This document shows, one piece after another, positions 1-64,000 of a DNA stretch of 64,000 bases. Origin of the DNA: Paucibacter sp. TC2R-5 (GTDB lineage Bacteria; Pseudomonadota; Gammaproteobacteria; Burkholderiales; Burkholderiaceae_C); contig NZ_JAJIRQ010000002.1 of assembly GCF_025717605.1 (NCBI RefSeq), positions 267,884 to 331,883 of the forward strand, in the 5' to 3' direction. Under the pieces are notes generated by a model, which saw only the letters and a program-made list of their open reading frames with translations, was not told where the DNA came from and searched no databases. Position numbers and translations under genes: made by a program. Each line of letters opens with the position of its first letter. Position 1 is the first letter of the stretch.

Positions 1-1053
1 CAAGACCCGGCTCGCGTCCAGCGGCTGCACTTGCACCGGCATGGACATATAGCGCTCGGCGCTGAGCTTGATCCAGACCACCCGCTCATTGGCCGGGTTA
101 CGCACCACCGCCTCGGCCGGCAAGACGATGCCTTTGCGACGTTCCTTCAGCGCCACCACCAGCTCCACCGGCTGACCCAGCGCCAAGCTGCCACCGCTCA
201 TCTGAGCCTTGAAACTCAGCGGCAAAAGCCCGTCCCGCAAGGCCAGCGCGCCACCCAGAAAGTGCAGCTTGACACCCGGCAATCCGGCGAGCTCCGCACC
301 CGCAATATGCGCGGCCAGCGTAGCGTCTGGGGTGCTCGCCTCCACCATCAGGCGCGCCGGGTCGACCACTTCGACCAAGACCTCGGAGGGCTCGACGACA
401 CGCCCCACTTGCAGCTCGCTGCGTGCGATCACGCCAGACACCGGCGCGCGCAGCGGCGCACGGGCATCCAGGCTGGCGGCAACACTCTGCTCCCGCGCAG
501 CCAATGACTGGGCCTCGACCCGCGCCGCCGCGATGTCCTTGGCCGGCACCGTGCCTTCGAGCGCCTCCAAACGCTTGACGCGCTGTTCCGCCAGTTCACG
601 GCCAGCGCGCAGCTCGGCGCGCTGTGCCTGCTGCGAGGCGACGGCGAAGGGATCGGCATGATGGCGCACCCAGGCCAGGATCTCGCCCTGACGCACCGCT
701 TGGCCGGGCACCGGCAAACCTTTGGGCCCGGCTTCGATGCGGCCACCATGGGTCGCTTGCACGCGCCCGCTGGCGTTCGGGTCGGCGACCACACGGCCGG
801 GCAGCAGCAGCGTCGCGGCCGCTTCGCTCTCGGGGGCCAACACGGTTCTGATCCCCAAACGGCGCTGCGCCAGCTTGGGCATATTGACGCTGCCATCGGC
901 CAGCCGAGCCAGACCATCGGCAGCGGCCACCGTCGGCGCATCCAGATGCTCACCGTTCGGGCCATGCGCGCCCGGCCCGGCCTGAGCCGGCAATACGGCC
1001 AGCACGGGCCAAAGCAGGCAAGCGCTGATGAATTTGCTCGTCAATGCCTTCAT
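1..1053 (-). CDS. Efflux RND periplasmic adaptor subunit (HlyD/CusB type), 3' end missing
   Basis: Membrane-fusion subunit that would link an inner-membrane RND pump to the TolC-like channel encoded upstream, probably for metal ions. The frame stays open for 351 codons from an ATG at 1051-1053 to the window edge, so the C-terminus is missing. A signal peptide (residues 1-25) is followed by a His-containing stretch AGPGAHGPNGEHLD, then a barrel-sandwich half (LLLPGRVVADPNASGRV), a helical hairpin rich in Ala/Arg/Glu (about 130-180) and the returning half with LRAPVSGVIARSELQVG. The start overlaps the stop of the gene before it (ATGA), so translation is coupled. GGGAG lies eight bases before the start. 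Role is a family inference; the metal specificity is not shown. Confidence 0.85.
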   Translation of the reverse strand, partial: MKALTSKFISACLLWPVLAVLPAQAGPGAHGPNGEHLDAPTVAAADGLARLADGSVNMPKLAQRRLGIRTVLAPESEAAATLLLPGRVVADPNASGRVQATHGGRIEAGPKGLPVPGQAVRQGEILAWVRHHADPFAVASQQAQRAELRAGRELAEQRVKRLEALEGTVPAKDIAAARVEAQSLAAREQSVAASLDARAPLRAPVSGVIARSELQVGRVVEPSEVLVEVVDPARLMVEASTPDATLAAHIAGAELAGLPGVKLHFLGGALALRDGLLPLSFKAQMSGGSLALGQPVELVVALKERRKGIVLPAEAVVRNPANERVVWIKLSAERYMSMPVQVQPLDASRVL

Positions 1054-1697
1054 GTTTGTGCTCCCGAGTTCATGCCAAGTTTTCTGGCTTTGCGCACGCG
1101 CACCCAGCCGCGTGGTGCCAACAGCAGTGCCAACAGCAGCACGCCCCCACCCAACCAGCGCGCCCAAGCCGGGAAGCGACTCTCGCCGTGGCCGAACTCG
1201 GCATCGTGGTCCAGCCCGGCAGCATCTGCGGCCGAGGTCCGCAACACGCCATCCAGCAAGTCGGTTTCAGCGCCGGCCACGATGGTGATCAGCAATGGGT
1301 GCTCGCCCGGCGTCGCGAGCAGCTTGAGCAGGGCCGGGTCGCTCAGGACATAAGCGCCCGAGTCGGCCTGAAACTTGGCCTTGGCCTTGAGCGCGCCGGA
1401 TTCCACTTCGACCTCGGCCTTGAGCACGGGCTCGTTGCTGGCGAAACGGTCGATCATGAGGGTCAAGTCAGCAGCCCCAAGCCGAGCGACGAGTTCGAAC
1501 AAATCGGTCTGGGCTTCGACGCGCGGGCCTGCCGCAAGCGTAGCGCCGGCCGACGGCGCTTGATCGAGATGCTCGCCGTTCGGACCGTGGGCACCTGGGC
1601 CGGCCAAGGCCCAAGTGGCGGCCAGGCTGCAACACACGACGACACAGGCTTGGCGGATGCGCGCACGCCCTGCTGCTTGAAAAAGAGATGTATTCAT
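1050..1697 (-). CDS. Secreted, membrane-anchored protein of the efflux operon
   Basis: 215-residue protein of unknown function between the channel and adaptor genes. Residues 1-32 form a signal peptide, immediately followed by AGPGAHGPNGEHLD, almost the same segment that begins the mature adaptor. A beta-rich periplasmic domain (about 55-165, with DGVLRTS near its end) precedes one transmembrane helix (GGGVLLLALLLAP) and a short basic cytoplasmic tail. The fold may be an Ig-like YtkA/FixH-type domain, but I could not confirm this. ATG at 1695-1697 overlaps the upstream stop; its own stop overlaps the adaptor start. Tight coupling on both sides argues for a stoichiometric partner of the pump, perhaps a periplasmic metal chaperone. 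Longer upstream frames read the channel gene out of phase. Confidence 0.7.
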   Translation of the reverse strand: MNTSLFQAAGRARIRQACVVVCCSLAATWALAGPGAHGPNGEHLDQAPSAGATLAAGPRVEAQTDLFELVARLGAADLTLMIDRFASNEPVLKAEVEVESGALKAKAKFQADSGAYVLSDPALLKLLATPGEHPLLITIVAGAETDLLDGVLRTSAADAAGLDHDAEFGHGESRFPAWARWLGGGVLLLALLLAPRGWVRVRKARKLGMNSGAQT

Positions 1698-2992
1698 GGA
1701 AAGAGGCCCAATGTTTGTTTGACCCGCGCCTGCGCCAGCGCATGGGCGGCAGCTTGGCGTTCGGCAGCGGACTCGGCTTGCGTGGCGGCACCGAGGGCAC
1801 GCAGCAAGTCGGGCAGCGAGGTTTCGCCGAGCTTGAATGATTTGTCGAGCAAGCGCGCCCGCTCGCGCAGCAAGCTTGCGCGCTCGCGTTCGGCCGCGGC
1901 TTGCGCGGCGGCTGATTGCTCGCGAGCGCGTGCAAGGGCTTGCTCGCCTTCGATCTGCAGGCGGCTGCGCTGGGCGGTTGCGAGGGCGAGTTCTTGTTCG
2001 GCCAAGGCCGCCGCCAACTGCTGTGTTTGCTGCGGCGGCTCGCTGCCCAGAGGAAGGCGCAAGCTCAAAGCCACACTGCTTTGCGCCGACTGGCCCTGAC
2101 CGGGCTGCTCTTGACGCATGCTGATGCCCAGCTCCGGCGGCGCGCCACGCTGCGCCTTCCCGAGCGCCACACGCTGACGCGCACGCTCGACGCTCAAATC
2201 GGCGAGCAGCAAGGCCGGATGCTCTGTCTCTTGCGCCCCGTCCTGCGGCACCAGCAAAGCCTCCGCTGCCGGCTCGACATGGAAGCCGGTCAGCAGCTGC
2301 CAGGTCGAGCGAAGCGCCAACAAGTTTTGCTCCGCTTCGGCCAGCAGCGAGCGCGCCGCCAGCCATTCGGCCTTGGCGGCCAGCGCGTCGGCCGGAGCCA
2401 GGTCACCGGCTTGCACCCGTCGCGCCACGTCGAGAGACAGTTGCTGCAGCAATTGCGTCTGCGCGTCGGCCACCGCCACGTCGGTTTGGGCGGCGCGCAA
2501 ACCACCACCGAGCTCGCGCAGCTGGCCCAGCAGCCGCCAGCGGGCCGCGCGCTCAGCGGCCTGCGCCCAGTCTTGCTCGACCTGCGCCGCTTGGGCGCCC
2601 AGTTGGCGTTGCCCGGGACGCCACAGCGGCAGCTGCAAGCCGATTTCGGTTTCACGCGCACCTGCCGCAGCCGAGCCACGACCTTGGCGCTGCGACATTT
2701 CGAGCGCCGGCGCGCCCGCCAACCAGGCATCGGCGACGCGCCGCTCGGCATGGGCCATGCCGAGCTGACCGCGGCTTTCGGCGGACTCAAGACTGCGCGA
2801 CCAGGCCGCGTCCAGCGCTTGCGCCAAGGTTGGCCTGGCGGTCGAAGTAGTAGAGATAGAAGTAGAAGTAGAAGAATGGCCAGAGTCGGCCAAAGGCTGG
2901 GCGAATGCCGCCGCAGCAAGGCAGGCACTAGCGAGCAGGCTCAGCACAGCCGAGCGAGCGCAACTAGGCCCTATCCGAGGATGGGTTTTCAC
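1694..2992 (-). CDS. TolC-family outer membrane channel (CzcC/CusC-like)
   Basis: Outer-membrane exit duct of the efflux system. 432 residues, in the usual range for the family. A signal peptide (LSLLASACLAAAAFAQP) is followed by long Ala/Gln/Glu/Arg-rich helical segments typical of TolC coiled coils, with the two internal repeats visible (LAQALDAAW near the N-terminus; repeated ALAEQELALA and REQSAAAQAAAERERA stretches near the C-terminus). I chose GTG at 2990-2992 because AGGA lies five bases upstream and the signal peptide follows directly; a TTG 22 codons earlier is possible but less likely. First large gene of a translationally coupled operon running left. A Ser/Thr-only linker (STSTSISTTST) after the signal peptide is unusual. 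Confidence 0.85.
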   Translation of the reverse strand: MKTHPRIGPSCARSAVLSLLASACLAAAAFAQPLADSGHSSTSTSISTTSTARPTLAQALDAAWSRSLESAESRGQLGMAHAERRVADAWLAGAPALEMSQRQGRGSAAAGARETEIGLQLPLWRPGQRQLGAQAAQVEQDWAQAAERAARWRLLGQLRELGGGLRAAQTDVAVADAQTQLLQQLSLDVARRVQAGDLAPADALAAKAEWLAARSLLAEAEQNLLALRSTWQLLTGFHVEPAAEALLVPQDGAQETEHPALLLADLSVERARQRVALGKAQRGAPPELGISMRQEQPGQGQSAQSSVALSLRLPLGSEPPQQTQQLAAALAEQELALATAQRSRLQIEGEQALARAREQSAAAQAAAERERASLLRERARLLDKSFKLGETSLPDLLRALGAATQAESAAERQAAAHALAQARVKQTLGLFP

Positions 2993-3120
2993 GATAGTCC
3001 TGACAGAGACGAGAGCGGCAGGTGCTGACGCTAGGCCTTGGCCAAAAGCGTCTCTCAAAGACAGGAGTTCCTGCCGCCGAACGAAGGTTGCTCGCCGAGG
3101 CGAGCAAGGTCACTTGCGTT

Positions 3121-3480
3121 TCAGGCGCTCAGTCGAGGTGGTCGCTCAAGACCGGCCAGAAATGGCAGCGGCGCCGCAATAGGCAGCGGGGCCGAAGGGG
3201 CCACTAGGCCCAAGCCGGGCAGCAGTCTTGCCACCACGGGCAGCAGCGCCGGCGCATGCACGCAGGCGTCATCGATCAGATGCTGGGCCGAAGCCTGCGA
3301 TTCGTCCAGTTGAAGCTCGGCATGGTCATGGGCGGCATGGTGATGCGCCGCACCCTCGAAGTGCAAGCTGGCATGCAGCTTTTCACTCGGACTGGCCATC
3401 AGCACCGCCGCACCCGCGCAGCTCAGCGCCTGCCAAAACAGGCAGAACATCAGCAAGTAGGCGGTGAAGCGGCGGTTCAT
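3121..3480 (-). CDS. Small exported His-rich protein heading the efflux operon
   Basis: 119 residues. N-terminal hydrophobic segment (YLLMFCLFWQALSCAGAAVLMA) resembles a signal peptide or membrane anchor. It is followed by a histidine cluster (HHHAAHDHAE, about residues 46-57) and a Leu/Pro-rich C-terminus that could be a second hydrophobic segment. Short proteins of this type are frequently found at the head of copper/cobalt/zinc efflux cassettes; the His cluster suggests metal sensing or binding, but that is inference. ATG at 3478-3480; an in-frame upstream extension of 45 residues lacks any signal-like sequence and is rejected. It is 128 bases upstream of the channel gene and probably shares its transcript. 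Confidence 0.6.
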   Translation of the reverse strand: MNRRFTAYLLMFCLFWQALSCAGAAVLMASPSEKLHASLHFEGAAHHHAAHDHAELQLDESQASAQHLIDDACVHAPALLPVVARLLPGLGLVAPSAPLPIAAPLPFLAGLERPPRLSA

Positions 3481-3627
3481 GGGCGGCGAGTTTAGCGGAA
3501 GCTTCGCAAGAGCGCCGCCAAGACCGCTCAATTCCGGACTTTCTCCGGAGCAACCCTGATTACCATGGCGGCGGAAATAGCCGATCCTGACGACGCTCTC
3601 AGAACGGCCAAACAGCAAAGGACTGAC

Positions 3628-4290
3628 ATGAAATTTTCTTCTAGCTTCCTCGCATTGGCCGCCGGCCTGACCTTCTTGCTGAACGCCGGCCCGGCCGCCG
3701 CCGCCACGACGGTCATCACGTTTGAAGATCTCGTTGAAGGCACGCCGCTGAGCACACAGTACAACGCCCTGGGCGTGAACTTCGTCGCCAATGCCTTCAG
3801 CGGCATGGGCAGCTCAAGCTCGGGCCAAGCCTGGGCGAGCAACACCGATATGACGGTCACCGCCATTGACCTGCATGGCTTCGGCGGGCCGGCGCTGGTC
3901 AGTGGCAAGTTGCTACACAACTACAGCGGCTTTTTGAACGAAGACGGCGATGCCAGCTTTTGGATCAACTTCTCGGCACCGGTCGGCTCGGTCAGCATGG
4001 ACTTTGCCGGCATCTCCAAACCCGCCGACACGCGGCTGTTTGTCTACAACGGCAGCACGCTGCTGGGTATCGTCAGTGCCTCAGGCTCTGCCGGCCAGCA
4101 AACACTGGGCTACTCCGCGACCAGCATCACCAAAATTGGCGTTGCGCCAGGCAGCGTCACTGACTGGGTAGGGGTCGACAACCTCAAATTCGAGGCCGCA
4201 GCCCCCGTGCCGGAGCCGGCCACTTATGCCTTGATGGCCATAGGCTTGGGCGCACTTCTGGCCAAACGACGCGGCGGCTCAAAGGCTTGA
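3628..4290 (+). CDS. PEP-CTERM sorting-domain protein
   Basis: 220-residue secreted protein. Signal peptide (residues 1-26, ending GPAAAA) and C-terminal sorting signal VPEPATYALMAIGLGALLAKRR: the PEP motif, a hydrophobic helix and a basic tail recognised by an exosortase. The central part (TFEDLVEGTPLSTQYNALGV, VDNLKFEA) resembles the all-beta ectodomain common in PEP-CTERM proteins, in which a carbohydrate- or surface-related role is suspected but unproven. Start at ATG 3628 because it precedes the signal peptide; the longer frame from 3565 lacks one. The stop lies inside the 3' end of the convergent AlkD-like gene (12-base overlap). No exosortase gene is in the window. Confidence 0.85.
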   Translation: MKFSSSFLALAAGLTFLLNAGPAAAATTVITFEDLVEGTPLSTQYNALGVNFVANAFSGMGSSSSGQAWASNTDMTVTAIDLHGFGGPALVSGKLLHNYSGFLNEDGDASFWINFSAPVGSVSMDFAGISKPADTRLFVYNGSTLLGIVSASGSAGQQTLGYSATSITKIGVAPGSVTDWVGVDNLKFEAAAPVPEPATYALMAIGLGALLAKRRGGSKA

Positions 4291-4947
4291 CCTCGGGCGC
4301 AACTCGCGCAAGGCATCGGCGCCAATCCAGCGCGCAGCTTTTTCGGGCCGGTCATGCAATTGCTCGGCCAACTGAATGGCCAGCGGCAGCAGCACGCATG
4401 AGCGTTTGCCGATCTGCCGCAGCGCCCAGTTGACCGACTTCTTCACAAAATTCCGCTCATCATCGGCGGCTGCGGCGATCAAGGGCAGCAGCGCGATGAA
4501 GTCGGCGTCGGCTCGTTTTTTGTCGTGCACGGCCAGTACCGCCAACAGCGAAAAGGCCGCCCGTTTGACGAATTCTGCGTCGCTGTGCGCCCACACCGGG
4601 ATGCGCGCCCAAGCCAGCGGTGAACGCCGAAACGCATTCAAACAAGTCTGATCGCAGACATCCCAGGACCGCATGCCCTCGGTCCAGTGATTCATCTCGC
4701 TCACGCTCAATTGCTTGGGATCGGCGAGCAGAGTGGCCAAGATTTGCGCATCCGGAATGGCCGTGTCCCACAGCACCAAGGCCATTGCGTGATCCATTCC
4801 AAGCTGCTTGGCCATTGCGCGCAGCGCCGGCACCGACAACCCCAGCCGCGCATCACCCGTCAGGCCGAATTTGACCATTGCGCCCAGCTGCTCGGGGCGC
4901 GCCTGCTGCTTCAATAATTGCAAGACCTGTTTGAGCTCGGCCATCAT
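4279..4947 (-). CDS. DNA alkylation repair protein (AlkD-like HEAT-repeat)
   Basis: 222 residues, matching the size of this glycosylase-like family, which binds and in some members excises N3/N7-alkylated purines. The sequence is all-helical with repeated amphipathic units; the conserved central part reads MNHWTEGMRSWDVCDQTC (about residues 82-99), followed by VKRAAFSLLAVLA and VKKSVNWALRQIGKRS, hallmarks of the PF08713 family. The start is one of two adjacent ATG codons (4942-4947). It lies 21 bases downstream of the Crp-type regulator gene on the same strand and may be cotranscribed with it. Substrate range cannot be judged from sequence. Confidence 0.8.
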   Translation of the reverse strand: MMAELKQVLQLLKQQARPEQLGAMVKFGLTGDARLGLSVPALRAMAKQLGMDHAMALVLWDTAIPDAQILATLLADPKQLSVSEMNHWTEGMRSWDVCDQTCLNAFRRSPLAWARIPVWAHSDAEFVKRAAFSLLAVLAVHDKKRADADFIALLPLIAAAADDERNFVKKSVNWALRQIGKRSCVLLPLAIQLAEQLHDRPEKAARWIGADALRELRPRSSL

Positions 4948-4968
4948 GGACTCCCAGTTTGGCCGGGC

Positions 4969-5565
4969 TCAAGGCCGAAGCCGTGCGCGGATGCGGCTCA
5001 GGCTGACCGGCGTGACGCCCAGATAGCGGGCCAGGTCCTTCTTCGGCAGGCGCTCGCTCAGGCTGGCATGGGCCTGCGCAAAGGCCGCGTAGCGCTGCTC
5101 GGGGTTCAAGGTCAACAGCTCACGCTCACGCGCCTCTTTAAGCGCCGCAAAGTGCTGCATCGCCCGGTACAGCGCCAGCAGCCAAGCGGGATGGCGAGCG
5201 GCCAAGGCTTCGAGTTCGAAGTAATCAACCCGCTCCAGGTCGCTGTCCTCCAAGGCCATCACATCGAAACTGCTCAGGCCACCGGCCTTCAACGCCGTCA
5301 GGCTGCCGAAGAACATGCCCTCGTGGCTGAAGGACTTGACCCACTCATCCCCATTGGCCAACAGGTAGTGCAGCTTCAACAAGCCCTTGCGCACCAGATA
5401 GACATAAGGGTGAGGCTGATCGGCCTCGAACAAGGTCTGGCCGGCCGCCAACTGGACCCGTTTCAGCTTCAGCCCCTCGCTTTCGGGCAAAGGCTGGCCG
5501 GCCAGGTTTTGCAGCAAGACCAGCAACAAGGCATCGCTGGCCGGCTTATCTTTTGTAAACGACAT
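4969..5565 (-). CDS. Crp/Fnr-family transcriptional regulator
   Basis: 198 residues: an N-terminal cyclic-nucleotide-binding beta-roll (about 25-120; VYLVRKGLLKLHYLLANGDEW and GMFFGSLTALKAG) and a C-terminal winged helix with KKDLARYLGVTPVSLSRIR as the recognition part. There are no N-terminal cysteines of the Fnr type. The cAMP pocket Arg-Ser pair of true Crp is not evident, so the ligand is unknown. Only 29 bases separate its start from the divergent SDR gene, so the two promoters must overlap and this protein probably regulates the SDR/darcynin pair, itself, or both. Confidence 0.85.
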   Translation of the reverse strand: MSFTKDKPASDALLLVLLQNLAGQPLPESEGLKLKRVQLAAGQTLFEADQPHPYVYLVRKGLLKLHYLLANGDEWVKSFSHEGMFFGSLTALKAGGLSSFDVMALEDSDLERVDYFELEALAARHPAWLLALYRAMQHFAALKEARERELLTLNPEQRYAAFAQAHASLSERLPKKDLARYLGVTPVSLSRIRARLRP

Positions 5566-5594
5566 CGCGCTGCCGCCTCCCTAAAGTTCGTGGC

Positions 5595-6368
5595 ATGCAT
5601 TCAAACACATACCTCTGCACCTCAGCGGCAAGGCCGACGCAACTTTGGCTGGTCACCGGTGCCAGCTCGGGGCTTGGCCGGGCGATCGCCCTGCAACTGG
5701 CCGAGTCGGGTCAGCAAGTGATCGCCTGGGGCCGTGACGCCGCCCGCCTAGCCGACTTGCAAGCCAGCCACCCCGGCATTGTGGCCACCGCCCGCCATGA
5801 CCTGGGCAGCATTGGCGACCTGGAACAAGCAGGCCTAGACACCGTCCGCCAATGGCCCGGCCTGAATGGCATCGTGCATTGCGCCGGCATTCAGCATGAG
5901 TTGCTGCTCGAAACACCGGGCTATGGCGCCGCCGACATCGAAGCAGAGTTGCTCGTCAATCTGGCCGCGCCGATCGAGTTGACGCGTGCGCTACTGCCGC
6001 ATCTGCAGCGCCAGGCCAGCGCGCACATCGTCTTCGTCACCAGCGCCCTGGCCCATGTCCCGAAACGCAGATCGGCCACCTACAACGCCAGCAAGGCCGG
6101 CCTGAGCGCCTTCGCTTGCAGCCTGCGCGCGCAGTTGCGCGGCAAACGGGTGAAGGTCAGCGAATTGATCCCGCCGCTGGTGGACACGCCAATGACGGCC
6201 GGCCGTGGCGGCAAGCGCAAGCTGACGCCGGCGGTGGTGGCACGCAGTCTGCTGCGGGCCTTGCGCTCGCGCCGTCCGCCGGCGCAGATCTGGGTCGGCC
6301 CGGCGCGCTGGCTGCCCTGGCTCTTGCGCCTCGCCCCCACGACGATCAAACAAGTTTTTTTACGTTAA
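5595..6368 (+). CDS. Short-chain dehydrogenase/reductase
   Basis: NAD(P)-dependent oxidoreductase of the classical SDR type, 257 residues. Rossmann nucleotide motif TGASSGLG (about 22-29), the NNAG-equivalent HCAG (about 96-99), Ser in VFVTSALA and the catalytic pair in YNASKAG (about 161-167). The C-terminal segment has no clear substrate signature. Divergent from the Crp-type regulator and followed 20 bases later by the darcynin gene, probably one transcript. Substrate unknown. Confidence 0.85.
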   Translation: MHSNTYLCTSAARPTQLWLVTGASSGLGRAIALQLAESGQQVIAWGRDAARLADLQASHPGIVATARHDLGSIGDLEQAGLDTVRQWPGLNGIVHCAGIQHELLLETPGYGAADIEAELLVNLAAPIELTRALLPHLQRQASAHIVFVTSALAHVPKRRSATYNASKAGLSAFACSLRAQLRGKRVKVSELIPPLVDTPMTAGRGGKRKLTPAVVARSLLRALRSRRPPAQIWVGPARWLPWLLRLAPTTIKQVFLR

Positions 6369-6388
6369 TCACGCTGGAGAGAATCGCT

Positions 6389-6715
6389 ATGAACACCTGT
6401 TTCATCCTCGTCAACGCGCTGCCCGCCTGGTTGCGCCTGAGCCGAGGCCAACGCGCCGAGGTCTTCGCCCAGGAAGTGCTGAGTCTGCTGCCTCAACACC
6501 CGGGCATTCAGCTGCGCCATTTCGATGCCGAGGCCTATTCGGCCGTCTGCAGCGATGTACTGATGTGTGAGGTGCCGGATGCCAAAGCGCTGCACTTCTT
6601 CATCGAAGGTCTGCGCGACTCGGCGATCTACACCACGCCCTATTTCGAGGTCGTCCACATCATCCCGACTTGGGAGGACGGCTATCGGGCCTATGAAGTG
6701 GCGCAGGTCCTTTAG
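6389..6715 (+). CDS. Darcynin-family protein
   Basis: 108 residues. The opening (FILVNALPAWLRLSRGQR) and closing (YFEVVHIIPTWEDGYRAYE) resemble the small darcynin family, a ferredoxin-like-fold group with no established function. I chose ATG at 6389 because GGAGAG lies a few bases upstream; frames reaching further left read through the SDR gene out of phase. Probably cotranscribed with the SDR. The dimeric alpha-beta barrel look would fit a small enzyme or ligand-binding role, but this is speculation. Confidence 0.7.
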   Translation: MNTCFILVNALPAWLRLSRGQRAEVFAQEVLSLLPQHPGIQLRHFDAEAYSAVCSDVLMCEVPDAKALHFFIEGLRDSAIYTTPYFEVVHIIPTWEDGYRAYEVAQVL

Positions 6716-6725
6716 CTTGGTCGAC

Positions 6726-7691
6726 TCAGCAGCGGTTTTTGCGGCCGATGGTCAACAAGGCCAGCAGGCCGACGGCCATCAGCAACATGGTTTGCGGCTC
6801 GGGGACGGCGGCCAGCATTTTTTGGCCCAGAATTTGATGCGTCAGCGCCGAGGGGTGAAGGTCATCCCAATACATATAGCTGGCAGGGTCAGCGCAGCTG
6901 AGACCGGGCTTGCCCACAGAGCCGCTGAAGCAAGCGTCCGTGACATTGCTGAGGCCGTAGCTGGCGGGATTCGCGATCAGATCATGCTGGCTCGCGAAGA
7001 TGTCGAAATAGCTGATGTGCACACCGGGCATCAGGCGCAGCTGATCAATGGCAAGACCCAGGCCTTGATTGAAGCCCATGGACAGCAGCTGCAAACTGCT
7101 TGACTGCCCGGACGCCAAACCACGCGGCGTGAAGCCCAGATCCGCCAAACCCGGCAAAAGGAAATTCCTTGCGCCCAGGCCATACAGCGTTTGCACACCT
7201 GTGCTCAGGTTGTTGATCGCGGTTTGCGCCACAGCGGCGGTAAACCCTTGATATTCAAAGTCATTCGCCCCTGCCCACAGGAAATACAGCGCATTGGCGT
7301 CGGCACTAGCGCCGCCCAGGCCCGCCTTGAAGGCGCCGACTTGCGACAGCACGCCCGTGTTTTGCAAGGGCCCAGGTATCCCCGCAGCCACGGCGGCGCC
7401 GTTCAACAAGCCTGTTTCCGCGCCGCCGTAAGCATAGTCATTGAGCGCCACACCCAAACCCTGCGCAAGGTATTCCACTGCGACCTGGCCATTGGAGAAG
7501 CGGCCGTTGTAATACGGCGCCTGCGGCAAAGCGCCGCCGGTCGCCAGCAAAAAGTTGCCGTTGTCGGACAGGCTGTCGCCAAAGGCGACGACTTTGGAAT
7601 AGCTGAGCGCATGCGCAGGCAGCGCCGCCATAGTCATGCCGCCCGCAAGCAGCAGCGCAGCGGTGGCCCGGGCAAGTATTGAGTGTTGCAT
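6726..7691 (-). CDS. Secreted SGNH/GDSL hydrolase with PEP-CTERM signal
   Basis: 321-residue esterase/lipase-type hydrolase. Signal peptide (1-28, ending PAHA). Block I GDSLSDNG places the nucleophile at Ser40; NGRFSNGQVAVEYLA and the GAND block (LWAGANDFEY) match autotransporter/thermolabile-haemolysin-type GDSL enzymes; the Asp/His pair sits in WDDLHPSALTH near residue 278. The C-terminus carries VPEPQTMLLMAVGLLALL and a basic tail, a PEP-CTERM sorting signal, so the enzyme is probably cell-surface attached. Ester substrate unknown. Convergent with the darcynin gene, 10 bases apart. Confidence 0.88.
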   Translation of the reverse strand: MQHSILARATAALLLAGGMTMAALPAHALSYSKVVAFGDSLSDNGNFLLATGGALPQAPYYNGRFSNGQVAVEYLAQGLGVALNDYAYGGAETGLLNGAAVAAGIPGPLQNTGVLSQVGAFKAGLGGASADANALYFLWAGANDFEYQGFTAAVAQTAINNLSTGVQTLYGLGARNFLLPGLADLGFTPRGLASGQSSSLQLLSMGFNQGLGLAIDQLRLMPGVHISYFDIFASQHDLIANPASYGLSNVTDACFSGSVGKPGLSCADPASYMYWDDLHPSALTHQILGQKMLAAVPEPQTMLLMAVGLLALLTIGRKNRC

Positions 7692-7904
7692 GCAGTTTCC
7701 TGGTTAGCAATTTAGGTGCGCTGAAGCATATCGGACGCATGCTGAGAACACCTGCATGTTTGTCACCTCAAACTAGGGGGCGGTCGGCACCAGCCTGTAT
7801 GGCTGCGCGCAGTGATACAGCGCAGGCTTGGCCGCCTGTACCTGTACCTTGGCGGATTGCCTGGCGGCCACCACAGTCGAGGCCTTGCTGTTGGAGCCCA
7901 GACC

Positions 7905-8495
7905 ATGTCCTTATCCCCCGCCGAATTACTGCCCTTGATGAGCTACTGCTTTGTGATGTCGGGCACGCCCGGGCCCAACAATGTGATGCTGGCCAGCTCG
8001 GGCGCCAACTTCGGCTACCGCCGCGCGCTGCCCTTGATCATCGGCATCCAGGTCGGCGGCGCCTTGCTGACTTTTGTCACCTGTCTGGGGCTGGGCAGCT
8101 TGTTCAACGCCTTCCCGGTCTTGCACCAGATTCTGCGGGTGGCCGGCGCGCTCTATCTGATCTTTCTGGCCTGGAAGCTCGGCACCATGAAAGTCGGCGA
8201 CGCCGCCAAGCCGATGACCATCACCCAGGCTGCGCTGTTCCAGGCGGTCAACCCTAAAAGCTGGATGAAGTCCATCACGCTGGCCTCGGTCTTCATGCCG
8301 GTGGGTTTGAGCGTACCGGTCGGGGCGCTGCTGGTGACCGTCACCGGCGTGCTGGTCGGCCTGCCGATCTCCTCGACCTGGGCGCTATTCGGCGTCGCGA
8401 TCCGCCGCTTGCTGGACGACCCGCTCAAGCGCCGCATCTTCAACCTGAGCATGGGTGGCACCTTGCTGGTGTTGGCGATCAGCTTCTTGCGCTAA
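7905..8495 (+). CDS. LysE/RhtB-family amino acid exporter
   Basis: 196-residue inner-membrane protein with about six hydrophobic helices. The family signature near the N-terminus is present (FVMSGTPGPNNVMLASSGANFG), as is the NPKSWM motif in the third helix region. ATG at 7905 starts directly before the first helix. The MocR-type regulator gene begins 9 bases after its stop, a frequent pairing in which the regulator senses a PLP-linked amino acid or amine and controls the exporter. Substrate unknown. Confidence 0.83.
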   Translation: MSLSPAELLPLMSYCFVMSGTPGPNNVMLASSGANFGYRRALPLIIGIQVGGALLTFVTCLGLGSLFNAFPVLHQILRVAGALYLIFLAWKLGTMKVGDAAKPMTITQAALFQAVNPKSWMKSITLASVFMPVGLSVPVGALLVTVTGVLVGLPISSTWALFGVAIRRLLDDPLKRRIFNLSMGGTLLVLAISFLR

Positions 8496-8504
8496 TCTCA
8501 CGCC

Positions 8505-9965
8505 ATGTTTTCCCTCGACCGCAATGCCGCCACGCCCTTGGCCGACCAGATCGAGTTGCGCCTGCGCGAGCTGATCACGGCCGGCCAAATGCCGGCCAGC
8601 GCGCGCCTGCTGTCGATTCGCCAACTGGCTGCGCAGCTGCAGGTCAGCCCCAATACCGTCGTGACCGCCTATGACAGGCTGGTCGCGCTGGGTCTGATCG
8701 AGTCGAGGGGGACGGCCGGCTATTTCGTCAGCGAAAGCTCGCGCCACTCGGCTCTGCCGGACGCAGCGGTGCTGGAGGCGGGCGAAGAACAAGAAGCCGT
8801 CTGGCTGGTACAGCAGTCCGGCGATCAACGTGCCGGCGTGCTGCTGGCCAGTGGCGGTGCCTTGCCGCCGACCTGGCTGGAAGACGGGGTGCCGGCCGCC
8901 GCCGTGCAACGTGGCCTGGCGCGCGCCGCAGCCGGTATGGCCTCACGCTGCCCGCCGCAAGGCCTGCCCGAGCTGCGCGAGCGCATCGCCATGATGCTGC
9001 GCGGCATAGGCATTGCAGTCGACGCCGGCCGCATCCTCACCACGTTCGGCGGCACGCACGCGATCGACTTGATCTGCCGGGCTTTTTTGCAGCCCGGTGA
9101 CTGCGTCTTGGTGGAAGACCCCGGCTATTTCTTGATGTTCGACCGGCTGCGCAAAGATGGCATACGCCTGATTCCGATAACTCGTCGCGCCGACGGAATC
9201 GATTTGGCGGAGTTGGAAGCCGCCGCCCTCGCGCACCGGCCGCGCTTGCTCTTTATCCAGACCGTGCTGCACAACCCGACCGGCTGGAGCAGCAGCGCCG
9301 CTAATTTGCACAAGGTCCTGGTGCTGGCTCAAAAGCATGGCTTTTTGATCGCCGAGGACGATGTGCAGGGGCATTTTCACTCCGGCCATGCCACCCGTTT
9401 GGCCAGCCTATCGGGGCTGGACCGGGTGATCTATTACTCCAGCTTTTGCAAGGCCTTGAGCCCGGCGCTGCGCATGGGCTATATCGCCGCCGACCCGCTA
9501 CTTTTGAAGGCGCTGATGCGCGAGAAGATCTACTCGGTGCTGACCGGCGCCGCGTTGCTGGAATATGTCTTGCTGGAAGTGTTGGCGGCCGGCCGCTGGC
9601 GCAAGCATCTCGACCGCTTGAATGCCAAGCTGCTGGCGGCCCGCCATGCCAGTGCGCGTCAGCTGGAGTCTGCCGGTGTCATGCTCGATCACCCCGGCGA
9701 AGGCGGCCTGTTCCTCTGGGGATCGGTACCTGCCGAGGTCGACCTGAACCTGCTGGTGCAGGATGCCTACCGCAACAAGATCTTGTTGGTGCGCGGCGCT
9801 ACCTTCTCCGCTGGCATGGCCTATGACTCGCATATCCGTTTCAATGTCGCTTTCAGCCAGCAGCCCCGCCTGGCCGACTACCTGCGTGAGCGCCTGCAGT
9901 CGCTGGCGGGCGCACAGCAGGCGCTGACCCGGGCGAGCCAGACTGCGTCCAAAGCCCCTGAGTAG
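8505..9965 (+). CDS. MocR-type regulator (GntR helix-turn-helix fused to class I aminotransferase)
   Basis: 486 residues. N-terminal GntR winged helix (about 10-75; RQLAAQLQVSPNTVVTAYDRL) joined to an aminotransferase fold. The cofactor lysine lies in SSFCKALSPALRMGY; the PLP-phosphate and ring contacts sit in GGTHAIDL, HNPTG and AEDDVQ. MocR proteins are regulators that use PLP and an amino compound as effectors. Its position directly behind a LysE-type exporter suggests control of that gene, but the order exporter-then-regulator on the same strand is less usual than a divergent arrangement. Confidence 0.87.
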   Translation: MFSLDRNAATPLADQIELRLRELITAGQMPASARLLSIRQLAAQLQVSPNTVVTAYDRLVALGLIESRGTAGYFVSESSRHSALPDAAVLEAGEEQEAVWLVQQSGDQRAGVLLASGGALPPTWLEDGVPAAAVQRGLARAAAGMASRCPPQGLPELRERIAMMLRGIGIAVDAGRILTTFGGTHAIDLICRAFLQPGDCVLVEDPGYFLMFDRLRKDGIRLIPITRRADGIDLAELEAAALAHRPRLLFIQTVLHNPTGWSSSAANLHKVLVLAQKHGFLIAEDDVQGHFHSGHATRLASLSGLDRVIYYSSFCKALSPALRMGYIAADPLLLKALMREKIYSVLTGAALLEYVLLEVLAAGRWRKHLDRLNAKLLAARHASARQLESAGVMLDHPGEGGLFLWGSVPAEVDLNLLVQDAYRNKILLVRGATFSAGMAYDSHIRFNVAFSQQPRLADYLRERLQSLAGAQQALTRASQTASKAPE

Positions 9966-10065
9966 GCAACTCATCATCCCCAGGCCGCGCTTCGTCGGGC
10001 AGCCCGCGAACGAGGCCGGGCAAATGGCTAGGCTGACGACCTTTGCACCTTGAGAGCCCCCCGTT

Positions 10066-11358
10066 ATGCCAAGCCGTATCTGGCCCGTACTGCTGACTGT
10101 CAGCCTGTTTTTAAGCACCCTGGCAGGCGCCGCCGAGCCCAGCACCAAGGAAACCCTGGCCGCGGAGCCAGCCCAAGACCTGACAGCTGAGCCCAGCGCC
10201 AAAGCCACCTCCCATCTGCACCAAGTGCAGGTGCAGGGCGTGTCCACGATGGCCCGCGAACGCAAGACCTTGGCACAGATCTTCAAGGCGCAAGCGCTGT
10301 TCCAGAAGCATCACAAGCTGGCACCCCAGGCCAGTTTGAACTACCGCGTCTATGCCCGCAAATACCCCGACGATCTGCTGCGCGCCGATTTGGGTCTGGT
10401 CGGCGCGCAAGGTCGTACCCCGGTCACGCTGGATGAGGAGCAGCGCTTTGTCGCCGATCCGGCTTGGCGCCTCTTGGACCAAGACAGCGAGGTGCGCAGC
10501 AAGCTCGCCGATGGGCGAGTCACCTGGCGGGCCGACATCCGCACCCCCGGCTGGCCGGATGGGGAGCGCCGCCTGGGCGACCTGCGCCTGCAATGCCGAG
10601 TCGCCTTTAGCAGCGGCCTGGCGCGCACCGACGCGGGGTGGATCGGTACCTTGAGCAAGCTTTTCAGTGCCGACGATGAACAATGCAACAAGCCCGACTG
10701 GAGCCCCAGCAACTTTGCCGACCAGCCGATCTTCTCTGTCACCTTGGTGCACGGCGACCGGCGCTTGAGGCTCAACCAGCGCAATCTGCATGGCCTGTTT
10801 GATGAATCAGGAGAGGACTATGACTGGGGCTTCTTGCTGCGTGACCGCATGTTCCGCGTTCCGCTGGGCGACCTCACTTGGCCCGACGACACGCGGGTGC
10901 TGCTGGAGACTATGGCCAGCACCGCGCCCTCGGTCAACTTGGGCCTGCAAGAGTCCAAGCACCGGCTGGCCGAGCTGGCACGCGCGCTGAGGCCCGGTGT
11001 GAGCAGCGAGGCCGACATCCGCGCGCTGGCGGGCAATCTCAAATTCAAACTCTTGCGCTTTGAAAACGGCATGCAGATTTGGCGTTTTTGGAAGGCCGGG
11101 GCCGCACCGACAAGGGCCGGGCTGACCGAAATGGCCGCGCTTGCGGGGTCGGCTGGCCTGGCCGACTTGGCCAGCGCGAAGGGCATCGAAGACGCGGCCA
11201 AGGCGAAGGCCGCTGTGATCGAAATGGCGGCCAAGGCCGCCAAAGCCTCGCCGATGTCGGCCGAGCGCGGCACCGAGCTCGTCTTGCTGCTGAACGCCGA
11301 CGGGGTGCTGCAAAAATTCGCCTTCACCGAACGGCTCAATGCGTCGATTGAACCTTAA
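10066..11358 (+). CDS. Exported protein of unknown function
   Basis: 430 residues with a clear signal peptide (PVLLTVSLFLSTLAGAAEP). A low-complexity Ala/Glu/Pro linker follows, then a mixed alpha/beta region with several Trp-rich turns (VADPAWRLLDQD, TPGWPDGERRLGDL, NKPDWSPSNFADQP) and a C-terminal third dominated by Ala/Lys helices (AAKAKAAVIEMAAKAAKA). I do not recognise a family. The Cys pair (LQCRVA and EQCNKP) could form one disulfide, fitting a periplasmic location. ATG at 10066 is chosen because it begins the signal peptide. It stands alone, with 100 bases to the gene before and a convergent neighbour after. Confidence 0.7.
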   Translation: MPSRIWPVLLTVSLFLSTLAGAAEPSTKETLAAEPAQDLTAEPSAKATSHLHQVQVQGVSTMARERKTLAQIFKAQALFQKHHKLAPQASLNYRVYARKYPDDLLRADLGLVGAQGRTPVTLDEEQRFVADPAWRLLDQDSEVRSKLADGRVTWRADIRTPGWPDGERRLGDLRLQCRVAFSSGLARTDAGWIGTLSKLFSADDEQCNKPDWSPSNFADQPIFSVTLVHGDRRLRLNQRNLHGLFDESGEDYDWGFLLRDRMFRVPLGDLTWPDDTRVLLETMASTAPSVNLGLQESKHRLAELARALRPGVSSEADIRALAGNLKFKLLRFENGMQIWRFWKAGAAPTRAGLTEMAALAGSAGLADLASAKGIEDAAKAKAAVIEMAAKAAKASPMSAERGTELVLLLNADGVLQKFAFTERLNASIEP

Positions 11359-11421
11359 TCCAGCAGTTGGACGAGCCCGAGTGTGGTGCGATGCGGTGCG
11401 TTGGCAAGGCGCGACGACGCA

Positions 11422-11437
11422 GCGGGCTAATGCCCGC
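11422..11437. terminator. Perfect GC-rich hairpin between convergent genes
   Basis: GCGGGC-TAAT-GCCCGC: six-pair stem with a four-base loop, between the ends of the exported protein gene and the histidine kinase gene. No T-run follows on either strand, so it is not a textbook intrinsic terminator. The surrounding 200 bases hold no gene and are rich in short GCGC-type motifs. Confidence 0.35.
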
Positions 11438-11568
11438 AAGGAGGAGCAACGACGCCAGCGTGACGTAGCGCGCCGCAATCGGCTGCGTAGCGCTCTCACC
11501 AAAATGGTGATTCACATCGAAGCGAACTTCATCAGTATTCAACGGCTCTTTCGAGCAAAAGCAAGCGG

Positions 11569-13482
11569 TCAACTGCTGGATTTAGGTTCAAATCCCGGCG
11601 CGCCCGAGTCCGGCAAGGTGATGCGCACGCGCAAGCCCTGCGGCTGATTGGGCAGCAACTCAACCTGCCCGCGCATCAGCTCTTCGACCAGATTGCGCAC
11701 CAGCACCAAACCGAGCCCGCCCTCGGTCAGCAATTGCTCCGCAAAGGGCTCAAAGGCATGAGCGCGGCGGGCCTCGCTCATGCCGGGCCCCCGGTCGCTC
11801 ACCTCGATGCATAGCCCGGGCTCGGCAGCTCGCCTGCCGAGCAGCAGCGTGATCTCGGGCAGACTGCCGGGCGCCCGGCCAAAGCGCAAGGCGTTCTTGA
11901 GTAAATGCTGCAAGACCTGGCCCAAGGCATCGACGGCGCCCAACCATTCGATGCCCTCCTCGAGCTGCAAAACCGGCTGCACGCCCTCCGCCTGCCACTC
12001 CTGCTGCAAGGCCACGACTTGCTCGCGCAACCAGGGTGCCAGCTGCACACGCCGGCTTTGATGCAGCTGCTCATGCAGCCCTAGCTCGCTGAAGCGCGAC
12101 AAGAGGTTGCGTGAGCGCAGCAGATTGGTTTCGATCAAGGCAGCGGCATCGTCCATCTGCCCGACGCTGGCCAGCAGATCTTGCTTGCGCATCGGCGATT
12201 GCAGCTGTGCTTGCAGGCCCTGCAGCTGGTCGCGCAAGGCACTCACCGTGAGGCCGGCCGTGCCCAGCGGCGTGTTGAGCTGATGGGCGACGCCGATCAA
12301 GAGCTTGCTGACAACGCCGCGCTGCGCGTGCCTGTGCAGCGCCTGCTGAGCCTCGGCCAGCTCGGCACTGCGCTCGCGCACGCGCTGCTCCATCTCGTCG
12401 TAAGCAAGGCGCAGGTCGGCATTGCGCGCGCGCAGCTCGGTGGCCAGTTGCGCCTCACGCAGCAGCGCCTCCATGCCCGCATTGTGTTTGGCGCGCAGTT
12501 GCCGCAAGACATCGTCTTGCACTTTTTGGCGCTCCTGCAGCGCAATGCGACCGTCCTCGATACGGCCCTGGCGGAATGCACATTCGGCCTGCGCTTCGAG
12601 AATTTTGCTCTGCAAATTGGCACCGCGTTGGCCCCTATTTTCGAGCTGTAGCGCACGCGTCAGCTCGGCGGCAGCGAGGTCCAGATGCCCATCGCGCATG
12701 CCCACCAAGGCATGGGTATAGGCGCGCCAAGCATGCATCGTAATTACGGCAACTTGGTTGACTCCGGCGTCGAGCAGTTCAAGCTCGCTGAGCAATTGCT
12801 GTGCATGCTCAAACTCCCCACCCAAAGCGCAATTGACCGCGAGATTGGTACCCACCATACGGCGAAACTCGCACAGCGCGGGCTGTTTGCTGCGCTCGTA
12901 CAAATCACGGTAAATCGCAATGCAGGTCGAGCGGCTGTTTTTGTCCCCGGCTTCGGCGCGGCCGTAGGCGGCCGAAGCCCGGCCGACAGCCAAAACGGCG
13001 TCTACCCAGTCATAGCGCCCGAGGAGGCGCCGCTCCAACAGCGGCTGCAGGCGCTCAACCTCATCCAGGTCACCGATGGAAATCAAGTGCACCAGCATCT
13101 GCCAGGCCGCCATGCATTCGCCAACTTTGCGCCCCGCTTGCTCAAACAGCGCCAGCGCCTCGCCCTCATTCTTCAGTGCCGTGAGCGTCAAGCCCTGCGC
13201 CATGCGCCGAGCTGCCAGCAGCAGCAAAAGCTCGCCTCGCTGCATGGGGTCAAGCGTGAGATCCTGCTCCAGCGACTCCGCCCGCTGAAGCACCTCGGGT
13301 GCGGCCTGCTCGCCAAGTCGCAAGCCCAGCCAAGACTGCAAAAATTTGCAGCGCTGCGAATCGGGATAGCTCCCGACCAGTGCCCGCGACAACTGCAGCG
13401 CCTCGCTCATCCGGTAGCTGCCGGCAGCGGTGTAGACCCCGTCCACCTCTGCATCGCTCACATCTGTTCGAACCGACGTCAT
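11569..13482 (-). CDS. Soluble sensor histidine kinase with TPR-like helical N-terminus
   Basis: 637 residues without a signal peptide or membrane helix. The first 320 residues are helical, with TPR-like spacing (AAYGRAEAG, LAAAELTRALQLENRGQ). A coiled coil (about 330-390) leads into the kinase core: phosphoacceptor His400 in GVAHQLNTPLG, N box LLKNALRFG (Asn530), G1 DRGPGM (563-568) and G2 GGLGLVL (588-594). The NTPLG variant after the His is typical of HisKA groups acting with TPR sensors. No response regulator gene is adjacent, so it is an orphan kinase. ATG at 13480-13482. Confidence 0.85.
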   Translation of the reverse strand: MTSVRTDVSDAEVDGVYTAAGSYRMSEALQLSRALVGSYPDSQRCKFLQSWLGLRLGEQAAPEVLQRAESLEQDLTLDPMQRGELLLLLAARRMAQGLTLTALKNEGEALALFEQAGRKVGECMAAWQMLVHLISIGDLDEVERLQPLLERRLLGRYDWVDAVLAVGRASAAYGRAEAGDKNSRSTCIAIYRDLYERSKQPALCEFRRMVGTNLAVNCALGGEFEHAQQLLSELELLDAGVNQVAVITMHAWRAYTHALVGMRDGHLDLAAAELTRALQLENRGQRGANLQSKILEAQAECAFRQGRIEDGRIALQERQKVQDDVLRQLRAKHNAGMEALLREAQLATELRARNADLRLAYDEMEQRVRERSAELAEAQQALHRHAQRGVVSKLLIGVAHQLNTPLGTAGLTVSALRDQLQGLQAQLQSPMRKQDLLASVGQMDDAAALIETNLLRSRNLLSRFSELGLHEQLHQSRRVQLAPWLREQVVALQQEWQAEGVQPVLQLEEGIEWLGAVDALGQVLQHLLKNALRFGRAPGSLPEITLLLGRRAAEPGLCIEVSDRGPGMSEARRAHAFEPFAEQLLTEGGLGLVLVRNLVEELMRGQVELLPNQPQGLRVRITLPDSGAPGFEPKSSS

Positions 13483-13578
13483 AGTGAAGTCTGCCCTTTG
13501 CTCGGCGTTTTGCTCGGCGTTTTTCCTGCCGCTGTACCCGCAGCTCAGACCCCCTTGCTGGCCCTACTTTAGACCAAG

Positions 13579-14481
13579 TCACGCCATCGGTGCCTGCCCC
13601 TCAAAAAGTGGCAGCAGCGCCCTTGTGCCCTGATAAACCGCATCAAACAACTGCTTGATGCGGGGCACGTTGCGCAAGTCCTGGCGGGTCAATAGCCAAA
13701 GATCGCTGCGCCATTGCTTCGGTGGCGCTTGAATAACCCGGCAAATAGACGGCTCCAAATCACCCAGATAACAGGGCAGAACAGCCAAACCGGCACCCGC
13801 CTTGACCAAGTTCAGCACATTGACATGGCTATTGGTCAGCAGATTCGCCTGCGCGTCCAGGCCTTGCTGGCGCAGCCATTTGCTTGAGTCCAGATGCGCA
13901 AAGGTGTCGTCGCCAGCGACCCAGGGGAAGTCGGCCAAGTTATCCGGCGTCACGCCGCCGATCTTGCGTGAGCGATAGACGGTCGACTCGATGCGGCACA
14001 AGCGCCTGGCCACCAGCGGGTCGGCCGGGCGGCCGCCGGCGCGAATTGCCACATCGGCCTCACCCTTGGCGATATCTTGCTGCACCGTCGAGGTGTTGAT
14101 CAGCAGTTGCACGCCGGCGGACCGTTGATAGGCGCTCAGCAGCGGCGCCAGCGCGGCATGCATCAGCGTATCGGTGGTGGTCAAGCGCACGATGCCGCCC
14201 GGCCAAGCGGCTCGCGCGCCCAAACGCCGAGTGGTCGAGGCCAAGTCGAGCTCCATCGCGGCGGCGACCCGCATCAACTCGGTGCCCGCCGCCGTCAAGC
14301 TGTAGCCGGCTCTGGAACGATCGAATAAACGCACGCCCAGTTCAGCCTCAAGTCCTTGCAGGCGGCGGAATACCGTCGCATGACTGAGCCGCAGGCTGGC
14401 GGCCGCCGCCGTCAGGGAGCCGGCGCGGCCGATATGCAAGAACAGACGCAAATCGTCCCAGGAGCTCGGGGTGATATTCAT
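13579..14481 (-). CDS. LysR-family transcriptional regulator
   Basis: 300 residues: N-terminal winged helix (DLRLFLHIGRAGSLTAAAASLRLSHATVFRRLQGLEAELG, split here only by reading) and a periplasmic-binding-protein-like effector domain (about 95-300). ATG at 14479-14481 starts just before the helix-turn-helix; a TTG 12 codons earlier is possible. Divergent from the DUF1579-like/NIPSNAP pair with a 120-base intergenic region that contains a 21-base-spaced direct repeat; it probably controls that pair and itself. Effector unknown. Confidence 0.85.
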   Translation of the reverse strand: MNITPSSWDDLRLFLHIGRAGSLTAAAASLRLSHATVFRRLQGLEAELGVRLFDRSRAGYSLTAAGTELMRVAAAMELDLASTTRRLGARAAWPGGIVRLTTTDTLMHAALAPLLSAYQRSAGVQLLINTSTVQQDIAKGEADVAIRAGGRPADPLVARRLCRIESTVYRSRKIGGVTPDNLADFPWVAGDDTFAHLDSSKWLRQQGLDAQANLLTNSHVNVLNLVKAGAGLAVLPCYLGDLEPSICRVIQAPPKQWRSDLWLLTRQDLRNVPRIKQLFDAVYQGTRALLPLFEGQAPMA

Positions 14482-14500
14482 GGCTGACGGGTTTGACGTT

Positions 14501-14529
14501 GTTTGCAAATTTGACAATTATGTTTGCAA
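14501..14529. promoter_or_regulatory. Direct repeat GTTTGCAA, possible LysR operator
   Basis: GTTTGCAA occurs at 14501-14508 and again at 14522-14529, 21 bases (two helical turns) apart, each containing the palindrome TTGCAA. Between them is TTGACA (14511-14516), a candidate -35 element. The site lies between a LysR gene and its divergent neighbour, where LysR proteins typically bind. Confidence 0.4.
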
Positions 14530-14601
14530 GAATGATTGAAGAGCCGTAGCAGTATTTTTCTAGACTGGTCGGATCTATTCAATCAGGCAAGCAGACTACA
14601 A

Positions 14602-15132
14602 ATGACTCAAACCGACATCAAGGCATCACCCACCGGCAGCGCGGCGGACTTCGACTTCTTCATCGGCGCCTGGCGCATCCAGCATCGGCGCCTGAAAGAG
14701 CGGCTGCTCGGCTGCCAGGAGTGGGAATCCTTCGAGGGCAGCTCGGTGATGCAAAAAATGCTCGGCGGCTTTGCCAATGTGGACGACAACCTGCTCCACT
14801 TACCCGACGGCGACTACCGCGCACTGACGCTGCGCAGCTTCGACGCGGCGACCGGGCAATGGGCTATCTGGTGGCTTGATGGGCGCCGGCCCGGCCAGCT
14901 CGATGTGCCGGTGGTCGGCCAATTCCGCGACGGGATCGGCTGCTTCTACGCCGATGACACGCTCAGAGGCCAGCCCATTCGCGTGCGCTTCATGTGGACC
15001 GCACGCGCCGAAACAGGCCAGCCGCGCTGGGAGCAAGCGTTCTCGAACGACGGCGGCGCGAGCTGGGAATGCAACTGGGTGATGGATTTCAGCCCCCTCC
15101 CCGCCGGCCAAGCCGCAACGCCATGCGCGTGA
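14602..15132 (+). CDS. DUF1579-like small soluble protein
   Basis: 176 residues. Begins DFDFFIGAWRIQHRRLKERL and ends with a beta-rich half (AIWWLDGRRPGQLDVPVVG, WEQAFSNDGGASWECNWVM). This pattern of a Trp-containing opening, an ordered beta barrel and a closing Trp-X-Met-X-Phe matches DUF1579/lipocalin-like proteins annotated as hypothetical. ATG at 14602; a TTG 22 codons upstream is open but less likely. The next gene overlaps its last 10 bases, so they are coupled. The LysR gene diverges from it. Confidence 0.65.
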   Translation: MTQTDIKASPTGSAADFDFFIGAWRIQHRRLKERLLGCQEWESFEGSSVMQKMLGGFANVDDNLLHLPDGDYRALTLRSFDAATGQWAIWWLDGRRPGQLDVPVVGQFRDGIGCFYADDTLRGQPIRVRFMWTARAETGQPRWEQAFSNDGGASWECNWVMDFSPLPAGQAATPCA

Positions 15133-15485
15133 TCGAAATCAGGAGCTACCGGCTGCGCGCCGGCAGCCGCGACCGCTTTCATCAATTGGTCGAACAGCAC
15201 AGCCTGCCCTTGATGCAGGCCTGGGGCATCGAGGTGCTGAACTACGGGCCCTCGCTGCAAGACGAAACGGGCTACTTTCTGATGCGCGCTTTTGCCGACC
15301 CGGCCGAGCTGGACGCTGCGCAAGCGGCGTTTTATGCCAGCCCCGGCTGGCGCCAGGGGCCACGCGAGGCGATCATCGAGTTGATCGAGTCCGACAGCAA
15401 TGTGGTGCTGGCCTTGAGCGAGGCCGCGATAGAGGCACTGCGGCTCAGCGCTACTGAGTCAAGCGGGCCCGCAGCAGCGGACTAG
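15123..15485 (+). CDS. NIPSNAP-family protein
   Basis: 120 residues with the NIPSNAP opening IEIRSYRLRAGSRDRFHQL, a ferredoxin-like alpha+beta barrel also seen in antibiotic monooxygenase-like proteins. Overlaps the DUF1579-like gene by 10 bases (translational coupling) and runs 35 bases into the 3' end of the convergent hydrolase gene, so the last eleven codons are constrained on both strands. Exact function unknown. Confidence 0.8.
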   Translation: MRVIEIRSYRLRAGSRDRFHQLVEQHSLPLMQAWGIEVLNYGPSLQDETGYFLMRAFADPAELDAAQAAFYASPGWRQGPREAIIELIESDSNVVLALSEAAIEALRLSATESSGPAAAD

Positions 15486-16425
15486 CCTGCTCGATCGGCG
15501 CCAGCAGCAGCGGCCAGATGCGTTCGCCCAGTTCGCGCCTGAACATGCCGAAATGCCCGATCGCGCGAAGACCCAGCGCCTTGGGGTCCAGCGTGTGGCG
15601 GGCCACCCGTGCGCTGCTGAACTGTTTGCCCAGATGATCTACCGCCGGCCCCGGCCCGAACAGGCTGTCGTCGCTGACGTTCCACAAATGCACCGGGCCG
15701 GTGAAGCGGTGATAGCCCAGCTCACCTGCCAAGGCCGGGTCGGTGAACATATAGCCCTTGCGGCGGCCCCAACGGGCCCAGTCCAAGGCCGCCAATTTCG
15801 GCAGCCCCTCGGCCCGCGCGCCCAGCAGCCAGGCCGGCGCATGGCCAAAGGCGTGGCTCAAGCCGGGCAGCAAGGCGTGGAAGAACAGCGCCGCTTTGGC
15901 GCGCTGCAAGCCCGCCCAAAAACGCCAATCCGCCGCTTGGGCCGCCACGCCCAGCAAAGCGTCGACCTGCTCAAAGCCGGGCGCCAACCCGACCGCATTG
16001 CCGCCGAAGGAATGACCGATGGCCAGCAAGCCGATCGCATGCCCCTGCTCACGCTGCTCGAGCAGGCGGCGCTTGTCGGCCGCCCGCAGCGCGGCGGCCA
16101 TGTCCAGCCGGGCCCAGTCGCGCAGGCCGGCGCCTTCGCGGCGCAGCGGCCCTTGCAAATTGGCACCGATGCCGCGGTAGTCGTAGCTCAACACCGCATA
16201 GCCACGCCGGCTCAGCCATTCGGCAAAGCCGCGGTAAAAAGAGCTGGCCACCGCCATCGCCGGGCTGACGACCGCGACCGCACGCACCGGGCCGGCCGCA
16301 GCATCCGGCTCGTACCAGCAGGCATTCAACAAGCGGCCGTCGGCGCAGCGCAATTGCAGCGGCCTGGGCGCGCGTGGCGCAGCCGTTGGCGGGGGCGATT
16401 GAGACTGGTTTTGTTCGGTATTCAT
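15451..16425 (-). CDS. Alpha/beta hydrolase
   Basis: 324 residues. Catalytic Ser in GHSFGG (about 137-142), oxyanion-hole region VSPAMAVASSFYRGFAEW, the strand SYDYRGIG, and the His in AIGHFGMFRREL near the C-terminus; the Asp is probably in NVSDDSLFGPG. This resembles the family sometimes annotated as predicted alpha/beta hydrolase (COG4757). No signal peptide, so cytoplasmic. It diverges from a LysR gene across 101 bases and is a likely target of it. Confidence 0.82.
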   Translation of the reverse strand: MNTEQNQSQSPPPTAAPRAPRPLQLRCADGRLLNACWYEPDAAAGPVRAVAVVSPAMAVASSFYRGFAEWLSRRGYAVLSYDYRGIGANLQGPLRREGAGLRDWARLDMAAALRAADKRRLLEQREQGHAIGLLAIGHSFGGNAVGLAPGFEQVDALLGVAAQAADWRFWAGLQRAKAALFFHALLPGLSHAFGHAPAWLLGARAEGLPKLAALDWARWGRRKGYMFTDPALAGELGYHRFTGPVHLWNVSDDSLFGPGPAVDHLGKQFSSARVARHTLDPKALGLRAIGHFGMFRRELGERIWPLLLAPIEQASPLLRARLTQ

Positions 16426-16526
16426 GAGCCTGTACTCCTGCGTAAGAATCTGGGCTCAGTCTAAATTGGCAACTTCTGCGTGACTAGACCAAGTTTCGTC
16501 CACAGATTGGTGATTAAATATTGACA

Positions 16527-17444
16527 ATGAAACTGAGCATCTCACGCAGCCGCCGCACTGCCGCCGACCAAGCCTTGGACGCCAATGCGCTGGAGCTGTT
16601 CGCCCGCATCGCCCAGGCCGGCAGTTTTGCGCGCGCCGCGCGTGAGCTGGGCCTGACCCGCGCGGCGGTCAGCCGGCGGGTGGCCGCGATCGAGGCCGCC
16701 GTGGGCCTGGCCCTGTTTGCCCGCAGCACCCGCAGCCTGAGCCTGACCGAGGCCGGCCGCCGCCTGCATGCCCGCGCCCGCGCCGTGCTGGAGGCCGCCG
16801 AGGGCGCGCGGCTGGCGCTGCGCAGCGAGCGCGACATGCTGGGCGGCACGCTGCGCATCAGCGCCGCACCGGTATTTGGCGTCCATGTGCTGGCGCCGCT
16901 GCTGGCGCGCTTTCAAAGCCTGCATCCGGCGCTGCGCTATGAGCTGATGTTCACCTATCGCAAGGTTGACCTGCTGCGCGAAGGGGTGGACATCGCCTTT
17001 CGCGCCACTGCCCGGCCGCCCGAGGATTGGGTAGCGCAAGCCGTGCTGCGCTATGCGGTGCGCGCCTATGGCGCAGCGGGCAGCGAGCCGCTGAACGGCC
17101 CGCAGGCCTTGAGCGAGCGGATCTGCCTGCTGGTCGGCCAACATGAGGAGCCCAGCGCCGCCATCTGGGTGCACGAGTCCGGCGAACAGGTCGAGCTCAG
17201 CCTACAGGCCGGTGCCTGGGGGAATGACTTGGACGCCTTGCTAGTGATGGCCAAGCATGGCGACGGGGTGGTGCTCAGCCCGGACTTCTGTGTGCCGCCC
17301 GATGCCGGTCTGGTCGATCTTTTGCCGGGTTGGCGGCTCGATGTGCAAGAAGGCGAGTGGATACAGGCCTTGACACTGCCTATGCCGGCCGGCTCGGAGA
17401 CAGCGCGCGCCTTGCTGCACTTCTTGCGCCAACAACTGGTTTAG
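16527..17444 (+). CDS. LysR-family transcriptional regulator
   Basis: 305 residues. Helix-turn-helix about 20-75 (ELFARIAQAGSFARAARELG and RAAVSRRVAAIEAAVG), then an effector domain with AAPVFGVHVLAPLLARF. It fits the CrgA/AaeR-like subgroup by its LGGTLRISAAPVFG start of the second domain. ATG at 16527 chosen over TTG 16521. Divergent from the alpha/beta hydrolase; ACCAA and TTGGT half-sites separated by 14 bases lie in the intergenic region. Confidence 0.85.
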   Translation: MKLSISRSRRTAADQALDANALELFARIAQAGSFARAARELGLTRAAVSRRVAAIEAAVGLALFARSTRSLSLTEAGRRLHARARAVLEAAEGARLALRSERDMLGGTLRISAAPVFGVHVLAPLLARFQSLHPALRYELMFTYRKVDLLREGVDIAFRATARPPEDWVAQAVLRYAVRAYGAAGSEPLNGPQALSERICLLVGQHEEPSAAIWVHESGEQVELSLQAGAWGNDLDALLVMAKHGDGVVLSPDFCVPPDAGLVDLLPGWRLDVQEGEWIQALTLPMPAGSETARALLHFLRQQLV

Positions 17445-17653
17445 GTCGCGCTCTCGGTATTGGCCCAATGACTGGCGCAGCCGGCGCCAAACTCCTACAA
17501 TCGCGGGTTTTGCGCAGCGGCTGCGTCGCTGCCCGGCCCAGGTCGCATGCTGTGCGGCCCGAGACACGAGTGGCCGCCCCTCCTTAAACATTTCGCGATA
17601 GAAGAACAACAACTAGCGCCCCTGCCACGAGCAGGGAGTGCTCGCACACCGGT

Positions 17654-18766
17654 ATGTCCAAGCCCAACATTGCCCGCCTCCTGCATGTCGATGCGCTGAA
17701 AGCCTTCGCGGCACAGCTGATCGTGCTTCACCATCTGTCGGCCTATGGGCCTATCGCCGATGCCGTGCAGACCGTAGCACCACAACTGATCTCGGCTCTC
17801 TATCACTATGGGCGCATGGCGGTACAGGTCTTCTTGGTGGTCGGCGGCTTTTTGAGCGCACGCGCCTTGTCGGCACGTGGCCAGTTGTTCGAAGGCAGCT
17901 TGCCCGAGCAACTGCTGCGGCGCTATCTGCGTTTGACCTTGCCCTTTATGGCCGCCGTGCTGCTGACGCTGCTGTGCTCAGCACTGGTCAGCACTTGGCT
18001 GCCCGACTTGGTGCCCGCTTCAGTCACCCTGCCGCAGCTGCTGGCCCATGCCACGCTGTTGCACGGGGTGCTGGGCTTCGAGTCCTTGACGGTTGGTGCC
18101 TGGTATGTGGCGGTGGACTTCCAGCTCTTTGCGCTGCTCTTGTCGTTGCTCTGGTTGAGCCGCTACCTGGCCCCCAGCCTGAGCCGCCAGCAAGCGCGCC
18201 TGCTCGGCCCGGGCCTGATCTTGCTGCTCTGCCTGGCCTCGCTATTTGCCTTCAACCGCAATAGCGAACTCGACAACTGGGCGCCCTACTACTTCGGTGC
18301 CTACGGCCTCGGCGCCTTGGTCCATTTTCTAGGCTTGGTCAACTACCGCCGGCTCGCGCTGTACCTGATCAGCGCGGCTGTCTTGCTCGCTTTGTTGTTT
18401 GACTTCCGCGAGCGTGTCGCCTTGGCCCTGGTGTGCGCTTGGGTACTGGCTTGGTTGCAGCAGCGTCATCAGAATGGTCAGCACCTGCTGGCCGACCACC
18501 CGCGCGCTGCGCCGCTATTGGCGCATTTCGGCACCCACTCCTACGCGCTCTTCCTGGTGCATTTTCCGATTTGCCTGCTGGTCAACGGCTTGTTTGAGCA
18601 TCCCGATGCCGAACATGCTGGGTCGGCTGTGCTGGCGGCCTTGGCTGCCCTGGCTCTGAGCAATATGGCGGCCGTGCCTTTCTACCGCTGGGTCGAGGCA
18701 CCTTCGGCACGCCTGCGCCTGGCCCCTCTGCTGGCTCGTCTGCTGCCCAAGGCCTCACGCTCCTGA
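17654..18766 (+). CDS. Acyltransferase 3-family membrane protein
   Basis: 370 residues with about ten hydrophobic helices. It begins with the family pattern LLHVDALKAFAAQLIVLHHLSAYGP, including the His of the first helix, followed by FLVVGGFLSARAL and RRYLRLTLP. These enzymes move acetyl or other acyl groups onto exported sugars or lipids. No glycan gene is nearby, so the acceptor is unknown. GTATG start with no strong ribosome site. Stands alone; convergent with the carboxymuconolactone decarboxylase-like gene. Confidence 0.82.
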   Translation: MSKPNIARLLHVDALKAFAAQLIVLHHLSAYGPIADAVQTVAPQLISALYHYGRMAVQVFLVVGGFLSARALSARGQLFEGSLPEQLLRRYLRLTLPFMAAVLLTLLCSALVSTWLPDLVPASVTLPQLLAHATLLHGVLGFESLTVGAWYVAVDFQLFALLLSLLWLSRYLAPSLSRQQARLLGPGLILLLCLASLFAFNRNSELDNWAPYYFGAYGLGALVHFLGLVNYRRLALYLISAAVLLALLFDFRERVALALVCAWVLAWLQQRHQNGQHLLADHPRAAPLLAHFGTHSYALFLVHFPICLLVNGLFEHPDAEHAGSAVLAALAALALSNMAAVPFYRWVEAPSARLRLAPLLARLLPKASRS

Positions 18767-18793
18767 GCGCAACAGTTGTAGGGCCAAGCCCCG

Positions 18794-19141
18794 CTATTTT
18801 GGGGCCATGTCTTCCCAGGCCTTGATGACCTCGGCGCTGTACATCAGCGCCGGCCCGCCGCCCATATAAACGCAAACCGACAGCATTTCGTCCAACTCGG
18901 CGCGGGTGCAGTCCAGCTTGTGCAGCGCTTTGACATGAAAGCCGATGCAACCCGAACAATGCTGAGTGACGCCGATGGCCAGCGCGATCAGCTCCTTGTG
19001 CTTGGCACTCAGCGCACCGTCCTTCATCGCCGCGCCGGCCAATTGGCCAAAGGCCTGCATCGCCTCGGGCTGCGACTTTCTCAAGGGCGCGAGGTTGGCG
19101 TTGATGTCTTTGATCAGCCCAATATGGTCAAAGGTGCTCAT
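18794..19141 (-). CDS. Carboxymuconolactone decarboxylase-family (AhpD-like) protein
   Basis: 115 residues. The CxxC motif in QHCSGCIGFHVKALHK (about residues 61-76), with the His two residues after the second Cys region, is the AhpD/CMD redox signature. Small all-helical oligomers of this kind act as peroxide-linked disulfide reductases or related enzymes. ATG at 19139-19141 starts MSTFDHIGLIKDINANL. The lipocalin gene ends 37 bases upstream on the same strand, so they may form an operon. Confidence 0.85.
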   Translation of the reverse strand: MSTFDHIGLIKDINANLAPLRKSQPEAMQAFGQLAGAAMKDGALSAKHKELIALAIGVTQHCSGCIGFHVKALHKLDCTRAELDEMLSVCVYMGGGPALMYSAEVIKAWEDMAPK

Positions 19142-19178
19142 GCAGAGGCTCCTGATGTCGGTGGAAATGTCTATCTGT

Positions 19179-19712
19179 TCAGTCCAGCGGCTGCGTCTGC
19201 GGCGTGCGCTGAAACGCCGCGCGATCAAAACCCAGCTCGCCCGCCCGGTCCAGCAGCTTTTGCAACACCGCCTCATCCATTTGCGGCGTGCGCGACAGGA
19301 CCCAGGCGTATTTGCGGCTGGGCTCGCCGATCAAGACATGCTGGTAGTCGCTATCCAGATCGAGCACCCAGTAATTGCCGTAAAACGGCCAAAAGAAAGT
19401 CACCCTGAGTTTGGCGTTAGCGCTGCCTTCCACGACCTTGGCGTGGCCGGCCGTACGGTCGACCTCGCCCTTGGCTGTGCGGCAGCGGTTGATCACCTCG
19501 ACCCGCTCGCCATCGAGCCGATAGCGCGCCTGGGTATCGGCAACGCATTGCTTTTGGAAGCGGTTAGGCAACAGCGCAATCTCGTACCAGGCGCCGGCAT
19601 AACGCTGCAAATCTACTGCGGCAACGGTCGGCAGGGCAGGCGGTTCCGGCGCCGCATGGGCCGAGCCGCAGCAGGCCAAGATTGAGGCAAGAACAAAAGA
19701 TGGGGTTCGCAT
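19179..19712 (-). CDS. Lipocalin (Blc-like), exported
   Basis: 177 residues. Signal peptide ILACCGSAHA, then the lipocalin signature around RYAGAWYEIALLPNRFQKQC (G-x-W in the first strand) and the later FFWPFYGNYWVLDLDSDYQ and YAWVLSRTPQMD segments typical of bacterial Blc. Blc binds lysophospholipid or fatty acid in the envelope. A clean lipobox is not evident (ILAC has Leu at -2), so it may be periplasmic rather than lipid-anchored, unlike E. coli Blc. Confidence 0.87.
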   Translation of the reverse strand: MRTPSFVLASILACCGSAHAAPEPPALPTVAAVDLQRYAGAWYEIALLPNRFQKQCVADTQARYRLDGERVEVINRCRTAKGEVDRTAGHAKVVEGSANAKLRVTFFWPFYGNYWVLDLDSDYQHVLIGEPSRKYAWVLSRTPQMDEAVLQKLLDRAGELGFDRAAFQRTPQTQPLD

Positions 19713-19760
19713 GAGATGGGGCCTTCAGTGATCAGGCCGCCACCATAGCAAAGTGCGAAT

Positions 19761-19955
19761 TCACCGGTCTTTCATCTGGCATGTGTTCATGCCCAATAAG
19801 GGATAGGCCGGGCAAAAACGGAACACGCCCGTCAGCAGCGGCACGATGCCGATATAGCCCCAGACACCAACAGTGCCGGTCGCAGCCAGAGCAATCAAGG
19901 CCAAGCCACCCGCAATCCGCAGAACCCGATCCACCGTACCGACATTTGCTTTCAT
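19761..19955 (-). CDS. DUF2892 membrane protein
   Basis: 64 residues with the family opening NVGTVDRVLRIAGGLALI, two hydrophobic helices and the closing FRFCPAYPLLGMNTC. This domain also forms the membrane part of YgaP rhodanese. The Cys of FCPAYPLLG and NTC are the conserved ones. Function unknown. Possibly cotranscribed with the YafY-type regulator upstream (85 bases). Confidence 0.83.
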   Translation of the reverse strand: MKANVGTVDRVLRIAGGLALIALAATGTVGVWGYIGIVPLLTGVFRFCPAYPLLGMNTCQMKDR

Positions 19956-20039
19956 CGCAACTCCTTCAACGAGCCCAAGGCCAGATTCAGCCCTATGTCA
20001 CGATTGTGGGCACGCCCGCTCGGCCAAACTTGCGCCAGA

Positions 20040-20720
20040 TCAAGTCTGACTCTCGGCCCGCCGCATATCGGCCAGCGTCTTGCCGGCTTCGTCGCGAAAC
20101 TGCTCGTCGAGCAAGGCCAGACCCTGGATGCGATCAACCCGGAAGTTACGGAAACCGGCTCGTTTCTCGCACCAGGCCGCCAGCGTCCAGGTCGGGCCCC
20201 AGAAATAACAAGCCAGCGGACGCACCACGCGCTCGCTGGCGGCGCCGGCCAGGTCCAGGTAGTCAAGCCGCAGCTTGTGGCGGCTCTCGGTCGCTTCGCG
20301 CAGGCTGGCCAGTCGGTCACGCATGGCCTGGTCGAGCCCGCTCAAGGGGGCATACAGGGCCAAGCTCTCGGCGGCGGCCCTGGCGGCTGAGGGCATCACA
20401 CCCAGGATCTTCAGCATGGCCTCCTCGGCCTGCCGCGCCAGGCCGCTGTCCAGCTGACCCTGCGCCAAGCGCAAGGCGGCCACCAGCGCCTGTGCCTCTT
20501 GCTTGGTGAACATCAAGGGCGGCAGATCAAAGCCGGCGCGCATGCGGTAGCCCACGCCCGCTTCGCCGTCGATCGGCACACCCTGAGCCTGCAAGGCGGC
20601 CACGTCGCGGTAGACGGTGCGCATCGACACCTCCAGCCGAGTGGCCAGGAAGTCGGCGGTGGACAGGCGTCGGCCTCGGATCAGATGGACAAGTTGAAAG
20701 AGTCGGTCGGCGCGGCGCAT
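20040..20720 (-). CDS. YafY-type helix-turn-helix/WYL transcriptional regulator
   Basis: 226 residues. N-terminal HTH_11 winged helix (LFQLVHLIRGRRLSTADFLA and VSMRTVYRDVAALQAQGVPI) followed by a WYL-like domain (HKLRLDYLDLAGAASERVV, CYFWGPTWTLAAWCEKRAGF). WYL domains are thought to bind ligand or single-stranded nucleic acid. An ATG three codons earlier (20727-20729) is an alternative start. Divergent from the GNAT gene with 131 bases between, so it may regulate that gene. Confidence 0.85.
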   Translation of the reverse strand: MRRADRLFQLVHLIRGRRLSTADFLATRLEVSMRTVYRDVAALQAQGVPIDGEAGVGYRMRAGFDLPPLMFTKQEAQALVAALRLAQGQLDSGLARQAEEAMLKILGVMPSAARAAAESLALYAPLSGLDQAMRDRLASLREATESRHKLRLDYLDLAGAASERVVRPLACYFWGPTWTLAAWCEKRAGFRNFRVDRIQGLALLDEQFRDEAGKTLADMRRAESQT

Positions 20721-20851
20721 GGCCCGCATTGTCGGGCCTGCCCGACAACACTGGCACGCGACTTGCATCTTCCTGGCTACCAACGCCCGCAAACCGTTCA
20801 CCCTCGGTTCACGCTCGATTCACCCCTGCATCACTGGATAAGGAGCTTTCC

Positions 20852-21466
20852 ATGAGAAGACTTGCTGCATCCGCTTTTCAACTCGGCGCCCTGCCCTTGC
20901 AAAATCCCTTTATCGGCTCGCTTCAGGCCTTGCACGGCCAGCACTTTGGCCGTGGCCAGATCTGGGTGGCCCGCGCCAATGACATGGCCAAGCCCTCCGC
21001 ACCCAGCACCACGGTCAAGATGGAATCAATGGCGCAGCCCGAGGTCCAGGCGCTGCTGACGGCACTCGATCAAGAGCAAGAGCGCCTGCTGCAGCCCCAG
21101 CCAGCAGCGCGCCCCAATGCCCGGGCCGCACTGCGCCGTGCGGCCACACGCTTGGTCGTGGTGCGCGACGCCCAAATGCGGGTCATCGCCTGCGGGGCGC
21201 TGCTGCTGCATGAGGACTATGCCGAGTTGGCCTGCTTGATGGTGACGCCCAGCCGGCGCGGCCAAGGCATGGGAAAACTTTTGCTCAGCAAACTGGAAGG
21301 CGAAGCGCTTCGCCTGGGCCGACCGCTGTTACGGCTAGAGGCTGATGTGCGCCAACATGCGTTGCATCATCTGGCCGAAGGCGGTGGCTTCAAGCGTTGC
21401 GGCCCTTTTGATGAGCGCCGCGCCCATCCCTTCGGCGTCTTTATGGAAAAACTGCTGGGCAGCTGA
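20852..21466 (+). CDS. GNAT-family N-acetyltransferase
   Basis: 204 residues. The acetyl-CoA loop is in CLMVTPSRRGQGMGKLLLSKLEGEA (R/Q-x-x-G-x-G/A). The N-terminal 65 residues (LQNPFIGSLQALHGQHFGRG) have no recognised domain and are longer than in a minimal GNAT. Start ATG 20852 has AGGAG nine bases upstream. Substrate unknown. Divergent from the YafY-type regulator. Confidence 0.78.
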   Translation: MRRLAASAFQLGALPLQNPFIGSLQALHGQHFGRGQIWVARANDMAKPSAPSTTVKMESMAQPEVQALLTALDQEQERLLQPQPAARPNARAALRRAATRLVVVRDAQMRVIACGALLLHEDYAELACLMVTPSRRGQGMGKLLLSKLEGEALRLGRPLLRLEADVRQHALHHLAEGGGFKRCGPFDERRAHPFGVFMEKLLGS

Positions 21467-21487
21467 GCCAGCATGCCTGCCGGCCGC

Positions 21488-22777
21488 TCAAGAGCCGGAA
21501 TGGCATTCGTCGCAACGCGCCAGCACCATCAGGCGCTCGACTTCTTCGCGATGGTTGATGCAGTTGCGCTGGTGCCAGATCCGGATCAGCGCCATCGTGC
21601 CGGCCACGATCAGACCGAAGATCGAGATGGCGATAAAGGCTGACAGCCCGATCCGTGTCATGCCGGTGTAGAGCGCGCCCAGACCCAAGATGCAGGCCTG
21701 CTCGTTGAAGTTCTGAACCGCAATCGAGCGGCCCGCGCCCATCAGGTTATGGCCACGGTGCTGCAGCAAGGCATTCATGGGCACGACCAAAAAGCCGCCG
21801 ACCATGCCCAGCAAAATCAGGAAGGGCACCGCCACCCAGATATTGGTCACCGCATTCAGGCCGACCACCAACAGACCCAAGGCGATGCCCAGCGGGATCA
21901 CCCGCGTCGCTCTGTCCAAGCGCATATACATAGAAGCCGCCACGGCCCCAGCCGCCGTACCCAACGCCACCACGCCGCCCAAGGTCGACGCTTGCGTGGT
22001 GGTGTAACCCAGCGCCGCAGCGGCCCAAGGGAACACGATGATGCGCATATTGCCGGAGATGCCCCAGAACAGCGTGGTCGTGGCCAAGGAGATCTGACCC
22101 AGCTTGTCGGCCCACAGGCGCGAGTTGCAAGAGGCGAAGTCGCGTATCAAGGCCAAGGGGCTGTGCGCCAGCGGCTGCAGGGTCGCCTGCGTGCGCGGAA
22201 TGGCCAGATTGAATATCGCTGCCGCCAGGTACAGGATCACCAAGCTGGCGATTGCCGCCTCGGGCGGGGTATCGATGCCGGTGTCGAAAAATGGCAGATC
22301 AATGCCCAGCAAGAGCGGCGCCAGATGCGGCCCGACCAACTGCCCGCCCAGCAAGATGCCCAGAATGATGGAAGCAATCGTCAAGCCTTCGATCCAGCCA
22401 TTGGCCTTAACCAGTTGCGACGGCGGCAGCAGCTCGGTCAGGATGCCGTACTTGGCCGGTGAATAAGCTGCGGCGCCCAGACCAACGATCGCGTATGACA
22501 GCAAAGGATGGGCGCCGAACATCATCATCAAGCAGCCAATGATCTTGATCAGATTGGCGTAGAACATCACCTTGCCCTTGGGCACGGCGTCGGCAAAAGC
22601 GCCCACAAAAGGCGCCAAGATCACATAGAAGAGCGCAAAAATCGGCCCCAGTGCGGGGACCTGCCAGGCGGGCGCGCCGGTATTTCTGAGCAGTTCAATA
22701 GCGCCGACCAGCAATGCGTTATCAGCCAGCGAGCTGAAAAACTGCGCTGACATGATGGTGGAAAAGCCTTTTTTCAT
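21488..22777 (-). CDS. lplT: Lysophospholipid transporter LplT
   Basis: 429-residue major-facilitator protein with about 12 helices that flips lysophospholipids inward for re-acylation. The family opening FSTIMSAQFFSSLADNALLVGAIELL and the YSPAKYGILTELLPPSQLVKANGWIEG segment are diagnostic. E. coli LplT is shorter (397) and adjoins aas; here no aas is present, and the gene instead diverges from alr, an arrangement I associate with Burkholderiales. The C-terminal extension HREEVERLMVLARCDECHSGS with two Cys is additional. Confidence 0.9.
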   Translation of the reverse strand: MKKGFSTIMSAQFFSSLADNALLVGAIELLRNTGAPAWQVPALGPIFALFYVILAPFVGAFADAVPKGKVMFYANLIKIIGCLMMMFGAHPLLSYAIVGLGAAAYSPAKYGILTELLPPSQLVKANGWIEGLTIASIILGILLGGQLVGPHLAPLLLGIDLPFFDTGIDTPPEAAIASLVILYLAAAIFNLAIPRTQATLQPLAHSPLALIRDFASCNSRLWADKLGQISLATTTLFWGISGNMRIIVFPWAAAALGYTTTQASTLGGVVALGTAAGAVAASMYMRLDRATRVIPLGIALGLLVVGLNAVTNIWVAVPFLILLGMVGGFLVVPMNALLQHRGHNLMGAGRSIAVQNFNEQACILGLGALYTGMTRIGLSAFIAISIFGLIVAGTMALIRIWHQRNCINHREEVERLMVLARCDECHSGS

Positions 22778-22935
22778 GAACCTATTTTGTACTGCTTGGT
22801 ACTGCTAAGAAGGCGCAGCCACGGCCAAATGCCCGCGGCGAAAGTGATGCTGCCTCCGGGTTATAGCATGCGCCTTGTTCTAGGGGGGTCGACCCGGCAG
22901 ACAAAGCCCACGCGCCCAGATGCCACAATTCGGCC

Positions 22936-24045
22936 ATGCCGCGTCCAATTGAAGCCCTCATCCACGTCTCCGCCTTGGCCCATAACCTCGCCCGCGCGCG
23001 CGCTTGCGCGCCGGACGCCATGGTCTGGGCGGTCGTCAAAGCCAATGCCTATGGCCACGGCATCGCCAATGCCTATGAGGGCCTGCGGGCCGCCGACGGC
23101 TTCGCGCTGCTCGATCTGGACGAGGCGCAGCAGCTGCGCGCGCTCGGTTGGCGCGGTCCGATCCTGCTGCTGGAAGGTGCGTTCGAAACCCGCGATCTGG
23201 AGCTGTGCTCGCGCCTCAAGCTCTGGCATGCTGTGCATTGCGAGCAGCAGATCGACTGGCTGGCGATGCACAAGACCCATGAGCCGCACCGGGTCTTCTT
23301 GAAGCTCAACAGCGGCATGAACCGGCTGGGCTTCAGCCCGACCGCCTTCCGCGCCGCCTGGACTCGGCTGAACGCCTTGCCGCAGGTGGACGAGATTTCG
23401 CTGATGACGCATTTCTCCGATGCCGACGCGCTGCGCTTCGGCATCGACGGCATCCAGCACCAGCTCGACGTGTTCGAGGCCGTCTGCGCCGACCTGCCCG
23501 GCGAGCGCTCGCTCAGCAATAGCGCCGCCACCTTGCGCCACAGCGCACGCGTGCACAGCGACTGGGTGCGCGCCGGCATCATGAGCTACGGCGGCGTGCC
23601 CGACTACCCCGAGCATGGCCCCGAGCATTGGGATCTGCAGCCGGCGATGACACTGCGCTCCAAGATCATCGGCGTGCAGCATTTGCAGGCCGGTGACACG
23701 GTCGGCTATGGCAGCAGCTTCACCGCCGATAAGCCCATGCGCATTGGCACGGTCGCCTGCGGCTATGCCGACGGCTACCCCCGCCATGTGCCGAGTGGCT
23801 CACCCGTGCTGGTGAACGGACAGCGCACGACGACGGTCGGCCGGGTCTCGATGGACATGCTGGCGGTCGACTTGAGCGCCTTGCCCCAGGCCGGCTTCGG
23901 CAGCGAGGTGACGCTGTGGGGCCAAGGCCCCAAGGGTCAGGTCTTGCCGATCGATGAGGTCGCCAAGGCGGCCGGCACGATTGGCTATGAGCTGATGTGC
24001 GCGTTGGCCAAGCGCGTGCCGGTCACTGTTCAACACTTAGAGTGA
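22936..24045 (+). CDS. alr: Alanine racemase
   Basis: 369 residues. PLP enzyme that makes D-alanine for peptidoglycan. The cofactor Lys35 lies in [10 protein letters not shown] and the second catalytic base Tyr258 in [20 protein letters not shown] is the usual C-terminal barrel motif. ATG at 22936. It diverges from lplT and precedes arfB by four bases. No second racemase is in the window, so I cannot say whether this is the housekeeping or the catabolic (DadX) type. Confidence 0.93.
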
Positions 24046-24049
24046 TGCT

Positions 24050-24454
24050 TTGAACCTGCACTGGACGCCGGCAGATTGGGAGCTCGACTTCAGCTTCATC
24101 CGCGCCAGCGGCCCCGGCGGGCAAAACGTCAACAAGGTGTCCAGCGCCGTCCATCTGCGTTTTGACATCCAACGCTCGACGCTGCCGGCCGTCATCAAGG
24201 AGCGGCTGTTGGCGCTTTCCGATCAGCGCGTCACCAATGAAGGCGTGATCGTCATCAAGGCGCAGGAGACGCGCAGCCAGGAGCAAAACCGCGCCGATGC
24301 GGTGGCGCGGCTGATAGCGATGGTGCAGAGCGTCGCTCACACGCCCAAAGCCCGCCGCGCGACCAAGCCGACCTATGGCTCCAAGATGCGCCGACTGGAG
24401 GGCAAGGCACAGCGCAGCGACATCAAGGCGGGACGCGGGCGAGTCAGCGAATAG
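24050..24454 (+). CDS. arfB: Alternative ribosome-rescue factor ArfB
   Basis: 134 residues. The GGQ motif in SGPGGQNVNKVSSAVHLRF marks the peptidyl-tRNA hydrolysis loop shared with class I release factors; the tail ARRATKPTYGSKMRRLEGKA is the basic C-terminal extension that inserts in the empty mRNA channel, as in YaeJ/ArfB. Starts with TTG at 24050, four bases after the alr stop; no in-frame ATG exists near, so coupling to alr translation probably compensates for the weak start. Confidence 0.88.
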   Translation: MNLHWTPADWELDFSFIRASGPGGQNVNKVSSAVHLRFDIQRSTLPAVIKERLLALSDQRVTNEGVIVIKAQETRSQEQNRADAVARLIAMVQSVAHTPKARRATKPTYGSKMRRLEGKAQRSDIKAGRGRVSE

Positions 24455-24594
24455 GCGAGCAAGCAAGGGAATACCCTTGGTTTCGCCGCTTCGGTCGGCG
24501 CGACTTGCAGTTCGTCGCATGCCGCTCGCTAGGCCCAAGACTTGACCGCAAACTGCAGACACGGCACTTCAGCCAGCAGCATCAGGAGCTCTCC

Positions 24595-24966
24595 ATGTCT
24601 CTCAGCAACGAATTCGAACGCCTCGCCGACCTGCATCAAGCCGGCCAACTGACAGACGATGAATTCGCCCGCGCCAAGGCCAGGCTGCTGGACGGTCCGC
24701 CGAGCTTCAAGCCCGATGAAGCGCCGCGCCGTCAGCCCCAAGGCGGCGGCCTCGGCCACGCGATCAATGGCCTGCAGCGCAGCCGCGATGAACGTTGGTT
24801 GGGCGGCGTATGCGGCGGGCTGGCGCAGATCAGCGGCCTGGCCGCCTGGATCTGGCGGCTGATCTTTATTGCTTCGATTCCCTGCCACGGGATTGGCTTG
24901 ATCGCCTATTTGATCCTGTGGGTCTTGGTGCCGGAAGAGCGTGACGAGCCCTTGCGGCTGAACTGA
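24595..24966 (+). CDS. SHOCT-PspC two-domain membrane protein
   Basis: 123 residues. Residues 1-30 form a short SHOCT-like helix pair (FERLADLHQAGQLTDDEFARAKARLL). A PspC domain follows (RDERWLGGVCGGLAQISGLAAW then a membrane helix LIFIASIPCHGIGLIAYLILWVLVPEE). PspC proteins are envelope-stress components of the phage shock system; no pspA is nearby. ATG at 24595 has a strong AGGAG site eight bases before it. The 140 bases before it include the perfect hairpin CAAGGG-AATA-CCCTTG (24464-24479). Confidence 0.8.
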   Translation: MSLSNEFERLADLHQAGQLTDDEFARAKARLLDGPPSFKPDEAPRRQPQGGGLGHAINGLQRSRDERWLGGVCGGLAQISGLAAWIWRLIFIASIPCHGIGLIAYLILWVLVPEERDEPLRLN

Positions 24967-24977
24967 GCCGGGCTAAA

Positions 24978-25859
24978 TCAGCGCCGCTTGGTCGCCATGT
25001 AAATACTGACTAAGCAAAGCGCCATGCCACTGACGGACAAAACCGTCGGCACCCAGCCTTCCAGCGCGGCCGAGATCACCAGTGCGATGACCGGGATCAC
25101 CACCCCGGTCAAAGCGGCACGCGCCGGCCCTTGCAACTGCGCCAGCTTGAAATACAGCACAAAGGCGATGACCGAGCCAAACACCGCCAGATAGAGCAGG
25201 CTCAGGACATAGGGCGCATGCCAATCGAAATGCAATCCCTGGCCGCTGAGCAGCGACATCAAAATCAGAAAGACCGCGCCATAGCCCATGCTCCAGGCCA
25301 GCACGGGCACCAGCGCCAGCCCGCGCCTTGTCAGCGTCAGCGTCAGCACATTGCCGATGCAGGCGGCCAAGACGGCCAAGAGCCCCAAGCCAAGGCCTAA
25401 AGCGGCGCTGGGCCTGGCGCCCGTTGCCGCAATCTCGGGCCAAAAAATCATCACCACGCCGAGCACGCCGCCGCTGGCCGACAGCAAAAACCGCCGCGTC
25501 ACCGATTGGCCGAAAAACAGCCGTCCGGACAAGGCGTTACCGAACACCATCAAACAAAACAAAACCGCCACCAGGCCGGTCGGGATATGCCGCTCGGCCT
25601 CGTAGACCGAAAAGTAATTGCCGCTGTACTGGACGATGCCGGTCGCCAACATCAAGCCATGCGCAGAAGCCGGCATGCGCAAGGACTCGCCCCGCATGCG
25701 CGCCAAGCCGACCAGCAACAGCGCCGCAATCGCAAAGCGCCAGGCCACCGAGTTGAGCACGGGCACGCCGCTGGCCAGCTGATACAGGATCACATGCCAG
25801 GTGCTGGCCCAGATCAGCGTCGGGCCCCAAAAGAGGGTGCGGGGAGACAGCTGCGCCAT
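24978..25859 (-). CDS. EamA-family drug/metabolite transporter
   Basis: 293 residues with ten hydrophobic helices arranged as two EamA repeats (LIWASTWHVILYQLASG... and ...YLAVFGSVIAFVLYFKLAQLQGPARAALTGVVIPVIALVIS). The EamA turn PVIALVISAALEGWVP is clear. Inner-membrane exporter, substrate unknown. The start codon overlaps the stop of the upstream LysE-type gene (they share base 25859), so the two exporters are translationally linked. Confidence 0.85.
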   Translation of the reverse strand: MAQLSPRTLFWGPTLIWASTWHVILYQLASGVPVLNSVAWRFAIAALLLVGLARMRGESLRMPASAHGLMLATGIVQYSGNYFSVYEAERHIPTGLVAVLFCLMVFGNALSGRLFFGQSVTRRFLLSASGGVLGVVMIFWPEIAATGARPSAALGLGLGLLAVLAACIGNVLTLTLTRRGLALVPVLAWSMGYGAVFLILMSLLSGQGLHFDWHAPYVLSLLYLAVFGSVIAFVLYFKLAQLQGPARAALTGVVIPVIALVISAALEGWVPTVLSVSGMALCLVSIYMATKRR

Positions 25860-26488
25860 CAGGCGCTGCGCTTGAAGCTCGCCAGCAAGGCGCCGGCTAC
25901 GATGAAGAGCGTGCCGAAGCTGCGGTTCATGATCTGAATGTGATGACTGGAGCGCAGCGCCGACAAGACTCTGGCGGCCAAGGCCGTGTAGCCGGCCATC
26001 ACCACCATATCGGTGAAGGCCAGCGTCGCCGCGATGACCAGATATTGCTGGGTCAAATCACCCTTGAGATTCAAAAACTGCGGCACCACCGCCAGCAAAA
26101 ACACCGTGCCTTTGGGGTTGACCGCGTTGATGCCCCAGCCGCGCAGCACCAACTGGCGGCGCGTGATTTGAGCGCCTTCGCTGCGGGCCGCCACCATGGG
26201 CGTGGCCGGCGCACGCCATTGCTGCACGCCCAAATAGACCAGATAGGCCACCCCCAAATACTTGACCAGGGCGAAACCGATGCTGGAGGTGGCGATCAAA
26301 GCGCCGAGGCCGGCGCCGACCAAGAGAATCTGGGTCAGGATGCCCAGAATCAGGCCAAAAGTGGTGAAGTAGCCGCGCCGGAAGCCATGGTTGAGCCCCG
26401 AGCTCATCGCTGCGATGGCGCCCGCACCGGGGGACAGGCTGATGGCCCAGGAGGCGGCGAAGAAGGCCAGCCAAGTCGAAAATTCCAT
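25859..26488 (-). CDS. LysE/RhtB-family amino acid exporter
   Basis: 209 residues with six hydrophobic helices. The signature WAISLSPGAGAIAAMSSGLNHG and the INAVNPKGTVFLLAVVPQF motif match the RhtB subgroup (threonine/homoserine exporters). It is the second exporter of this family in the window. Cotranscribed with the EamA gene. ATG at 26486-26488. Confidence 0.87.
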   Translation of the reverse strand: MEFSTWLAFFAASWAISLSPGAGAIAAMSSGLNHGFRRGYFTTFGLILGILTQILLVGAGLGALIATSSIGFALVKYLGVAYLVYLGVQQWRAPATPMVAARSEGAQITRRQLVLRGWGINAVNPKGTVFLLAVVPQFLNLKGDLTQQYLVIAATLAFTDMVVMAGYTALAARVLSALRSSHHIQIMNRSFGTLFIVAGALLASFKRSA

Positions 26489-26569
26489 CGCTGAGTCCTG
26501 AGCTGCTGAGTCGAAACAAGCCGGGTTTGTAGCACGAACGGGTTTTGCCCCTGTCGCGATGGCCTGGAA

Positions 26570-27721
26570 TCAGTGGGTGGGATTCAGGCTGTCCAGCCCA
26601 TGCATGCCGTACAAACCGTAGAGGCGCTCGCTCGGGATGCGGGCCATCAGGCTTTTGTCACTCTCTACCGCCACCACCGCAAATTCGCGCTGCGCCGTGT
26701 CGTAGCGGATCAGTTGCGCCTTGAGCTGGCCGCGCTTGTCGGCCAAGGCCATCACCAAGGGGCATTGCAGCGTGGCGCCGCGCCGAATCACCACGGCCAG
26801 ATCACCATTAGCCAAGCGCAGCAACTCGCCCGGTGGGTACATGCCAAATTCCTTGATCAGCGAGGCAGCCAAGGGGTTGCCGGGATTTTGCTCATAGACC
26901 TCGCGCGCCGCCTGCTTGATCTCCAGCGCCGGGCGGTTGACCCTGGAGCTGATCTTGGCCAGGAACACATCCACCAGGCGCAGCAGCCGGGCCATCTCAC
27001 CGACATCGCGCAGACCCCTGGGGTAGCCCCGGCCGCTCACTTGCTCATGATGCTGTGCCACGGCTTGCAGCCATTCCTCATCATCGACGCCGGCGGCCCG
27101 CAGGCGTTTGCAGGCTTCGTCCGGATGCAAGCGCAGTTGCTCGCGCTGAGACTGGGTCAGGCGCCCGCCCGTCATCGCATAGACGCCTTGCAGCTCGATG
27201 ATGCTGGCATTCATCGTCAACGCTGCCTTGACGACCTTGCGCTGGCGCGACTCAGTCCAGCCCAGCCTCCGCGCCACCATCAAGCTCAAGGTGGCCACGT
27301 ACAAGGCATGCGTCAGGCCGTAAAGGCGCAGTTGCAAGCCTTCTTGACGCACGGTTTGGTAGAGCGCCATATCGCCGTCTTGTACCGCCAGGGCGATCAC
27401 CTCGCTGGCCGTCTCATCGCAACTTGCCATGAACTGCAGGCCGTCGGGCAAAGTCTTCAACATCGCATCGACCGCCCACACCGCCTGCGCCCAACGAGTG
27501 GCCAGCGGCGGCGGCTCGGCGGGCACTTGGCCGCCAGCCTGCAGCGCGCGCAACTCCGCCACATCGGCATACATGCCGCGCGCGAGCAAGGCCGCCAGCT
27601 GCGCCGCACTGATGACGATCTGGCCGCAGGCCAAGAGCAGGCCGCCCTCGGCGTCGCGCACATTGAAGGGCAGGCGCGCACCGATCCGAATTTGCTCGGC
27701 AACCAGTTTCAGCAGCTGCAT
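26570..27721 (-). CDS. Degenerate HD-GYP domain protein
   Basis: 383 residues. Region 130-280 is homologous to HD-GYP cyclic-di-GMP phosphodiesterases: first His138, HP at 199-200, HHEQVSGRGYPRGL at 224-237 and LRLVDVFLAK. The HD pair that binds the catalytic metals is replaced by Met170-Asn171, so hydrolysis is unlikely. The C-terminal part (LRLANGDLAVVIRRGATLQCPLV) is the beta domain often following HD-GYP. I chose ATG 27719-27721, 20 bases after the HDOD-GAF stop; the longer frame overlaps that gene. It probably acts with that protein as a signalling adaptor or c-di-GMP receptor. Confidence 0.75.
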   Translation of the reverse strand: MQLLKLVAEQIRIGARLPFNVRDAEGGLLLACGQIVISAAQLAALLARGMYADVAELRALQAGGQVPAEPPPLATRWAQAVWAVDAMLKTLPDGLQFMASCDETASEVIALAVQDGDMALYQTVRQEGLQLRLYGLTHALYVATLSLMVARRLGWTESRQRKVVKAALTMNASIIELQGVYAMTGGRLTQSQREQLRLHPDEACKRLRAAGVDDEEWLQAVAQHHEQVSGRGYPRGLRDVGEMARLLRLVDVFLAKISSRVNRPALEIKQAAREVYEQNPGNPLAASLIKEFGMYPPGELLRLANGDLAVVIRRGATLQCPLVMALADKRGQLKAQLIRYDTAQREFAVVAVESDKSLMARIPSERLYGLYGMHGLDSLNPTH

Positions 27722-27741
27722 GATGCCGGTGAATTTCGGCG

Positions 27742-29562
27742 CTAGCTGTTGCCGCCACCAAAGCGCAAGGCCATCACGACCTGATTGCGCAGCGTCTTCA
27801 ACAAGGTCAACTCGCGCTCGCTGATTTGCAAGGTACCGGGATCGGCCTTGTCGCCATAGAAGGCGCCCAGCACTTGGCCGCCCGCCACCATGGGCAGCAG
27901 CACAAAGGTGCCGGCCTGCACCTGGTTGCGGAACCAAGCCGGCAGGCGCTGCGCAATCACCGGGTCGGCGGTGTCCGAGATCAAGGTGTCGGCGCCCTTG
28001 CTGCACAGCAGGCCGAACAATTCGCTCGGCGGCTGCAGCGGGATCTGGAACACCGGCGCAAGGGCCGTGGCGCGCTCGCCCACGCCCATGCCGCCCTTCA
28101 ACATCTGCCCGCTGCCGTCGCGCAAGCAGACCACCACGCGGCGCAAGCCCAGCGCTTCATGCATCTGCCGCATGCACAGCTGCAAGAGCTGCCCGGCAGG
28201 CGCTCCGGCCAAGACCAGGCCGCTGAGTTTTTCGAGCGCGTCGGACAGCGACTCGGCTACCGCCGGATTGACAGGCGCCACCGGTGCCGCAGGGCGCGGC
28301 GCGGCAGCAGCAGGTTTGGGCGCACCAGCGACCGGCGCGGCGGCGGCAGCCGTTGCCAGCTTGGCCGCGCCGGGCTTGGCGGCTAGATCGGCGGCTGGAT
28401 CGGCAGCCTTGGCGGGCTTGGCCGCCGGAGGTGCCGCCACCGGGCCGAAGCCCAGCACCTGCGCCAAGTCATTCCAAAGCTCTTGAACGCCGGCCACTTC
28501 CTCGACCAGCGGCTCCGGGTTGAGGCTCAAGGGCACGGCCATCTCGGCCGCAAAGCGCTCGACGCAGACGCGCCGGGCCTCGGCCTTTTCTTCCGCCGAG
28601 CCGCCACCGGGCAGGCCCAGCAACTGGGCCGCCAAGACATTGGCCGAGGTGCAAAGCACGCGCTGGTATTCCTCGGCGCTGGCGGCGCGCTCGCTGCTGC
28701 TGGGCTGCAGGCGGCGCATGCCGTGGCGCACGGTTTCGGGCCAACCCCATTGTTCGGCCACATCGATCGCGATGTCCTCAATGTCCACGCCCCAGTGCTC
28801 GCGCGCCAGTTTGTCGCGCGCATCCATCCATTCATGCTTGCCGGTGGCCAGACCGCGCGTCGCCAGCTTTTCCTCAAAGCCGTACAACTCCTCGGGGAAA
28901 TGCAGGCCCCCCAACATGCCGCCGAGGTTCTGGAACAAGGCCGCCAGATAAGCCACCTCAAGATGCTTGTTGCGGTTGCAAAACTGCTGCGCCAGCAACG
29001 CGGCCAACTGGGCGCGGCCAAACTCTTCGCGCAGCCGGTTGCCGTCAGACCCCTTGGGCAGACGGTCGAACAACATCAATGAGTTGGCCATCATGCCCAC
29101 GGTCTGAAAGCCCATCAGCGCGACCGCACGTTGCAAGCTGGTGATCGTGCCGCCACCGGCCGAGCTGTAAAAAGCCGCGTTGACCAGTCGCAAAAGCTTG
29201 GACGTCATCGCGATATCTTCCGAAATCGCGCCGCTGAGCGCGCGCGCATGGGCGTTCTCGGAGCGCGAAATCTTCTGCATCAAGCGCACCGAATCCTTCA
29301 TCGAAGCGAAGTCGGCTTGTTTGGAAATCTTTTGCATCAGGCGCTTGTAGCGCGCCTCGCGTTCGGCTGCGGCCTTCTCTTCTGCTTCGCGTTCCGCCTC
29401 ACGCTCGGCATCCCGCTGGGCTTGCAGACGGGCGGCCTCCGCCTCGGCGGCGGCTTGCTCTTCTGCGCTCAGTTCGGCTTGCGCAGCGCCGGCCGCCTCT
29501 TTCGGCAGTTCCTCCGGCGCCTCGGCTGCAGCGGCCGGCAGATCCGTGATCTCTGTAGTCAT
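27742..29562 (-). CDS. HDOD-GAF signalling protein
   Basis: 606 residues. Residues 20-75 form a highly charged coiled coil (Glu/Ala/Arg). An HDOD domain follows (about 75-300; LLRLVNAAFYSSAGGGTITSL and ALFQNLGGMLGGLHFPEEL), then an Ala/Pro/Lys-rich linker of about 60 residues, then a GAF-like domain (about 440-600; LQLCMRQMHEALGLRRVVVC to LGAFYGDKADPG). HDOD proteins are non-enzymatic HD relatives involved in signalling. It precedes the degenerate HD-GYP gene in an operon and diverges from radA with 85 bases between. Confidence 0.83.
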   Translation of the reverse strand: MTTEITDLPAAAAEAPEELPKEAAGAAQAELSAEEQAAAEAEAARLQAQRDAEREAEREAEEKAAAEREARYKRLMQKISKQADFASMKDSVRLMQKISRSENAHARALSGAISEDIAMTSKLLRLVNAAFYSSAGGGTITSLQRAVALMGFQTVGMMANSLMLFDRLPKGSDGNRLREEFGRAQLAALLAQQFCNRNKHLEVAYLAALFQNLGGMLGGLHFPEELYGFEEKLATRGLATGKHEWMDARDKLAREHWGVDIEDIAIDVAEQWGWPETVRHGMRRLQPSSSERAASAEEYQRVLCTSANVLAAQLLGLPGGGSAEEKAEARRVCVERFAAEMAVPLSLNPEPLVEEVAGVQELWNDLAQVLGFGPVAAPPAAKPAKAADPAADLAAKPGAAKLATAAAAAPVAGAPKPAAAAPRPAAPVAPVNPAVAESLSDALEKLSGLVLAGAPAGQLLQLCMRQMHEALGLRRVVVCLRDGSGQMLKGGMGVGERATALAPVFQIPLQPPSELFGLLCSKGADTLISDTADPVIAQRLPAWFRNQVQAGTFVLLPMVAGGQVLGAFYGDKADPGTLQISERELTLLKTLRNQVVMALRFGGGNS

Positions 29563-29647
29563 TCTTTGTGGTCCCTGTTGACGGAACTAAGACCATCGGC
29601 AGTTTTGCTGCATAGCTGAAGCCCGACTTGCAGGGACAATCCGCCCT

Positions 29648-31015
29648 ATGGCCAAAGAAAAATCAATCTACACCTGCAGCGATTGTGGCGGAGTGAGCCC
29701 CAAATGGTTGGGTAAATGCCCATCTTGTGGCGCCTGGAACACCTTGGTCGAAGGGATTGCGGAAGTGCCGGGCGCCAGCGTGAAAAACAGCCGCTATCAA
29801 GCCCTGGCCAAAAGCCAGCCCGTTGCCACGCTGAGCGAGATCGAAGCGGCTGACTTCGAGCGCACCCCCACTGGCCAGGAAGAGCTGGACCGCGTTCTGG
29901 GCGGCGGCATCGTCGCCGGCGGCGTGGTCTTGATCGGCGGCGACCCCGGCATCGGCAAGTCCACCTTGCTGTTGCAGGCGATTGAAGATTTGTCCCACAA
30001 GCTGCCGGTGCTGTATGTGACCGGCGAGGAATCGGGCGCGCAGATCGCGATGCGCTCGCGCCGCCTCGGGCTGGCCGGCAGCAAGGTACGGGTGCTGGCC
30101 GAAATCAGCCTGGAGAAAATCCTCGCCACCTTGGAGGCCGAACAGCCCGCTTTTTGCGTGATCGATTCGATCCAGACGCTCTATTCCGAACATCTGTCTT
30201 CCGCACCCGGCTCGGTCGCCCAGGTGCGCGAATGCGCGGCGCAGCTGACCCGCACGGCCAAGGCCAGCGGCTGCGCCATCGTGCTGGTCGGCCATGTCAC
30301 CAAGGAAGGGGCGATTGCCGGGCCGCGCGTGCTGGAGCACATCGTCGACACGGTGTTGTACTTCGAGGGCGACACGCACTCGAGCTTTCGGCTGGTGCGG
30401 GCGATCAAGAACCGCTTTGGCGCCGTCAACGAGATCGGCGTGTTCGCGATGACCGAAAAGGGTTTGAAAGGCGTTGCCAACCCGAGCGCTATTTTTCTAA
30501 GCACGCATGGCGAGCCGGTGCCGGGCTCCTGCGTGCTGGTGACGCTTGAAGGCACGCGGCCGCTCCTGGTCGAGCTGCAAGCGCTGGTCGACAGCGGTGG
30601 CCCCAGCCCGAGGCGACTCTCGGTCGGCCTCGACAAGGACCGCTTGGCGATGCTGCTCGCGGTGCTGCACCGCCATGCCGGCGTGGCCACCAACGATCAG
30701 GATGTGTTCATCAATGCGGTCGGCGGCGTGCGCATCAGCGAGCCGGCGGCCGACTTGGCGGTGCTGCTGGCGATCCAAAGTTCGCTGCGCGGCCGCCCAC
30801 TGCCCAAGGGTTTCATTGCCTTCGGCGAAATTGGTCTGGCCGGTGAGGTGCGGCCGGCGCCGCGCGGTCAGGAGCGGCTGAAGGAAGCTGCCAAGCTTGG
30901 TTTTAGCGTCGCCGTGGTGCCCAAGGCGAACGCGCCGAAAAAGGCAATCGAGGGGCTGACCGTGCATGCGGTCGAGCGGATTGAAGAAGCGATGGATCTG
31001 GCCAGAGGGCTGTGA
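29648..31015 (+). CDS. radA: DNA repair protein RadA
   Basis: 455 residues, the typical length. The N-terminal zinc finger is CSDCGGVSPKWLGKCPSCGAW; Walker A is GGDPGIGKSTLL (about 98-109); the RadA-specific KNRFG motif lies in RAIKNRFGAVNEIGVFAM; the C-terminal Lon-like domain includes GEIGLAGEVRPAPRGQERLKEA. RadA is a RecA-like helicase aiding branch migration in recombination. Start ATG 29648. The ABM-like gene starts three bases after its stop, so both are probably on one mRNA. Confidence 0.94.
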   Translation: MAKEKSIYTCSDCGGVSPKWLGKCPSCGAWNTLVEGIAEVPGASVKNSRYQALAKSQPVATLSEIEAADFERTPTGQEELDRVLGGGIVAGGVVLIGGDPGIGKSTLLLQAIEDLSHKLPVLYVTGEESGAQIAMRSRRLGLAGSKVRVLAEISLEKILATLEAEQPAFCVIDSIQTLYSEHLSSAPGSVAQVRECAAQLTRTAKASGCAIVLVGHVTKEGAIAGPRVLEHIVDTVLYFEGDTHSSFRLVRAIKNRFGAVNEIGVFAMTEKGLKGVANPSAIFLSTHGEPVPGSCVLVTLEGTRPLLVELQALVDSGGPSPRRLSVGLDKDRLAMLLAVLHRHAGVATNDQDVFINAVGGVRISEPAADLAVLLAIQSSLRGRPLPKGFIAFGEIGLAGEVRPAPRGQERLKEAAKLGFSVAVVPKANAPKKAIEGLTVHAVERIEEAMDLARGL

Positions 31016-31017
31016 CG

Positions 31018-31380
31018 ATGAAGAATTTCGAGTTCGAGCCACCCTATTACGCGGTGATCTTCACCAGCCAGCGCAACTCGGTCGAGCTGGGCTATGCGGA
31101 GATGGCAGACCGCATGGTCGAACTGGCCGCGCAGCAAACGGGTTACTTGGGCGTCGAGAGCGTACGCGGCGCCGATGGTTTAGGCATCACCGTCTCCTAC
31201 TGGCGCAGCCTGCAAGACATTGCTGCCTGGCGCCGCCAGGGTGAGCATGTGCAGGCCCGCGATCAAGGCCGCGCCGATTGGTACCTGCATTACGCGCTGC
31301 GCATCGCCAAGGTCGAGCGCGCCTACGGTTGGGATGCTGCAGATGGCAGCGGCGATCCGATGTTGGCCTCACGCGGTTAG
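31018..31380 (+). CDS. Antibiotic biosynthesis monooxygenase (ABM)-like protein
   Basis: 120 residues with the ABM/DUF3291-like pattern FEPPYYAVIFTSQRNS, GYLGVESVRGADGLGITVSYWRSLQDIAAWRRQGEH and YLHYALRIAKVERAYGW. Ferredoxin-like dimer expected; many relatives lack known substrates. ATG at 31018 is two bases after the radA stop; a GTG at 31012 overlapping that stop is the alternative. Translational coupling to radA is likely, but a functional link is not implied. Confidence 0.82.
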   Translation: MKNFEFEPPYYAVIFTSQRNSVELGYAEMADRMVELAAQQTGYLGVESVRGADGLGITVSYWRSLQDIAAWRRQGEHVQARDQGRADWYLHYALRIAKVERAYGWDAADGSGDPMLASRG

Positions 31381-31391
31381 CATTCGCCCCC

Positions 31392-31820
31392 ATGAATACA
31401 TGGATTGGAAGTGCGCTGGCCGTCCTCGCCTTTATCGCTGGCGGCTTGTTATGGGGCTGGAAGGGCGTGATCCTGGCGCTGAGCGTGGTGGTGTTCTGGC
31501 TGCTCTTGCAGTTCGGGCGGCTGATGCGCATCATGCGCGTCGCGTCCGAGGCGCCGGTCGGGCAAATCGACAGCGCCGTCATGCTGGCCGCCAAATTGGA
31601 GGTCGGCATGAAGCTGATAGCCCTGCTGCCCCTGAGCCGCAGCCTGGGCCGCAAACTCAGCGACAGCCCCGAGACCTATGGCTGGATAGACGCCGGTGGC
31701 GTGCAGTTGGAGATCGTGATGAACAAGGGCCAAGTTGTCAGTTGGACCCTGAACCGGCCGGATGAGCCGGGCGACACCGTCGCCCAGTCAACCTTGCCGG
31801 CCAGTCAGCTGGGGAGCTGA
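31392..31820 (+). CDS. Membrane-anchored protein of unknown function
   Basis: 142 residues. Two hydrophobic segments near the N-terminus (ALAVLAFIAGGLLWG and VILALSVVVFWLLLQF), then a basic cytoplasmic stretch and a small beta-rich domain (YGWIDAGGVQLEIVMNKGQVVSWTLNRP). The layout is conserved in hypothetical proteins following radA in Burkholderiales as far as I recall, but I know no function. ATG at 31392, 11 bases after the ABM stop. Confidence 0.68.
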   Translation: MNTWIGSALAVLAFIAGGLLWGWKGVILALSVVVFWLLLQFGRLMRIMRVASEAPVGQIDSAVMLAAKLEVGMKLIALLPLSRSLGRKLSDSPETYGWIDAGGVQLEIVMNKGQVVSWTLNRPDEPGDTVAQSTLPASQLGS

Positions 31821-31847
31821 ACGTTTAGCGATAGAACTAACTAAGGC

Positions 31848-32429
31848 TTAAGCGGCCTTGCGGCGCTTGGCAACAAAACCGACAGCGGCCAGACCGGCCA
31901 GCATCAAGGCGTAGGTTTCTGGCTCCGGCACTGGAGATACGCCGGTCTTGTAAATGGCGGCATTGGACAAACCGCCCAAGTTGTACGTCAATTTATCCAG
32001 ATTGGTGCCCGCGTTGATTAGGTAAAACGCCGTGCCTTGGGCGCCTTCACCGGCACCACCTTTGTGGATACCCAGAAAGGTAAGTCCATTCAGCGGGGTT
32101 GTGAAATCGATGGTGTTGCCGCTGAAGTCCTTCTTTTCCACCCAGATATCGGTTCCGCCATAGGCATGGCCGGCTTTTTGACCCAAGGCCGTCAAGGCAG
32201 TAAACGTTGCCAACTTGTCTGGGGCGCTGCCGTTGATCAAGTTGCCCGAGAGATATCCGCTACAGGCCAAGAACGTTCCGCCAGTCAAATCATTGGCTCC
32301 GCAAGTCTGCAATGCTTGACTACCGCCACTATTGCCATTGTTGTTGCCGTTGCCATTGCCATTGCCCGCCATCGCCGGCAAGGAGAACCCCGCCAGAGCA
32401 AGCAACGCAATCGATAGTTTCGTGTTCAT
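31848..32429 (-). CDS. PEP-CTERM protein with Asn/Gly-rich N-terminus
   Basis: 193 residues. Signal peptide ending SLPAMA, then GNGNGNGNNNGNSGG (low complexity), a beta-rich ectodomain (TFLACSGYLSGNLINGSAP, WVEKKDFSGNTIDFTTPLNG) and the sorting tail VPEPETYALMLAGLAAVGF with KRRKAA. Three-codon GGN/AAY repeats make this stretch prone to slippage. ATG at 32427-32429 begins the signal peptide. Second of four intact PEP-CTERM proteins here; the exosortase must be elsewhere. Confidence 0.85.
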   Translation of the reverse strand: MNTKLSIALLALAGFSLPAMAGNGNGNGNNNGNSGGSQALQTCGANDLTGGTFLACSGYLSGNLINGSAPDKLATFTALTALGQKAGHAYGGTDIWVEKKDFSGNTIDFTTPLNGLTFLGIHKGGAGEGAQGTAFYLINAGTNLDKLTYNLGGLSNAAIYKTGVSPVPEPETYALMLAGLAAVGFVAKRRKAA

Positions 32430-32689
32430 GGGGGACTCCTGGTAAGTCGGTGCGGTTGTGGCCCAAGCCTTGCGCCAAGCCATGAATGAATTCTGCGGGC
32501 TTGAGATAGATTTGGGCGCCGTTTACCCCCCCGAATGGGGGAGCCAGAAGCGTACGCATTTCACGAATTGATATCGTGCCGAGCAATGCCGTGACCGGCT
32601 TCACGGATGGCCAGCGGCACCGAGCGCCCCGTTAGAATCGAACTCCTGTCAGATTCAGCGCTAAGCAGCGCAACGCACAAGGAAGCCCC

Positions 32690-33613
32690 ATGTCACTGGA
32701 CGATCGCGACGGCAAAATTTGGATGGACGGCGAGTTGGTGGAATGGCGTGACGCCAAGATCCATGTGCTGAGCCACACCCTGCACTATGGCTGCGGCGCC
32801 TTCGAGGGCGTACGCGCTTACAAGACCGACAAAGGCCCGGCCATCTTCCGCCTGCAAGAGCACAGCCGGCGCTTGTTCGACAGCGCCAAGATTTTGCGCA
32901 TGAAGATCCCCTTCACGCAGAGCCAAGTCGAAGAGGCACAGCGCCAAGTCGTGCGCGAAAACAAGCTGGAGAGCTGCTACCTGCGCCCGCTGGTCTGGAT
33001 CGGCTCCGAAAAACTCGGCATCAGCCCCAAGGGCAACAAGATCCATCTGATGGTGGCGGCCTGGGCCTGGGGCGCTTACCTGGGCGAAGACGGCATGAAG
33101 CGCGGCATCCGCGTCAAGACCAGCAGCTACACCCGCCACCACGTCAACATCACGATGACGCAGGCAAAGGCCGTTAGCAATTACACCAACTCGATCCTGG
33201 CCAATATGGAAGCGACCGAGGACGGCTATGACGAAGCGATGTTGCTGGACGCCTCGGGCTTTGTCTCCGAAGGCGCCGGCGAGAACCTGTTCGTGATCAA
33301 GAACGGCGTGGTCTACACGCCCGATCTGTCGGCCGGCGCGCTGAACGGCATCACCCGCAATACGATCTTCCACATCTGCGAAGACCTGGGGCTCAAGCTG
33401 GTTGAAAAGCGCATCACCCGCGACGAGGTCTATATCTGCGACGAGGCCTTCTTCACCGGCACCGCCGCCGAAGTGACGCCGATCCGCGAGTTGGACCGCA
33501 TCGAGCTGGGCTCTGGTTCACGTGGACCGATCACCGAGAAAATCCAAGCCGCGTTCTTTGACATCGTCAACGGCCGCAATCCGAAATATGCACATTGGCT
33601 CAGCTTGGTCTGA
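32690..33613 (+). CDS. ilvE: Branched-chain amino acid aminotransferase
   Basis: 307 residues, matching fold-type IV IlvE. It opens DGKIWMDGELVEWRDAKIHVL, has the YGCGAFEGVRAY strand, the PLP lysine in MTQAKAVSNYTNSILANMEA, and the FFTGTAAEVTPIRELD motif near the C-terminus. Catalyses the last step of Leu/Ile/Val synthesis and the first of their breakdown. ATG 32690, with GAAG eight bases upstream. Followed after 18 bases by the CHCC zinc-finger gene. Confidence 0.93.
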   Translation: MSLDDRDGKIWMDGELVEWRDAKIHVLSHTLHYGCGAFEGVRAYKTDKGPAIFRLQEHSRRLFDSAKILRMKIPFTQSQVEEAQRQVVRENKLESCYLRPLVWIGSEKLGISPKGNKIHLMVAAWAWGAYLGEDGMKRGIRVKTSSYTRHHVNITMTQAKAVSNYTNSILANMEATEDGYDEAMLLDASGFVSEGAGENLFVIKNGVVYTPDLSAGALNGITRNTIFHICEDLGLKLVEKRITRDEVYICDEAFFTGTAAEVTPIRELDRIELGSGSRGPITEKIQAAFFDIVNGRNPKYAHWLSLV

Positions 33614-33631
33614 GCTGCGAAGGACATCATC

Positions 33632-33844
33632 TTGAGCAATAGCACCGACAAATCCATCGTTGAAGTCACCGCCGCCGACGTGCAAGGCCCCGGCGTCGTC
33701 GCCTGCCCAAACCCCAAGATGGCGCTGTGGAGCAGCCACCCAAAGGTCTTCATCGACCTCAGCCATGACGGCCAAGGCAAGTGCCCTTATTGCGGCACGG
33801 TCTACAAGCTCAAGGCCGGCGAAGTGCTGCACAGCCACCACTGA
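33632..33844 (+). CDS. CHCC-type zinc-finger protein
   Basis: 70 residues. Cys26, His36, Cys52 and Cys55 (ACPNPKMALWSSHPKVFIDL and GKCPYCGTVYKL) match the zf-CHCC family, related to the mitochondrial complex I subunit NDUFS6. Starts at TTG 33632; AAGGA ten bases upstream supports this start, and no ATG or GTG is available. It follows ilvE and precedes the NTF2-like gene by 7 bases, so it is in the same operon. Function in bacteria unknown. Confidence 0.85.
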   Translation: MSNSTDKSIVEVTAADVQGPGVVACPNPKMALWSSHPKVFIDLSHDGQGKCPYCGTVYKLKAGEVLHSHH

Positions 33845-33851
33845 AGGGCCT

Positions 33852-34307
33852 ATGCAACACCCCAAAGTGCCGGCCGCCGCGCTCTTGTCCTCACCCGAAG
33901 ACACCGAGGCGCAGTTTTACGAAGCGCTGCAACAGGCCGATCTCAGCCGCTTGATGGCCGTCTGGTCGGACGAGGAAGAAGTCTCCTGCGTTCACCCGGG
34001 CGGCCCGCGCGTGGTCGGACTGGGCGCGATCAGAGCCGCCTTCGAGGTGGTCTTCGCCCAAGGGGCGATCTCGGTCCACCCTGAGAGGGTGAGGCGTGTG
34101 CAAACCAATGAGACCGCCATCCATCAGGTGCTGGAGCGCGTCGTCGTGGAGGGCAGCGGTGGCAGCGGCCAGCAAAGCGCCTGGGTGATCGCCACCAATG
34201 TCTACCTGAAGACGGCGATGGGCTGGCGCATGGTCGTGCACCACGCCAGCCCCGGCACCGCGCATGACATCCAGGAAGTCATCGAAGAGCCGGCCACGCT
34301 GCATTGA
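33852..34307 (+). CDS. NTF2-like/SnoaL-type protein
   Basis: 151 residues. Cone-shaped NTF2 fold signature: EAQFYEALQQADLSRLMAVW, CVHPGGPRVVGLGAIRAAFEVVFA and the closing AMGWRMVVHHASPG with paired His. Such small proteins are often annotated as ketosteroid-isomerase-like or DUF4440. ATG 33852, 7 bases after the zinc-finger stop; the downstream hydrolase frame starts 11 bases past its stop. Function unknown. Confidence 0.75.
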   Translation: MQHPKVPAAALLSSPEDTEAQFYEALQQADLSRLMAVWSDEEEVSCVHPGGPRVVGLGAIRAAFEVVFAQGAISVHPERVRRVQTNETAIHQVLERVVVEGSGGSGQQSAWVIATNVYLKTAMGWRMVVHHASPGTAHDIQEVIEEPATLH

Positions 34308-34318
34308 AGCCCTCGACC

Positions 34319-35374
34319 ATGCAGTACCAAGCCCCACGCTGGTTGCCCGGCGGTCAGGCGCAGACCATCTGGCCCTCGCTGTTCTCGCGCCACACCGGTG
34401 GCCCCAAACTGGACTTCAGGCGCGAACGCTGGGACACGCCCGACGGCGATTTTGTCGATGTTGACTGGCTGGATGGAGCCCCCTTGCCGCCGGGTACGGC
34501 GTCAACCCCCCGAGGGGGGGACGAGGCCATCTTGGGGCGGCCCGGCGATGACCTCGCTCTGACCAACAAGGCTGAGAGTCGCCCACTGCTGGTCCTCTTC
34601 CACGGCCTGGAAGGCAGCTCGCAAAGCCATTCCTCGCAGGCCTTTGCTACCGTCGCGCGCTCGCGCGGCTGGGCGTTTGCGATGCCGCATTTCCGCGGCT
34701 GCTCGGGCGAGCTGAATCTGGCGCCGCGCGCCTACCACTCGGGCGACTTCGAGGAAGTGGGCTGGATGCTGGCACGCTTCAAGGACATGCATGACGGCCC
34801 CGTGCTGGCTGCCGGTGTTTCCTTGGGTGGCAATGCTTTGCTGCGCTGGGCCGAGGAGCATGGCCAAAGCGCGGCGGCCACCACCCGCGCGGTCTGCTCG
34901 ATCTGCTCGCCGGTCGATCTGGCCGCCGCCGGCCACGCCATCGGCCAGGGTTTCAACCGCCTCGTCTATACCCGCATGTTCTTGCGCACCATGGTGCCCA
35001 AGGCGCTGCGCAAGCTGCAGCAGCATCCGGGCCTGTTCGATGGTGAGCGGCTGCGCGCGGCCAGCGATTTGTATGAGTTCGACAATCTGTTCACCGCGCC
35101 GCTGCATGGTTTTCGCAGCACCGAAGACTATTGGGCGCGGGCCTCGGCCAAGCCACATCTGAAGCGCATCCGCATCCCGGCGCTGGTGCTGAACGCCCGC
35201 AACGATCCCTTTGTTCCGGCCGCCAGCCTGCCACGCCAGCAAGATGCCGGTTCCTATGTGCAGCTCTGGCAGCCGGCGCAGGGCGGTCATGTCGGCTTCG
35301 CACAGGGTCGCCCGCCGGGCCATGTCTTCGGCATGCCCGAGCAGGTCTGTGACTGGTTGGCGAGAGCGCTCTAG
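34319..35374 (+). CDS. YheT-type alpha/beta hydrolase
   Basis: 351 residues. Typical opening YQAPRWLPGGQAQTIWPSLF, then LFHGLEGSSQSH (oxyanion region), PHFRGCSGELN and the nucleophile in AAGVSLGGNALLRWAEE; ARNDPFVPAASLP and GGHVGFAQG complete the Asp/His. Residues 53-88 (GAPLPPGTAS...LALTNKAES) have no counterpart I recall in the family and coincide with a GC-palindrome element in the DNA. ATG 34319 chosen; TTG 34304 would overlap the previous gene. Substrate unknown. Confidence 0.82.
   Translation: MQYQAPRWLPGGQAQTIWPSLFSRHTGGPKLDFRRERWDTPDGDFVDVDWLDGAPLPPGTASTPRGGDEAILGRPGDDLALTNKAESRPLLVLFHGLEGSSQSHSSQAFATVARSRGWAFAMPHFRGCSGELNLAPRAYHSGDFEEVGWMLARFKDMHDGPVLAAGVSLGGNALLRWAEEHGQSAAATTRAVCSICSPVDLAAAGHAIGQGFNRLVYTRMFLRTMVPKALRKLQQHPGLFDGERLRAASDLYEFDNLFTAPLHGFRSTEDYWARASAKPHLKRIRIPALVLNARNDPFVPAASLPRQQDAGSYVQLWQPAQGGHVGFAQGRPPGHVFGMPEQVCDWLARAL
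34506..34519. repeat. Short GC palindrome inside the YheT-type gene
   Basis: CCCCC-CGAG-GGGGG, extended by GG on the right, lies in the reading frame of the hydrolase. The surrounding DNA (about 34475-34585) codes for a poorly conserved insert. A comparable C-run/G-run palindrome (CCCCCC-GAAT-GGGGG) lies at 32526-32541 in an intergenic region. It may be a dispersed genomic repeat; no copies can be counted from this window alone. Confidence 0.45.
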
Positions 35375-35376
35375 CG

Positions 35377-35904
35377 ATGGACGCCATCGTCGAAGCGGCG
35401 CTGAAGAAATGGCCCAATGTGCCGCATTGCTATGGCTGGCTGGCGCTGGACGCGCGCGGCGACTGGTATATGCGCGACGAGCGTATTCAAGCGGCCGGGC
35501 CGTTTCCGCAGGTCAAGGGCAGCCGCGTCACGCATGAAAAGCTGCGCCAGTTCATTGCGCGCAATTACGCGGCGGACGAGTCGGGCTGCTGGTTTTTCCA
35601 GAACGGGCCGCAGCGCGTCTATCTGCAGCTGGAGGCCGCACCCTGGGTATTCAGGTTGGGCGCCGAGCTGCTCCAGGACGGCTTGGTGCACACCCACACA
35701 GACTTGAGTTGCAGCGTCAGCTCGACCTGGCTTGATGAGCAGGATCGCCTCTTCCTCAGCACGCCCTTGGGCCTGGGGCTGGTGCACAGCATGGACATGG
35801 ACTGGGCGGCGCGAGCCGTGGAGGCCGGCTTGTGGGAACCGCTCGCCAGCACACATGCCGAGTTACTCGGGCGGCACGGGGTGCGATTGAATCCCGGCGC
35901 TTAG
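35377..35904 (+). CDS. DUF2946-like or related conserved hypothetical protein
   Basis: 175 residues, soluble. Opening VEAALKKWPNVPHCYGWLALDARGDWYMRDE and the run WFFQNGPQRVYLQLEAAPWVFRL are, in my recollection, typical of a Burkholderiales-restricted hypothetical family that follows YheT-type hydrolases; I cannot name it with certainty. No catalytic motif is seen. ATG 35377 lies two bases after the hydrolase stop, so the genes are coupled. A terminator hairpin follows 22 bases downstream. Confidence 0.7.
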   Translation: MDAIVEAALKKWPNVPHCYGWLALDARGDWYMRDERIQAAGPFPQVKGSRVTHEKLRQFIARNYAADESGCWFFQNGPQRVYLQLEAAPWVFRLGAELLQDGLVHTHTDLSCSVSSTWLDEQDRLFLSTPLGLGLVHSMDMDWAARAVEAGLWEPLASTHAELLGRHGVRLNPGA

Positions 35905-35925
35905 ACGTACAGAAAAAAGCAGGCG

Positions 35926-35959
35926 AAAAAAAGCCGACCTCAGCGAGTCGGCCTTTTTT
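35926..35959. terminator. Bidirectional intrinsic terminator
   Basis: A-run, then stem GCCGAC (35933-35938) pairing GTCGGC (35947-35952) across an eight-base loop, then TTTTTT. The A-run makes it work for the leftward cytochrome c transcript as well. It separates the convergent hydrolase operon and cytochrome gene. Confidence 0.85.
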
Positions 35960-35973
35960 GGCGCAAAGACGCG

Positions 35974-36540
35974 TCAGTTGGCTGCCGAGGCCGCCGCTGC
36001 AGGCGCCTTAGGCTCATCAAACTTGGCGCCGCCTTGGTTGGCCATATAGACCACGGCACGGCCGATTTCGAAATCGCTGAAGTCGCCACCACCTTGCGCG
36101 CCCATCGCGTTCTTGCCCTTCAGGGCCGAGTTCAGCAAGGCCTCGTAACCAGCACCAATGCGCGGGCCCCAGGCTGCAGCGTCGGCCAGCTTCGGTGCGC
36201 CGGCCGCGCCGGTGGCGTGGCAAGCAGCGCATTGCGCCTGGAACACTTGCTCGCCGGTCTTCAGCGTAGCGACGTTGTTGGCGTCCTTCAATTCGATGCC
36301 GCCGACGGGCTGGATACGGGCCGCGACGGCCATCGCCTCAAGCGCTTCGCTGCCGGCGGCCGGCTTGGTGGCGCTTGACACGTAGTTGGCCAGCATGATG
36401 ATCACGATGATGGGCACAACGAAGGCAAAGAACACCGCCCAAGCCAGTTGTTTAGGCGTCTTGATCGGGCCTTCATGGGCCTCTTCCTCGTGAGCGTGCG
36501 CCTGAGCTTTTGCGTTCTCGTGATTGTTGTTTGCGCTCAT
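35974..36540 (-). CDS. Membrane-anchored class I c-type cytochrome (c5-like)
   Basis: 188 residues. An N-terminal cytoplasmic stretch rich in His/Glu (HAHEEEAHEGP), one membrane helix (AWAVFFAFVVPIIVIIMLANYV), then a heme domain with CAACH at residues 104-108 and the axial Met probably in GKNAMGAQGGGDFSDF or VVYMANQGG. The C-terminal tail is Ala/Pro-rich. This is the electron-carrier type often found near cytochrome oxidases, but no oxidase gene is here. ATG 36538-36540. It is followed by a bidirectional terminator. Confidence 0.86.
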   Translation of the reverse strand: MSANNNHENAKAQAHAHEEEAHEGPIKTPKQLAWAVFFAFVVPIIVIIMLANYVSSATKPAAGSEALEAMAVAARIQPVGGIELKDANNVATLKTGEQVFQAQCAACHATGAAGAPKLADAAAWGPRIGAGYEALLNSALKGKNAMGAQGGGDFSDFEIGRAVVYMANQGGAKFDEPKAPAAAASAAN

Positions 36541-36653
36541 GAAATCCTCGTTGGCCAGTTAGCCGTGTTGGGCAGAGAGAAGAAAGGCTGTGCCCCGCAA
36601 AGTCGCAGGGCGCAAAACCGGCAGATTATATCGATTGACGCGGGCCGAAAACT

Positions 36654-38024
36654 TCAGGGGCGTTGGCGCGGCGCCACCCTTGATTCCAATTCTGCCGCTT
36701 GATAGTTCGGCAGCAGCCGGCAGCCAGGGCCAAAGCGGGCCTCCATCGCCTGGCAGCGCCGCGCCACGCTGGCAGGACTGGGCTTTTCACCGCGCCCGGC
36801 CCAGCCCAACAACTCCGCCATCAAAGCCGGGTAGACCGGGTCACTCAGATAGCTGTGCTCGCCGTCGTCGCTGAAGGTCTGCACCAGTCTATCCCCCTGC
36901 CCGGCAGCCACCACCGTGCGGCGGAGCTGCGATTCCAACTCCACAAAGGCGGTCGCATCGTAAACGCCGTGCACGCTCAACATCGGCACCCCCACCCGCC
37001 CGCTGGGGTCACTGTCCAAGCCGAACTGGGTCACAGCTCGCGCATCGGCAGCGTAGCGCTGCACGCCGGCGTTCAGGGCGGCATCGTCGATCGAGCCGCT
37101 GTAACGCGCACCGATATTGCCCCAGGGGCTCAAGCCGCCGGTGCGCTTTTGCACCACGTCTTGAAAATGCCAGGTCGCCCAATTCAAGTGCCCCAGCACG
37201 GAACGCTCCGGGATTTGAAGCACGTTCACAACAGTATGCAAACGCGCCTGCTGCTCGGGTGTGCGCTTTGGCACGGGCGTCGCCAAACCTAAGCAACTGT
37301 CTGCACGGGCGGCCAAGTCGGCCCGCGTCAGCGTGGCGCCCGCCGGCAAGCCCATCCACAAGGGGTATTGCGCCTCGTCGGGCCGCGGATGATTGCCGCA
37401 CAGGTATTGATAGATCACGCGCAAATCGAGCCTGAAATCGTAGGACCGGGTGCCGCCGCCGAGTACGCCGTTGCTGAGCAGCACGCCGTCATAGGCCGGC
37501 CTTGGCTGGCCGGGCGCGGCATAGCGCTCGGCCGCCTTGAGCGCCACGCCTGCGCCCCAGGACTGGCCGTGCAGAATGGTCGTCGTCGGCTGGGCGATAT
37601 GCGTGACAAAAATCTGCCGCAGCCTTTCGGTATCGGCCGCCGCCGCGCTGACAGCCACGCCGCCCTGTGCAAAGGTCGAGCCCGCCCAGGCATAACCCGC
37701 CTTGACCATGATGGCCCAGCGCTTCAGGTCCTCGGCCGCGCGTTCGGCCTTGGGAGGTCCCAACTCCGGCCCGCCATGCGCATGCAAGACCAGTACGCCG
37801 CCCCAGTCCCTGGGGATCGCGATCAGATAGAAGGCCCCGGCCGAGTCCTGCCCGCCCAGGCAGCGCGTGCCTGCGGCCAAGCCGGCCGGGCACTCATGCA
37901 CCTGCGGGGCCGCCTCGGCGAGGGGCGGTGGTAGTGGCGAAGGCAGGCGCGGGCCGCTGCAGCCGAGCAACAGTTGCAAGGCCAATAGCGCGCCGGCACC
38001 ACGCATGATCCGAGCCATGCTCAT
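36654..38024 (-). CDS. Secreted lipoprotein with alpha/beta hydrolase fold
   Basis: 456 residues. Lipoprotein signal (ALLALQLLLGCSG, Cys at about residue 22), then HAHGGPELGPPKAERAAEDL, the nucleophile elbow in LHGQSWGAGVALKAAERYA (Ser in G-Q-S-W-G) and SVHGVYDATAFVELES plus FSDDGEHSYLS supplying Asp and His. It resembles large exported hydrolases annotated as alpha/beta hydrolase in proteobacteria; substrate unknown. ATG 38022-38024, five bases after the stop of the SGNH PEP-CTERM gene, so they form an operon. Confidence 0.78.
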   Translation of the reverse strand: MSMARIMRGAGALLALQLLLGCSGPRLPSPLPPPLAEAAPQVHECPAGLAAGTRCLGGQDSAGAFYLIAIPRDWGGVLVLHAHGGPELGPPKAERAAEDLKRWAIMVKAGYAWAGSTFAQGGVAVSAAAADTERLRQIFVTHIAQPTTTILHGQSWGAGVALKAAERYAAPGQPRPAYDGVLLSNGVLGGGTRSYDFRLDLRVIYQYLCGNHPRPDEAQYPLWMGLPAGATLTRADLAARADSCLGLATPVPKRTPEQQARLHTVVNVLQIPERSVLGHLNWATWHFQDVVQKRTGGLSPWGNIGARYSGSIDDAALNAGVQRYAADARAVTQFGLDSDPSGRVGVPMLSVHGVYDATAFVELESQLRRTVVAAGQGDRLVQTFSDDGEHSYLSDPVYPALMAELLGWAGRGEKPSPASVARRCQAMEARFGPGCRLLPNYQAAELESRVAPRQRP

Positions 38025-38028
38025 CGCC

Positions 38029-39300
38029 TCAAGCCTTGGCTTGACGTGTGCGCAAGCCAAGCAAAAGCAGGCCGGCCAAACTCAAGCCCCAAGTGGCCGG
38101 CTCGGGCACCGCCACGGCGAAGCCCAATTGCGCCGCCGCCACGCCTTGCAGCGCCCAGGCCGCATCGGCGCTGATGCCGAGGTCGGCGGCCGCCTGCTCC
38201 TGCCTACCCAGGCTTTGCGGGTCCAGGCCGGTGATGCTGCCGAACAGGGTCAAGGCACTCAGGTAGGAGCCGTATTTGCTGGCGTGGGTGCGGTCCAACC
38301 ACCACAAATTCATACGGCCATCGCTCGGTTCGACATACAGGCCGTTGGCATCGTAGAAGCCCTGGCCCAAGGCCAGACCTTGATCGACAGCGCGCTGAAA
38401 CGCGTCGCCCACTGGCACCACGCCGGCAAAGCCGCTGTTGCTGGCCGCCTTATCGAAGAAAGACTTGTGCAGATCAGCCGTCATGCCAGCCAGGCTGCCG
38501 TAATAGAGCGTCGCCGCGCCGCCGGCGCTGCTGGTGTCGACGATGGGCGCGCCGTTGGGCGTGGTCTTGTCGGGCGTGGTGATTTTGTGCGCCTCGACCA
38601 TATCGGGCCGGGCCCAGCTTTGCTCCAGATAGATCTGCGTATTGGCGTTGGCGTTGTTGTTCTTCGGAATCACACGGCTGAGATTGCAGCTGGCGCTGCT
38701 CAGGCCGGTGGCCATACAGGCTGCGAGGCTGCCGAAGAGCTGTGCCTCGGTATAGGTCTGAGCCGCGCCGTTGTGGATGAAGCGCTCAAACTGATCGGCA
38801 TAGGCGTTGAAAGTGGCGAGGTTGGCATTTTTGCCCTTGCCGGACGGCAGCGCCGCATCGCTTTGCTCCTGCAAGACCACCTTGCTCCAGTTTTGAGAGG
38901 CCACATTGCCGCGCAAGTCCCAGGTGGCGTTGGCGGTGTTGAGAAACTGGCCGCGCAGCGAAGCGGCGTTGCGGGTGGACAGTGAAACTTCGTAATCAAG
39001 CCCGGCCTGGTCGGTCATCTTCTTGAACACCCCTGGCACCCCGCCCCAAGGATGCTGTTCGAAGGAACCAAAGCCGGCTGTACCCACCGGGTAGCTGTTG
39101 GTGCCGCTGGGGTTGATCGCATTGAAAGCGGCGGTCAGGTCATGAACCTTGGCCGCGTTGTAACTCATCACGGGGTCAACCCGGCCGAAGGTGTAGCTGT
39201 TGCCGACGAACAAAATCGTCGTTGGCGCGGCCAAGGCGGCCGCACCCGCGCTCAAGCAGATCAAACCGAGGGCGGATTGGCGCAAAAAGGACAGTGTCAT
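38029..39300 (-). CDS. SGNH-like hydrolase with PEP-CTERM signal
   Basis: 423 residues. Signal peptide ending AALAAP. The GNSYT block places the nucleophile Ser at residue 35 (LFVGNSYTFGR); QEQSDAALPSGKGKN and the C-terminal LDRTHASKYGSYLSALTLFG give Asp and His. C-terminus VPEPATWGLSLAGLLLLGL then basic residues is a PEP-CTERM signal. The catalytic variant GNSY instead of GDSL resembles DUF4886-type hydrolases. ATG 39298-39300 is the start with the signal peptide. Divergent from a LysR gene across 111 bases. Confidence 0.83.
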   Translation of the reverse strand: MTLSFLRQSALGLICLSAGAAALAAPTTILFVGNSYTFGRVDPVMSYNAAKVHDLTAAFNAINPSGTNSYPVGTAGFGSFEQHPWGGVPGVFKKMTDQAGLDYEVSLSTRNAASLRGQFLNTANATWDLRGNVASQNWSKVVLQEQSDAALPSGKGKNANLATFNAYADQFERFIHNGAAQTYTEAQLFGSLAACMATGLSSASCNLSRVIPKNNNANANTQIYLEQSWARPDMVEAHKITTPDKTTPNGAPIVDTSSAGGAATLYYGSLAGMTADLHKSFFDKAASNSGFAGVVPVGDAFQRAVDQGLALGQGFYDANGLYVEPSDGRMNLWWLDRTHASKYGSYLSALTLFGSITGLDPQSLGRQEQAAADLGISADAAWALQGVAAAQLGFAVAVPEPATWGLSLAGLLLLGLRTRQAKA

Positions 39301-39389
39301 GTCTTGTCTCCATTTCTTATGGTCTGCGCTCAAGCCGGCGCTGGCCGACTATGGACAGGAAGGCACACAAGGTCAAATATACTGAAATC

Positions 39390-39402
39390 GTCTTTTCAAG
39401 AC
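39390..39402. promoter_or_regulatory. Palindrome GTCTT-TTC-AAGAC, possible LysR operator
   Basis: A 13-base perfect dyad located ten bases before the LysR start codon, in an AT-rich intergenic stretch (AAATATACTG upstream, TTTTTAAATATG downstream). Position is suitable for autorepression and for control of the divergent SGNH gene. Only its symmetry and location support it. Confidence 0.35.
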
Positions 39403-39411
39403 TTTTTAAAT

Positions 39412-40338
39412 ATGACAACGACCGCACTTCCGCTGGACTTGCGCCTGCTGCGCTACTTTCAAGCCGTTGCCGAAGAAGGCCATATGACGCGGGCCGCCGC
39501 GCGCCTGGGCCTGCAGCAGCCGCCCTTGAGCCAGCAGATCAAGGCGCTGGAGTTGCAACTGGGCTTGCAGTTATTCGAGCGCCACCCCAAGGGCGTCAGG
39601 CTGACCGAAGCCGGCCGCTTGCTGCAGGCCGAGGTGGCCAAAATCCTGCAAGACATGGCCGATATGCAACAGCGCATGGCCCGACTGGCGCAGGGCGAGC
39701 AGGGGCGTGTGGCCTTGGGCTTCACCAGTTCGGCCGCAGCGCATCGCTTCACGCCGGCCGCGCTGCGCGAATGCCGGCGCCGCTACCCCGCCATCTCGCT
39801 GGAGTTGAGCGAGGCCAATGCCGCCGACATCACCGCCGCCGTGCTGGCCCACAGGCTCGACTGCGGCCTGATCCGCGTGCCGGTGAGCGAGCCGGAGGAA
39901 CTGCTGTTCGAGACCTTGTTCCGCGAACCAGTGCTGTTGGCGCTGCCGGTCGACCACCCACTTTTACAAGGTCGGCCACCCCAGCCACGCCTGAGCTTGA
40001 CCGACCTAGACGGCGAAGCCCTGATCCTTGCACGCCGCCCCGGTGCGCCCGGTCTGTATGCCAATTTGCTCGAGCAATGCCGGGCACTGGGCGTCACGCC
40101 GCGCATCGCGGCAGAGGTCGACCGCATGATGAGCAATCTCAACCTGGTCGCCGCCGGTGCCGGCATCAGCGTGGTGCCCGCATCCATGCAGGGCACTCAT
40201 CCGGAAGCGATCGTTTACTGCCCGCTGAAGGAAGCCGATCTGCTCGACGCGCCCATGACCTTGGTGCGGCGGCGCACCCAGCCGGCCGGCGCCGTGGCAA
40301 CTTTTTTGGCCTTGCTGGCCGAGTCGGTCGCAGGCTGA
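39412..40338 (+). CDS. LysR-family transcriptional regulator
   Basis: 308 residues. HTH (LRLLRYFQAVAEEGHMTRAA and QPPLSQQIKALELQLGLQLF) of the group related to BenM/CatM/ClcR, followed by an effector domain with GRVALGFTSSAAAHRFTPAAL, as in CatM-type regulators. ATG 39412. Divergent from the SGNH/lipoprotein hydrolase operon and likely its regulator. The tRNA-Arg gene follows 55 bases later. Confidence 0.86.
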   Translation: MTTTALPLDLRLLRYFQAVAEEGHMTRAAARLGLQQPPLSQQIKALELQLGLQLFERHPKGVRLTEAGRLLQAEVAKILQDMADMQQRMARLAQGEQGRVALGFTSSAAAHRFTPAALRECRRRYPAISLELSEANAADITAAVLAHRLDCGLIRVPVSEPEELLFETLFREPVLLALPVDHPLLQGRPPQPRLSLTDLDGEALILARRPGAPGLYANLLEQCRALGVTPRIAAEVDRMMSNLNLVAAGAGISVVPASMQGTHPEAIVYCPLKEADLLDAPMTLVRRRTQPAGAVATFLALLAESVAG

Positions 40339-40392
40339 GTCGGCCAGCCAGACCGGCCCTCGCCGACGCGGGTTAGAATGCCGCTCCAGTCA

Positions 40393-40467
40393 GCGACCGT
40401 GGTGAAGTGGATATCATTGGGCCCTCCGAAGGCTTAGGCGCAAGTTCGATTCTTGCCGGTCGCACCA
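40393..40467 (+). tRNA. tRNA-Arg(CCG)
   Basis: 75 bases including encoded CCA. The acceptor stem GCGACCG pairs CGGTCGC; D-arm GTGA/TCAT with an eight-base loop; anticodon stem GGGCC/GGCTT with loop CTCCGAA, giving anticodon CCG at 40426-40428 (reads CGG); variable loop AGGC; T-arm GCAAG-TTCGATT-CTTGC; discriminator A then CCA. All arm lengths are standard. Followed by an intrinsic terminator. Confidence 0.95.
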
Positions 40468-40499
40468 GATTAGTGAATCACGATGGTTCACAAAGCATC

Positions 40500-40535
40500 A
40501 AGCCCCCAAGTAAATCAACGACTTAGGGGCTTTTT
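40500..40535 (+). terminator. Intrinsic terminator after tRNA-Arg
   Basis: AAGCCCC...AAGT pairs ACTTAGGGGCTT across the loop AAATCAACG, followed by TTTTTC. The stem is about ten pairs with one bulge. It ends the tRNA transcript 33 bases after CCA. Confidence 0.85.
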
Positions 40536-40702
40536 CTTTGTCACCTTGCGTCACGTTTGGGCCAGGCAGAGCGTTGCTTGTGAGGGCAAATGCCGGGGTA
40601 GAAGACGGGCTCCGTAGATTGAGCAGCATCTAGGCGTTCGAAAGGTCGATTGCGCGGCTTGAGTCCCCCGGGAGCTACGTGCATGCCATCAGCCGGCAGC
40701 CC

Positions 40703-41701
40703 CTACGTCCAGCGCGGATCCTCGAAGAAGGAGACGGTCAGCCAAGCCTCATCCAATGAAATGCCGATGGCAGCGCGGATCTCCTCGCGCAGCTGGTCCT
40801 GCTGCGCAATGCGCTGCACCGTGAAGCGCGGGCCGACCACGAAGTCGATCTCCACGAACACCGTGCGACCGGTACGCACCACATGGTGTGTGGCGCTGAC
40901 GATGTCGTGCCGTGCCCGCAGGTCGGCCAGCACCACATCAATCCGCTGCACCAGTTCGTCTTCCGGTACAGCCATGCGCAGCACCTCGCGCAGGCTCTCG
41001 CGCAGGATGTCGATCGGCACCAGCAGAAACAGCAACGACAGCACCGTCACCATCGCCGGGTCAGCATAGCGGGCCCACAGGCTGTGCTGCGGCTCGGGCA
41101 GCAGCGGCAGGACCGCGAAGCCGGCAAAGGTGACCAGGCTGAACGCCGCATCCATCAGCCATTCCTTGGCGTCATTCAGCATCAGCTGCGAACCAATGCG
41201 CCGCGCCAGCACCCACTCCCACGCACCGGCGGCCAAGCAGAACAGCGCAGTGGCCACCGCGAACAGGATCACGCCCTCGGCATCGGTCTCGTGACCGCCG
41301 TGGCGCATGCCCTCGATGCCGTTGAGTGCCGCGTAGAGGCACATCAGCAACATGAACACGCCGTTCACTGTGTGAACCAGCGGTTCCACATGCGCGTAGC
41401 CGAAGGGAAAGCGCCGGTCCTCGGGGCGCACGACCAGACGGGCTGCCAGCAGGCTCAGCCCGCCGCTAACCGCGCTCAACATCGAGAACACCCCGTTCAG
41501 GATGACGATGTCCGAATCGATAATCAGGCCCCAGATCACGCTTCCGCCAGCCAATACCAGCACGCCCACCACGGACAGCAGCAGGGCGCGCTGCTCGAGG
41601 CGGTTGCCGTCGCTGCCGCGTGGCGCGGCCTGGCGTGTGCGGCCGGACCCGCTCTTGCCGGCTTGGGCGGGGGCGGTCGCAGAGGAAGTCATGGTCATCA
41701 T
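40703..41701 (-). CDS. CDF-family cation transporter with altered metal site
   Basis: 332 residues. The family signature RFPFGYAHVEPLVHTVNGVFML (near 97-118) and about six membrane helices, then a C-terminal cytoplasmic domain (VLADLRARHDIVSATHHVVR, FVEIDFVVG) identify a cation diffusion facilitator. By my alignment to YiiP, site-A residues Asp45, Asp49 and His153 are Phe72, Ser76 and Glu180 here, with only Asp157 kept as Asp184. Zinc export by the standard mechanism is therefore doubtful. The gene is isolated in a region after tRNA-Arg that lacks any other convincing gene. ATG 41699-41701 (two adjacent). Confidence 0.8.
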   Translation of the reverse strand: MMTMTSSATAPAQAGKSGSGRTRQAAPRGSDGNRLEQRALLLSVVGVLVLAGGSVIWGLIIDSDIVILNGVFSMLSAVSGGLSLLAARLVVRPEDRRFPFGYAHVEPLVHTVNGVFMLLMCLYAALNGIEGMRHGGHETDAEGVILFAVATALFCLAAGAWEWVLARRIGSQLMLNDAKEWLMDAAFSLVTFAGFAVLPLLPEPQHSLWARYADPAMVTVLSLLFLLVPIDILRESLREVLRMAVPEDELVQRIDVVLADLRARHDIVSATHHVVRTGRTVFVEIDFVVGPRFTVQRIAQQDQLREEIRAAIGISLDEAWLTVSFFEDPRWT

Positions 41702-42187
41702 CGGTGCGGGTCGGACGTTTAGGTTGATGGCACTCGGCCTGGTCCTTTCCCCGGCTGTGCCGCAGAGCGCGCAGTCCGTCTCGAAGCACTGTGGGGCTGC
41801 TCAGGGCTGGCTCACTCCCGCACCTTGCCATGGCACTGTTGGCGAACGACGCCGGGGCGAACTTGGCGCAGGCATCTTACCGAAATGCAGTTGCCGGGAG
41901 CCAGGACTTGCAGGGCAAGCAGATACAGGTCCCAAATGCTGCCGGTGGGTTCGCCAGTTCGGCACTACCCCGAGGGACAGGTCGTTTCTCGACCCTGCAA
42001 GCGTTGCGTTGTTCTGCTCGTCATGGGCGCGTCGCATGTCACAGACCGCTGCGAGCCTGCCAGACAATGTCGCCTAGGACGAGGTCAGAGATGTCGGCTT
42101 TGCGGCTGAGAAATTGACCTTGTGCCTGGCAGCCACGGTGAAGTTTTGCTGTGGAGCGGTCGAATCTCTTATGCCTAACGGCGCTGC

Positions 42188-42218
42188 TTGAGTCTCGGGC
42201 ACCAAGCCCCGGACTCAA
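42188..42218. repeat. Long imperfect hairpin next to GCCTAAC
   Basis: TTGAGTCTCGGGC pairs with GCCCCGGACTCAA (one mismatch in 13) across loop ACCAA. GCCTAAC lies nine bases before it (42173-42179), which reads GTTAGGC on the other strand. There is no T-run, so it is not a simple terminator. See findings for the integron attC idea. Confidence 0.5.
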
Positions 42219-42279
42219 TCGGGCAAAAAACTCATCATGACCTCTTGAGTGGCCTTGTCGGCCCCATGTCGAGACCGAG

Positions 42280-42546
42280 ATGAGCGAGACAGAGAAGCTC
42301 TCGTTGCTGATGCTGGGCCAGGGCCTGGGCGAGGTGCGCGAAACCATCCTTCGTCTGGGCACGCAGCTGTGCTGCGTCGGCTACGAGCGCGGACTCAACT
42401 CCACCACAGGCAATTGGCAGCTGATCTACCGCATAGCCCGCGCTTCGCGCTGCGCGCGCAATAAGGCAGATTTCCTATCCGTGGCGCCCTGTTCCTTGTG
42501 GCGAGCGACGATTCCACCGGAGCGCCGGCACCGCGCAGCACGGTGA
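42280..42546 (+). CDS. Possible small protein, doubtful
   Basis: 88 codons from ATG 42280. The first 50 residues (SETEKLSLLMLGQGLGEVRE, then TILRLGTQLCCVGYERGLN) are plausible helical protein. The remainder (RASRCARNKADFLSV then many Arg) looks like out-of-frame DNA, so if real it is probably a truncated N-terminus. There is no good ribosome site. I recognise no family. Confidence 0.25.
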   Translation: MSETEKLSLLMLGQGLGEVRETILRLGTQLCCVGYERGLNSTTGNWQLIYRIARASRCARNKADFLSVAPCSLWRATIPPERRHRAAR

Positions 42547-42585
42547 AAAACCCCCAAGTCGACCCATGACTTGAGGGCTATTTTC
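42546..42585 (-). terminator. Terminator of the ECF sigma operon
   Basis: On the minus strand CCCTCAAGTC pairs with GACTTGGGGG (one mismatch) across ATGGGTC, followed by TTTTT. It lies 32 bases after the anti-sigma stop. On the plus strand the same stem is followed by TATTTT, so it may work in both directions. Confidence 0.8.
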
Positions 42586-42616
42586 ATTCATGTGTGGCAT
42601 GCGCCACCGCCGGCAC

Positions 42617-42808
42617 TCACTCCCCGGAATAGCCACGCCAGCGCGCCGAGGCCTTACTCATCAGTTCGACTTGCTTGCCGAAGTTGGTGCAGGCCTTGCA
42701 GATCAGGAAATGCGCTCGGACGGCGAGCTTCTCGCTGGAGCGCAGCGGGCGCTCTTCGCCCTCCAGCACCAGGCGGGTGACTTCTCTGCAGTTGGGCAGG
42801 CCCATCAT
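42617..42808 (-). CDS. Small zinc-finger (zf-HC2) anti-sigma factor candidate
   Basis: 63 residues. Opens MMGLPNCREVTRLVLEGEERPL and carries His31-x3-Cys35-x2-Cys38 in VRAHFLICKACTNFG, matching the zf-HC2 anti-sigma HxxxCxxC motif with the preceding Cys7. There is no membrane helix, so it would act in the cytoplasm. Start (42806-42808) overlaps the ECF sigma stop by four bases, so they are coupled. It probably holds the neighbouring sigma factor inactive and may sense redox state or zinc. Confidence 0.82.
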   Translation of the reverse strand: MMGLPNCREVTRLVLEGEERPLRSSEKLAVRAHFLICKACTNFGKQVELMSKASARWRGYSGE

Positions 42809-43377
42809 GAGGCAGCCCCTGCCTGCAATTCCTGCGCGTCAAACCAGTTCAGCTGCAGGCATTCGCGCAGGCGCAGGCGCGCCCGGTGCAACATGACCCA
42901 CAGATTGCTCGGGCTGATGCTCAGCTGCTGGCAAATTTCCTCGGTATCCAATTCCAACCATTCACGCATCATGAAGAGCCGACCTTGCTGGCCGGGCAGA
43001 TGCTCAACGCAGGCTTCCATCACTTTCATGAAGTCCACCTGGCGCAGGCAGTGATCGGGGTCGCCCCAGTCCTTGGGCCGCTCACGCCAGTGACCATCGG
43101 CGCTGAAGAGCTCATCGTCCAAGTCCTCGCCGTCTTCTGGGGTGCTGGACATTTCGCGGCAGTTGCGGCGGATCTGGTCGACCAGTTTGTGCTTGAGGAT
43201 GCCGATCAGCCAGGTCTTGAGCTGGGATTGGCCGCCAAAGCTTTGCGGCTTCTCGATCGCCGCCAGCAGCGTCTCGGAAACCGCGTCTTCGGCCCAGGCC
43301 GCATTGCGCAGCTGCAGCTGCGCAAACTTCAGCAGCTGCGGGCGGAGCAGGTTCAATTGGGCGGCGATGTCGTTCAT
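42805..43377 (-). CDS. ECF-type RNA polymerase sigma factor
   Basis: 190 residues. Region 2 (AEDAVSETLLAAIEKPQSFG, LKTWLIGILKHKLVDQIRR) and region 4 (TEEICQQLSISPSNLWVMLHRARLRLREC) are clear. The insert between them (SSTPEDGEDLDDELFSADGHW) is longer than usual. It is coupled to the zf-HC2 gene and divergent from cytochrome b561, which is a likely target. An inverted GTGTAAACAC lies at 43411-43420 in the intergenic region. Confidence 0.9.
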   Translation of the reverse strand: MNDIAAQLNLLRPQLLKFAQLQLRNAAWAEDAVSETLLAAIEKPQSFGGQSQLKTWLIGILKHKLVDQIRRNCREMSSTPEDGEDLDDELFSADGHWRERPKDWGDPDHCLRQVDFMKVMEACVEHLPGQQGRLFMMREWLELDTEEICQQLSISPSNLWVMLHRARLRLRECLQLNWFDAQELQAGAAS

Positions 43378-43511
43378 GACCTAAGGCGAGTCCCGGCAAG
43401 TTTGTGCGCAGTGTAAACACAGCGTGCTCTGAGGCCGAAAGTGAAGCCATGTGACCTTCAGCCCCTTCAACAAAGAGTGCCAGAATCGCCCCAAACCCAA
43501 ACTAACCCTAT

Positions 43512-44078
43512 ATGTCCATGGACCAGCCCAACAAACTCAGCCCCATCTCCGTCGCCCTGCATTGGCTGGTCGGCCTCGGCATGATCGCGCTGACCGCGAT
43601 TGGCCTTTACATGAGCCGCGCCGAAGTTTGGGCCCTGTATCCGATTCACAAATCGGTCGGCGTGCTCTTGTTCGTGCTGATTCTGGCCCGCGTGGTCTGG
43701 CGGCTCAAGAATGGCTGGCCGGCGCATGTGGCCGGCGGCTCAAAGCTGGAACAAGCCCTGGCCAAGCTGGTGCACTGGCTGCTGATACTGGCCACCCTGG
43801 CCATGCCGATCAGCGGCATGATGAATTCAGGCGCCGGCGGCCATGGCATTGACGTCTTCGGCCTGCAGATTGTGCCCAGCCAACACAGCGCCGATAAACC
43901 CGATCAAGCGCTGCCCTATAACGCCAGCGTCGCCGAGCTCGGCGACGAGATGCATGAGTGGATCGCCTATTTGCTGATCCTGGCGCTGGTCCTGCATGTG
44001 GCGGGGGCGCTCAAGCATCATCTGGTCTACAAGGACGGGGTGCTGCGGCGCATGCTGGGCAGCCGGATCGAGCCCTGA
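43512..44078 (+). CDS. Cytochrome b561-family membrane protein
   Basis: 188 residues, four membrane helices. Heme ligands are probably His17 (ALHWLVGLG), His47 (YPIHKSVGVL), His88 (KLVHWLLILAT) and His162 (LVLHVAGALKHH). This is the bacterial di-heme b561 type that moves electrons from quinol or superoxide. An ATG two codons later is also possible. The divergent ECF sigma/anti-sigma pair suggests stress-controlled expression. Confidence 0.88.
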   Translation: MSMDQPNKLSPISVALHWLVGLGMIALTAIGLYMSRAEVWALYPIHKSVGVLLFVLILARVVWRLKNGWPAHVAGGSKLEQALAKLVHWLLILATLAMPISGMMNSGAGGHGIDVFGLQIVPSQHSADKPDQALPYNASVAELGDEMHEWIAYLLILALVLHVAGALKHHLVYKDGVLRRMLGSRIEP

Positions 44079-44084
44079 CAGCGC

Positions 44085-45794
44085 TTAGCCCTGTTTCGCC
44101 GGCGCGGCAAACCAGGCCGCCTTGGGCACAAACTTCGCCTCGGCCGGGTCGGCCAAATAATGTGGCGACATGATTTGCACGCCGTATTCATTGAACACAT
44201 CCTGGATATTGGCGTGCAAGGCGCTCAAGACCTCGGCGCGCGGGCGCGGCTGGCTGGGCACGGCCTGGCAGACCAAGCGGTACTCCGGGTAGAAATCCGA
44301 CAAGGCCGTCTGATACACCCGGGCCGACGGGTTGCTCAGCACACCCGGCGTGCGGTGCGCCGCCTCGATCAGCATCGCCTCGACCTGGCGCCACGGCGTG
44401 TCATAACCAATCGTCACGACGGTGTCGACGATATAGCCGGGGCCCTTGACGGCGCGCGAATAGTTCTTCGTCACCGAGCCCATCACCAGCGAATTCGGCA
44501 TCGACAGCTCCTCGCCCAGGCCGGTACGAATGCGGGTATTGAACATGCCCAACTCGGTGATGGTGCCTTCATGACCGTCAATTCGCACATACTCGCCGAC
44601 GCGGATGGTGCGCGTGAACATCAAAATCATGCCGCTCGCCCCCTGCCCCACCAGGCTGGAGGCGCCCAGCGAGATCATCAGCCCCAAGAGCACCGAAACC
44701 CCCTTGAAGGCCTCGCTGCTGGAGCCGGGCAAATAGGGGTAGGCCATCACCAGCGCGAACAACCAGATGCCAGTGCTGATGATGCGCCGCGAGGGCCGCA
44801 CCGTGTCGCGGTCCAGCCAGCCGAGCGAGGCCTCACCGCGCTCGATGCGATTGAATACCGGCGTGAACAACTTGATGACGGTGCGCGCCAGCATAAAGAT
44901 CAGCAGCGCCACAAACAAATCCGGCAGCGCCCCCAAGATGCCCGTGCCCAGCCGCACCACCACCTGCCATAAATAGCCGCTGAGTTGCTCGCCCCAGGGC
45001 CTTGTGTAAGGGAACTGGCTGAGGACCAGGCTCAGCCACTCATAGCTCAGCAAGGCCAGCAAGGCCCAGCCCGCGCCGCGCACGGCGAAGCTGACCGCCG
45101 TCAAGACCTTGTCGCCCTGCAGCAGCTGGGTGCCGGCCACCTCCAGTTCGGCAGCGCGCCGACTCATCTGCGCCGACAACCAAGCACCCAAAGCCCGCTG
45201 GCCGCGCCGCACCAGGGCGAGCAGGCCAGCAAACACCAGCGTCGCGGCCAACGCAATCAAGAGTCCGCGCAGCAGCCGCGATTCGTCGCGGCTCTCGCGC
45301 GTTTCTGCGATCACCTGTTCGAGCTGAAACTTGGCCGCTGCGGCGGTCTCGTCCAGGGTCTTGTCGCCCTTGGCGTCCACATCCTCGGGCGTCAAGACTA
45401 AGGCCATCTCGCCGTCAATCATCACGATGCGACCCTGCGCCTCTTGCTTGACGGTCACCTCGCCGGCCCCGGTGCGTGCCAGCACCTCGTTCATATACAG
45501 ATGGGTGCGCCTTGCACGCTCGGCCGGGCTAACGCCGAGAAACGGCGCCCTGTAAACCGCAATGGTGCGGTTGAAAATTTGCACAGCGGCCTCCGGCGCC
45601 GTATTCACCGGCGCCGCCACCAAGGGGCTTGCCGATGCTGCCGCCGCGACTGCCTGTACTTGCGCGGCCACAGGCAAGGCAGCCAAGCCCATGGAGAACA
45701 GCAGGGCAAGGCTCAGCCAGGCCACGATGCGATGCAGCCGCGCAGCATTGGCCAACACGGCGAGGACCTTCAAATCGACATTGATGACGCGCAT
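44085..45794 (-). CDS. MscS-family mechanosensitive channel
   Basis: 569 residues. Signal peptide (SLALLFSMGLAALPVAAQ), a periplasmic N-terminal part to about 170 (with RARRTHLYMNEVLARTG), five to six hydrophobic helices, then the MscS core: pore-lining SLGASSLVGQGASGMILMFT, beta domain VGEYVRIDGHEGTITELGMF, and the C-terminal alpha/beta part ending with FNEYGVQIMSPHY. Resembles the large MscS relatives (MscK/YbdG-like lineages) rather than minimal MscS. ATG 45792-45794; upstream open codons lack a signal. Confidence 0.87.
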   Translation of the reverse strand: MRVINVDLKVLAVLANAARLHRIVAWLSLALLFSMGLAALPVAAQVQAVAAAASASPLVAAPVNTAPEAAVQIFNRTIAVYRAPFLGVSPAERARRTHLYMNEVLARTGAGEVTVKQEAQGRIVMIDGEMALVLTPEDVDAKGDKTLDETAAAAKFQLEQVIAETRESRDESRLLRGLLIALAATLVFAGLLALVRRGQRALGAWLSAQMSRRAAELEVAGTQLLQGDKVLTAVSFAVRGAGWALLALLSYEWLSLVLSQFPYTRPWGEQLSGYLWQVVVRLGTGILGALPDLFVALLIFMLARTVIKLFTPVFNRIERGEASLGWLDRDTVRPSRRIISTGIWLFALVMAYPYLPGSSSEAFKGVSVLLGLMISLGASSLVGQGASGMILMFTRTIRVGEYVRIDGHEGTITELGMFNTRIRTGLGEELSMPNSLVMGSVTKNYSRAVKGPGYIVDTVVTIGYDTPWRQVEAMLIEAAHRTPGVLSNPSARVYQTALSDFYPEYRLVCQAVPSQPRPRAEVLSALHANIQDVFNEYGVQIMSPHYLADPAEAKFVPKAAWFAAPAKQG

Positions 45795-45893
45795 GTACAA
45801 GCACCCGAAGCAAGAAGTCAACGGGTGGTGCACGCGATGATGCCCCAACCCGGCGCCCGGGCCGGCCCCGCGCGCCGCGCGAGCATATCGCCC

Positions 45894-46598
45894 TCAGTGC
45901 AGCGTCGGCAAGCAGTCGGTATGGCGTCGCCTCGGTGTGACCGAAAGTTCGGCGATGTCCTGTGCTTGGGGCTGCGTCGCAATACCCGGCATCGCAATAC
46001 TGGGCGCCGCAGAGACTGCGGCAGGCGTGCTGAGCGGATTGGTATGCGCCTGGCTGGACGGGCTGGGCTCAGACACCGGTCCGTCCCGCAACTGCATATA
46101 GGCTGCCAACAAGCGGTCGCTATAAAGCAGCCAAGCGCTTTGCAGACTCAACAAATCTTCGTCCATCTGCCGGCGGGCTGCCTCGGTCAGGGGCATTTTG
46201 TCGGCCTGAATTCGGCTGAGCAGTTCCTGCGCCTGCAGCATCGCCAGCTCGATCGGCCGGTTCACCGCACGGCGCATCAGGCGCAGGGTCTGCTCACGCT
46301 TGCGCTCGGTGCCGAGCAAGCTGAGCACCACTTTTTCGTAGCGTGTGCTCTCGGCCACGGCTTGCGCTTGCCAGCGCGCGTTCGCCAACTCGGCCAGCAT
46401 CGCCGCCGTCCAGGGGTCGCCCGACAGTTTCAACAGCGCCGCAATCTCATCCCTGGCAAACACGCATTCCGCGCCCACGCGCGCAAACTCGGGGCGCTGA
46501 TTGAGCAGCGCCAGAACCGTGTCGATACGGGCATCGGCGGGCATATGAAAGCCCTGCACTGCGGGGTTTTTAGGTGTCTTGGGGCCGGGGTCGAACAT
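45894..46598 (-). CDS. Conserved hypothetical helical protein
   Basis: 234 residues. Residues 20-160 are predicted all-helical (LALLNQRPEFARVGAECVFA, LAELANARWQAQAVAEST, LMRRAVNRPIELAMLQAQEL), and the last 70 are Pro/Ser/Ala-rich low complexity. No enzyme motif, signal peptide or membrane helix. I do not recognise it. Diverges from the AraC gene with 213 bases between. Confidence 0.65.
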   Translation of the reverse strand: MFDPGPKTPKNPAVQGFHMPADARIDTVLALLNQRPEFARVGAECVFARDEIAALLKLSGDPWTAAMLAELANARWQAQAVAESTRYEKVVLSLLGTERKREQTLRLMRRAVNRPIELAMLQAQELLSRIQADKMPLTEAARRQMDEDLLSLQSAWLLYSDRLLAAYMQLRDGPVSEPSPSSQAHTNPLSTPAAVSAAPSIAMPGIATQPQAQDIAELSVTPRRRHTDCLPTLH

Positions 46599-46811
46599 GG
46601 CATCTCCTGAATGGCTGTGGTGGCCACTTCAGTGCGGTGACCATAGGAAGGATGCTAAGAAGAGATCAGGGTTTCCCCCATGTCTGGCGCGGCCATCGGT
46701 TTGACAATTCGGGACAATCGTTCACCGACCATCTGGCTCCGGCAAGCCGGCTAAGATAGCCGTTACTGTTTTGACCGCGGCTTGCACCGTCAGTGAAGGA
46801 GTTGCCCCAGC

Positions 46812-47861
46812 GTGAACAAACCCAGTCGACAGCGCGACGGCGTCGCAAGCGGTCTATTGCTGCCCTTGCATCAGACCTTGCTGCTGCGCGGGCTGGACGC
46901 CAACGCCTTGCTGCAGCGCGCCAACATCAGCCCGCAGCAGTTGCTGGACCAGCGCAGCCGCATCAGTCAACGCGACACCATCCAGTTCTGGCGTTTAGCC
47001 GATGCCGCCTGCGCCCATGACCCGGGCCTGGCGGTTGAGATCGCCGGGCAGTTCAATTTGCGCGCGCTGGGGCTGCTGGGCGTGGCCTGGCTGGCCAGCA
47101 CCAGCTTGCGCGAGGCGACCCGGCGGCTGGTGCGTTATTACGATCTGGTCAGCTCGATTGCCGTGTTACGCGTGTGCATCGAAGGCGAAGGCGAGCAGGC
47201 CTTGACCTGGCTGCAATACCACGCCAGCCCCGGCGTGCTGGCGCTGACGCATGACACCTGGGCCGGTGTTGTCGGCGCCATGTGCCGTCATGCCTACGCC
47301 GGCGCCAGCGGCCAGTCCTTCACGCCCGCAGCCGTGCGTGTGGCCCATGGACGCAACGCCGGCACCGACTTGCTGGCCACCAGCCTGGGCTGCAGGGTCG
47401 AACCGGATGCGGATTGCACGGCGGTGGCCTTCACGGCCGCCCAACTCGATGCGCCGCTGCCCGGCGGCCACCCCGGCATGGCCTTGAACGCCGAGAAGAT
47501 CTTGGCGGCCACGCTGTCCGAACTCGATAGCGGTGCGATTCACCACCGGGTACGCGCTCATCTGCTGAATATGCTGCCCTCGGGCCATGTGTCACGCGCG
47601 GCGGTAGCGGCGCGCATGCATATGACCGAGCGCACCTTGCAGCGCCGGCTGGAGGAGGAGCAATTCGGCTTTGCCGAGCTGCTGCAACAGACCCGGCTGG
47701 AGCTGGCACAGAACCTCTTGCGCGACCCCGAGCATGATGTGCAAGACGTCGCTTTCATCCTCGGTTTTGCCGAAATTTCCAGCTTCACGCGCGCGTTCCG
47801 GCGCTGGACCGGGGCTGCGCCGAGCACTTGGCGCGAGCAGGTCGGGGCGGGCATGCACTGA
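46812..47861 (+). CDS. AraC-family transcriptional regulator
   Basis: 349 residues: an N-terminal Arabinose_bd-like domain (PF12625 type; RAHLLN linker end) and a C-terminal double HTH, with TERTLQRRLEEEQFGFAELL in the first and DVAFILGFAEISSFTRAFRRWTGAAPSTWR closing the second. This layout matches OruR/ArgR-type regulators of catabolic pathways. Starts with GTG 46812; GGAG is nine bases upstream. Ligand unknown. No obvious catabolic gene is next to it. Confidence 0.87.
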   Translation: MNKPSRQRDGVASGLLLPLHQTLLLRGLDANALLQRANISPQQLLDQRSRISQRDTIQFWRLADAACAHDPGLAVEIAGQFNLRALGLLGVAWLASTSLREATRRLVRYYDLVSSIAVLRVCIEGEGEQALTWLQYHASPGVLALTHDTWAGVVGAMCRHAYAGASGQSFTPAAVRVAHGRNAGTDLLATSLGCRVEPDADCTAVAFTAAQLDAPLPGGHPGMALNAEKILAATLSELDSGAIHHRVRAHLLNMLPSGHVSRAAVAARMHMTERTLQRRLEEEQFGFAELLQQTRLELAQNLLRDPEHDVQDVAFILGFAEISSFTRAFRRWTGAAPSTWREQVGAGMH

Positions 47862-47903
47862 GAACCCCGTCAATCGCCAAGGCTCTGCGCCTGCGCCGGG
47901 CAC

Positions 47904-48767
47904 TCAAGCCGCCGTCGACAAGCCCTGCGTCACATGCTCGGGCAGCACCACCTGGCCCTGGGCGTTTGCGATGGCCTCGATATGGATGACCGGTGAAGCG
48001 CCGCGCACGCCGCCGAAGATGGTGGCGAAGGCAGTATCGGCCGCGTCATGGCCGGTGCCGATGCGGATCAAGGCCATCGGGATGGCCACGCCCGAGGGGT
48101 CAAACAAATACCAACGCTGCCCCAGATAGACCTCCACATAGGCGTGAAAGTCCTGCGCGCGCAGGCTCAAGTCCAAGCCGTAGTCGATGCCGGTGACAAA
48201 GCGCGCCGGCATATTCAAGGCCCGGCACAGAGCAATCATCAGATGGGCGAAATCGCGGCAGACACCGGCGCGGTCCACCAGGGTGTCCACCGCCGTGGTG
48301 GTGCCGGTGGATGAGTTGGCCTGAAAGCTCGTGCGCGCCTGCACCCAGTCACGGATCGCCAGCACCCGGCCGTAGCCCTTGGGCAGCTGACCAAACTCCT
48401 GCGCCGCCAGCCGGTATAAGCGGTCCGACTCGCAATAGCGGCTAGGGTAGACATAGGGCAAGACGGCGCCGGGCAAATCGGCAACGGCCAACTCGGTGAG
48501 CTGATCGGTCGGCGTTTGCACATGATCCAGATCGACGCTGGCGCTGTAGTTCATTGTCAGCTGGCCGGCCTGCGCCTGCAGGCGCAAAAAACGCGTCTGG
48601 CTCAGCGCGTCAACGTAGAGGACGGAGTTGACACCTTGGCTATTGCTGAGCGACTCGCTGAGCACGGTCTGCTGCGGTGTCTGCGCGGCATGCAGGTTGA
48701 AAATGAAATCGCAGCCCGGTGCGTCAATCTCGTAGCTCAACTCAACGGTGTATTGGAATCTGAGCAT
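47904..48767 (-). CDS. Transglutaminase-like protein (cluster member 1, divergent)
   Basis: 287 residues, papain-like fold. Triad Cys170 (VDRAGVCRDFAH), His208 (AQDFHAYVEVYL), Asp223 (YLFDPSG). The beta-rich first 100 residues (Bact_transglu_N type) contain the FIFNLHAAQTPQQTVL stretch. Such proteins are thought to hydrolyse or transpeptidate amide bonds. It diverges from the ATP-grasp operon with a 298-base regulatory region between. ATG 48765-48767 with GGAG upstream. Same family as two other proteins of the cluster, but with low mutual similarity. Confidence 0.85.
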   Translation of the reverse strand: MLRFQYTVELSYEIDAPGCDFIFNLHAAQTPQQTVLSESLSNSQGVNSVLYVDALSQTRFLRLQAQAGQLTMNYSASVDLDHVQTPTDQLTELAVADLPGAVLPYVYPSRYCESDRLYRLAAQEFGQLPKGYGRVLAIRDWVQARTSFQANSSTGTTTAVDTLVDRAGVCRDFAHLMIALCRALNMPARFVTGIDYGLDLSLRAQDFHAYVEVYLGQRWYLFDPSGVAIPMALIRIGTGHDAADTAFATIFGGVRGASPVIHIEAIANAQGQVVLPEHVTQGLSTAA

Positions 48768-48921
48768 AGGGAGGCTCCGTTTTGGGCGGGGCCAGCGCGG
48801 GCTCAAAAGGCAACCGTCAGCCGATATGGCGCTGCGGGGAGCCATTATGGGGCTAGGGCGCGCCCTTGTCAGGACGCACTTTCCCGCGCTGCGCAAATTG
48901 CCCCCGGACGAAGCCACAGCG

Positions 48922-48961
48922 GACACCAGCTTGGTGCGGCGCGTGCGACCATGCTGGTGCA
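48922..48961. promoter_or_regulatory. Two NtrC-like dyad sites upstream of the sigma-54 promoter
   Basis: CACC-AGCTT-GGTGC (48924-48937) and ACC-ATGCT-GGTGCA (48948-48961) resemble the NtrC enhancer consensus TGCACC-N5-GGTGCA. By my count each matches 9 of 12 defined positions; centres are 23 bases apart. They lie about 118 and 95 bases before the predicted transcription start, a usual distance for NtrC. Confidence 0.5.
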
Positions 48962-49022
48962 CAAACGCCCGATATTGAGCTAGCGCCAAAACCGCACGCA
49001 CCAATCAGCACCGCCCAGCACA

Positions 49023-49037
49023 TGGCCCGGATATTGC
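49023..49037 (+). promoter_or_regulatory. Sigma-54 (-24/-12) promoter of the ATP-grasp operon
   Basis: TGGCCCGGATATTGC matches the consensus TGGCACG-N4-TTGC at all defined positions except one (C for A), with the invariant GG and GC at the proper ten-base spacing, followed by T. The start of transcription would be near 49048, 18 bases before the ATG, with AAGGAGAG between. This is the best promoter-like sequence in the window. Confidence 0.68.
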
Positions 49038-49065
49038 TCACACGTTAAAGACAAGGAGAGCATGA

Positions 49066-50535
49066 ATGAAATCCAGCTTCGACGAAATGCACTTCAATGG
49101 CGCACCCGGTGCTTTTGAGTTCCCCGGCCCAAGCGCCCGCACGCATTACCAAACCTTCGAACGCTGGCTGGCCGGTCAAGCCGAAGAGACCATGCGCTTG
49201 CGCCGCGAAGAAGCGGAAGTGATCTTCCGCCGCGTCGGCATCACTTTCGCCGTCTATGGCGACAAGGACAGCGGCGAAGGCACCGAACGCTTGATTCCCT
49301 TCGACGTGATCCCGCGCGTCATTCCCGCTGATGAATGGCGCGAGATGGAAGCCGGCCTGCGCCAACGCGTGACCGCCTTGAACCGCTTCATTCACGATGT
49401 GTATCACGGTCAGGACATCATCCGCGCCGGCATCGTGCCCGAAGGGCCCATCCTCAACAACGCGCAGTTCCGGCCCGAGATGATGGGCGTGGATGTGCCG
49501 CTGAATATCTATTCCCAGATTGCCGGCATCGACATCGTGCGCGCCGCCAACCCCGACGGCAGCGGCAGCTACTACGTGCTGGAAGACAATCTGCGCGTAC
49601 CCAGCGGCGTCAGCTATATGCTGGAAAACCGCAAGATGATGATGCGGCTTTTCCCCGATTTGTTCTCCCAGCACCGTATCGCGCCAGTCGCCCATTACCC
49701 CGATCTGCTGTTGGAAACGCTGCGCAGCGTCGGCCCGCACAGCATGAACGTCAAGAGCGAGCCGACCGTGGTGGTGCTGACGCCGGGCATGTACAACTCG
49801 GCCTATTTCGAGCATGCCTTCTTAGCCCAACAAATGGGTGTCGAGCTGGTCGAGGGCAAGGACTTGTTCGTCAAGGAGAACATCGTCTATATGCGCACCA
49901 CGCGCGGCCCGAAACGGGTGGACGTGATCTACCGCCGCCTGGACGACGACTTTCTCGACCCCAAGGTGTTCCGCAAGGATTCGACATTAGGCTGCGCAGG
50001 CCTGGTCGAGGCCTACAAGGCCGGCAATGTGAATCTGGCCAATGGCATCGGCACGGGCATCGCGGACGACAAGTCCATCTACCCCTATGTGCCCAAGATG
50101 ATCGAGTTCTATCTGGGCGAAAAACCTATCCTGAACAATGTGCCCACGCATGTCTGCCGCGAGGCCGATGACCTGAAGTATGTGCTGGACAACCTGGCCG
50201 ACCTGGTGGTGAAGGAGGTGCATGGTGCGGGCGGCTACGGCATGTTGGTCGGCCCGGCCGCCACCAAGCAGGAGATCGAAGACTTCCGCGCTTGCCTGCT
50301 GGCCAATCCGAGCAATTACATCGCCCAGCCGACCTTGAGCCTGTCGACCTGTCCGACCTTTGTCGAAGCCGGCATCGCACCGCGCCATATCGATCTGCGG
50401 CCTTTTGTGCTGTCCGGCGAGAAGGTGCAAATCGTGCCCGGCGGCTTGACGCGCGTGGCACTGAAGGAAGGCTCGCTGGTCGTCAACAGCAGCCAGGGTG
50501 GCGGCACCAAGGACACCTGGGTGTTGGAAGACTAA
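49066..50535 (+). CDS. Circularly permuted type 2 ATP-grasp protein (cluster member 2)
   Basis: 489 residues. Family features: VIPADEWREMEAGLRQRVTAL, the DVIYRRLDDDFLDP segment, KEVHGAGGYGMLVGP as the glycine-rich ATP loop, and the closing PGGLTRVALKEG with SSQGGGTKDTWVLED. ATP-grasp enzymes of this class (DUF404/DUF407) are predicted amide-bond ligases acting on peptides. The window contains a second member fused to alpha-E. First gene after a sigma-54 promoter; ATG 49066 with AGGAG 8 bases upstream. Confidence 0.9.
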   Translation: MKSSFDEMHFNGAPGAFEFPGPSARTHYQTFERWLAGQAEETMRLRREEAEVIFRRVGITFAVYGDKDSGEGTERLIPFDVIPRVIPADEWREMEAGLRQRVTALNRFIHDVYHGQDIIRAGIVPEGPILNNAQFRPEMMGVDVPLNIYSQIAGIDIVRAANPDGSGSYYVLEDNLRVPSGVSYMLENRKMMMRLFPDLFSQHRIAPVAHYPDLLLETLRSVGPHSMNVKSEPTVVVLTPGMYNSAYFEHAFLAQQMGVELVEGKDLFVKENIVYMRTTRGPKRVDVIYRRLDDDFLDPKVFRKDSTLGCAGLVEAYKAGNVNLANGIGTGIADDKSIYPYVPKMIEFYLGEKPILNNVPTHVCREADDLKYVLDNLADLVVKEVHGAGGYGMLVGPAATKQEIEDFRACLLANPSNYIAQPTLSLSTCPTFVEAGIAPRHIDLRPFVLSGEKVQIVPGGLTRVALKEGSLVVNSSQGGGTKDTWVLED

Positions 50536-50561
50536 TAGACAGGCTTTGACGGAAAAGACCC

Positions 50562-50693
50562 ATGCTCTCAAGAACCGCAGATCACCTGTTTTGGCTCTCC
50601 AGATACATGGAGCGGGCTGTTCTGACGCGCAGCGTCAGCGGCGCAGCCACAACACAGCCGAGCGCGCCAGCGCGTGCGGTGTTTTCGGCCTGA
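50562..50693 (+). pseudogene. Truncated second copy of the alpha-E start
   Basis: 43-codon frame beginning MLSRTADHLFWLSRYMERA, the same 19 residues that begin the real alpha-E protein 145 bases later. The DNA of those 19 codons differs at 8 of 57 positions, all synonymous. After that the sequence diverges (VLTRSVSGAATTQ...) and stops at TGA 50691. It contains the perfect hairpin CTGACGC-GCA-GCGTCAG (50622-50638). Whether it is a dead fragment or a translated leader peptide cannot be decided from sequence. Confidence 0.75.
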
Positions 50694-50774
50694 AGGAAGA
50701 ATAACAATGCTGTCAAGAACCGCCGACCACCTGTTCTGGCTCTCTCGTTACATGGAGCGGGCCGAAAACACCGC
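50676..50774. repeat. 15-base inverted repeat spanning the alpha-E start region
   Basis: GCGGTGTTTTCGGCC at 50676-50690 is the exact reverse complement of 50760-50774, which lies inside the alpha-E coding sequence (codons 18-23). If paired in mRNA, the loop would contain the alpha-E ribosome site (GAAGGAAG) and its ATG. Confidence 0.8.
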
Positions 50775-51654
50775 CCGCATGCTGGACGTCAACTATCAGA
50801 CCTCGCTGCTGCCGCAGTCGGCCGAAGCGGCGCTGCAGGGCTGGCGCAGCTTGCTCTCTATCTCCGAGTTGACCGGGCCTTATCAAGCCCGCTGGGGCGA
50901 GATCGACAGTGAGCGGGTCAAGCATTTCATGGTCAGCGACGAGCGCAACCCCTCGTCCATCCTGAGCTGCTTGCGCGAAGCGCGCGAGAACGCCCGCGCG
51001 GTGCGCGGCACACTGACCACCGAGGTTTGGGAAACCACCAACCAGACCTGGCTGGAGTTCAAACGGATGATTGCCGACGGCTTGCTCAAGCAAGACCCGG
51101 CCGCTCTGTGCGAATGGGTCAAGTTCCGCTCGCATCTGTCGCGCGGCGTGACGGTGGGCACGATGCTGCAGGACGAAGCTTTTAACTTCCTGCGCATAGG
51201 CTCCTTCCTGGAGCGGGCCGACAACACCGCCCGGCTGCTGGACGTCAAGTTCCACGCACTGGAAGCCAAGCCTGAGCCTTCGGGACCTGGTGCGCGCGAC
51301 TTCTACCATTGGTCAGCGGTGCTGCGATCGGTCTCGGCCTTTGAGGTCTACCGCAAGGTCTATAGCAATGTGATCACGCCGGACAAAGTGGCCGAGCTGC
51401 TGATTCTGCGACCCGATATGCCGCGCTCATTGGCGCATTGCATGGCGCGCCTGCTCAGCAACTTGAAGCGGGTGGCCAACAACCAGTCCGGCGAGACGCT
51501 GCGCCTGGCAGGCCGCATCCATGCCGACCTGGAATTCGCCAGCATCGATGAAATCCTGCAACCCGGTCTGCATGTTTTCCTGAGCCAGTTTCTGGACCGC
51601 GTTGGCAAGCTCGGCCTTGGCATCAGCCGCGACTTTTTGAATCCGTCGGTCTAA
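50707..51654 (+). CDS. Alpha-E domain protein (cluster member 3)
   Basis: 315 residues, all-helical DUF403. Opening MLSRTADHLFWLSRYMERAE is diagnostic, with the repeat-like second motif RIGSFLERADNTARLLDVKF at about residues 162-181. It is the usual partner of the circularly permuted ATP-grasp and may form a scaffold or carry the peptide substrate; its biochemistry is unknown. GAAGGAAG precedes ATG 50707. 172 bases separate it from the ATP-grasp stop, filled by the truncated copy; the next gene starts 14 bases after its stop. Confidence 0.9.
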   Translation: MLSRTADHLFWLSRYMERAENTARMLDVNYQTSLLPQSAEAALQGWRSLLSISELTGPYQARWGEIDSERVKHFMVSDERNPSSILSCLREARENARAVRGTLTTEVWETTNQTWLEFKRMIADGLLKQDPAALCEWVKFRSHLSRGVTVGTMLQDEAFNFLRIGSFLERADNTARLLDVKFHALEAKPEPSGPGARDFYHWSAVLRSVSAFEVYRKVYSNVITPDKVAELLILRPDMPRSLAHCMARLLSNLKRVANNQSGETLRLAGRIHADLEFASIDEILQPGLHVFLSQFLDRVGKLGLGISRDFLNPSV

Positions 51655-51668
51655 CAAATTAGGCACAC

Positions 51669-54600
51669 ATGGCTATCCGCGTCGCACTGCACCACCGCAC
51701 CAGCTACCGCTATGACCGCGCCGTAGCACTATCCCCGCATGAGGTGAGGCTGCGGCCGGCGCCGCATGCGCGCACGCCCATCCTGTCCTACTCGCTGACG
51801 GTCGAACCGGCCGAGCATTTCATCAACTGGCAGCAAGACCCCTACGGCAATTACATCGGCCGCTTTGTGTTCCCCGAGAAGGCCGAAGAGCTCAGCTTCA
51901 CCGTCGATCTCGTGGCCGATATGACGGTGATCAACCCGTTTGACTTCTTCGTCGAAAAATACGCCGAGCGCTTTCCCTTTGCCTACCCGGCCCAGCTGGC
52001 GGCGGAGTTGGGGCCCTATCTGCAGGTCGACCCGCCCGGCCCGATGCTCAAAGATTGGATAGAGGCGGTACGCACGGAGATGCTCAGCACGTCGCTGCCG
52101 ACGAATGACTTTCTGGTCTATCTGAATCAGCGCGTGCAGGTCCGCATCGGCTATTTGCTGCGCATGGAACCGGGCATTCAAACGCCCGAGGAGACGCTGC
52201 AAAAAGCCTCGGGCTCCTGCCGCGACAGCGCCTGGCTGCTGGTGCAGATCCTGCGCTCGCTGGGCCTGGCCGCGCGTTTTGTGTCCGGCTATCTGATCCA
52301 GCTCAAGCCCGATCAAGCCTCGCTCGACGGCCCCAGCGGCTCGGCGGTTGATTTCACCGATCTGCATGCCTGGACCGAGGTCTACATCCCCGGCGCCGGT
52401 TGGATAGGCCTGGACCCAACCTCGGGCATGCTGGCCAGCGAAGGCCATATCCCGCTCGCCTGCACCGCCCTGCCCTCGTCGGCTGCTCCGGTCAGCGGCT
52501 TCACCGACAAGGCCGAGGTCACTTTCGTGCATGAGATGACGGTGACCCGCATCCATGAAGATCCGCGCGTCACCAAGCCCTATTCCGACGCCGACTGGCA
52601 GGCCATAGACCGCCTGGGCCAGCAGGTCGACGCCGACCTCAAGCGCAATGATGTGCGCCTCACGCAAGGCGGCGAGCCGACCTTTGTGTCCATCGACGAT
52701 ATGGACGGCGCGCAATGGAATACCGAAGCGCATGGCGAGCACAAGCGCGAGCTGGCCGGCCAGCTGATGCTGCGGCTCAAGAAGCATTTCGCCCCCGGCG
52801 GCATGCTGCACTACGGCCAGGGCAAGTGGTACCCGGGCGAGCCGCTGCCGCGCTGGGCGCTGAATATCTATTGGCGGGTCGACGGCCAGCCGATGTGGCG
52901 CGACGCCTCGCTGTTCTCGGCAGAAGGCAGCAACGACGGCTATGGCAAGGCCGAAGCCGAACGCTTTATGGCCGCGCTTCTGGAGGGTCTGCATCTGCCC
53001 TCCGCCAGCGCCATTCCCGCCTATGAAGACGTGCGCCAGCAGGCGCAGATCGAAGAGGGCCTGCCGAGCAATTTGAACCCGCTGTTCGCTGATCTGAGCG
53101 ACTCCGAGCAGCGTCGCCGTCTGGCCCGTTTGCTGGACAAGGGCCTGGGCGAAGTTGTGGGCTATGTGCTGCCACTGGCGCCGACACCGTTTGAGCCCGG
53201 CGTGAGCCTGAGCAGCAGCTGGCGCAGCTCGGCCTGGCCGCTCAAGCGCGAGCATCTCTACCTGATCGACGGCGACTCCCCATTGGGTCTGCGCCTGCCG
53301 CTGAACTCGCTGCCCTGGGTCTTGCCAGACGAGCAAGAGGTCGAATTCGATCTCGACCCCTTTGCCGAGCGCAGCGCGCTGCTGGAAGCCAAGGCGACGC
53401 TGGACGTCAAATTGACCCATGCTGACCGCGAAACTCAGCGGGGCCCACGCGCCGCGCTGGCGGCGGCCAAACGGCTGGCGCGTGCCACCCTGGGTCGCTC
53501 GACCAGTACCGAATCCGAGCCAACGCCGCCTCCTTTGGCCGGCCAGCACAATGCGGCGCCGGCACCACGCGACGTCATTCACACTGCCCTGTGCGTGCAA
53601 GTCCGTGATGGGCGCTTGCATGTCTTCATGCCGCCGATCAAACGCATCGAAGACTATCTGGCCCTGGTGCAGATCGTTGAAGCGAGTGCCGCCAAGCTGC
53701 AGCTGAAACTCTGGATCGAAGGCTATGGCCCGCCGCGCGATCCCCGCATCAAGCTGCTCAGCGTGACGCCGGACCCCGGCGTGATCGAGGTCAATGTGCA
53801 TCCGTCGGCAAGCTGGAACGAGCTGGTCTACACCATGAGCACGCTCTATGAAGAGGCGCGGCTGAGCCGCCTGGGCACCGAGAAGTTCATGGTCGACGGC
53901 CGCCACACGGGAACGGGCGGCGGCAACCACGCGACGCTTGGCGGCGCCACCGCCGAAGACAGCCCGATGCTGCGCCGCCCCGATCTTCTCAAGAGCCTGA
54001 TCACCTATTGGCAGAACCATCCGGCCCTGTCCTATCTGTTCTCGGGCACCTTCATCGGCCCGACCAGCCAGGCGCCGCGCGTGGACGAGGCGCGCGATGA
54101 CAATCTGTATGAGCTGGCGATCGCCTTCCAGCAGATGGACCGGGTCTTGCCCGGCATGATGCCGGGCGACAAACCCTGGATGGTTGACCGCCTCTTGCGT
54201 AATTTGTTGGTCGATCTGACCGGCAACACGCATCGCTCGGAGTTTTCGATCGACAAGCTCTACTCACCCGACGGCCCGACCGGGCGTCTGGGCCTGGTCG
54301 AGTTCCGCGCCTTCGAGATGCCGCCGCATGAGCGCATGAGCCTGTTGCAGATGTTGTTGCTGCGGGCGCTGGTGGCGCGCTTCTGGCAGCAGCCTTACCA
54401 GGCCAAGCTGGTGCACTGGGGCACGGCCCTGCATGACCGCTGGATGTTGCCGCATTTTGTCGCGCAGGACATTCGCGATGTGGCGCGCGACCTGCGTGCG
54501 GCCGGCTATGCCTTCGAGGACCATTGGTTCGACCCTTTCATCGAGTTCCGCTTCCCGCGCTTCGGCACCGTCGTCTACGAGGGCGTGGAGCTGGAACTCA

Positions 54601-55097
54601 GGCAGGCGATCGAACCCTGGAATGTGCTGGGCGAAGAGATGGCCGCCGGCGGCACGGCGCGTTATGTCGACTCCTCGGTCGAGCGCATGCAGCTTCTGGT
54701 GCGCGGCCTGACCGACGGGCGCCATGTGATTGCCTGCAACGGCCGCATGTTGCCGCTGCACCCGACCGGTGTGCCGGGTGAATATGTGGCGGCTGTGCGC
54801 TTTCGCGCCTGGAGCCCTTGGTCAGCACTGCACCCGACGATTGGCGTGCAAGCACCCTTGACCTTTGATCTGGTTGACACCTGGAGCGGCCGCGCGATCG
54901 GCGGCTGCACTTATCACGTCGTCCATCCGGGCGGTCGCAGTGAGGAGCATTCGCCCGTCAATGCCAACGCGGCCGAAGCGAGGCGCTTCGCGCGGTTTTG
55001 GCCACATGGCCACACGCCGGGGCCGATGACGGTGTTCAAGGAGCCGCTCAACCCGAGCTTTCCGATGACGCTGGATCTGCGCTGGCAGCCGCTGTGA
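51669..55097 (+). CDS. Transglutaminase-DUF2126 fusion protein (cluster member 4)
   Basis: 1142 residues. N-terminal transglutaminase part (1-290): beta-rich start LHHRTSYRYDRAV, triad Cys184 (GSCRDSAWLL), His233 (DFTDLHAWTEVYI), Asp249 (GLDPTSG). The rest is DUF2126 (about 300-1140): RLTQGGEPTFVSIDDMDG, HYGQGKWYPGEPLPRWALN, LLSVTPDPGVIEVNVHPSASW and FRAFEMPPHERMS. DUF2126 has been proposed as a glutamine-synthetase-fold COOH-NH2 ligase. Thus one chain may both break and make peptide bonds. ATG 51669. Confidence 0.9.
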   Translation: MAIRVALHHRTSYRYDRAVALSPHEVRLRPAPHARTPILSYSLTVEPAEHFINWQQDPYGNYIGRFVFPEKAEELSFTVDLVADMTVINPFDFFVEKYAERFPFAYPAQLAAELGPYLQVDPPGPMLKDWIEAVRTEMLSTSLPTNDFLVYLNQRVQVRIGYLLRMEPGIQTPEETLQKASGSCRDSAWLLVQILRSLGLAARFVSGYLIQLKPDQASLDGPSGSAVDFTDLHAWTEVYIPGAGWIGLDPTSGMLASEGHIPLACTALPSSAAPVSGFTDKAEVTFVHEMTVTRIHEDPRVTKPYSDADWQAIDRLGQQVDADLKRNDVRLTQGGEPTFVSIDDMDGAQWNTEAHGEHKRELAGQLMLRLKKHFAPGGMLHYGQGKWYPGEPLPRWALNIYWRVDGQPMWRDASLFSAEGSNDGYGKAEAERFMAALLEGLHLPSASAIPAYEDVRQQAQIEEGLPSNLNPLFADLSDSEQRRRLARLLDKGLGEVVGYVLPLAPTPFEPGVSLSSSWRSSAWPLKREHLYLIDGDSPLGLRLPLNSLPWVLPDEQEVEFDLDPFAERSALLEAKATLDVKLTHADRETQRGPRAALAAAKRLARATLGRSTSTESEPTPPPLAGQHNAAPAPRDVIHTALCVQVRDGRLHVFMPPIKRIEDYLALVQIVEASAAKLQLKLWIEGYGPPRDPRIKLLSVTPDPGVIEVNVHPSASWNELVYTMSTLYEEARLSRLGTEKFMVDGRHTGTGGGNHATLGGATAEDSPMLRRPDLLKSLITYWQNHPALSYLFSGTFIGPTSQAPRVDEARDDNLYELAIAFQQMDRVLPGMMPGDKPWMVDRLLRNLLVDLTGNTHRSEFSIDKLYSPDGPTGRLGLVEFRAFEMPPHERMSLLQMLLLRALVARFWQQPYQAKLVHWGTALHDRWMLPHFVAQDIRDVARDLRAAGYAFEDHWFDPFIEFRFPRFGTVVYEGVELELRQAIEPWNVLGEEMAAGGTARYVDSSVERMQLLVRGLTDGRHVIACNGRMLPLHPTGVPGEYVAAVRFRAWSPWSALHPTIGVQAPLTFDLVDTWSGRAIGGCTYHVVHPGGRSEEHSPVNANAAEARRFARFWPHGHTPGPMTVFKEPLNPSFPMTLDLRWQPL

Positions 55098-55164
55098 ACG
55101 TGGCGGCCACGCGCGCAGAGATAATCACGGCCCTGTAGTCCCCCGCGAACCTGCTCGCCACACC

Positions 55165-57741
55165 GTGCCCTCTCGACTCCTTGCCGGCTACCCGGCCGCC
55201 ACCGACCGCTTTGACGAAATGCTGGGCGCCGATGGTCAGCCGCGCCCGCATTGGCGCGCGCTGCTGACGGCGCTGGCGCGCGAAGCGCCGGGCGTGATGC
55301 GCGAGCGCGACGAGGCGGTACAGCGCCAGGTGCGCGAAAACGGCGTCACCTACAACGTCTACGCCGACACCCGCGGCGCCGGTCGGCCCTGGGACTTGAA
55401 CGTGCTGCCGCTGATCTTGCCGCACAACGAGTGGGCCGAGATCGAGGCTGCCGTGACACAGCGCGCCACACTGCTGAATCAAATTCTGCTGGATGTCTAC
55501 GGCCCGCAACTGCTGCTGCAGCAGGGCCAGTTGCCGCCGGCCTTGATCCACGGTCATGCCGGCTTCTTGCGCCCCTGTCATGGCATGCGGCATCGCGACG
55601 GCATTGCCCTGCACTTCTACGCAGTGGACCTGGCGCGCGCGCCGAGCGGCCGCTGGTGGGTGGTGGCGGACCGCACACAAGCGCCGTCCGGCAGCGGTTA
55701 TGCGCTGGAGAACCGGGCTGTGATTGGCCGCACCTTCCCCGATCTGATGCGCGACCTGAATGTGCGCCCCTTGACCGGCTTCTTCGACAAAATGCGCGAC
55801 AGCCTCAGCTACTGGGGCCACCAATGCGCCAACAGCGGCAGCACGCCGCTGCGCGCCGGCGAGCCGCCGCTGATCGTTTTGCTGACACCCGGCCCCTACA
55901 ACGAAACCTATTACGAGCAAGCCTATATGGCGCGCCACCTGGGCCTGCCGCTGGTGGAGGGGTCGGATCTGACCGTGCGCAATGGCATGGTCTGGCACAA
56001 GACCTTGTCCGGCATGAAGCGTGTGCATGTGATCATGCGCCGGGTCGACGACGACTATTGCGACCCGCTGGAGCTGCGCGCCGACTCCAGCCTCGGCATC
56101 CCTGGCCTGATCGAAGCAGCGCGGCTGGGCAATGTCTTGATCGCCAACAGCCTGGGCTCCAATCTGCTGGAGTCGGGCGCTTTGCTGGGCTTTTTGCCGG
56201 CGCTGTCGCAGCGCGTGCTGGGCGCGCCCTTGAAGATGCCTTCGGTGGCAACTTGGTGGTGCGGCGAGCCGGCAGCGCTGGCCCAGGTGATTGCCAAGCT
56301 GGACCGCCTGGTGATCAAGCCCGCCTTTCCGCAAAGCCGCCAGTTCACCGTCTTCGGCCAAGACCTGAAGGGCGCCGAGAGGGCGGCCTTCATCGCCAAG
56401 CTGCGCGCCCACCCGGCCAACTATGTGGCGCAGGAGCTGGTGCATTTGTCGCAAGCGCCGGTCTGGCGCGCCGATATGTCCAAACAGCAAGGACATGGCT
56501 CACGTGCAGGTGCGCATGGTGCATTGACCGCCAGCGCAATGGGCTTGCGCGTTTATGCCTGCGCCACGCCAACCGGCTATGTGGTGATGCCCGGTGGCCT
56601 GACCCGTGTGGCCACCGGCCCCGATGTGCGCGTGATCACGCTGCAGCGCGGCGGCGGCAGCAAAGACACCTGGGTGCAGGCGCGCGAGCTGCCGCTGGTC
56701 GATGCGCACCGGCCGCTATCGCGCACCACCACCGTGGCCGATCTGGTGCGCGACGACACCCATGTGTCGAGCCGCGCGGCCGAGAACCTGTTTTGGTTCG
56801 GCCGCAATGCCGAGCGTTGCGACAACATCGCGCGCCTGCTGCGCGTCAGCCTGAACTTCCTGTTCAATCTGCGCCCCGCCAGCCAAGGCGCCGAATGGCC
56901 GACCGTCAAGGCGCTGTGCGCGCAGCATCATTTACTCGACGGCAAGCAGCCGCCCAAAGACAGCGCCGAGCGTGCGCAGCTCAACGCATCACTGAGCGAC
57001 GCGCAGGTCGAACAAGCCTTGCTGCTGGCCGTGGTGTCGCCCGAGGTGCCGGGCTTGGCACGCCAGCAACAGCAGCTTTACCGCAGCGCCAGCCAGTTAC
57101 GTGAGCGGCTCTCGATCGACAACTGGCGCGCCCTCAACCGCATGCTGCAGCAGCAAGCGCCGGCCGAGGGCAAGCACTTATCGCAAGCAGATGCGATGAC
57201 CCTGCTCGACGATGCGGCCGCCGCCTCGATGACGATGGCCGGCTTTGCCCTGGACGGCATGAACCGTGACCTGGGCTGGCGCTTTTTGTCGCTGGGCCGG
57301 CGCTTGGAGCGCTTGCAGTATCAGTGCCAGGTCTTGCAGAGCGCGCTCAGCATGGACGCCGACGGCGAGCTGGACTGGTTGCTGGAGTTGGCCGACAGCA
57401 TCGTCACCTACCGCTCTCGCTACCGGGCTCAGCCCGAGTGGCTGCCTGTGCTGGACCTCTTGTTGCTGGACGCCAGCAACCCGCGCTCCATCTTGTTCCA
57501 GCTCGACGGCATCACCAAGGGAATGGACAAAATGGCGCTGGCGGCGGGCGGCTGCGGTGAGGCCGAAATGCAGGCAGTGCGCACCGAGCTATTGGCGCTG
57601 GCGCCAGCCACCGACCTTTACCGCGGCAATGCGCGCCTGACGCAATTGCTGCTGCGCATACGGCGCGCCAGCGAGGCCATGTCCGAGCTGATCAGCGTGC
57701 AGTTCTTCAGCTACACCGGCGAGAAGGCGGCCCAGCGATGA
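55165..57741 (+). CDS. Fused circularly permuted ATP-grasp and alpha-E protein (cluster member 5)
   Basis: 858 residues. Residues 1-520 are ATP-grasp (FDEMLGADGQPRPHWRALL, LPLILPHNEWAEIEAAV, HVIMRRVDDDYCDP, PGGLTRVATGPDV with LQRGGGSKDTW); from 530 the alpha-E begins (SSRAAENLFWFGRNAERCDN) and runs to the end. The ATP loop seen in the stand-alone copy (HGAGGYGMLVGP) is here VIKPAFPQSRQFTVFG, the usual variant of the fused subfamily. Starts at GTG 55165 with no good ribosome site, 67 bases after DUF2126; coupling is likely. Its stop overlaps the next start by 4 bases. Confidence 0.88.
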   Translation: MPSRLLAGYPAATDRFDEMLGADGQPRPHWRALLTALAREAPGVMRERDEAVQRQVRENGVTYNVYADTRGAGRPWDLNVLPLILPHNEWAEIEAAVTQRATLLNQILLDVYGPQLLLQQGQLPPALIHGHAGFLRPCHGMRHRDGIALHFYAVDLARAPSGRWWVVADRTQAPSGSGYALENRAVIGRTFPDLMRDLNVRPLTGFFDKMRDSLSYWGHQCANSGSTPLRAGEPPLIVLLTPGPYNETYYEQAYMARHLGLPLVEGSDLTVRNGMVWHKTLSGMKRVHVIMRRVDDDYCDPLELRADSSLGIPGLIEAARLGNVLIANSLGSNLLESGALLGFLPALSQRVLGAPLKMPSVATWWCGEPAALAQVIAKLDRLVIKPAFPQSRQFTVFGQDLKGAERAAFIAKLRAHPANYVAQELVHLSQAPVWRADMSKQQGHGSRAGAHGALTASAMGLRVYACATPTGYVVMPGGLTRVATGPDVRVITLQRGGGSKDTWVQARELPLVDAHRPLSRTTTVADLVRDDTHVSSRAAENLFWFGRNAERCDNIARLLRVSLNFLFNLRPASQGAEWPTVKALCAQHHLLDGKQPPKDSAERAQLNASLSDAQVEQALLLAVVSPEVPGLARQQQQLYRSASQLRERLSIDNWRALNRMLQQQAPAEGKHLSQADAMTLLDDAAAASMTMAGFALDGMNRDLGWRFLSLGRRLERLQYQCQVLQSALSMDADGELDWLLELADSIVTYRSRYRAQPEWLPVLDLLLLDASNPRSILFQLDGITKGMDKMALAAGGCGEAEMQAVRTELLALAPATDLYRGNARLTQLLLRIRRASEAMSELISVQFFSYTGEKAAQR

Positions 57742-58631
57742 AGGTCGCCAGCATCAAATACCGGGTCGAACACGAGACCGAGTACCGCTATCAAAGCCAG
57801 GTCACCTTGTCGCAGCAATACCTGCATCTGACGCCGCGCAGCTTTGCACTGCAAAGCACCGAGTCACACCGGATTGTGGTGCGCCCAACCGAGCATGAAA
57901 CCAGCGAGGGCCGCGACTACTTTGGCAACCCGACGCGGCGATTGACCCTGATGGCGCCTCACATGACGCTCAACGTGCATGCCGAATCGGTCGTGAGCTT
58001 GAGCAAGCGGCCGAGCATGGCGGAGCTGCAGGGCTCCAAGCCATGGGAATCGGTACGTGAGCTGGTGCAACGCGCGCAGTCCCCCGACACCCTGGAAGCA
58101 ACGCGTTATCTCTACGCCTCACCGCATGTCGAGCTGAGCGCTGCGCTGGAGCTGTATGCACGCCCCAGCTTTCGCCCGGGCAGGCCGATACTGGAGGCCG
58201 CGCTGGACCTGACGCAACGCATCTTTGCCGACTTCAAGTTCGACCCTGCCGCCACCGAAATCTCCACCCCGCTGGAGCAGGTCTTGAGCGGCCGCCGCGG
58301 TGTCTGCCAAGACTTTGCCCAGCTGATGATTGGCTGCCTGCGCAGCCTGGGGCTGCCGGCGCGCTATTTGAGCGGCTACATCCTCACCCACCCCAAGCCC
58401 GGCCAGCCGCGCTTGGTTGGCGCCGACGCCTCACATGCCTGGGTCTCGGTGTTCTGCCCCGTGCATGGCTGGATCGACTTCGACCCGACCAACCGCTGCC
58501 TGGTGCAGGGCGAGCACATCACCTTGGGCTGGGGCCGCGATTTCAGCGACGTGACGCCGATGCGCGGCATCGTGCTGGGCGGTGGCGCGCAGCATTTGCA
58601 GGTGAAGGTGACGGTGACGCCGCTCGGGTGA
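57738..58631 (+). CDS. Transglutaminase-like protein (cluster member 6)
   Basis: 297 residues. Starts with the Bact_transglu_N pattern IKYRVEHETEYRYQSQVTLS; triad Cys190 (RRGVCQDFAQLM), His233 (DASHAWVSVFC) and Asp249 (WIDFDPTN). Overlaps the stop of the fused ATP-grasp/alpha-E gene (ATGA), so coupled. Third transglutaminase of the locus. Papain-like cysteine enzymes in this cluster may trim or cross-link the product of the ATP-grasp ligases. Confidence 0.9.
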   Translation: MKVASIKYRVEHETEYRYQSQVTLSQQYLHLTPRSFALQSTESHRIVVRPTEHETSEGRDYFGNPTRRLTLMAPHMTLNVHAESVVSLSKRPSMAELQGSKPWESVRELVQRAQSPDTLEATRYLYASPHVELSAALELYARPSFRPGRPILEAALDLTQRIFADFKFDPAATEISTPLEQVLSGRRGVCQDFAQLMIGCLRSLGLPARYLSGYILTHPKPGQPRLVGADASHAWVSVFCPVHGWIDFDPTNRCLVQGEHITLGWGRDFSDVTPMRGIVLGGGAQHLQVKVTVTPLG

Positions 58632-58905
58632 GACGGGCCGGCTTTGCGCCAAGTTTTGCTTGGATGAATTGCAGGGCTTGGTGTGGCTGCAAAGTACCCA
58701 CACCAGCCCTTGGGAATCGGCACCAGCCGCTGCAATGCCGTCTTTTGCGGTGCGAGCCGTGTTGACGCCGTACTCCAATGCCAAACATGTGCTGAGCATG
58801 CCGCAGGCGTCAGCGATCGGTCTGAAGGGTAATCAGGCCTCGCGGTTCAAGCGGCTCTACCGCGTACATCGACCGCAGAAGGGCAGTCCTGGCGAGACAT
58901 AGGGG
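58632..58905. other. Intergenic, no recognisable content
   Basis: 274 bases between the transglutaminase gene and a convergent secreted protein. Short open frames exist on both strands (for example 80 codons from 58660), but with no motif, no ribosome site and atypical composition. No clear terminator was found. Confidence 0.5.
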
Positions 58906-59493
58906 TCAGCGCTGCAGATCAAAGTCCAGGCTGTTGCAGTCCAGCGGCACGCGGACATGACGTTCACGCGGCCGCGGCGGGGCTTCTGCGATGGGAGCAA
59001 GGTCGTGAATGACAAGCTGTGGTGTAAGGTGATATCGGCCGGGTTGCGACAGGTCAAAAGCCAGTGCCAGGTCGACCTCCGCCAAGCGCGTTTGGCCCGC
59101 GTCCAGCTGAAGGTAAGCCGCAGCGTCGGGGTCGCCCCGTTTGACAGTGGCGCCGCGGTAGCGCAAGGCTTGGCCGTTGTGCGTCACCTTGACATAGGGT
59201 CCCATCCAGGGCCTGGGTTCCAGCGGCGTGGCCCACACCAGCACGTTCACGGCTTCCGGGCCGCTGTTATGCAGACTGAATCTCAGCGGCGCCTTTTGTC
59301 CCTGGGCCAACTTGGAAGGCATTTGCAGCGAACAAACCAGCTGAGTTCCCGTGGCTGCCAGCGACGCGACGGCGGCAGCGCTGGGTGCACCAGCAGGCAG
59401 TGGCCCAGCTGACTCTGAAGCCGAAACTGACGCCGCCATCACCGCCACTCCAGTCGCCACGGCGGCGGCGCCACACGCCAGCCGCCGCCCCAT
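58906..59493 (-). CDS. Exported protein resembling the N-terminal domain of the M35 protease next to it
   Basis: 195 residues. A signal-like region (residues 1-27) and a linker rich in Ala/Ser lead to a beta-sandwich (about 55-170). Its HNGQALRYRGATVKRGDP, AAAYLQLDAGQTRLAEVDL and AFDLSQPGRYHLTPQ align in order with DGSPVPYKGRLIKRAAP, DWVTIAAGATLEYSVEL and GYDLSRNGRYSVEF of the adjacent protease. It lacks the peptidase domain. An inhibitor, chaperone or substrate adaptor role is possible. ATG 59491-59493; 48 bases downstream of the protease gene on the same strand. Confidence 0.65.
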   Translation of the reverse strand: MGRRLACGAAAVATGVAVMAASVSASESAGPLPAGAPSAAAVASLAATGTQLVCSLQMPSKLAQGQKAPLRFSLHNSGPEAVNVLVWATPLEPRPWMGPYVKVTHNGQALRYRGATVKRGDPDAAAYLQLDAGQTRLAEVDLALAFDLSQPGRYHLTPQLVIHDLAPIAEAPPRPRERHVRVPLDCNSLDFDLQR

Positions 59494-59541
59494 GGCAACC
59501 GAGTCAAGCCGCAGCAAAGCAGTAAGGCGCTGGGCTGCCGT

Positions 59542-60576
59542 TCAGGGCTTGGCCGGTGTGTTCTCAGCAATGTATTCGTGGCTGTCTGCGTTGCGGATGG
59601 CCCGGGATGGGTTGCTCAGCGCCAGGGCGCGCGCGGCGGTCTGGCCGTAAGCCCAGTCATCGGTGTCGGCCACCACAGTGAAGTGCGACATTTCATGGAT
59701 CAAGGTACCGGCCTTGGAATCGGTGCCCAGCGCCGGGGCAGCCCAGAATGCTTTGCAAAGGTAGATTTTGTAGTGATCATCTGGATAGACGTAAGCGTAA
59801 TAGTTGTCAGTGCAAGCGCAGTCAAAGCGCAGGGGTTTGGTGGCAAAGGCATCTTGAACCTTGACAAAGTTGGTTTTCACGGCGTTCCAACTGCTGCGCG
59901 TGCCTGGACCGAACCATTCAGTGAAACGCTGTGTCGCCACGCGTGAGTTCTGCATGTAGGTCAGCACACCTTGCGAGTAAGTGTTGGCGCTGCTGACAGC
60001 GTTGTTCAGGTCGGTGATCTGCGAGGCCGAGCAGGCGGTGAAGGTTGGCGCACCATCGGTGAGGTTTGTCGAGGCGGGTGCCGTCCTTGCCGCGCCCACG
60101 CCGCTGCGCGATTCCAACCAGACAAAAGCCGGGGCAGACTTCATCACGCCACGGCCGCCGCTGCTGCCAGGGCTGTTGAATTCGACGCTGTACCTGCCGT
60201 TGCGTGACAGGTCGTAACCGGCTGTCAACTCCACGCTGTACTCGAGCGTGGCGCCTGCGGCGATGGTGACCCAGTCGCTGACCGCAGGTGCAGCGCGTTT
60301 AATCAAGCGCCCTTTGTAGGGCACCGGAGAACCGTCCAGCGTGACGGTGAACAACTTGCTGTCGTGGCGGGCCGAAGGCAGTTCCCAGCGCGGTACCGAG
60401 ATCGCCGCTTGTGTGCCGTTGGTGACGCTGACATTGACGAAAACGTTCACGTCTCCGAGCAACACCGGGGTCGGCGCCGAGACACGCACATACAGGCCGT
60501 CCCAGGAGGCAGCGGACACGCTGCCGGCCCAAGCCAAGGCAAGCAAGAGCCACAGGGCACGTACGATTCTTTGCAT
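59542..60576 (-). CDS. M35-family (aspzincin) secreted metalloprotease
   Basis: 344 residues. Signal peptide (ALAWAGSVSA, ends about 23), an N-terminal beta-sandwich domain (about 25-150), a helical part, and the catalytic domain: HEMSH at 294-298 and the third ligand Asp307 in DTDDWAYG, as in peptidyl-Lys metallopeptidases. Conserved Cys pairs (FTACSASQ; FDCACTDNYY; IYLCKAFW) suggest disulfides of a secreted enzyme. It would cut before lysine if like its relatives. ATG 60574-60576. The related stand-alone domain protein follows. Confidence 0.88.
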   Translation of the reverse strand: MQRIVRALWLLLALAWAGSVSAASWDGLYVRVSAPTPVLLGDVNVFVNVSVTNGTQAAISVPRWELPSARHDSKLFTVTLDGSPVPYKGRLIKRAAPAVSDWVTIAAGATLEYSVELTAGYDLSRNGRYSVEFNSPGSSGGRGVMKSAPAFVWLESRSGVGAARTAPASTNLTDGAPTFTACSASQITDLNNAVSSANTYSQGVLTYMQNSRVATQRFTEWFGPGTRSSWNAVKTNFVKVQDAFATKPLRFDCACTDNYYAYVYPDDHYKIYLCKAFWAAPALGTDSKAGTLIHEMSHFTVVADTDDWAYGQTAARALALSNPSRAIRNADSHEYIAENTPAKP

Positions 60577-60605
60577 GGCAGATCCTTTGAGGTGAAACCG
60601 AGGTG

Positions 60606-60776
60606 TCAAGCTTGCGGCGCGACGCTGCGGCCGCGCGTGGCACGGCGCAGGGCCAGTAGCCCGGCGGCCATCATCACCACGGAGGAAGGTTCGGGTATGG
60701 GAGCGACTTGGCCCAAGGTCAAGTTGTCAATGCCTCGAAAGCTGACGCGACTTTGCCCCAGCACGCCGAGCAGATG
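60606..60776 (-). pseudogene. Orphan C-terminus of a PEP-CTERM protein
   Basis: The minus strand reads 56 sense codons ending SFRGIDNLTLGQVAPIPEP, then SSVVMMAAGLLALRRATRGRS and a stop at 60606-60608: PEP motif, hydrophobic helix and basic tail. An in-frame stop at 60777-60779 precedes it, and no start codon or ribosome site lies within the ectodomain part. The rest of the gene is missing, so this is a remnant. It is 29 bases upstream of the M35 protease start, so its deletion may have created the present promoter. Confidence 0.75.
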
Positions 60777-60817
60777 TCACATCAGGCGGGCATACTAGCG
60801 CCTGATTCTTGACCGCC

Positions 60818-63800
60818 ATGCCACCCCTGACCCTCGAGTTCCCTGGATCCGCCACGCCCACTGTGAGCGAGCAGACTTCCCCCGCCACCCGCCCCCTGCT
60901 GCGACTGTTGGGCGGCTTCGAGTTACGCGACTCACTGGGCCAGGTCTTGCCCCTGCCCTACGACAAGGTACGTGCCTTGCTGGCGATGCTGGTGCTGCAG
61001 ACCGGGCCGCTGGCGCGGGAAACTCTGGCTGAAACCCTCTGGCCCGACTCCAAGCTGGAGCAGGCGCGAGCCAATTTGCGCCGGGCTCTGTTTGACTTGC
61101 GCAGGGTGCTGGCCCAGCTCTGGCCCGATCAGCCCGATCTGGAGCCGCTGCTGTCCGACAAGAAACAGCTGCAGCTGCGCGAGGATTTGGCCTGGCAATT
61201 GGACTGCCGGGACTTCGCCCTGGCCCAACTGGATGCCGCCACGCCGCAAGCGGAGGCGCGCCGCCAAGCCCTGCAGCAGGCGCTGAGCCTCTACCGCGGT
61301 CCCTTGCTTGACGGTTTGCAGCTGCCCGAAGCGCCCGGCTTCGAAGCTTGGCTGCAACCGCGCCGCGAGGCTCTGCTGCGCCAGGCCCAACAGTTGCTGG
61401 AGGCGCTGGGGCAGCTGTATGAGGACGCCGGCGAGACCGAGGCCGCCCTGTCCTGCGCGCGCCGAGCCCTGGCCCAAGACCCCTGGTGCGAACCCGCCCT
61501 GCGCCGCTGCATGCGAATGTTGGCGCCTACGGCCGCAGGCGAAGCCCTGGCCTTGTTCGAACAGTTGCGCCTGCAACTGCATAGCGAGCTACAGCTGCAG
61601 CCGCAAGCCGCCACCCAGGCCCTGGCCGAGCGTCTGCGCGCCGCCGCAGCCCAGGCAGCCAAAGCCCCGGCCTCGCGTGCCGAGCGCCGCCGCGTCGTCG
61701 CCCTCGCCTGCGAATGGGAGGCCCCGTCCGACGATAGCGCCCACGAGGCCGAGGCCGAGGCCATGGCCGCCGCCCTGCAAGCCCGGCTGCAACAGGCCCG
61801 CCTGCTTCTTCAGGCGCGCGGCGCCCATGTGCAACGCGCCGAGGGCGGCGAGCTGCTGGCCTTTTTTGGTCACCCGCGCGCGCAGGAGCAGGTGCCACGC
61901 CTTGCCCTGGACGCCGCGCTGGAAATGGCCGCCGCACACGAAAAAGACAGCCTTGAGCCCTGCTCCCTGCGCCAGGGCCTGCATGTGGGCTGGGTGCACG
62001 CCGACCCGGAGCGAGCCTCGCCCGACAGCGTGGGCGCGCTTTCGCGCCAGGCGCGCAAGCTGGCCCTGCAGGCCGAGGCCGGCCGCATCCTCGTCAGCGC
62101 CGAGCTGCAACAGCAAAGCGAGCGCCATCACCGCTTTGCCGCCATGGCGGGGCCCGGTGGTAGCGCCAGCCTGCTGGGCGCCCGAGCACCCCAAGCCCGC
62201 GGCCGGATCGACGCGCTCAAGCCCATGGTCGGCCGCAACACCGAACTGGCGCTGCTGCGGCAAGAATGGCTTCTCGCTCAAGGCAGCGCGCGCACGGTCT
62301 GGGTGCAAGGCGAACCTGGCCTGGGCAAGACCCGGCTGCTGCAGGCCTTGCGCCAGCATGTGGCGGCCGCTGCGGATGGCGCGCCAACGCCGATCTCCCA
62401 ACTTCAGTGCCGCCCCGAATATCGCCACACGCCCTTGGAGCCAGTGCGGGCCACGCTGCGCCGGCGCATAGGCGCCGCACTGAAGGGTGATGCAGCGCAG
62501 GCAGAGGCCGCCCTCAGCGCGCTGCTGCAGCATGCGGGACTGCCGCCGGCGAGCCATGTGGCCGCGCGCGCCCTGCTGCGTCCGCTGCTGCTCCAACACC
62601 AGAACAAGTCGGGCCCGGCAGAGCCCTTGCACATGCGTGAGCTGCACACCCTGCTGTGCGATCTCTTCGAAGGCCTAGCCCAGGGCCGGCCGCAGCTCAT
62701 GCTGTTGGAAGATCTGCAATGGGCCGACCCGTCCACGCTGGAGCTGCTGCAGCTGCATCTCCAACGACAACTTCGGCGCCCCGCCGCGCAGCGCGCCCCG
62801 GGCCTGCTGCTGCTGAGCTCGCGCGAGGTGCCGCCCGACGATGTGCGCGCCAGTCTAGACCTCTGCCTGAATCTTCAGCCCCTGCCGCCCGAAGACATGT
62901 GCCGCCTGATTGAGCAACTCGACAGCGCGCCGGCTTCGGCCGCGCAGCGCCTGCAAGTGCTGCAGCGTGCCGGCGGCGTGCCACTGTTTGCCGAAGAGCT
63001 GGCACGCTCGCTGCGCCTGCGCCCGACCGACAAAGTGCCGGCCACGCTGTGGGACTTGTTGGCCGCCAGCCTGGACCGCCTGCCGCCCGAAGCCAAGCGC
63101 CTGGCCCAGGGCGCGGCCCTGCTGGGCAGCACCTGCTCGCCCGCCCTGTTGCAAGAGCTGCTGCAGTTGCCGGCCGGGCCGCTGGCCCAGCAATTGGCGC
63201 AACTGGAACGGCTGGACCTGCTGCAAGCCATTGAGTCGCAACACTGGCAGTTTCGCCATGCCTTGATCCGCGACGCTGCGCTGGAGACCCTCAGCGCCAG
63301 CGAGCGCCGCGCCCTGCACCGGCGTGCCGCCCAGGCCTTGATGGGCCCCTTCGCCGCCCAGGCCGCCGATGCTCCCGAGGCCCTGGCCCAGCATCTGCAC
63401 GCTGCCGGCGACCCGGCGGCCGCGCATTACTGGCTGCAAGCGGCCGAGCGGGCCGCCGCCCAATCGGCCCACCAAGAAGCACGCCATGGCTTCGAGCAAG
63501 GACTGGCCGCCTTGCAGCTACCCGAGGCAGCACCCGCCCTGGTGCAACGCTTGCGCCTGCCCTTGCTGCTGGGCCTGGGGCATGGCCTGTTGGCTCTGGA
63601 GGGCTATGGCTCGCCGAACGCGCGCCAGTGCTACCGCCAAGCGCTGCAGGCCTGCGATGAGCCTGGCGCCGCCAGCAGCCCGGGCCAGCGCTTCCAGGTA
63701 CTCTGGGGCTTGTGGCTGGGCAGCCGCAGCGGCCCGGGCGAAGGCCCGGTGCTGAATCTGGTGCAAGAGCTGCTGGCGGTGGCCGCCGACACCGGGGACG

Positions 63801-64000
63801 CCGCTGCCGCTGTGCAAGCGCGTTATGCCCTGGGCAACAACCTCTTCTTCCTGGGCCAGTTGCAGGCCTCTTGCGAGGCCCTGGCCGAAGCGGCCGCCGC
63901 CGGGGACCGCCTGCCGCCGCGCCAGCGCGCCCAGCTGACCCAGCGTTTTGGCGAGCATGGCGGCATCGCTGCCCGCGCCATGCTGGGCTGGCCGCTGGCC
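60818..64000 (+). CDS. BTAD/pseudo-cyclase/AAA regulator, 3' end missing
   Basis: Open for 1061 codons from ATG 60818 to the window edge. N-terminal OmpR-like winged helix and BTAD repeats (about 28-285; LRLLGGFELRDSLGQVLPLP, RQALQQALSLYRGPLLDGLQ). Then a class III cyclase-like domain (about 290-450) whose metal aspartates look replaced (CEWEAP; GGELLAFFGHP). Then an AAA-type ATPase with Walker A GEPGLGKTRLL (near 498-508) and Walker B LMLLEDLQWAD (near 627), followed by helical TPR-like repeats. Resembles large transcriptional activators that integrate metabolite signals. It diverges from the PEP-CTERM remnant/M35 genes, which may be its targets. Confidence 0.82.
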   Translation, partial: MPPLTLEFPGSATPTVSEQTSPATRPLLRLLGGFELRDSLGQVLPLPYDKVRALLAMLVLQTGPLARETLAETLWPDSKLEQARANLRRALFDLRRVLAQLWPDQPDLEPLLSDKKQLQLREDLAWQLDCRDFALAQLDAATPQAEARRQALQQALSLYRGPLLDGLQLPEAPGFEAWLQPRREALLRQAQQLLEALGQLYEDAGETEAALSCARRALAQDPWCEPALRRCMRMLAPTAAGEALALFEQLRLQLHSELQLQPQAATQALAERLRAAAAQAAKAPASRAERRRVVALACEWEAPSDDSAHEAEAEAMAAALQARLQQARLLLQARGAHVQRAEGGELLAFFGHPRAQEQVPRLALDAALEMAAAHEKDSLEPCSLRQGLHVGWVHADPERASPDSVGALSRQARKLALQAEAGRILVSAELQQQSERHHRFAAMAGPGGSASLLGARAPQARGRIDALKPMVGRNTELALLRQEWLLAQGSARTVWVQGEPGLGKTRLLQALRQHVAAAADGAPTPISQLQCRPEYRHTPLEPVRATLRRRIGAALKGDAAQAEAALSALLQHAGLPPASHVAARALLRPLLLQHQNKSGPAEPLHMRELHTLLCDLFEGLAQGRPQLMLLEDLQWADPSTLELLQLHLQRQLRRPAAQRAPGLLLLSSREVPPDDVRASLDLCLNLQPLPPEDMCRLIEQLDSAPASAAQRLQVLQRAGGVPLFAEELARSLRLRPTDKVPATLWDLLAASLDRLPPEAKRLAQGAALLGSTCSPALLQELLQLPAGPLAQQLAQLERLDLLQAIESQHWQFRHALIRDAALETLSASERRALHRRAAQALMGPFAAQAADAPEALAQHLHAAGDPAAAHYWLQAAERAAAQSAHQEARHGFEQGLAALQLPEAAPALVQRLRLPLLLGLGHGLLALEGYGSPNARQCYRQALQACDEPGAASSPGQRFQVLWGLWLGSRSGPGEGPVLNLVQELLAVAADTGDAAAAVQARYALGNNLFFLGQLQASCEALAEAAAAGDRLPPRQRAQLTQRFGEHGGIAARAMLGWPLA

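Follow-up and report, generated by a model that had tools for sequence, protein, structure and literature searches.

The closest described relatives of the locus studied here are operons built around Anbu. Anbu and the amidoligase genes surrounding it are widespread and respond to nitrogen limitation, and the accessible parts of the literature searched name no substrate for them. According to the portions of these reports that are available, Anbu is upregulated under nitrogen limitation, and the proteins of its operon are formed constitutively in moderate amounts that do not change under various conditions except nitrogen limitation. In the Pseudomonas putida operon PP_2685-2688, expression of PP_2686-2688 rises 11-15 fold under nitrogen limitation, whereas that of PP_2685, encoding Anbu, does not in the wild type (1.12). 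A fragment upstream of the ATP-grasp gene PP_2688 responds 3.7 fold to nitrogen depletion, whereas the PP_2685 fragment does not, and both PP_2685 and PP_2688 are more expressed on nitrate than on ammonium. In an rpoN mutant, the fold changes of PP_2686-2688 are 14-20, i.e., no lower than in the wild type, and the urt genes behave alike. As far as their accessible text goes, the P. putida papers partly conflict, a responsive ATP-grasp promoter standing against an induction that persists without rpoN. From similarly partial sources, expression of I35_5080-5083 of Burkholderia cenocepacia H111 is reduced in an ntrC mutant, and DUF403/404/407 are associated with urea domains in marine metagenomes.

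A sequence-only reading of the present DNA had ascribed a gene cluster to the amidoligase/transglutaminase system attributed to Iyer et al. (2009), and the ascription is supported, the genes being real and co-occurring. The cluster is a well-formed member of this known, biochemically uncharacterised kind of system. To its description we add the family-wide degeneracy of one ATP-grasp domain, the nested dependence of accessory modules on an ATP-grasp/α-E core, and an exchange with the Anbu operon within the genus; the first two may already be contained in Iyer et al. (2009).

Gene content and two-cassette layout

By ORF list and Pfam scan of the window, i.e., the whole stretch of 64,000 nucleotides analysed, all six open reading frames and the domains that the sequence-only reading had named were recovered in place (Table 1). 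Pfam E-values were 1.2e-162 and 2.7e-144 for the two ATP-grasp domains (CP_ATPgrasp_2), 3.7e-99 and 8.7e-59 for the two α-E domains (Alpha-E), 0 for DUF2126, and 2e-23, 2.5e-17 and 7.9e-20 for the Transglut_core of the three transglutaminase (TG) proteins. TG0 most likely starts at ATG 48767 rather than at TTG 49004, since the domain match begins at residue 82 and the corresponding ORFs of the congeneric loci L294, L296 and L308 comprise 293-299 aa. For AE1, the most likely start is the ATG at 50707; the resulting length of 315 aa is also that of the L294 and L296 proteins. The five closely spaced plus-strand genes, which lie about 171, 14 and 67 bp apart and in one case overlap by 4 bp, are read as one predicted operon. 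In whole-genome searches, the window genome had one DUF2126 gene, and its α-E domains were confined to the cluster locus.

Table 1. Genes of the cluster and predicted upstream sites, in window coordinates.
Feature	Position	Strand	Basis and remarks
TG0, Bact_transglu_N_2 + Transglut_core	47904..48767	-	Pfam; divergent from AG1; listed ORF runs to 49004
NtrC-like dyad TGCGACCATGCTGGTGCA	48944..48961	.	11/14 to an NtrC consensus; similar in L294 and L308
σ54-type -24/-12 site TGGCCCGGATATTGCT	49023..49038	+	ends 27 bp before AG1 start codon; predicted from sequence
AG1, putative stand-alone circularly permuted ATP-grasp ligase	49066..50535	+	Pfam; catalytic motifs intact (putative)
AE1, stand-alone α-E helical protein	50707..51654	+	Pfam; listed ORF begins 50674
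TG1-DUF2126, transglutaminase fold fused to glutamine-synthetase-like fold	51669..55097	+	
AG2-AE2, circularly permuted ATP-grasp fused to α-E, predicted pseudo-ligase	55165..57741	+	Pfam, model, residue loss
TG2, Bact_transglu_N + Transglut_core	57738..58631	+	Pfam

Two further features of the region may be recorded. The first 19 codons of AE1 (MLSRTADHLFWLSRYMERA) are present twice between AG1 and AE1 (50562-50618 and 50707-50763, 145 bp apart); two copies also occur in the congeneric locus L295, and one in L294, L296 and L308. Directly downstream of the cluster, the minus strand (58906-60609) encodes a protein of 203 aa that has no Pfam match, together with an M35-type lysine-specific metallo-endopeptidase (Aspzincin).

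What had been described as an unusual doubling proved to be common. The contiguous genes for circularly permuted ATP-grasp, α-E, TG and DUF2126 proteins recur in the same order in Pelomonas, Ideonella, Thiomonas, Marinomonas, Halioglobus, Marinobacterium and a Planctomycetaceae MAG among the named loci, which are the best 80 of 593 matches. The arrangement is canonical, and the doubling is a widespread combination of a cassette A (AG1-AE1, to which a TG or Anbu gene may be added) and a cassette B (TG-DUF2126, AG2-AE2 and TG2). In the phylum sample, the AG2 gene was found at 63/70 DUF2126 loci and the AG1 gene at 39/70. Four of the seven loci without AG2 belong to one lineage, f30 (L045, L054, L055 and L056); the others are L049, L071 and L104, the last two of which sit at contig ends. 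Again among the best 80 of 593 matches, the order AG1-AE1-Anbu-[TG-DUF2126] without the fusion occurs in the fetched DNA of L206, L207, L209, L210, L215 and L220, which come from Rhodocyclaceae and other groups.

The two cassettes do not share their nearest relatives. AG1 of the window is 82-83% identical to those of G246 (L046) and Ideonella (L257), where the gene order is the same as in the window save for one TG in L046, and 72% identical to AG1 of Massilia. DUF2126 of the window shows 54-55% identity to the copies of L046 and L257, and 80-82% to those of Massilia and Polaromonas. In trees, too, the nearest relatives of AG1/AE1 and of module B are discordant (window versus L197, L200 and L257). 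Judged from such comparisons, cassettes A and B seem to have recombined with each other, as if B had been exchanged.

Genome distribution and exchange with the Anbu operon

Distribution was surveyed in a phylum sample of 249 genomes (DUF2126 in 71, α-E in 132, Anbu in 84) and a family sample of 120 genomes (80, 105 and 97, respectively), counts referring to species and not to independent events. Co-occurrence of the genes, on which the sequence-only reading had staked its interpretation, is borne out: in the phylum sample, the best α-E match was a stand-alone one in 71/71 DUF2126 genomes, versus α-E of any kind in 61/178 others, and DUF2126 and α-E are associated with a Fisher p of 1e-25. Since module B carries its own fused α-E, co-occurrence with α-E of any kind would by itself be partly trivial; stand-alone copies were called by score and open frame, the copy of G117 being partial. 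Seven of the 71 DUF2126 genomes have a single α-E, and it is stand-alone. DUF2126 without α-E was not encountered in the family sample (0/80), where the stand-alone copy is clear in 76/80 DUF2126 genomes and ambiguous in G256, G297, G345 and G354. Nine DUF2126-negative genomes of the survey carry two α-E.

Anbu follows α-E in a similar manner, since 83/84 Anbu genomes of the phylum sample and 96/97 of the family sample possess α-E, a single family genome (1/97) having Anbu without it, and Anbu is present at 46/60 stand-alone AG1-AE1 loci. Among α-E genomes of the phylum sample, DUF2126 and Anbu are independent of each other (41 and 30 versus 42 and 19, p 0.21). Both are encoded together in 72 genomes of the family sample, and eight, including the window genome, have DUF2126 without Anbu. 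The simplest reading is that of one AG1-AE1 core with two optional dependent modules, Anbu and B. Some loci or genomes (L210, L226, G246) have two Anbu genes.

The absence of Anbu from the window, remarked upon before, extends to the whole genome: a search with an Anbu protein found none there, and the sole proteasome-family match is HslV, encoded beside HslU. α-E is present in 17 of the 18 genomes of the genus. Ten of them have one stand-alone and no fused α-E, and all ten loci read AG1-AE1-TG, with Anbu next in nine, the contig of L306 ending before that point. The other seven (the window genome G000, G363, G366, G367, G376, G379 and G380) have a fused α-E and DUF2126, and their stand-alone α-E is of the other type where it is seen (it is not in G376). 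The two operon types do not occur together in any of the 17 α-E-bearing genomes; Anbu was searched for genome-wide in G000 and G261, and the other congeners of the DUF2126 type were judged by having no Anbu-type α-E.

An mscS-like gene of the window (44085-45848) has orthologs (69-77% identity) adjoining 8/10 Anbu-type operons. The DUF2126 operon of the window, L294 and L308 is separated from mscS by a few genes, which encode a 234-aa ORF product, an AraC-type regulator and TG0; in L296 the operon is located away from mscS, and three contigs end short of mscS. In L302, orthologs of the window genes at 32690, 33660, 34304, 35377 and 35974 follow one another in order and are succeeded by mscS and the Anbu operon, which indicates the same chromosomal region for the Anbu and the DUF2126 operons. 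This pattern could have arisen by one exchange in a single branch of the genus. As a member of the system itself, mscS was rejected, since the phylum, stand-alone and named loci contained no homolog at a cut-off of E 1e-20, and it is used here as a positional anchor only.

It is possible, if on the doubtful side, that the DUF2126 operon functionally replaces the Anbu operon, the two being nitrogen-starvation modules on an AG1-AE1 core that were swapped in the same region. We hold this reading so tentatively because DUF2126 and Anbu coexist in most DUF2126 genomes of the family (72/80), which argues against simple redundancy. If it were true, a fusion of a glutamine-synthetase fold with a TG, together with a dead ATP-grasp, would do the job of Anbu in sister species, and the replacement would reveal what Anbu acts on.

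Candidate promoter and probable nitrogen control

The σ54-type site upstream of AG1 is identical in 16/16 positions in L294, L296 and L308, and altered in L295. Such sites were counted when at least 10/12 positions matched, with GG and GC fixed, at most 400 bp upstream of the gene, and dinucleotide shuffles served as control. Upstream of AG1 they occur at 43/95 loci against 2.1 expected, and upstream of TG1-DUF2126 at 6/70 against 1.65; the same first locus set yielded 0/99 for AE1 (2.4 expected), 0/64 for AG2 (1.25) and 1/117 for TG2-like genes (3.2). In the named set (best 80 of 593 matches), which shares some species with the first and in which, as there, related loci are not independent, sites were found for AG1 at 23/39 (0.9 expected), TG1-DUF2126 at 19/77 (2.1), AG2 at 2/54 (1.2), TG2 at 2/53 (1.75) and AE1 at 0/39 (0.85). 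At this cut-off, 52/95 AG1 loci of the first set and 16/39 of the named set (best 80 of 593 matches) are without a site. Within the genus, the ten Anbu-type operons carry σ54-type sites scoring 9 or 10 of 12. NtrC sites are not enriched across the 95 loci (1 against 1.85 expected), which makes the dyad at 48944-48961 a weak candidate. Elsewhere in the window, a perfect match to the σ54 consensus (TGGCACGCGACTTGCA, 20752-20767, plus strand) lies near genes for a WYL-domain regulator and a GNAT protein.

From these sites and the responses of related operons, the operon is probably induced in the window species when nitrogen is short. Nitrogen control is better supported than σ54 dependence, because induction of PP_2686-2688 is undiminished in the rpoN mutant. 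Neither the σ54/nitrogen link nor the exchange with the Anbu operon within the genus figures in the sequence-only reading.

Ligases, proposed mechanism and known systems

The sole solved structure that matches AG1 is 3N6X ("putative glutathionylspermidine synthase"; E 8.5e-211), and AE1 had no PDB match by sequence search. E173, N175, D334, D335, K336 and G389-G392 are kept in 97/97 aligned AG1 sequences, so at least one ATP-grasp active site of the cluster is intact in its motifs. By analogy with glutathione and glutathionylspermidine synthetases, we take the E-x-N motif to provide metal ligands and the Gly-rich loop to serve ATP. Both would be expected of an active circularly permuted ATP-grasp, and both are largely lost from the aligned AG2 sequences: E173 and N175 are both absent in 60/61 AG2 of one alignment and 50/52 of the other, G389, G390 and G392 are retained in 7%, 13% and 10%, and the window AG2 has A-D-R in place of E-x-N. 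AG2 therefore appears to be a dead ligase. An altered rather than dead active site is possible, because three AG2 (L095, L227 and L237) retain the Glu of E-x-N, K383 is partly kept (42/52 in one alignment, 12/61 in the other), and the D334 position is mostly Glu. The sequence-only reading had named degenerate ATP-grasp sites as grounds for abandoning the system, and such degeneracy is real for the fused copy but not for AG1.

The Cys-His-Asp motifs that had been noted in all three TGs are indeed present and are conserved in 68 TG1-DUF2126, 117 TG2-like and 4 TG0-like sequences, the triad motifs being GVCRD / D-HA / D in TG0 (four aligned sequences) and GVCQD / HAW / D in TG2 (kept in at least 98% of the 117 TG2-like sequences). 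The model of DUF2126 shows a glutamine-synthetase-like fold, which we count as present, and Foldseek ranks glutamine synthetases weakly for it (best E 0.026). By hhalign, DUF2126 gave no alignment with glutamine synthetase sequence profiles; Pfam called DUF2126 only and no Gln-synt_C in this protein, and CHAP amidase had no match in any of the six.

The reading we prefer, whose chances we consider evenly balanced, is that of a cytosolic system that makes and cuts amide bonds, encoded in one nitrogen-limitation operon of σ54 type, with AG1 as the only competent ATP-grasp and AG2-AE2 as a non-catalytic partner. We had rated it slightly higher before weighing the fold changes of the rpoN mutant, which argue against strict σ54 dependence. 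AG1 would convert a carboxylate to an acyl phosphate and join it to an amine, DUF2126 would act as a second ligase of glutamine synthetase type, and the TG domains (TG1, TG2 and TG0) would cleave amides of the kind so formed, probably γ-glutamyl or isopeptide, or act on them as transferases. AG2-AE2 may have arisen by copying and fusion of the AG1-AE1 pair, with subsequent loss of the ATP/Mg site, and may hold substrate for the active ligases or activate them. In glutathionylspermidine synthetase/amidase, a papain-fold amidase stands beside its ligase, and we use it as a model for the TG role. The TG domains could also cross-link instead of cutting.

Rather unlikely, in our judgement, is a role in protein tagging and turnover, in which AG1-AE1 would add a small amide-linked tag, the TGs would edit it, and Anbu, in genomes that have it, or another protease would use it to recycle proteins in nitrogen starvation. 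The near confinement of Anbu to α-E genomes and its frequency at stand-alone AG1-AE1 loci speak for such a role, as do the induction of relatives by nitrogen limitation in the accessible reports and a protein cluster, represented by a Zn-ribbon plus Peptidase_Mx protein, near the genes in 14/207 loci. Against it, Anbu is not found in the window genome and is statistically independent of DUF2126, and purified Anbu, in the accessible account, showed neither peptidase activity nor specific binding of operon partners. The Zn-ribbon plus Peptidase_Mx (PF15887) genes, e.g., L090:5599-6738, are directly adjacent in 10 of their 14 loci, and a 413-aa protein without Pfam match (L226:18648-19889 and similar) is encoded near the genes in 11/207 loci.

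Two parallel or serial pathways, as suggested by the sequence-only reading, in which both ATP-grasps are active on different substrates, each with its own α-E and TG, are unlikely. Two active ligases are ruled out as the likelier reading by the residues that AG2 has lost and AG1 keeps, i.e., E173, N175 and most of the Gly-rich loop; in favour of two active ligases, the altered AG2 site may still work, AG2 possesses its own set of invariant positions (e.g., E335 and W364, 60/61 each), the predicted AG2-AE2 model (pLDDT 88, pTM 0.88) keeps the ATP-grasp fold, and TG1-DUF2126 has its own σ54-type site in some genomes. That no DUF2126 occurs without stand-alone α-E in the phylum sample fits dependence better, and the family sample agrees apart from its four ambiguous genomes. 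A secreted, graspetide-like natural product is very improbable: graspetide-like clusters use ATP-grasp and amidoligase chemistry, and an ABC-type ATPase cluster lies near the genes in 12/207 loci, usually at a distance of two to five genes, but no precursor gene was recognised among ORFs of at least 100 aa, most neighbour clusters being unannotated, and the wide distribution and the promoter of starvation type are more reminiscent of housekeeping metabolism.

With AG1 as the competent ligase of the preferred reading, the degenerate AG2, the dependence of DUF2126 and Anbu on AG1-AE1, and the natural operon swap lend themselves to direct experiments on which ligase acts, when it acts, and whether one operon complements the other.

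Among known systems, the Pseudomonas aeruginosa rlo operon (RloA/B/C) likewise combines an ATP-grasp with a TG-fold gene, but according to the accessible text its ATP-grasp is 24% identical to RimK, its TG is inactive and membrane-bound, and it includes a retropepsin; the text searched makes no mention of α-E. Compared with glutamine synthetase and amine ligases (GmaS, 1-naphthylamine GS), DUF2126 is fused to a TG and is without a Gln-synt or sequence-profile match. Unlike E. coli GspSA, the window has a TG fold and not a CHAP amidase, separate proteins, α-E, and a glutamine-synthetase-like ligase. B. cenocepacia I35_5080-5083 is similar in its DUF404/407 ATP-grasp, DUF403 α-E, TG and large TG protein, although four genes are listed there in the available text and the large TG protein is compared by description only. 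The Anbu operon of P. putida shares the ATP-grasp and α-E families, a TG, a σ54-type site upstream of the ATP-grasp gene and, from the available reports, the response to nitrogen limitation. Whereas 97/120 family genomes have an Anbu match, the window genome has none, and the cluster carries TG-DUF2126, a degenerate ATP-grasp-α-E fusion and TG2 instead.
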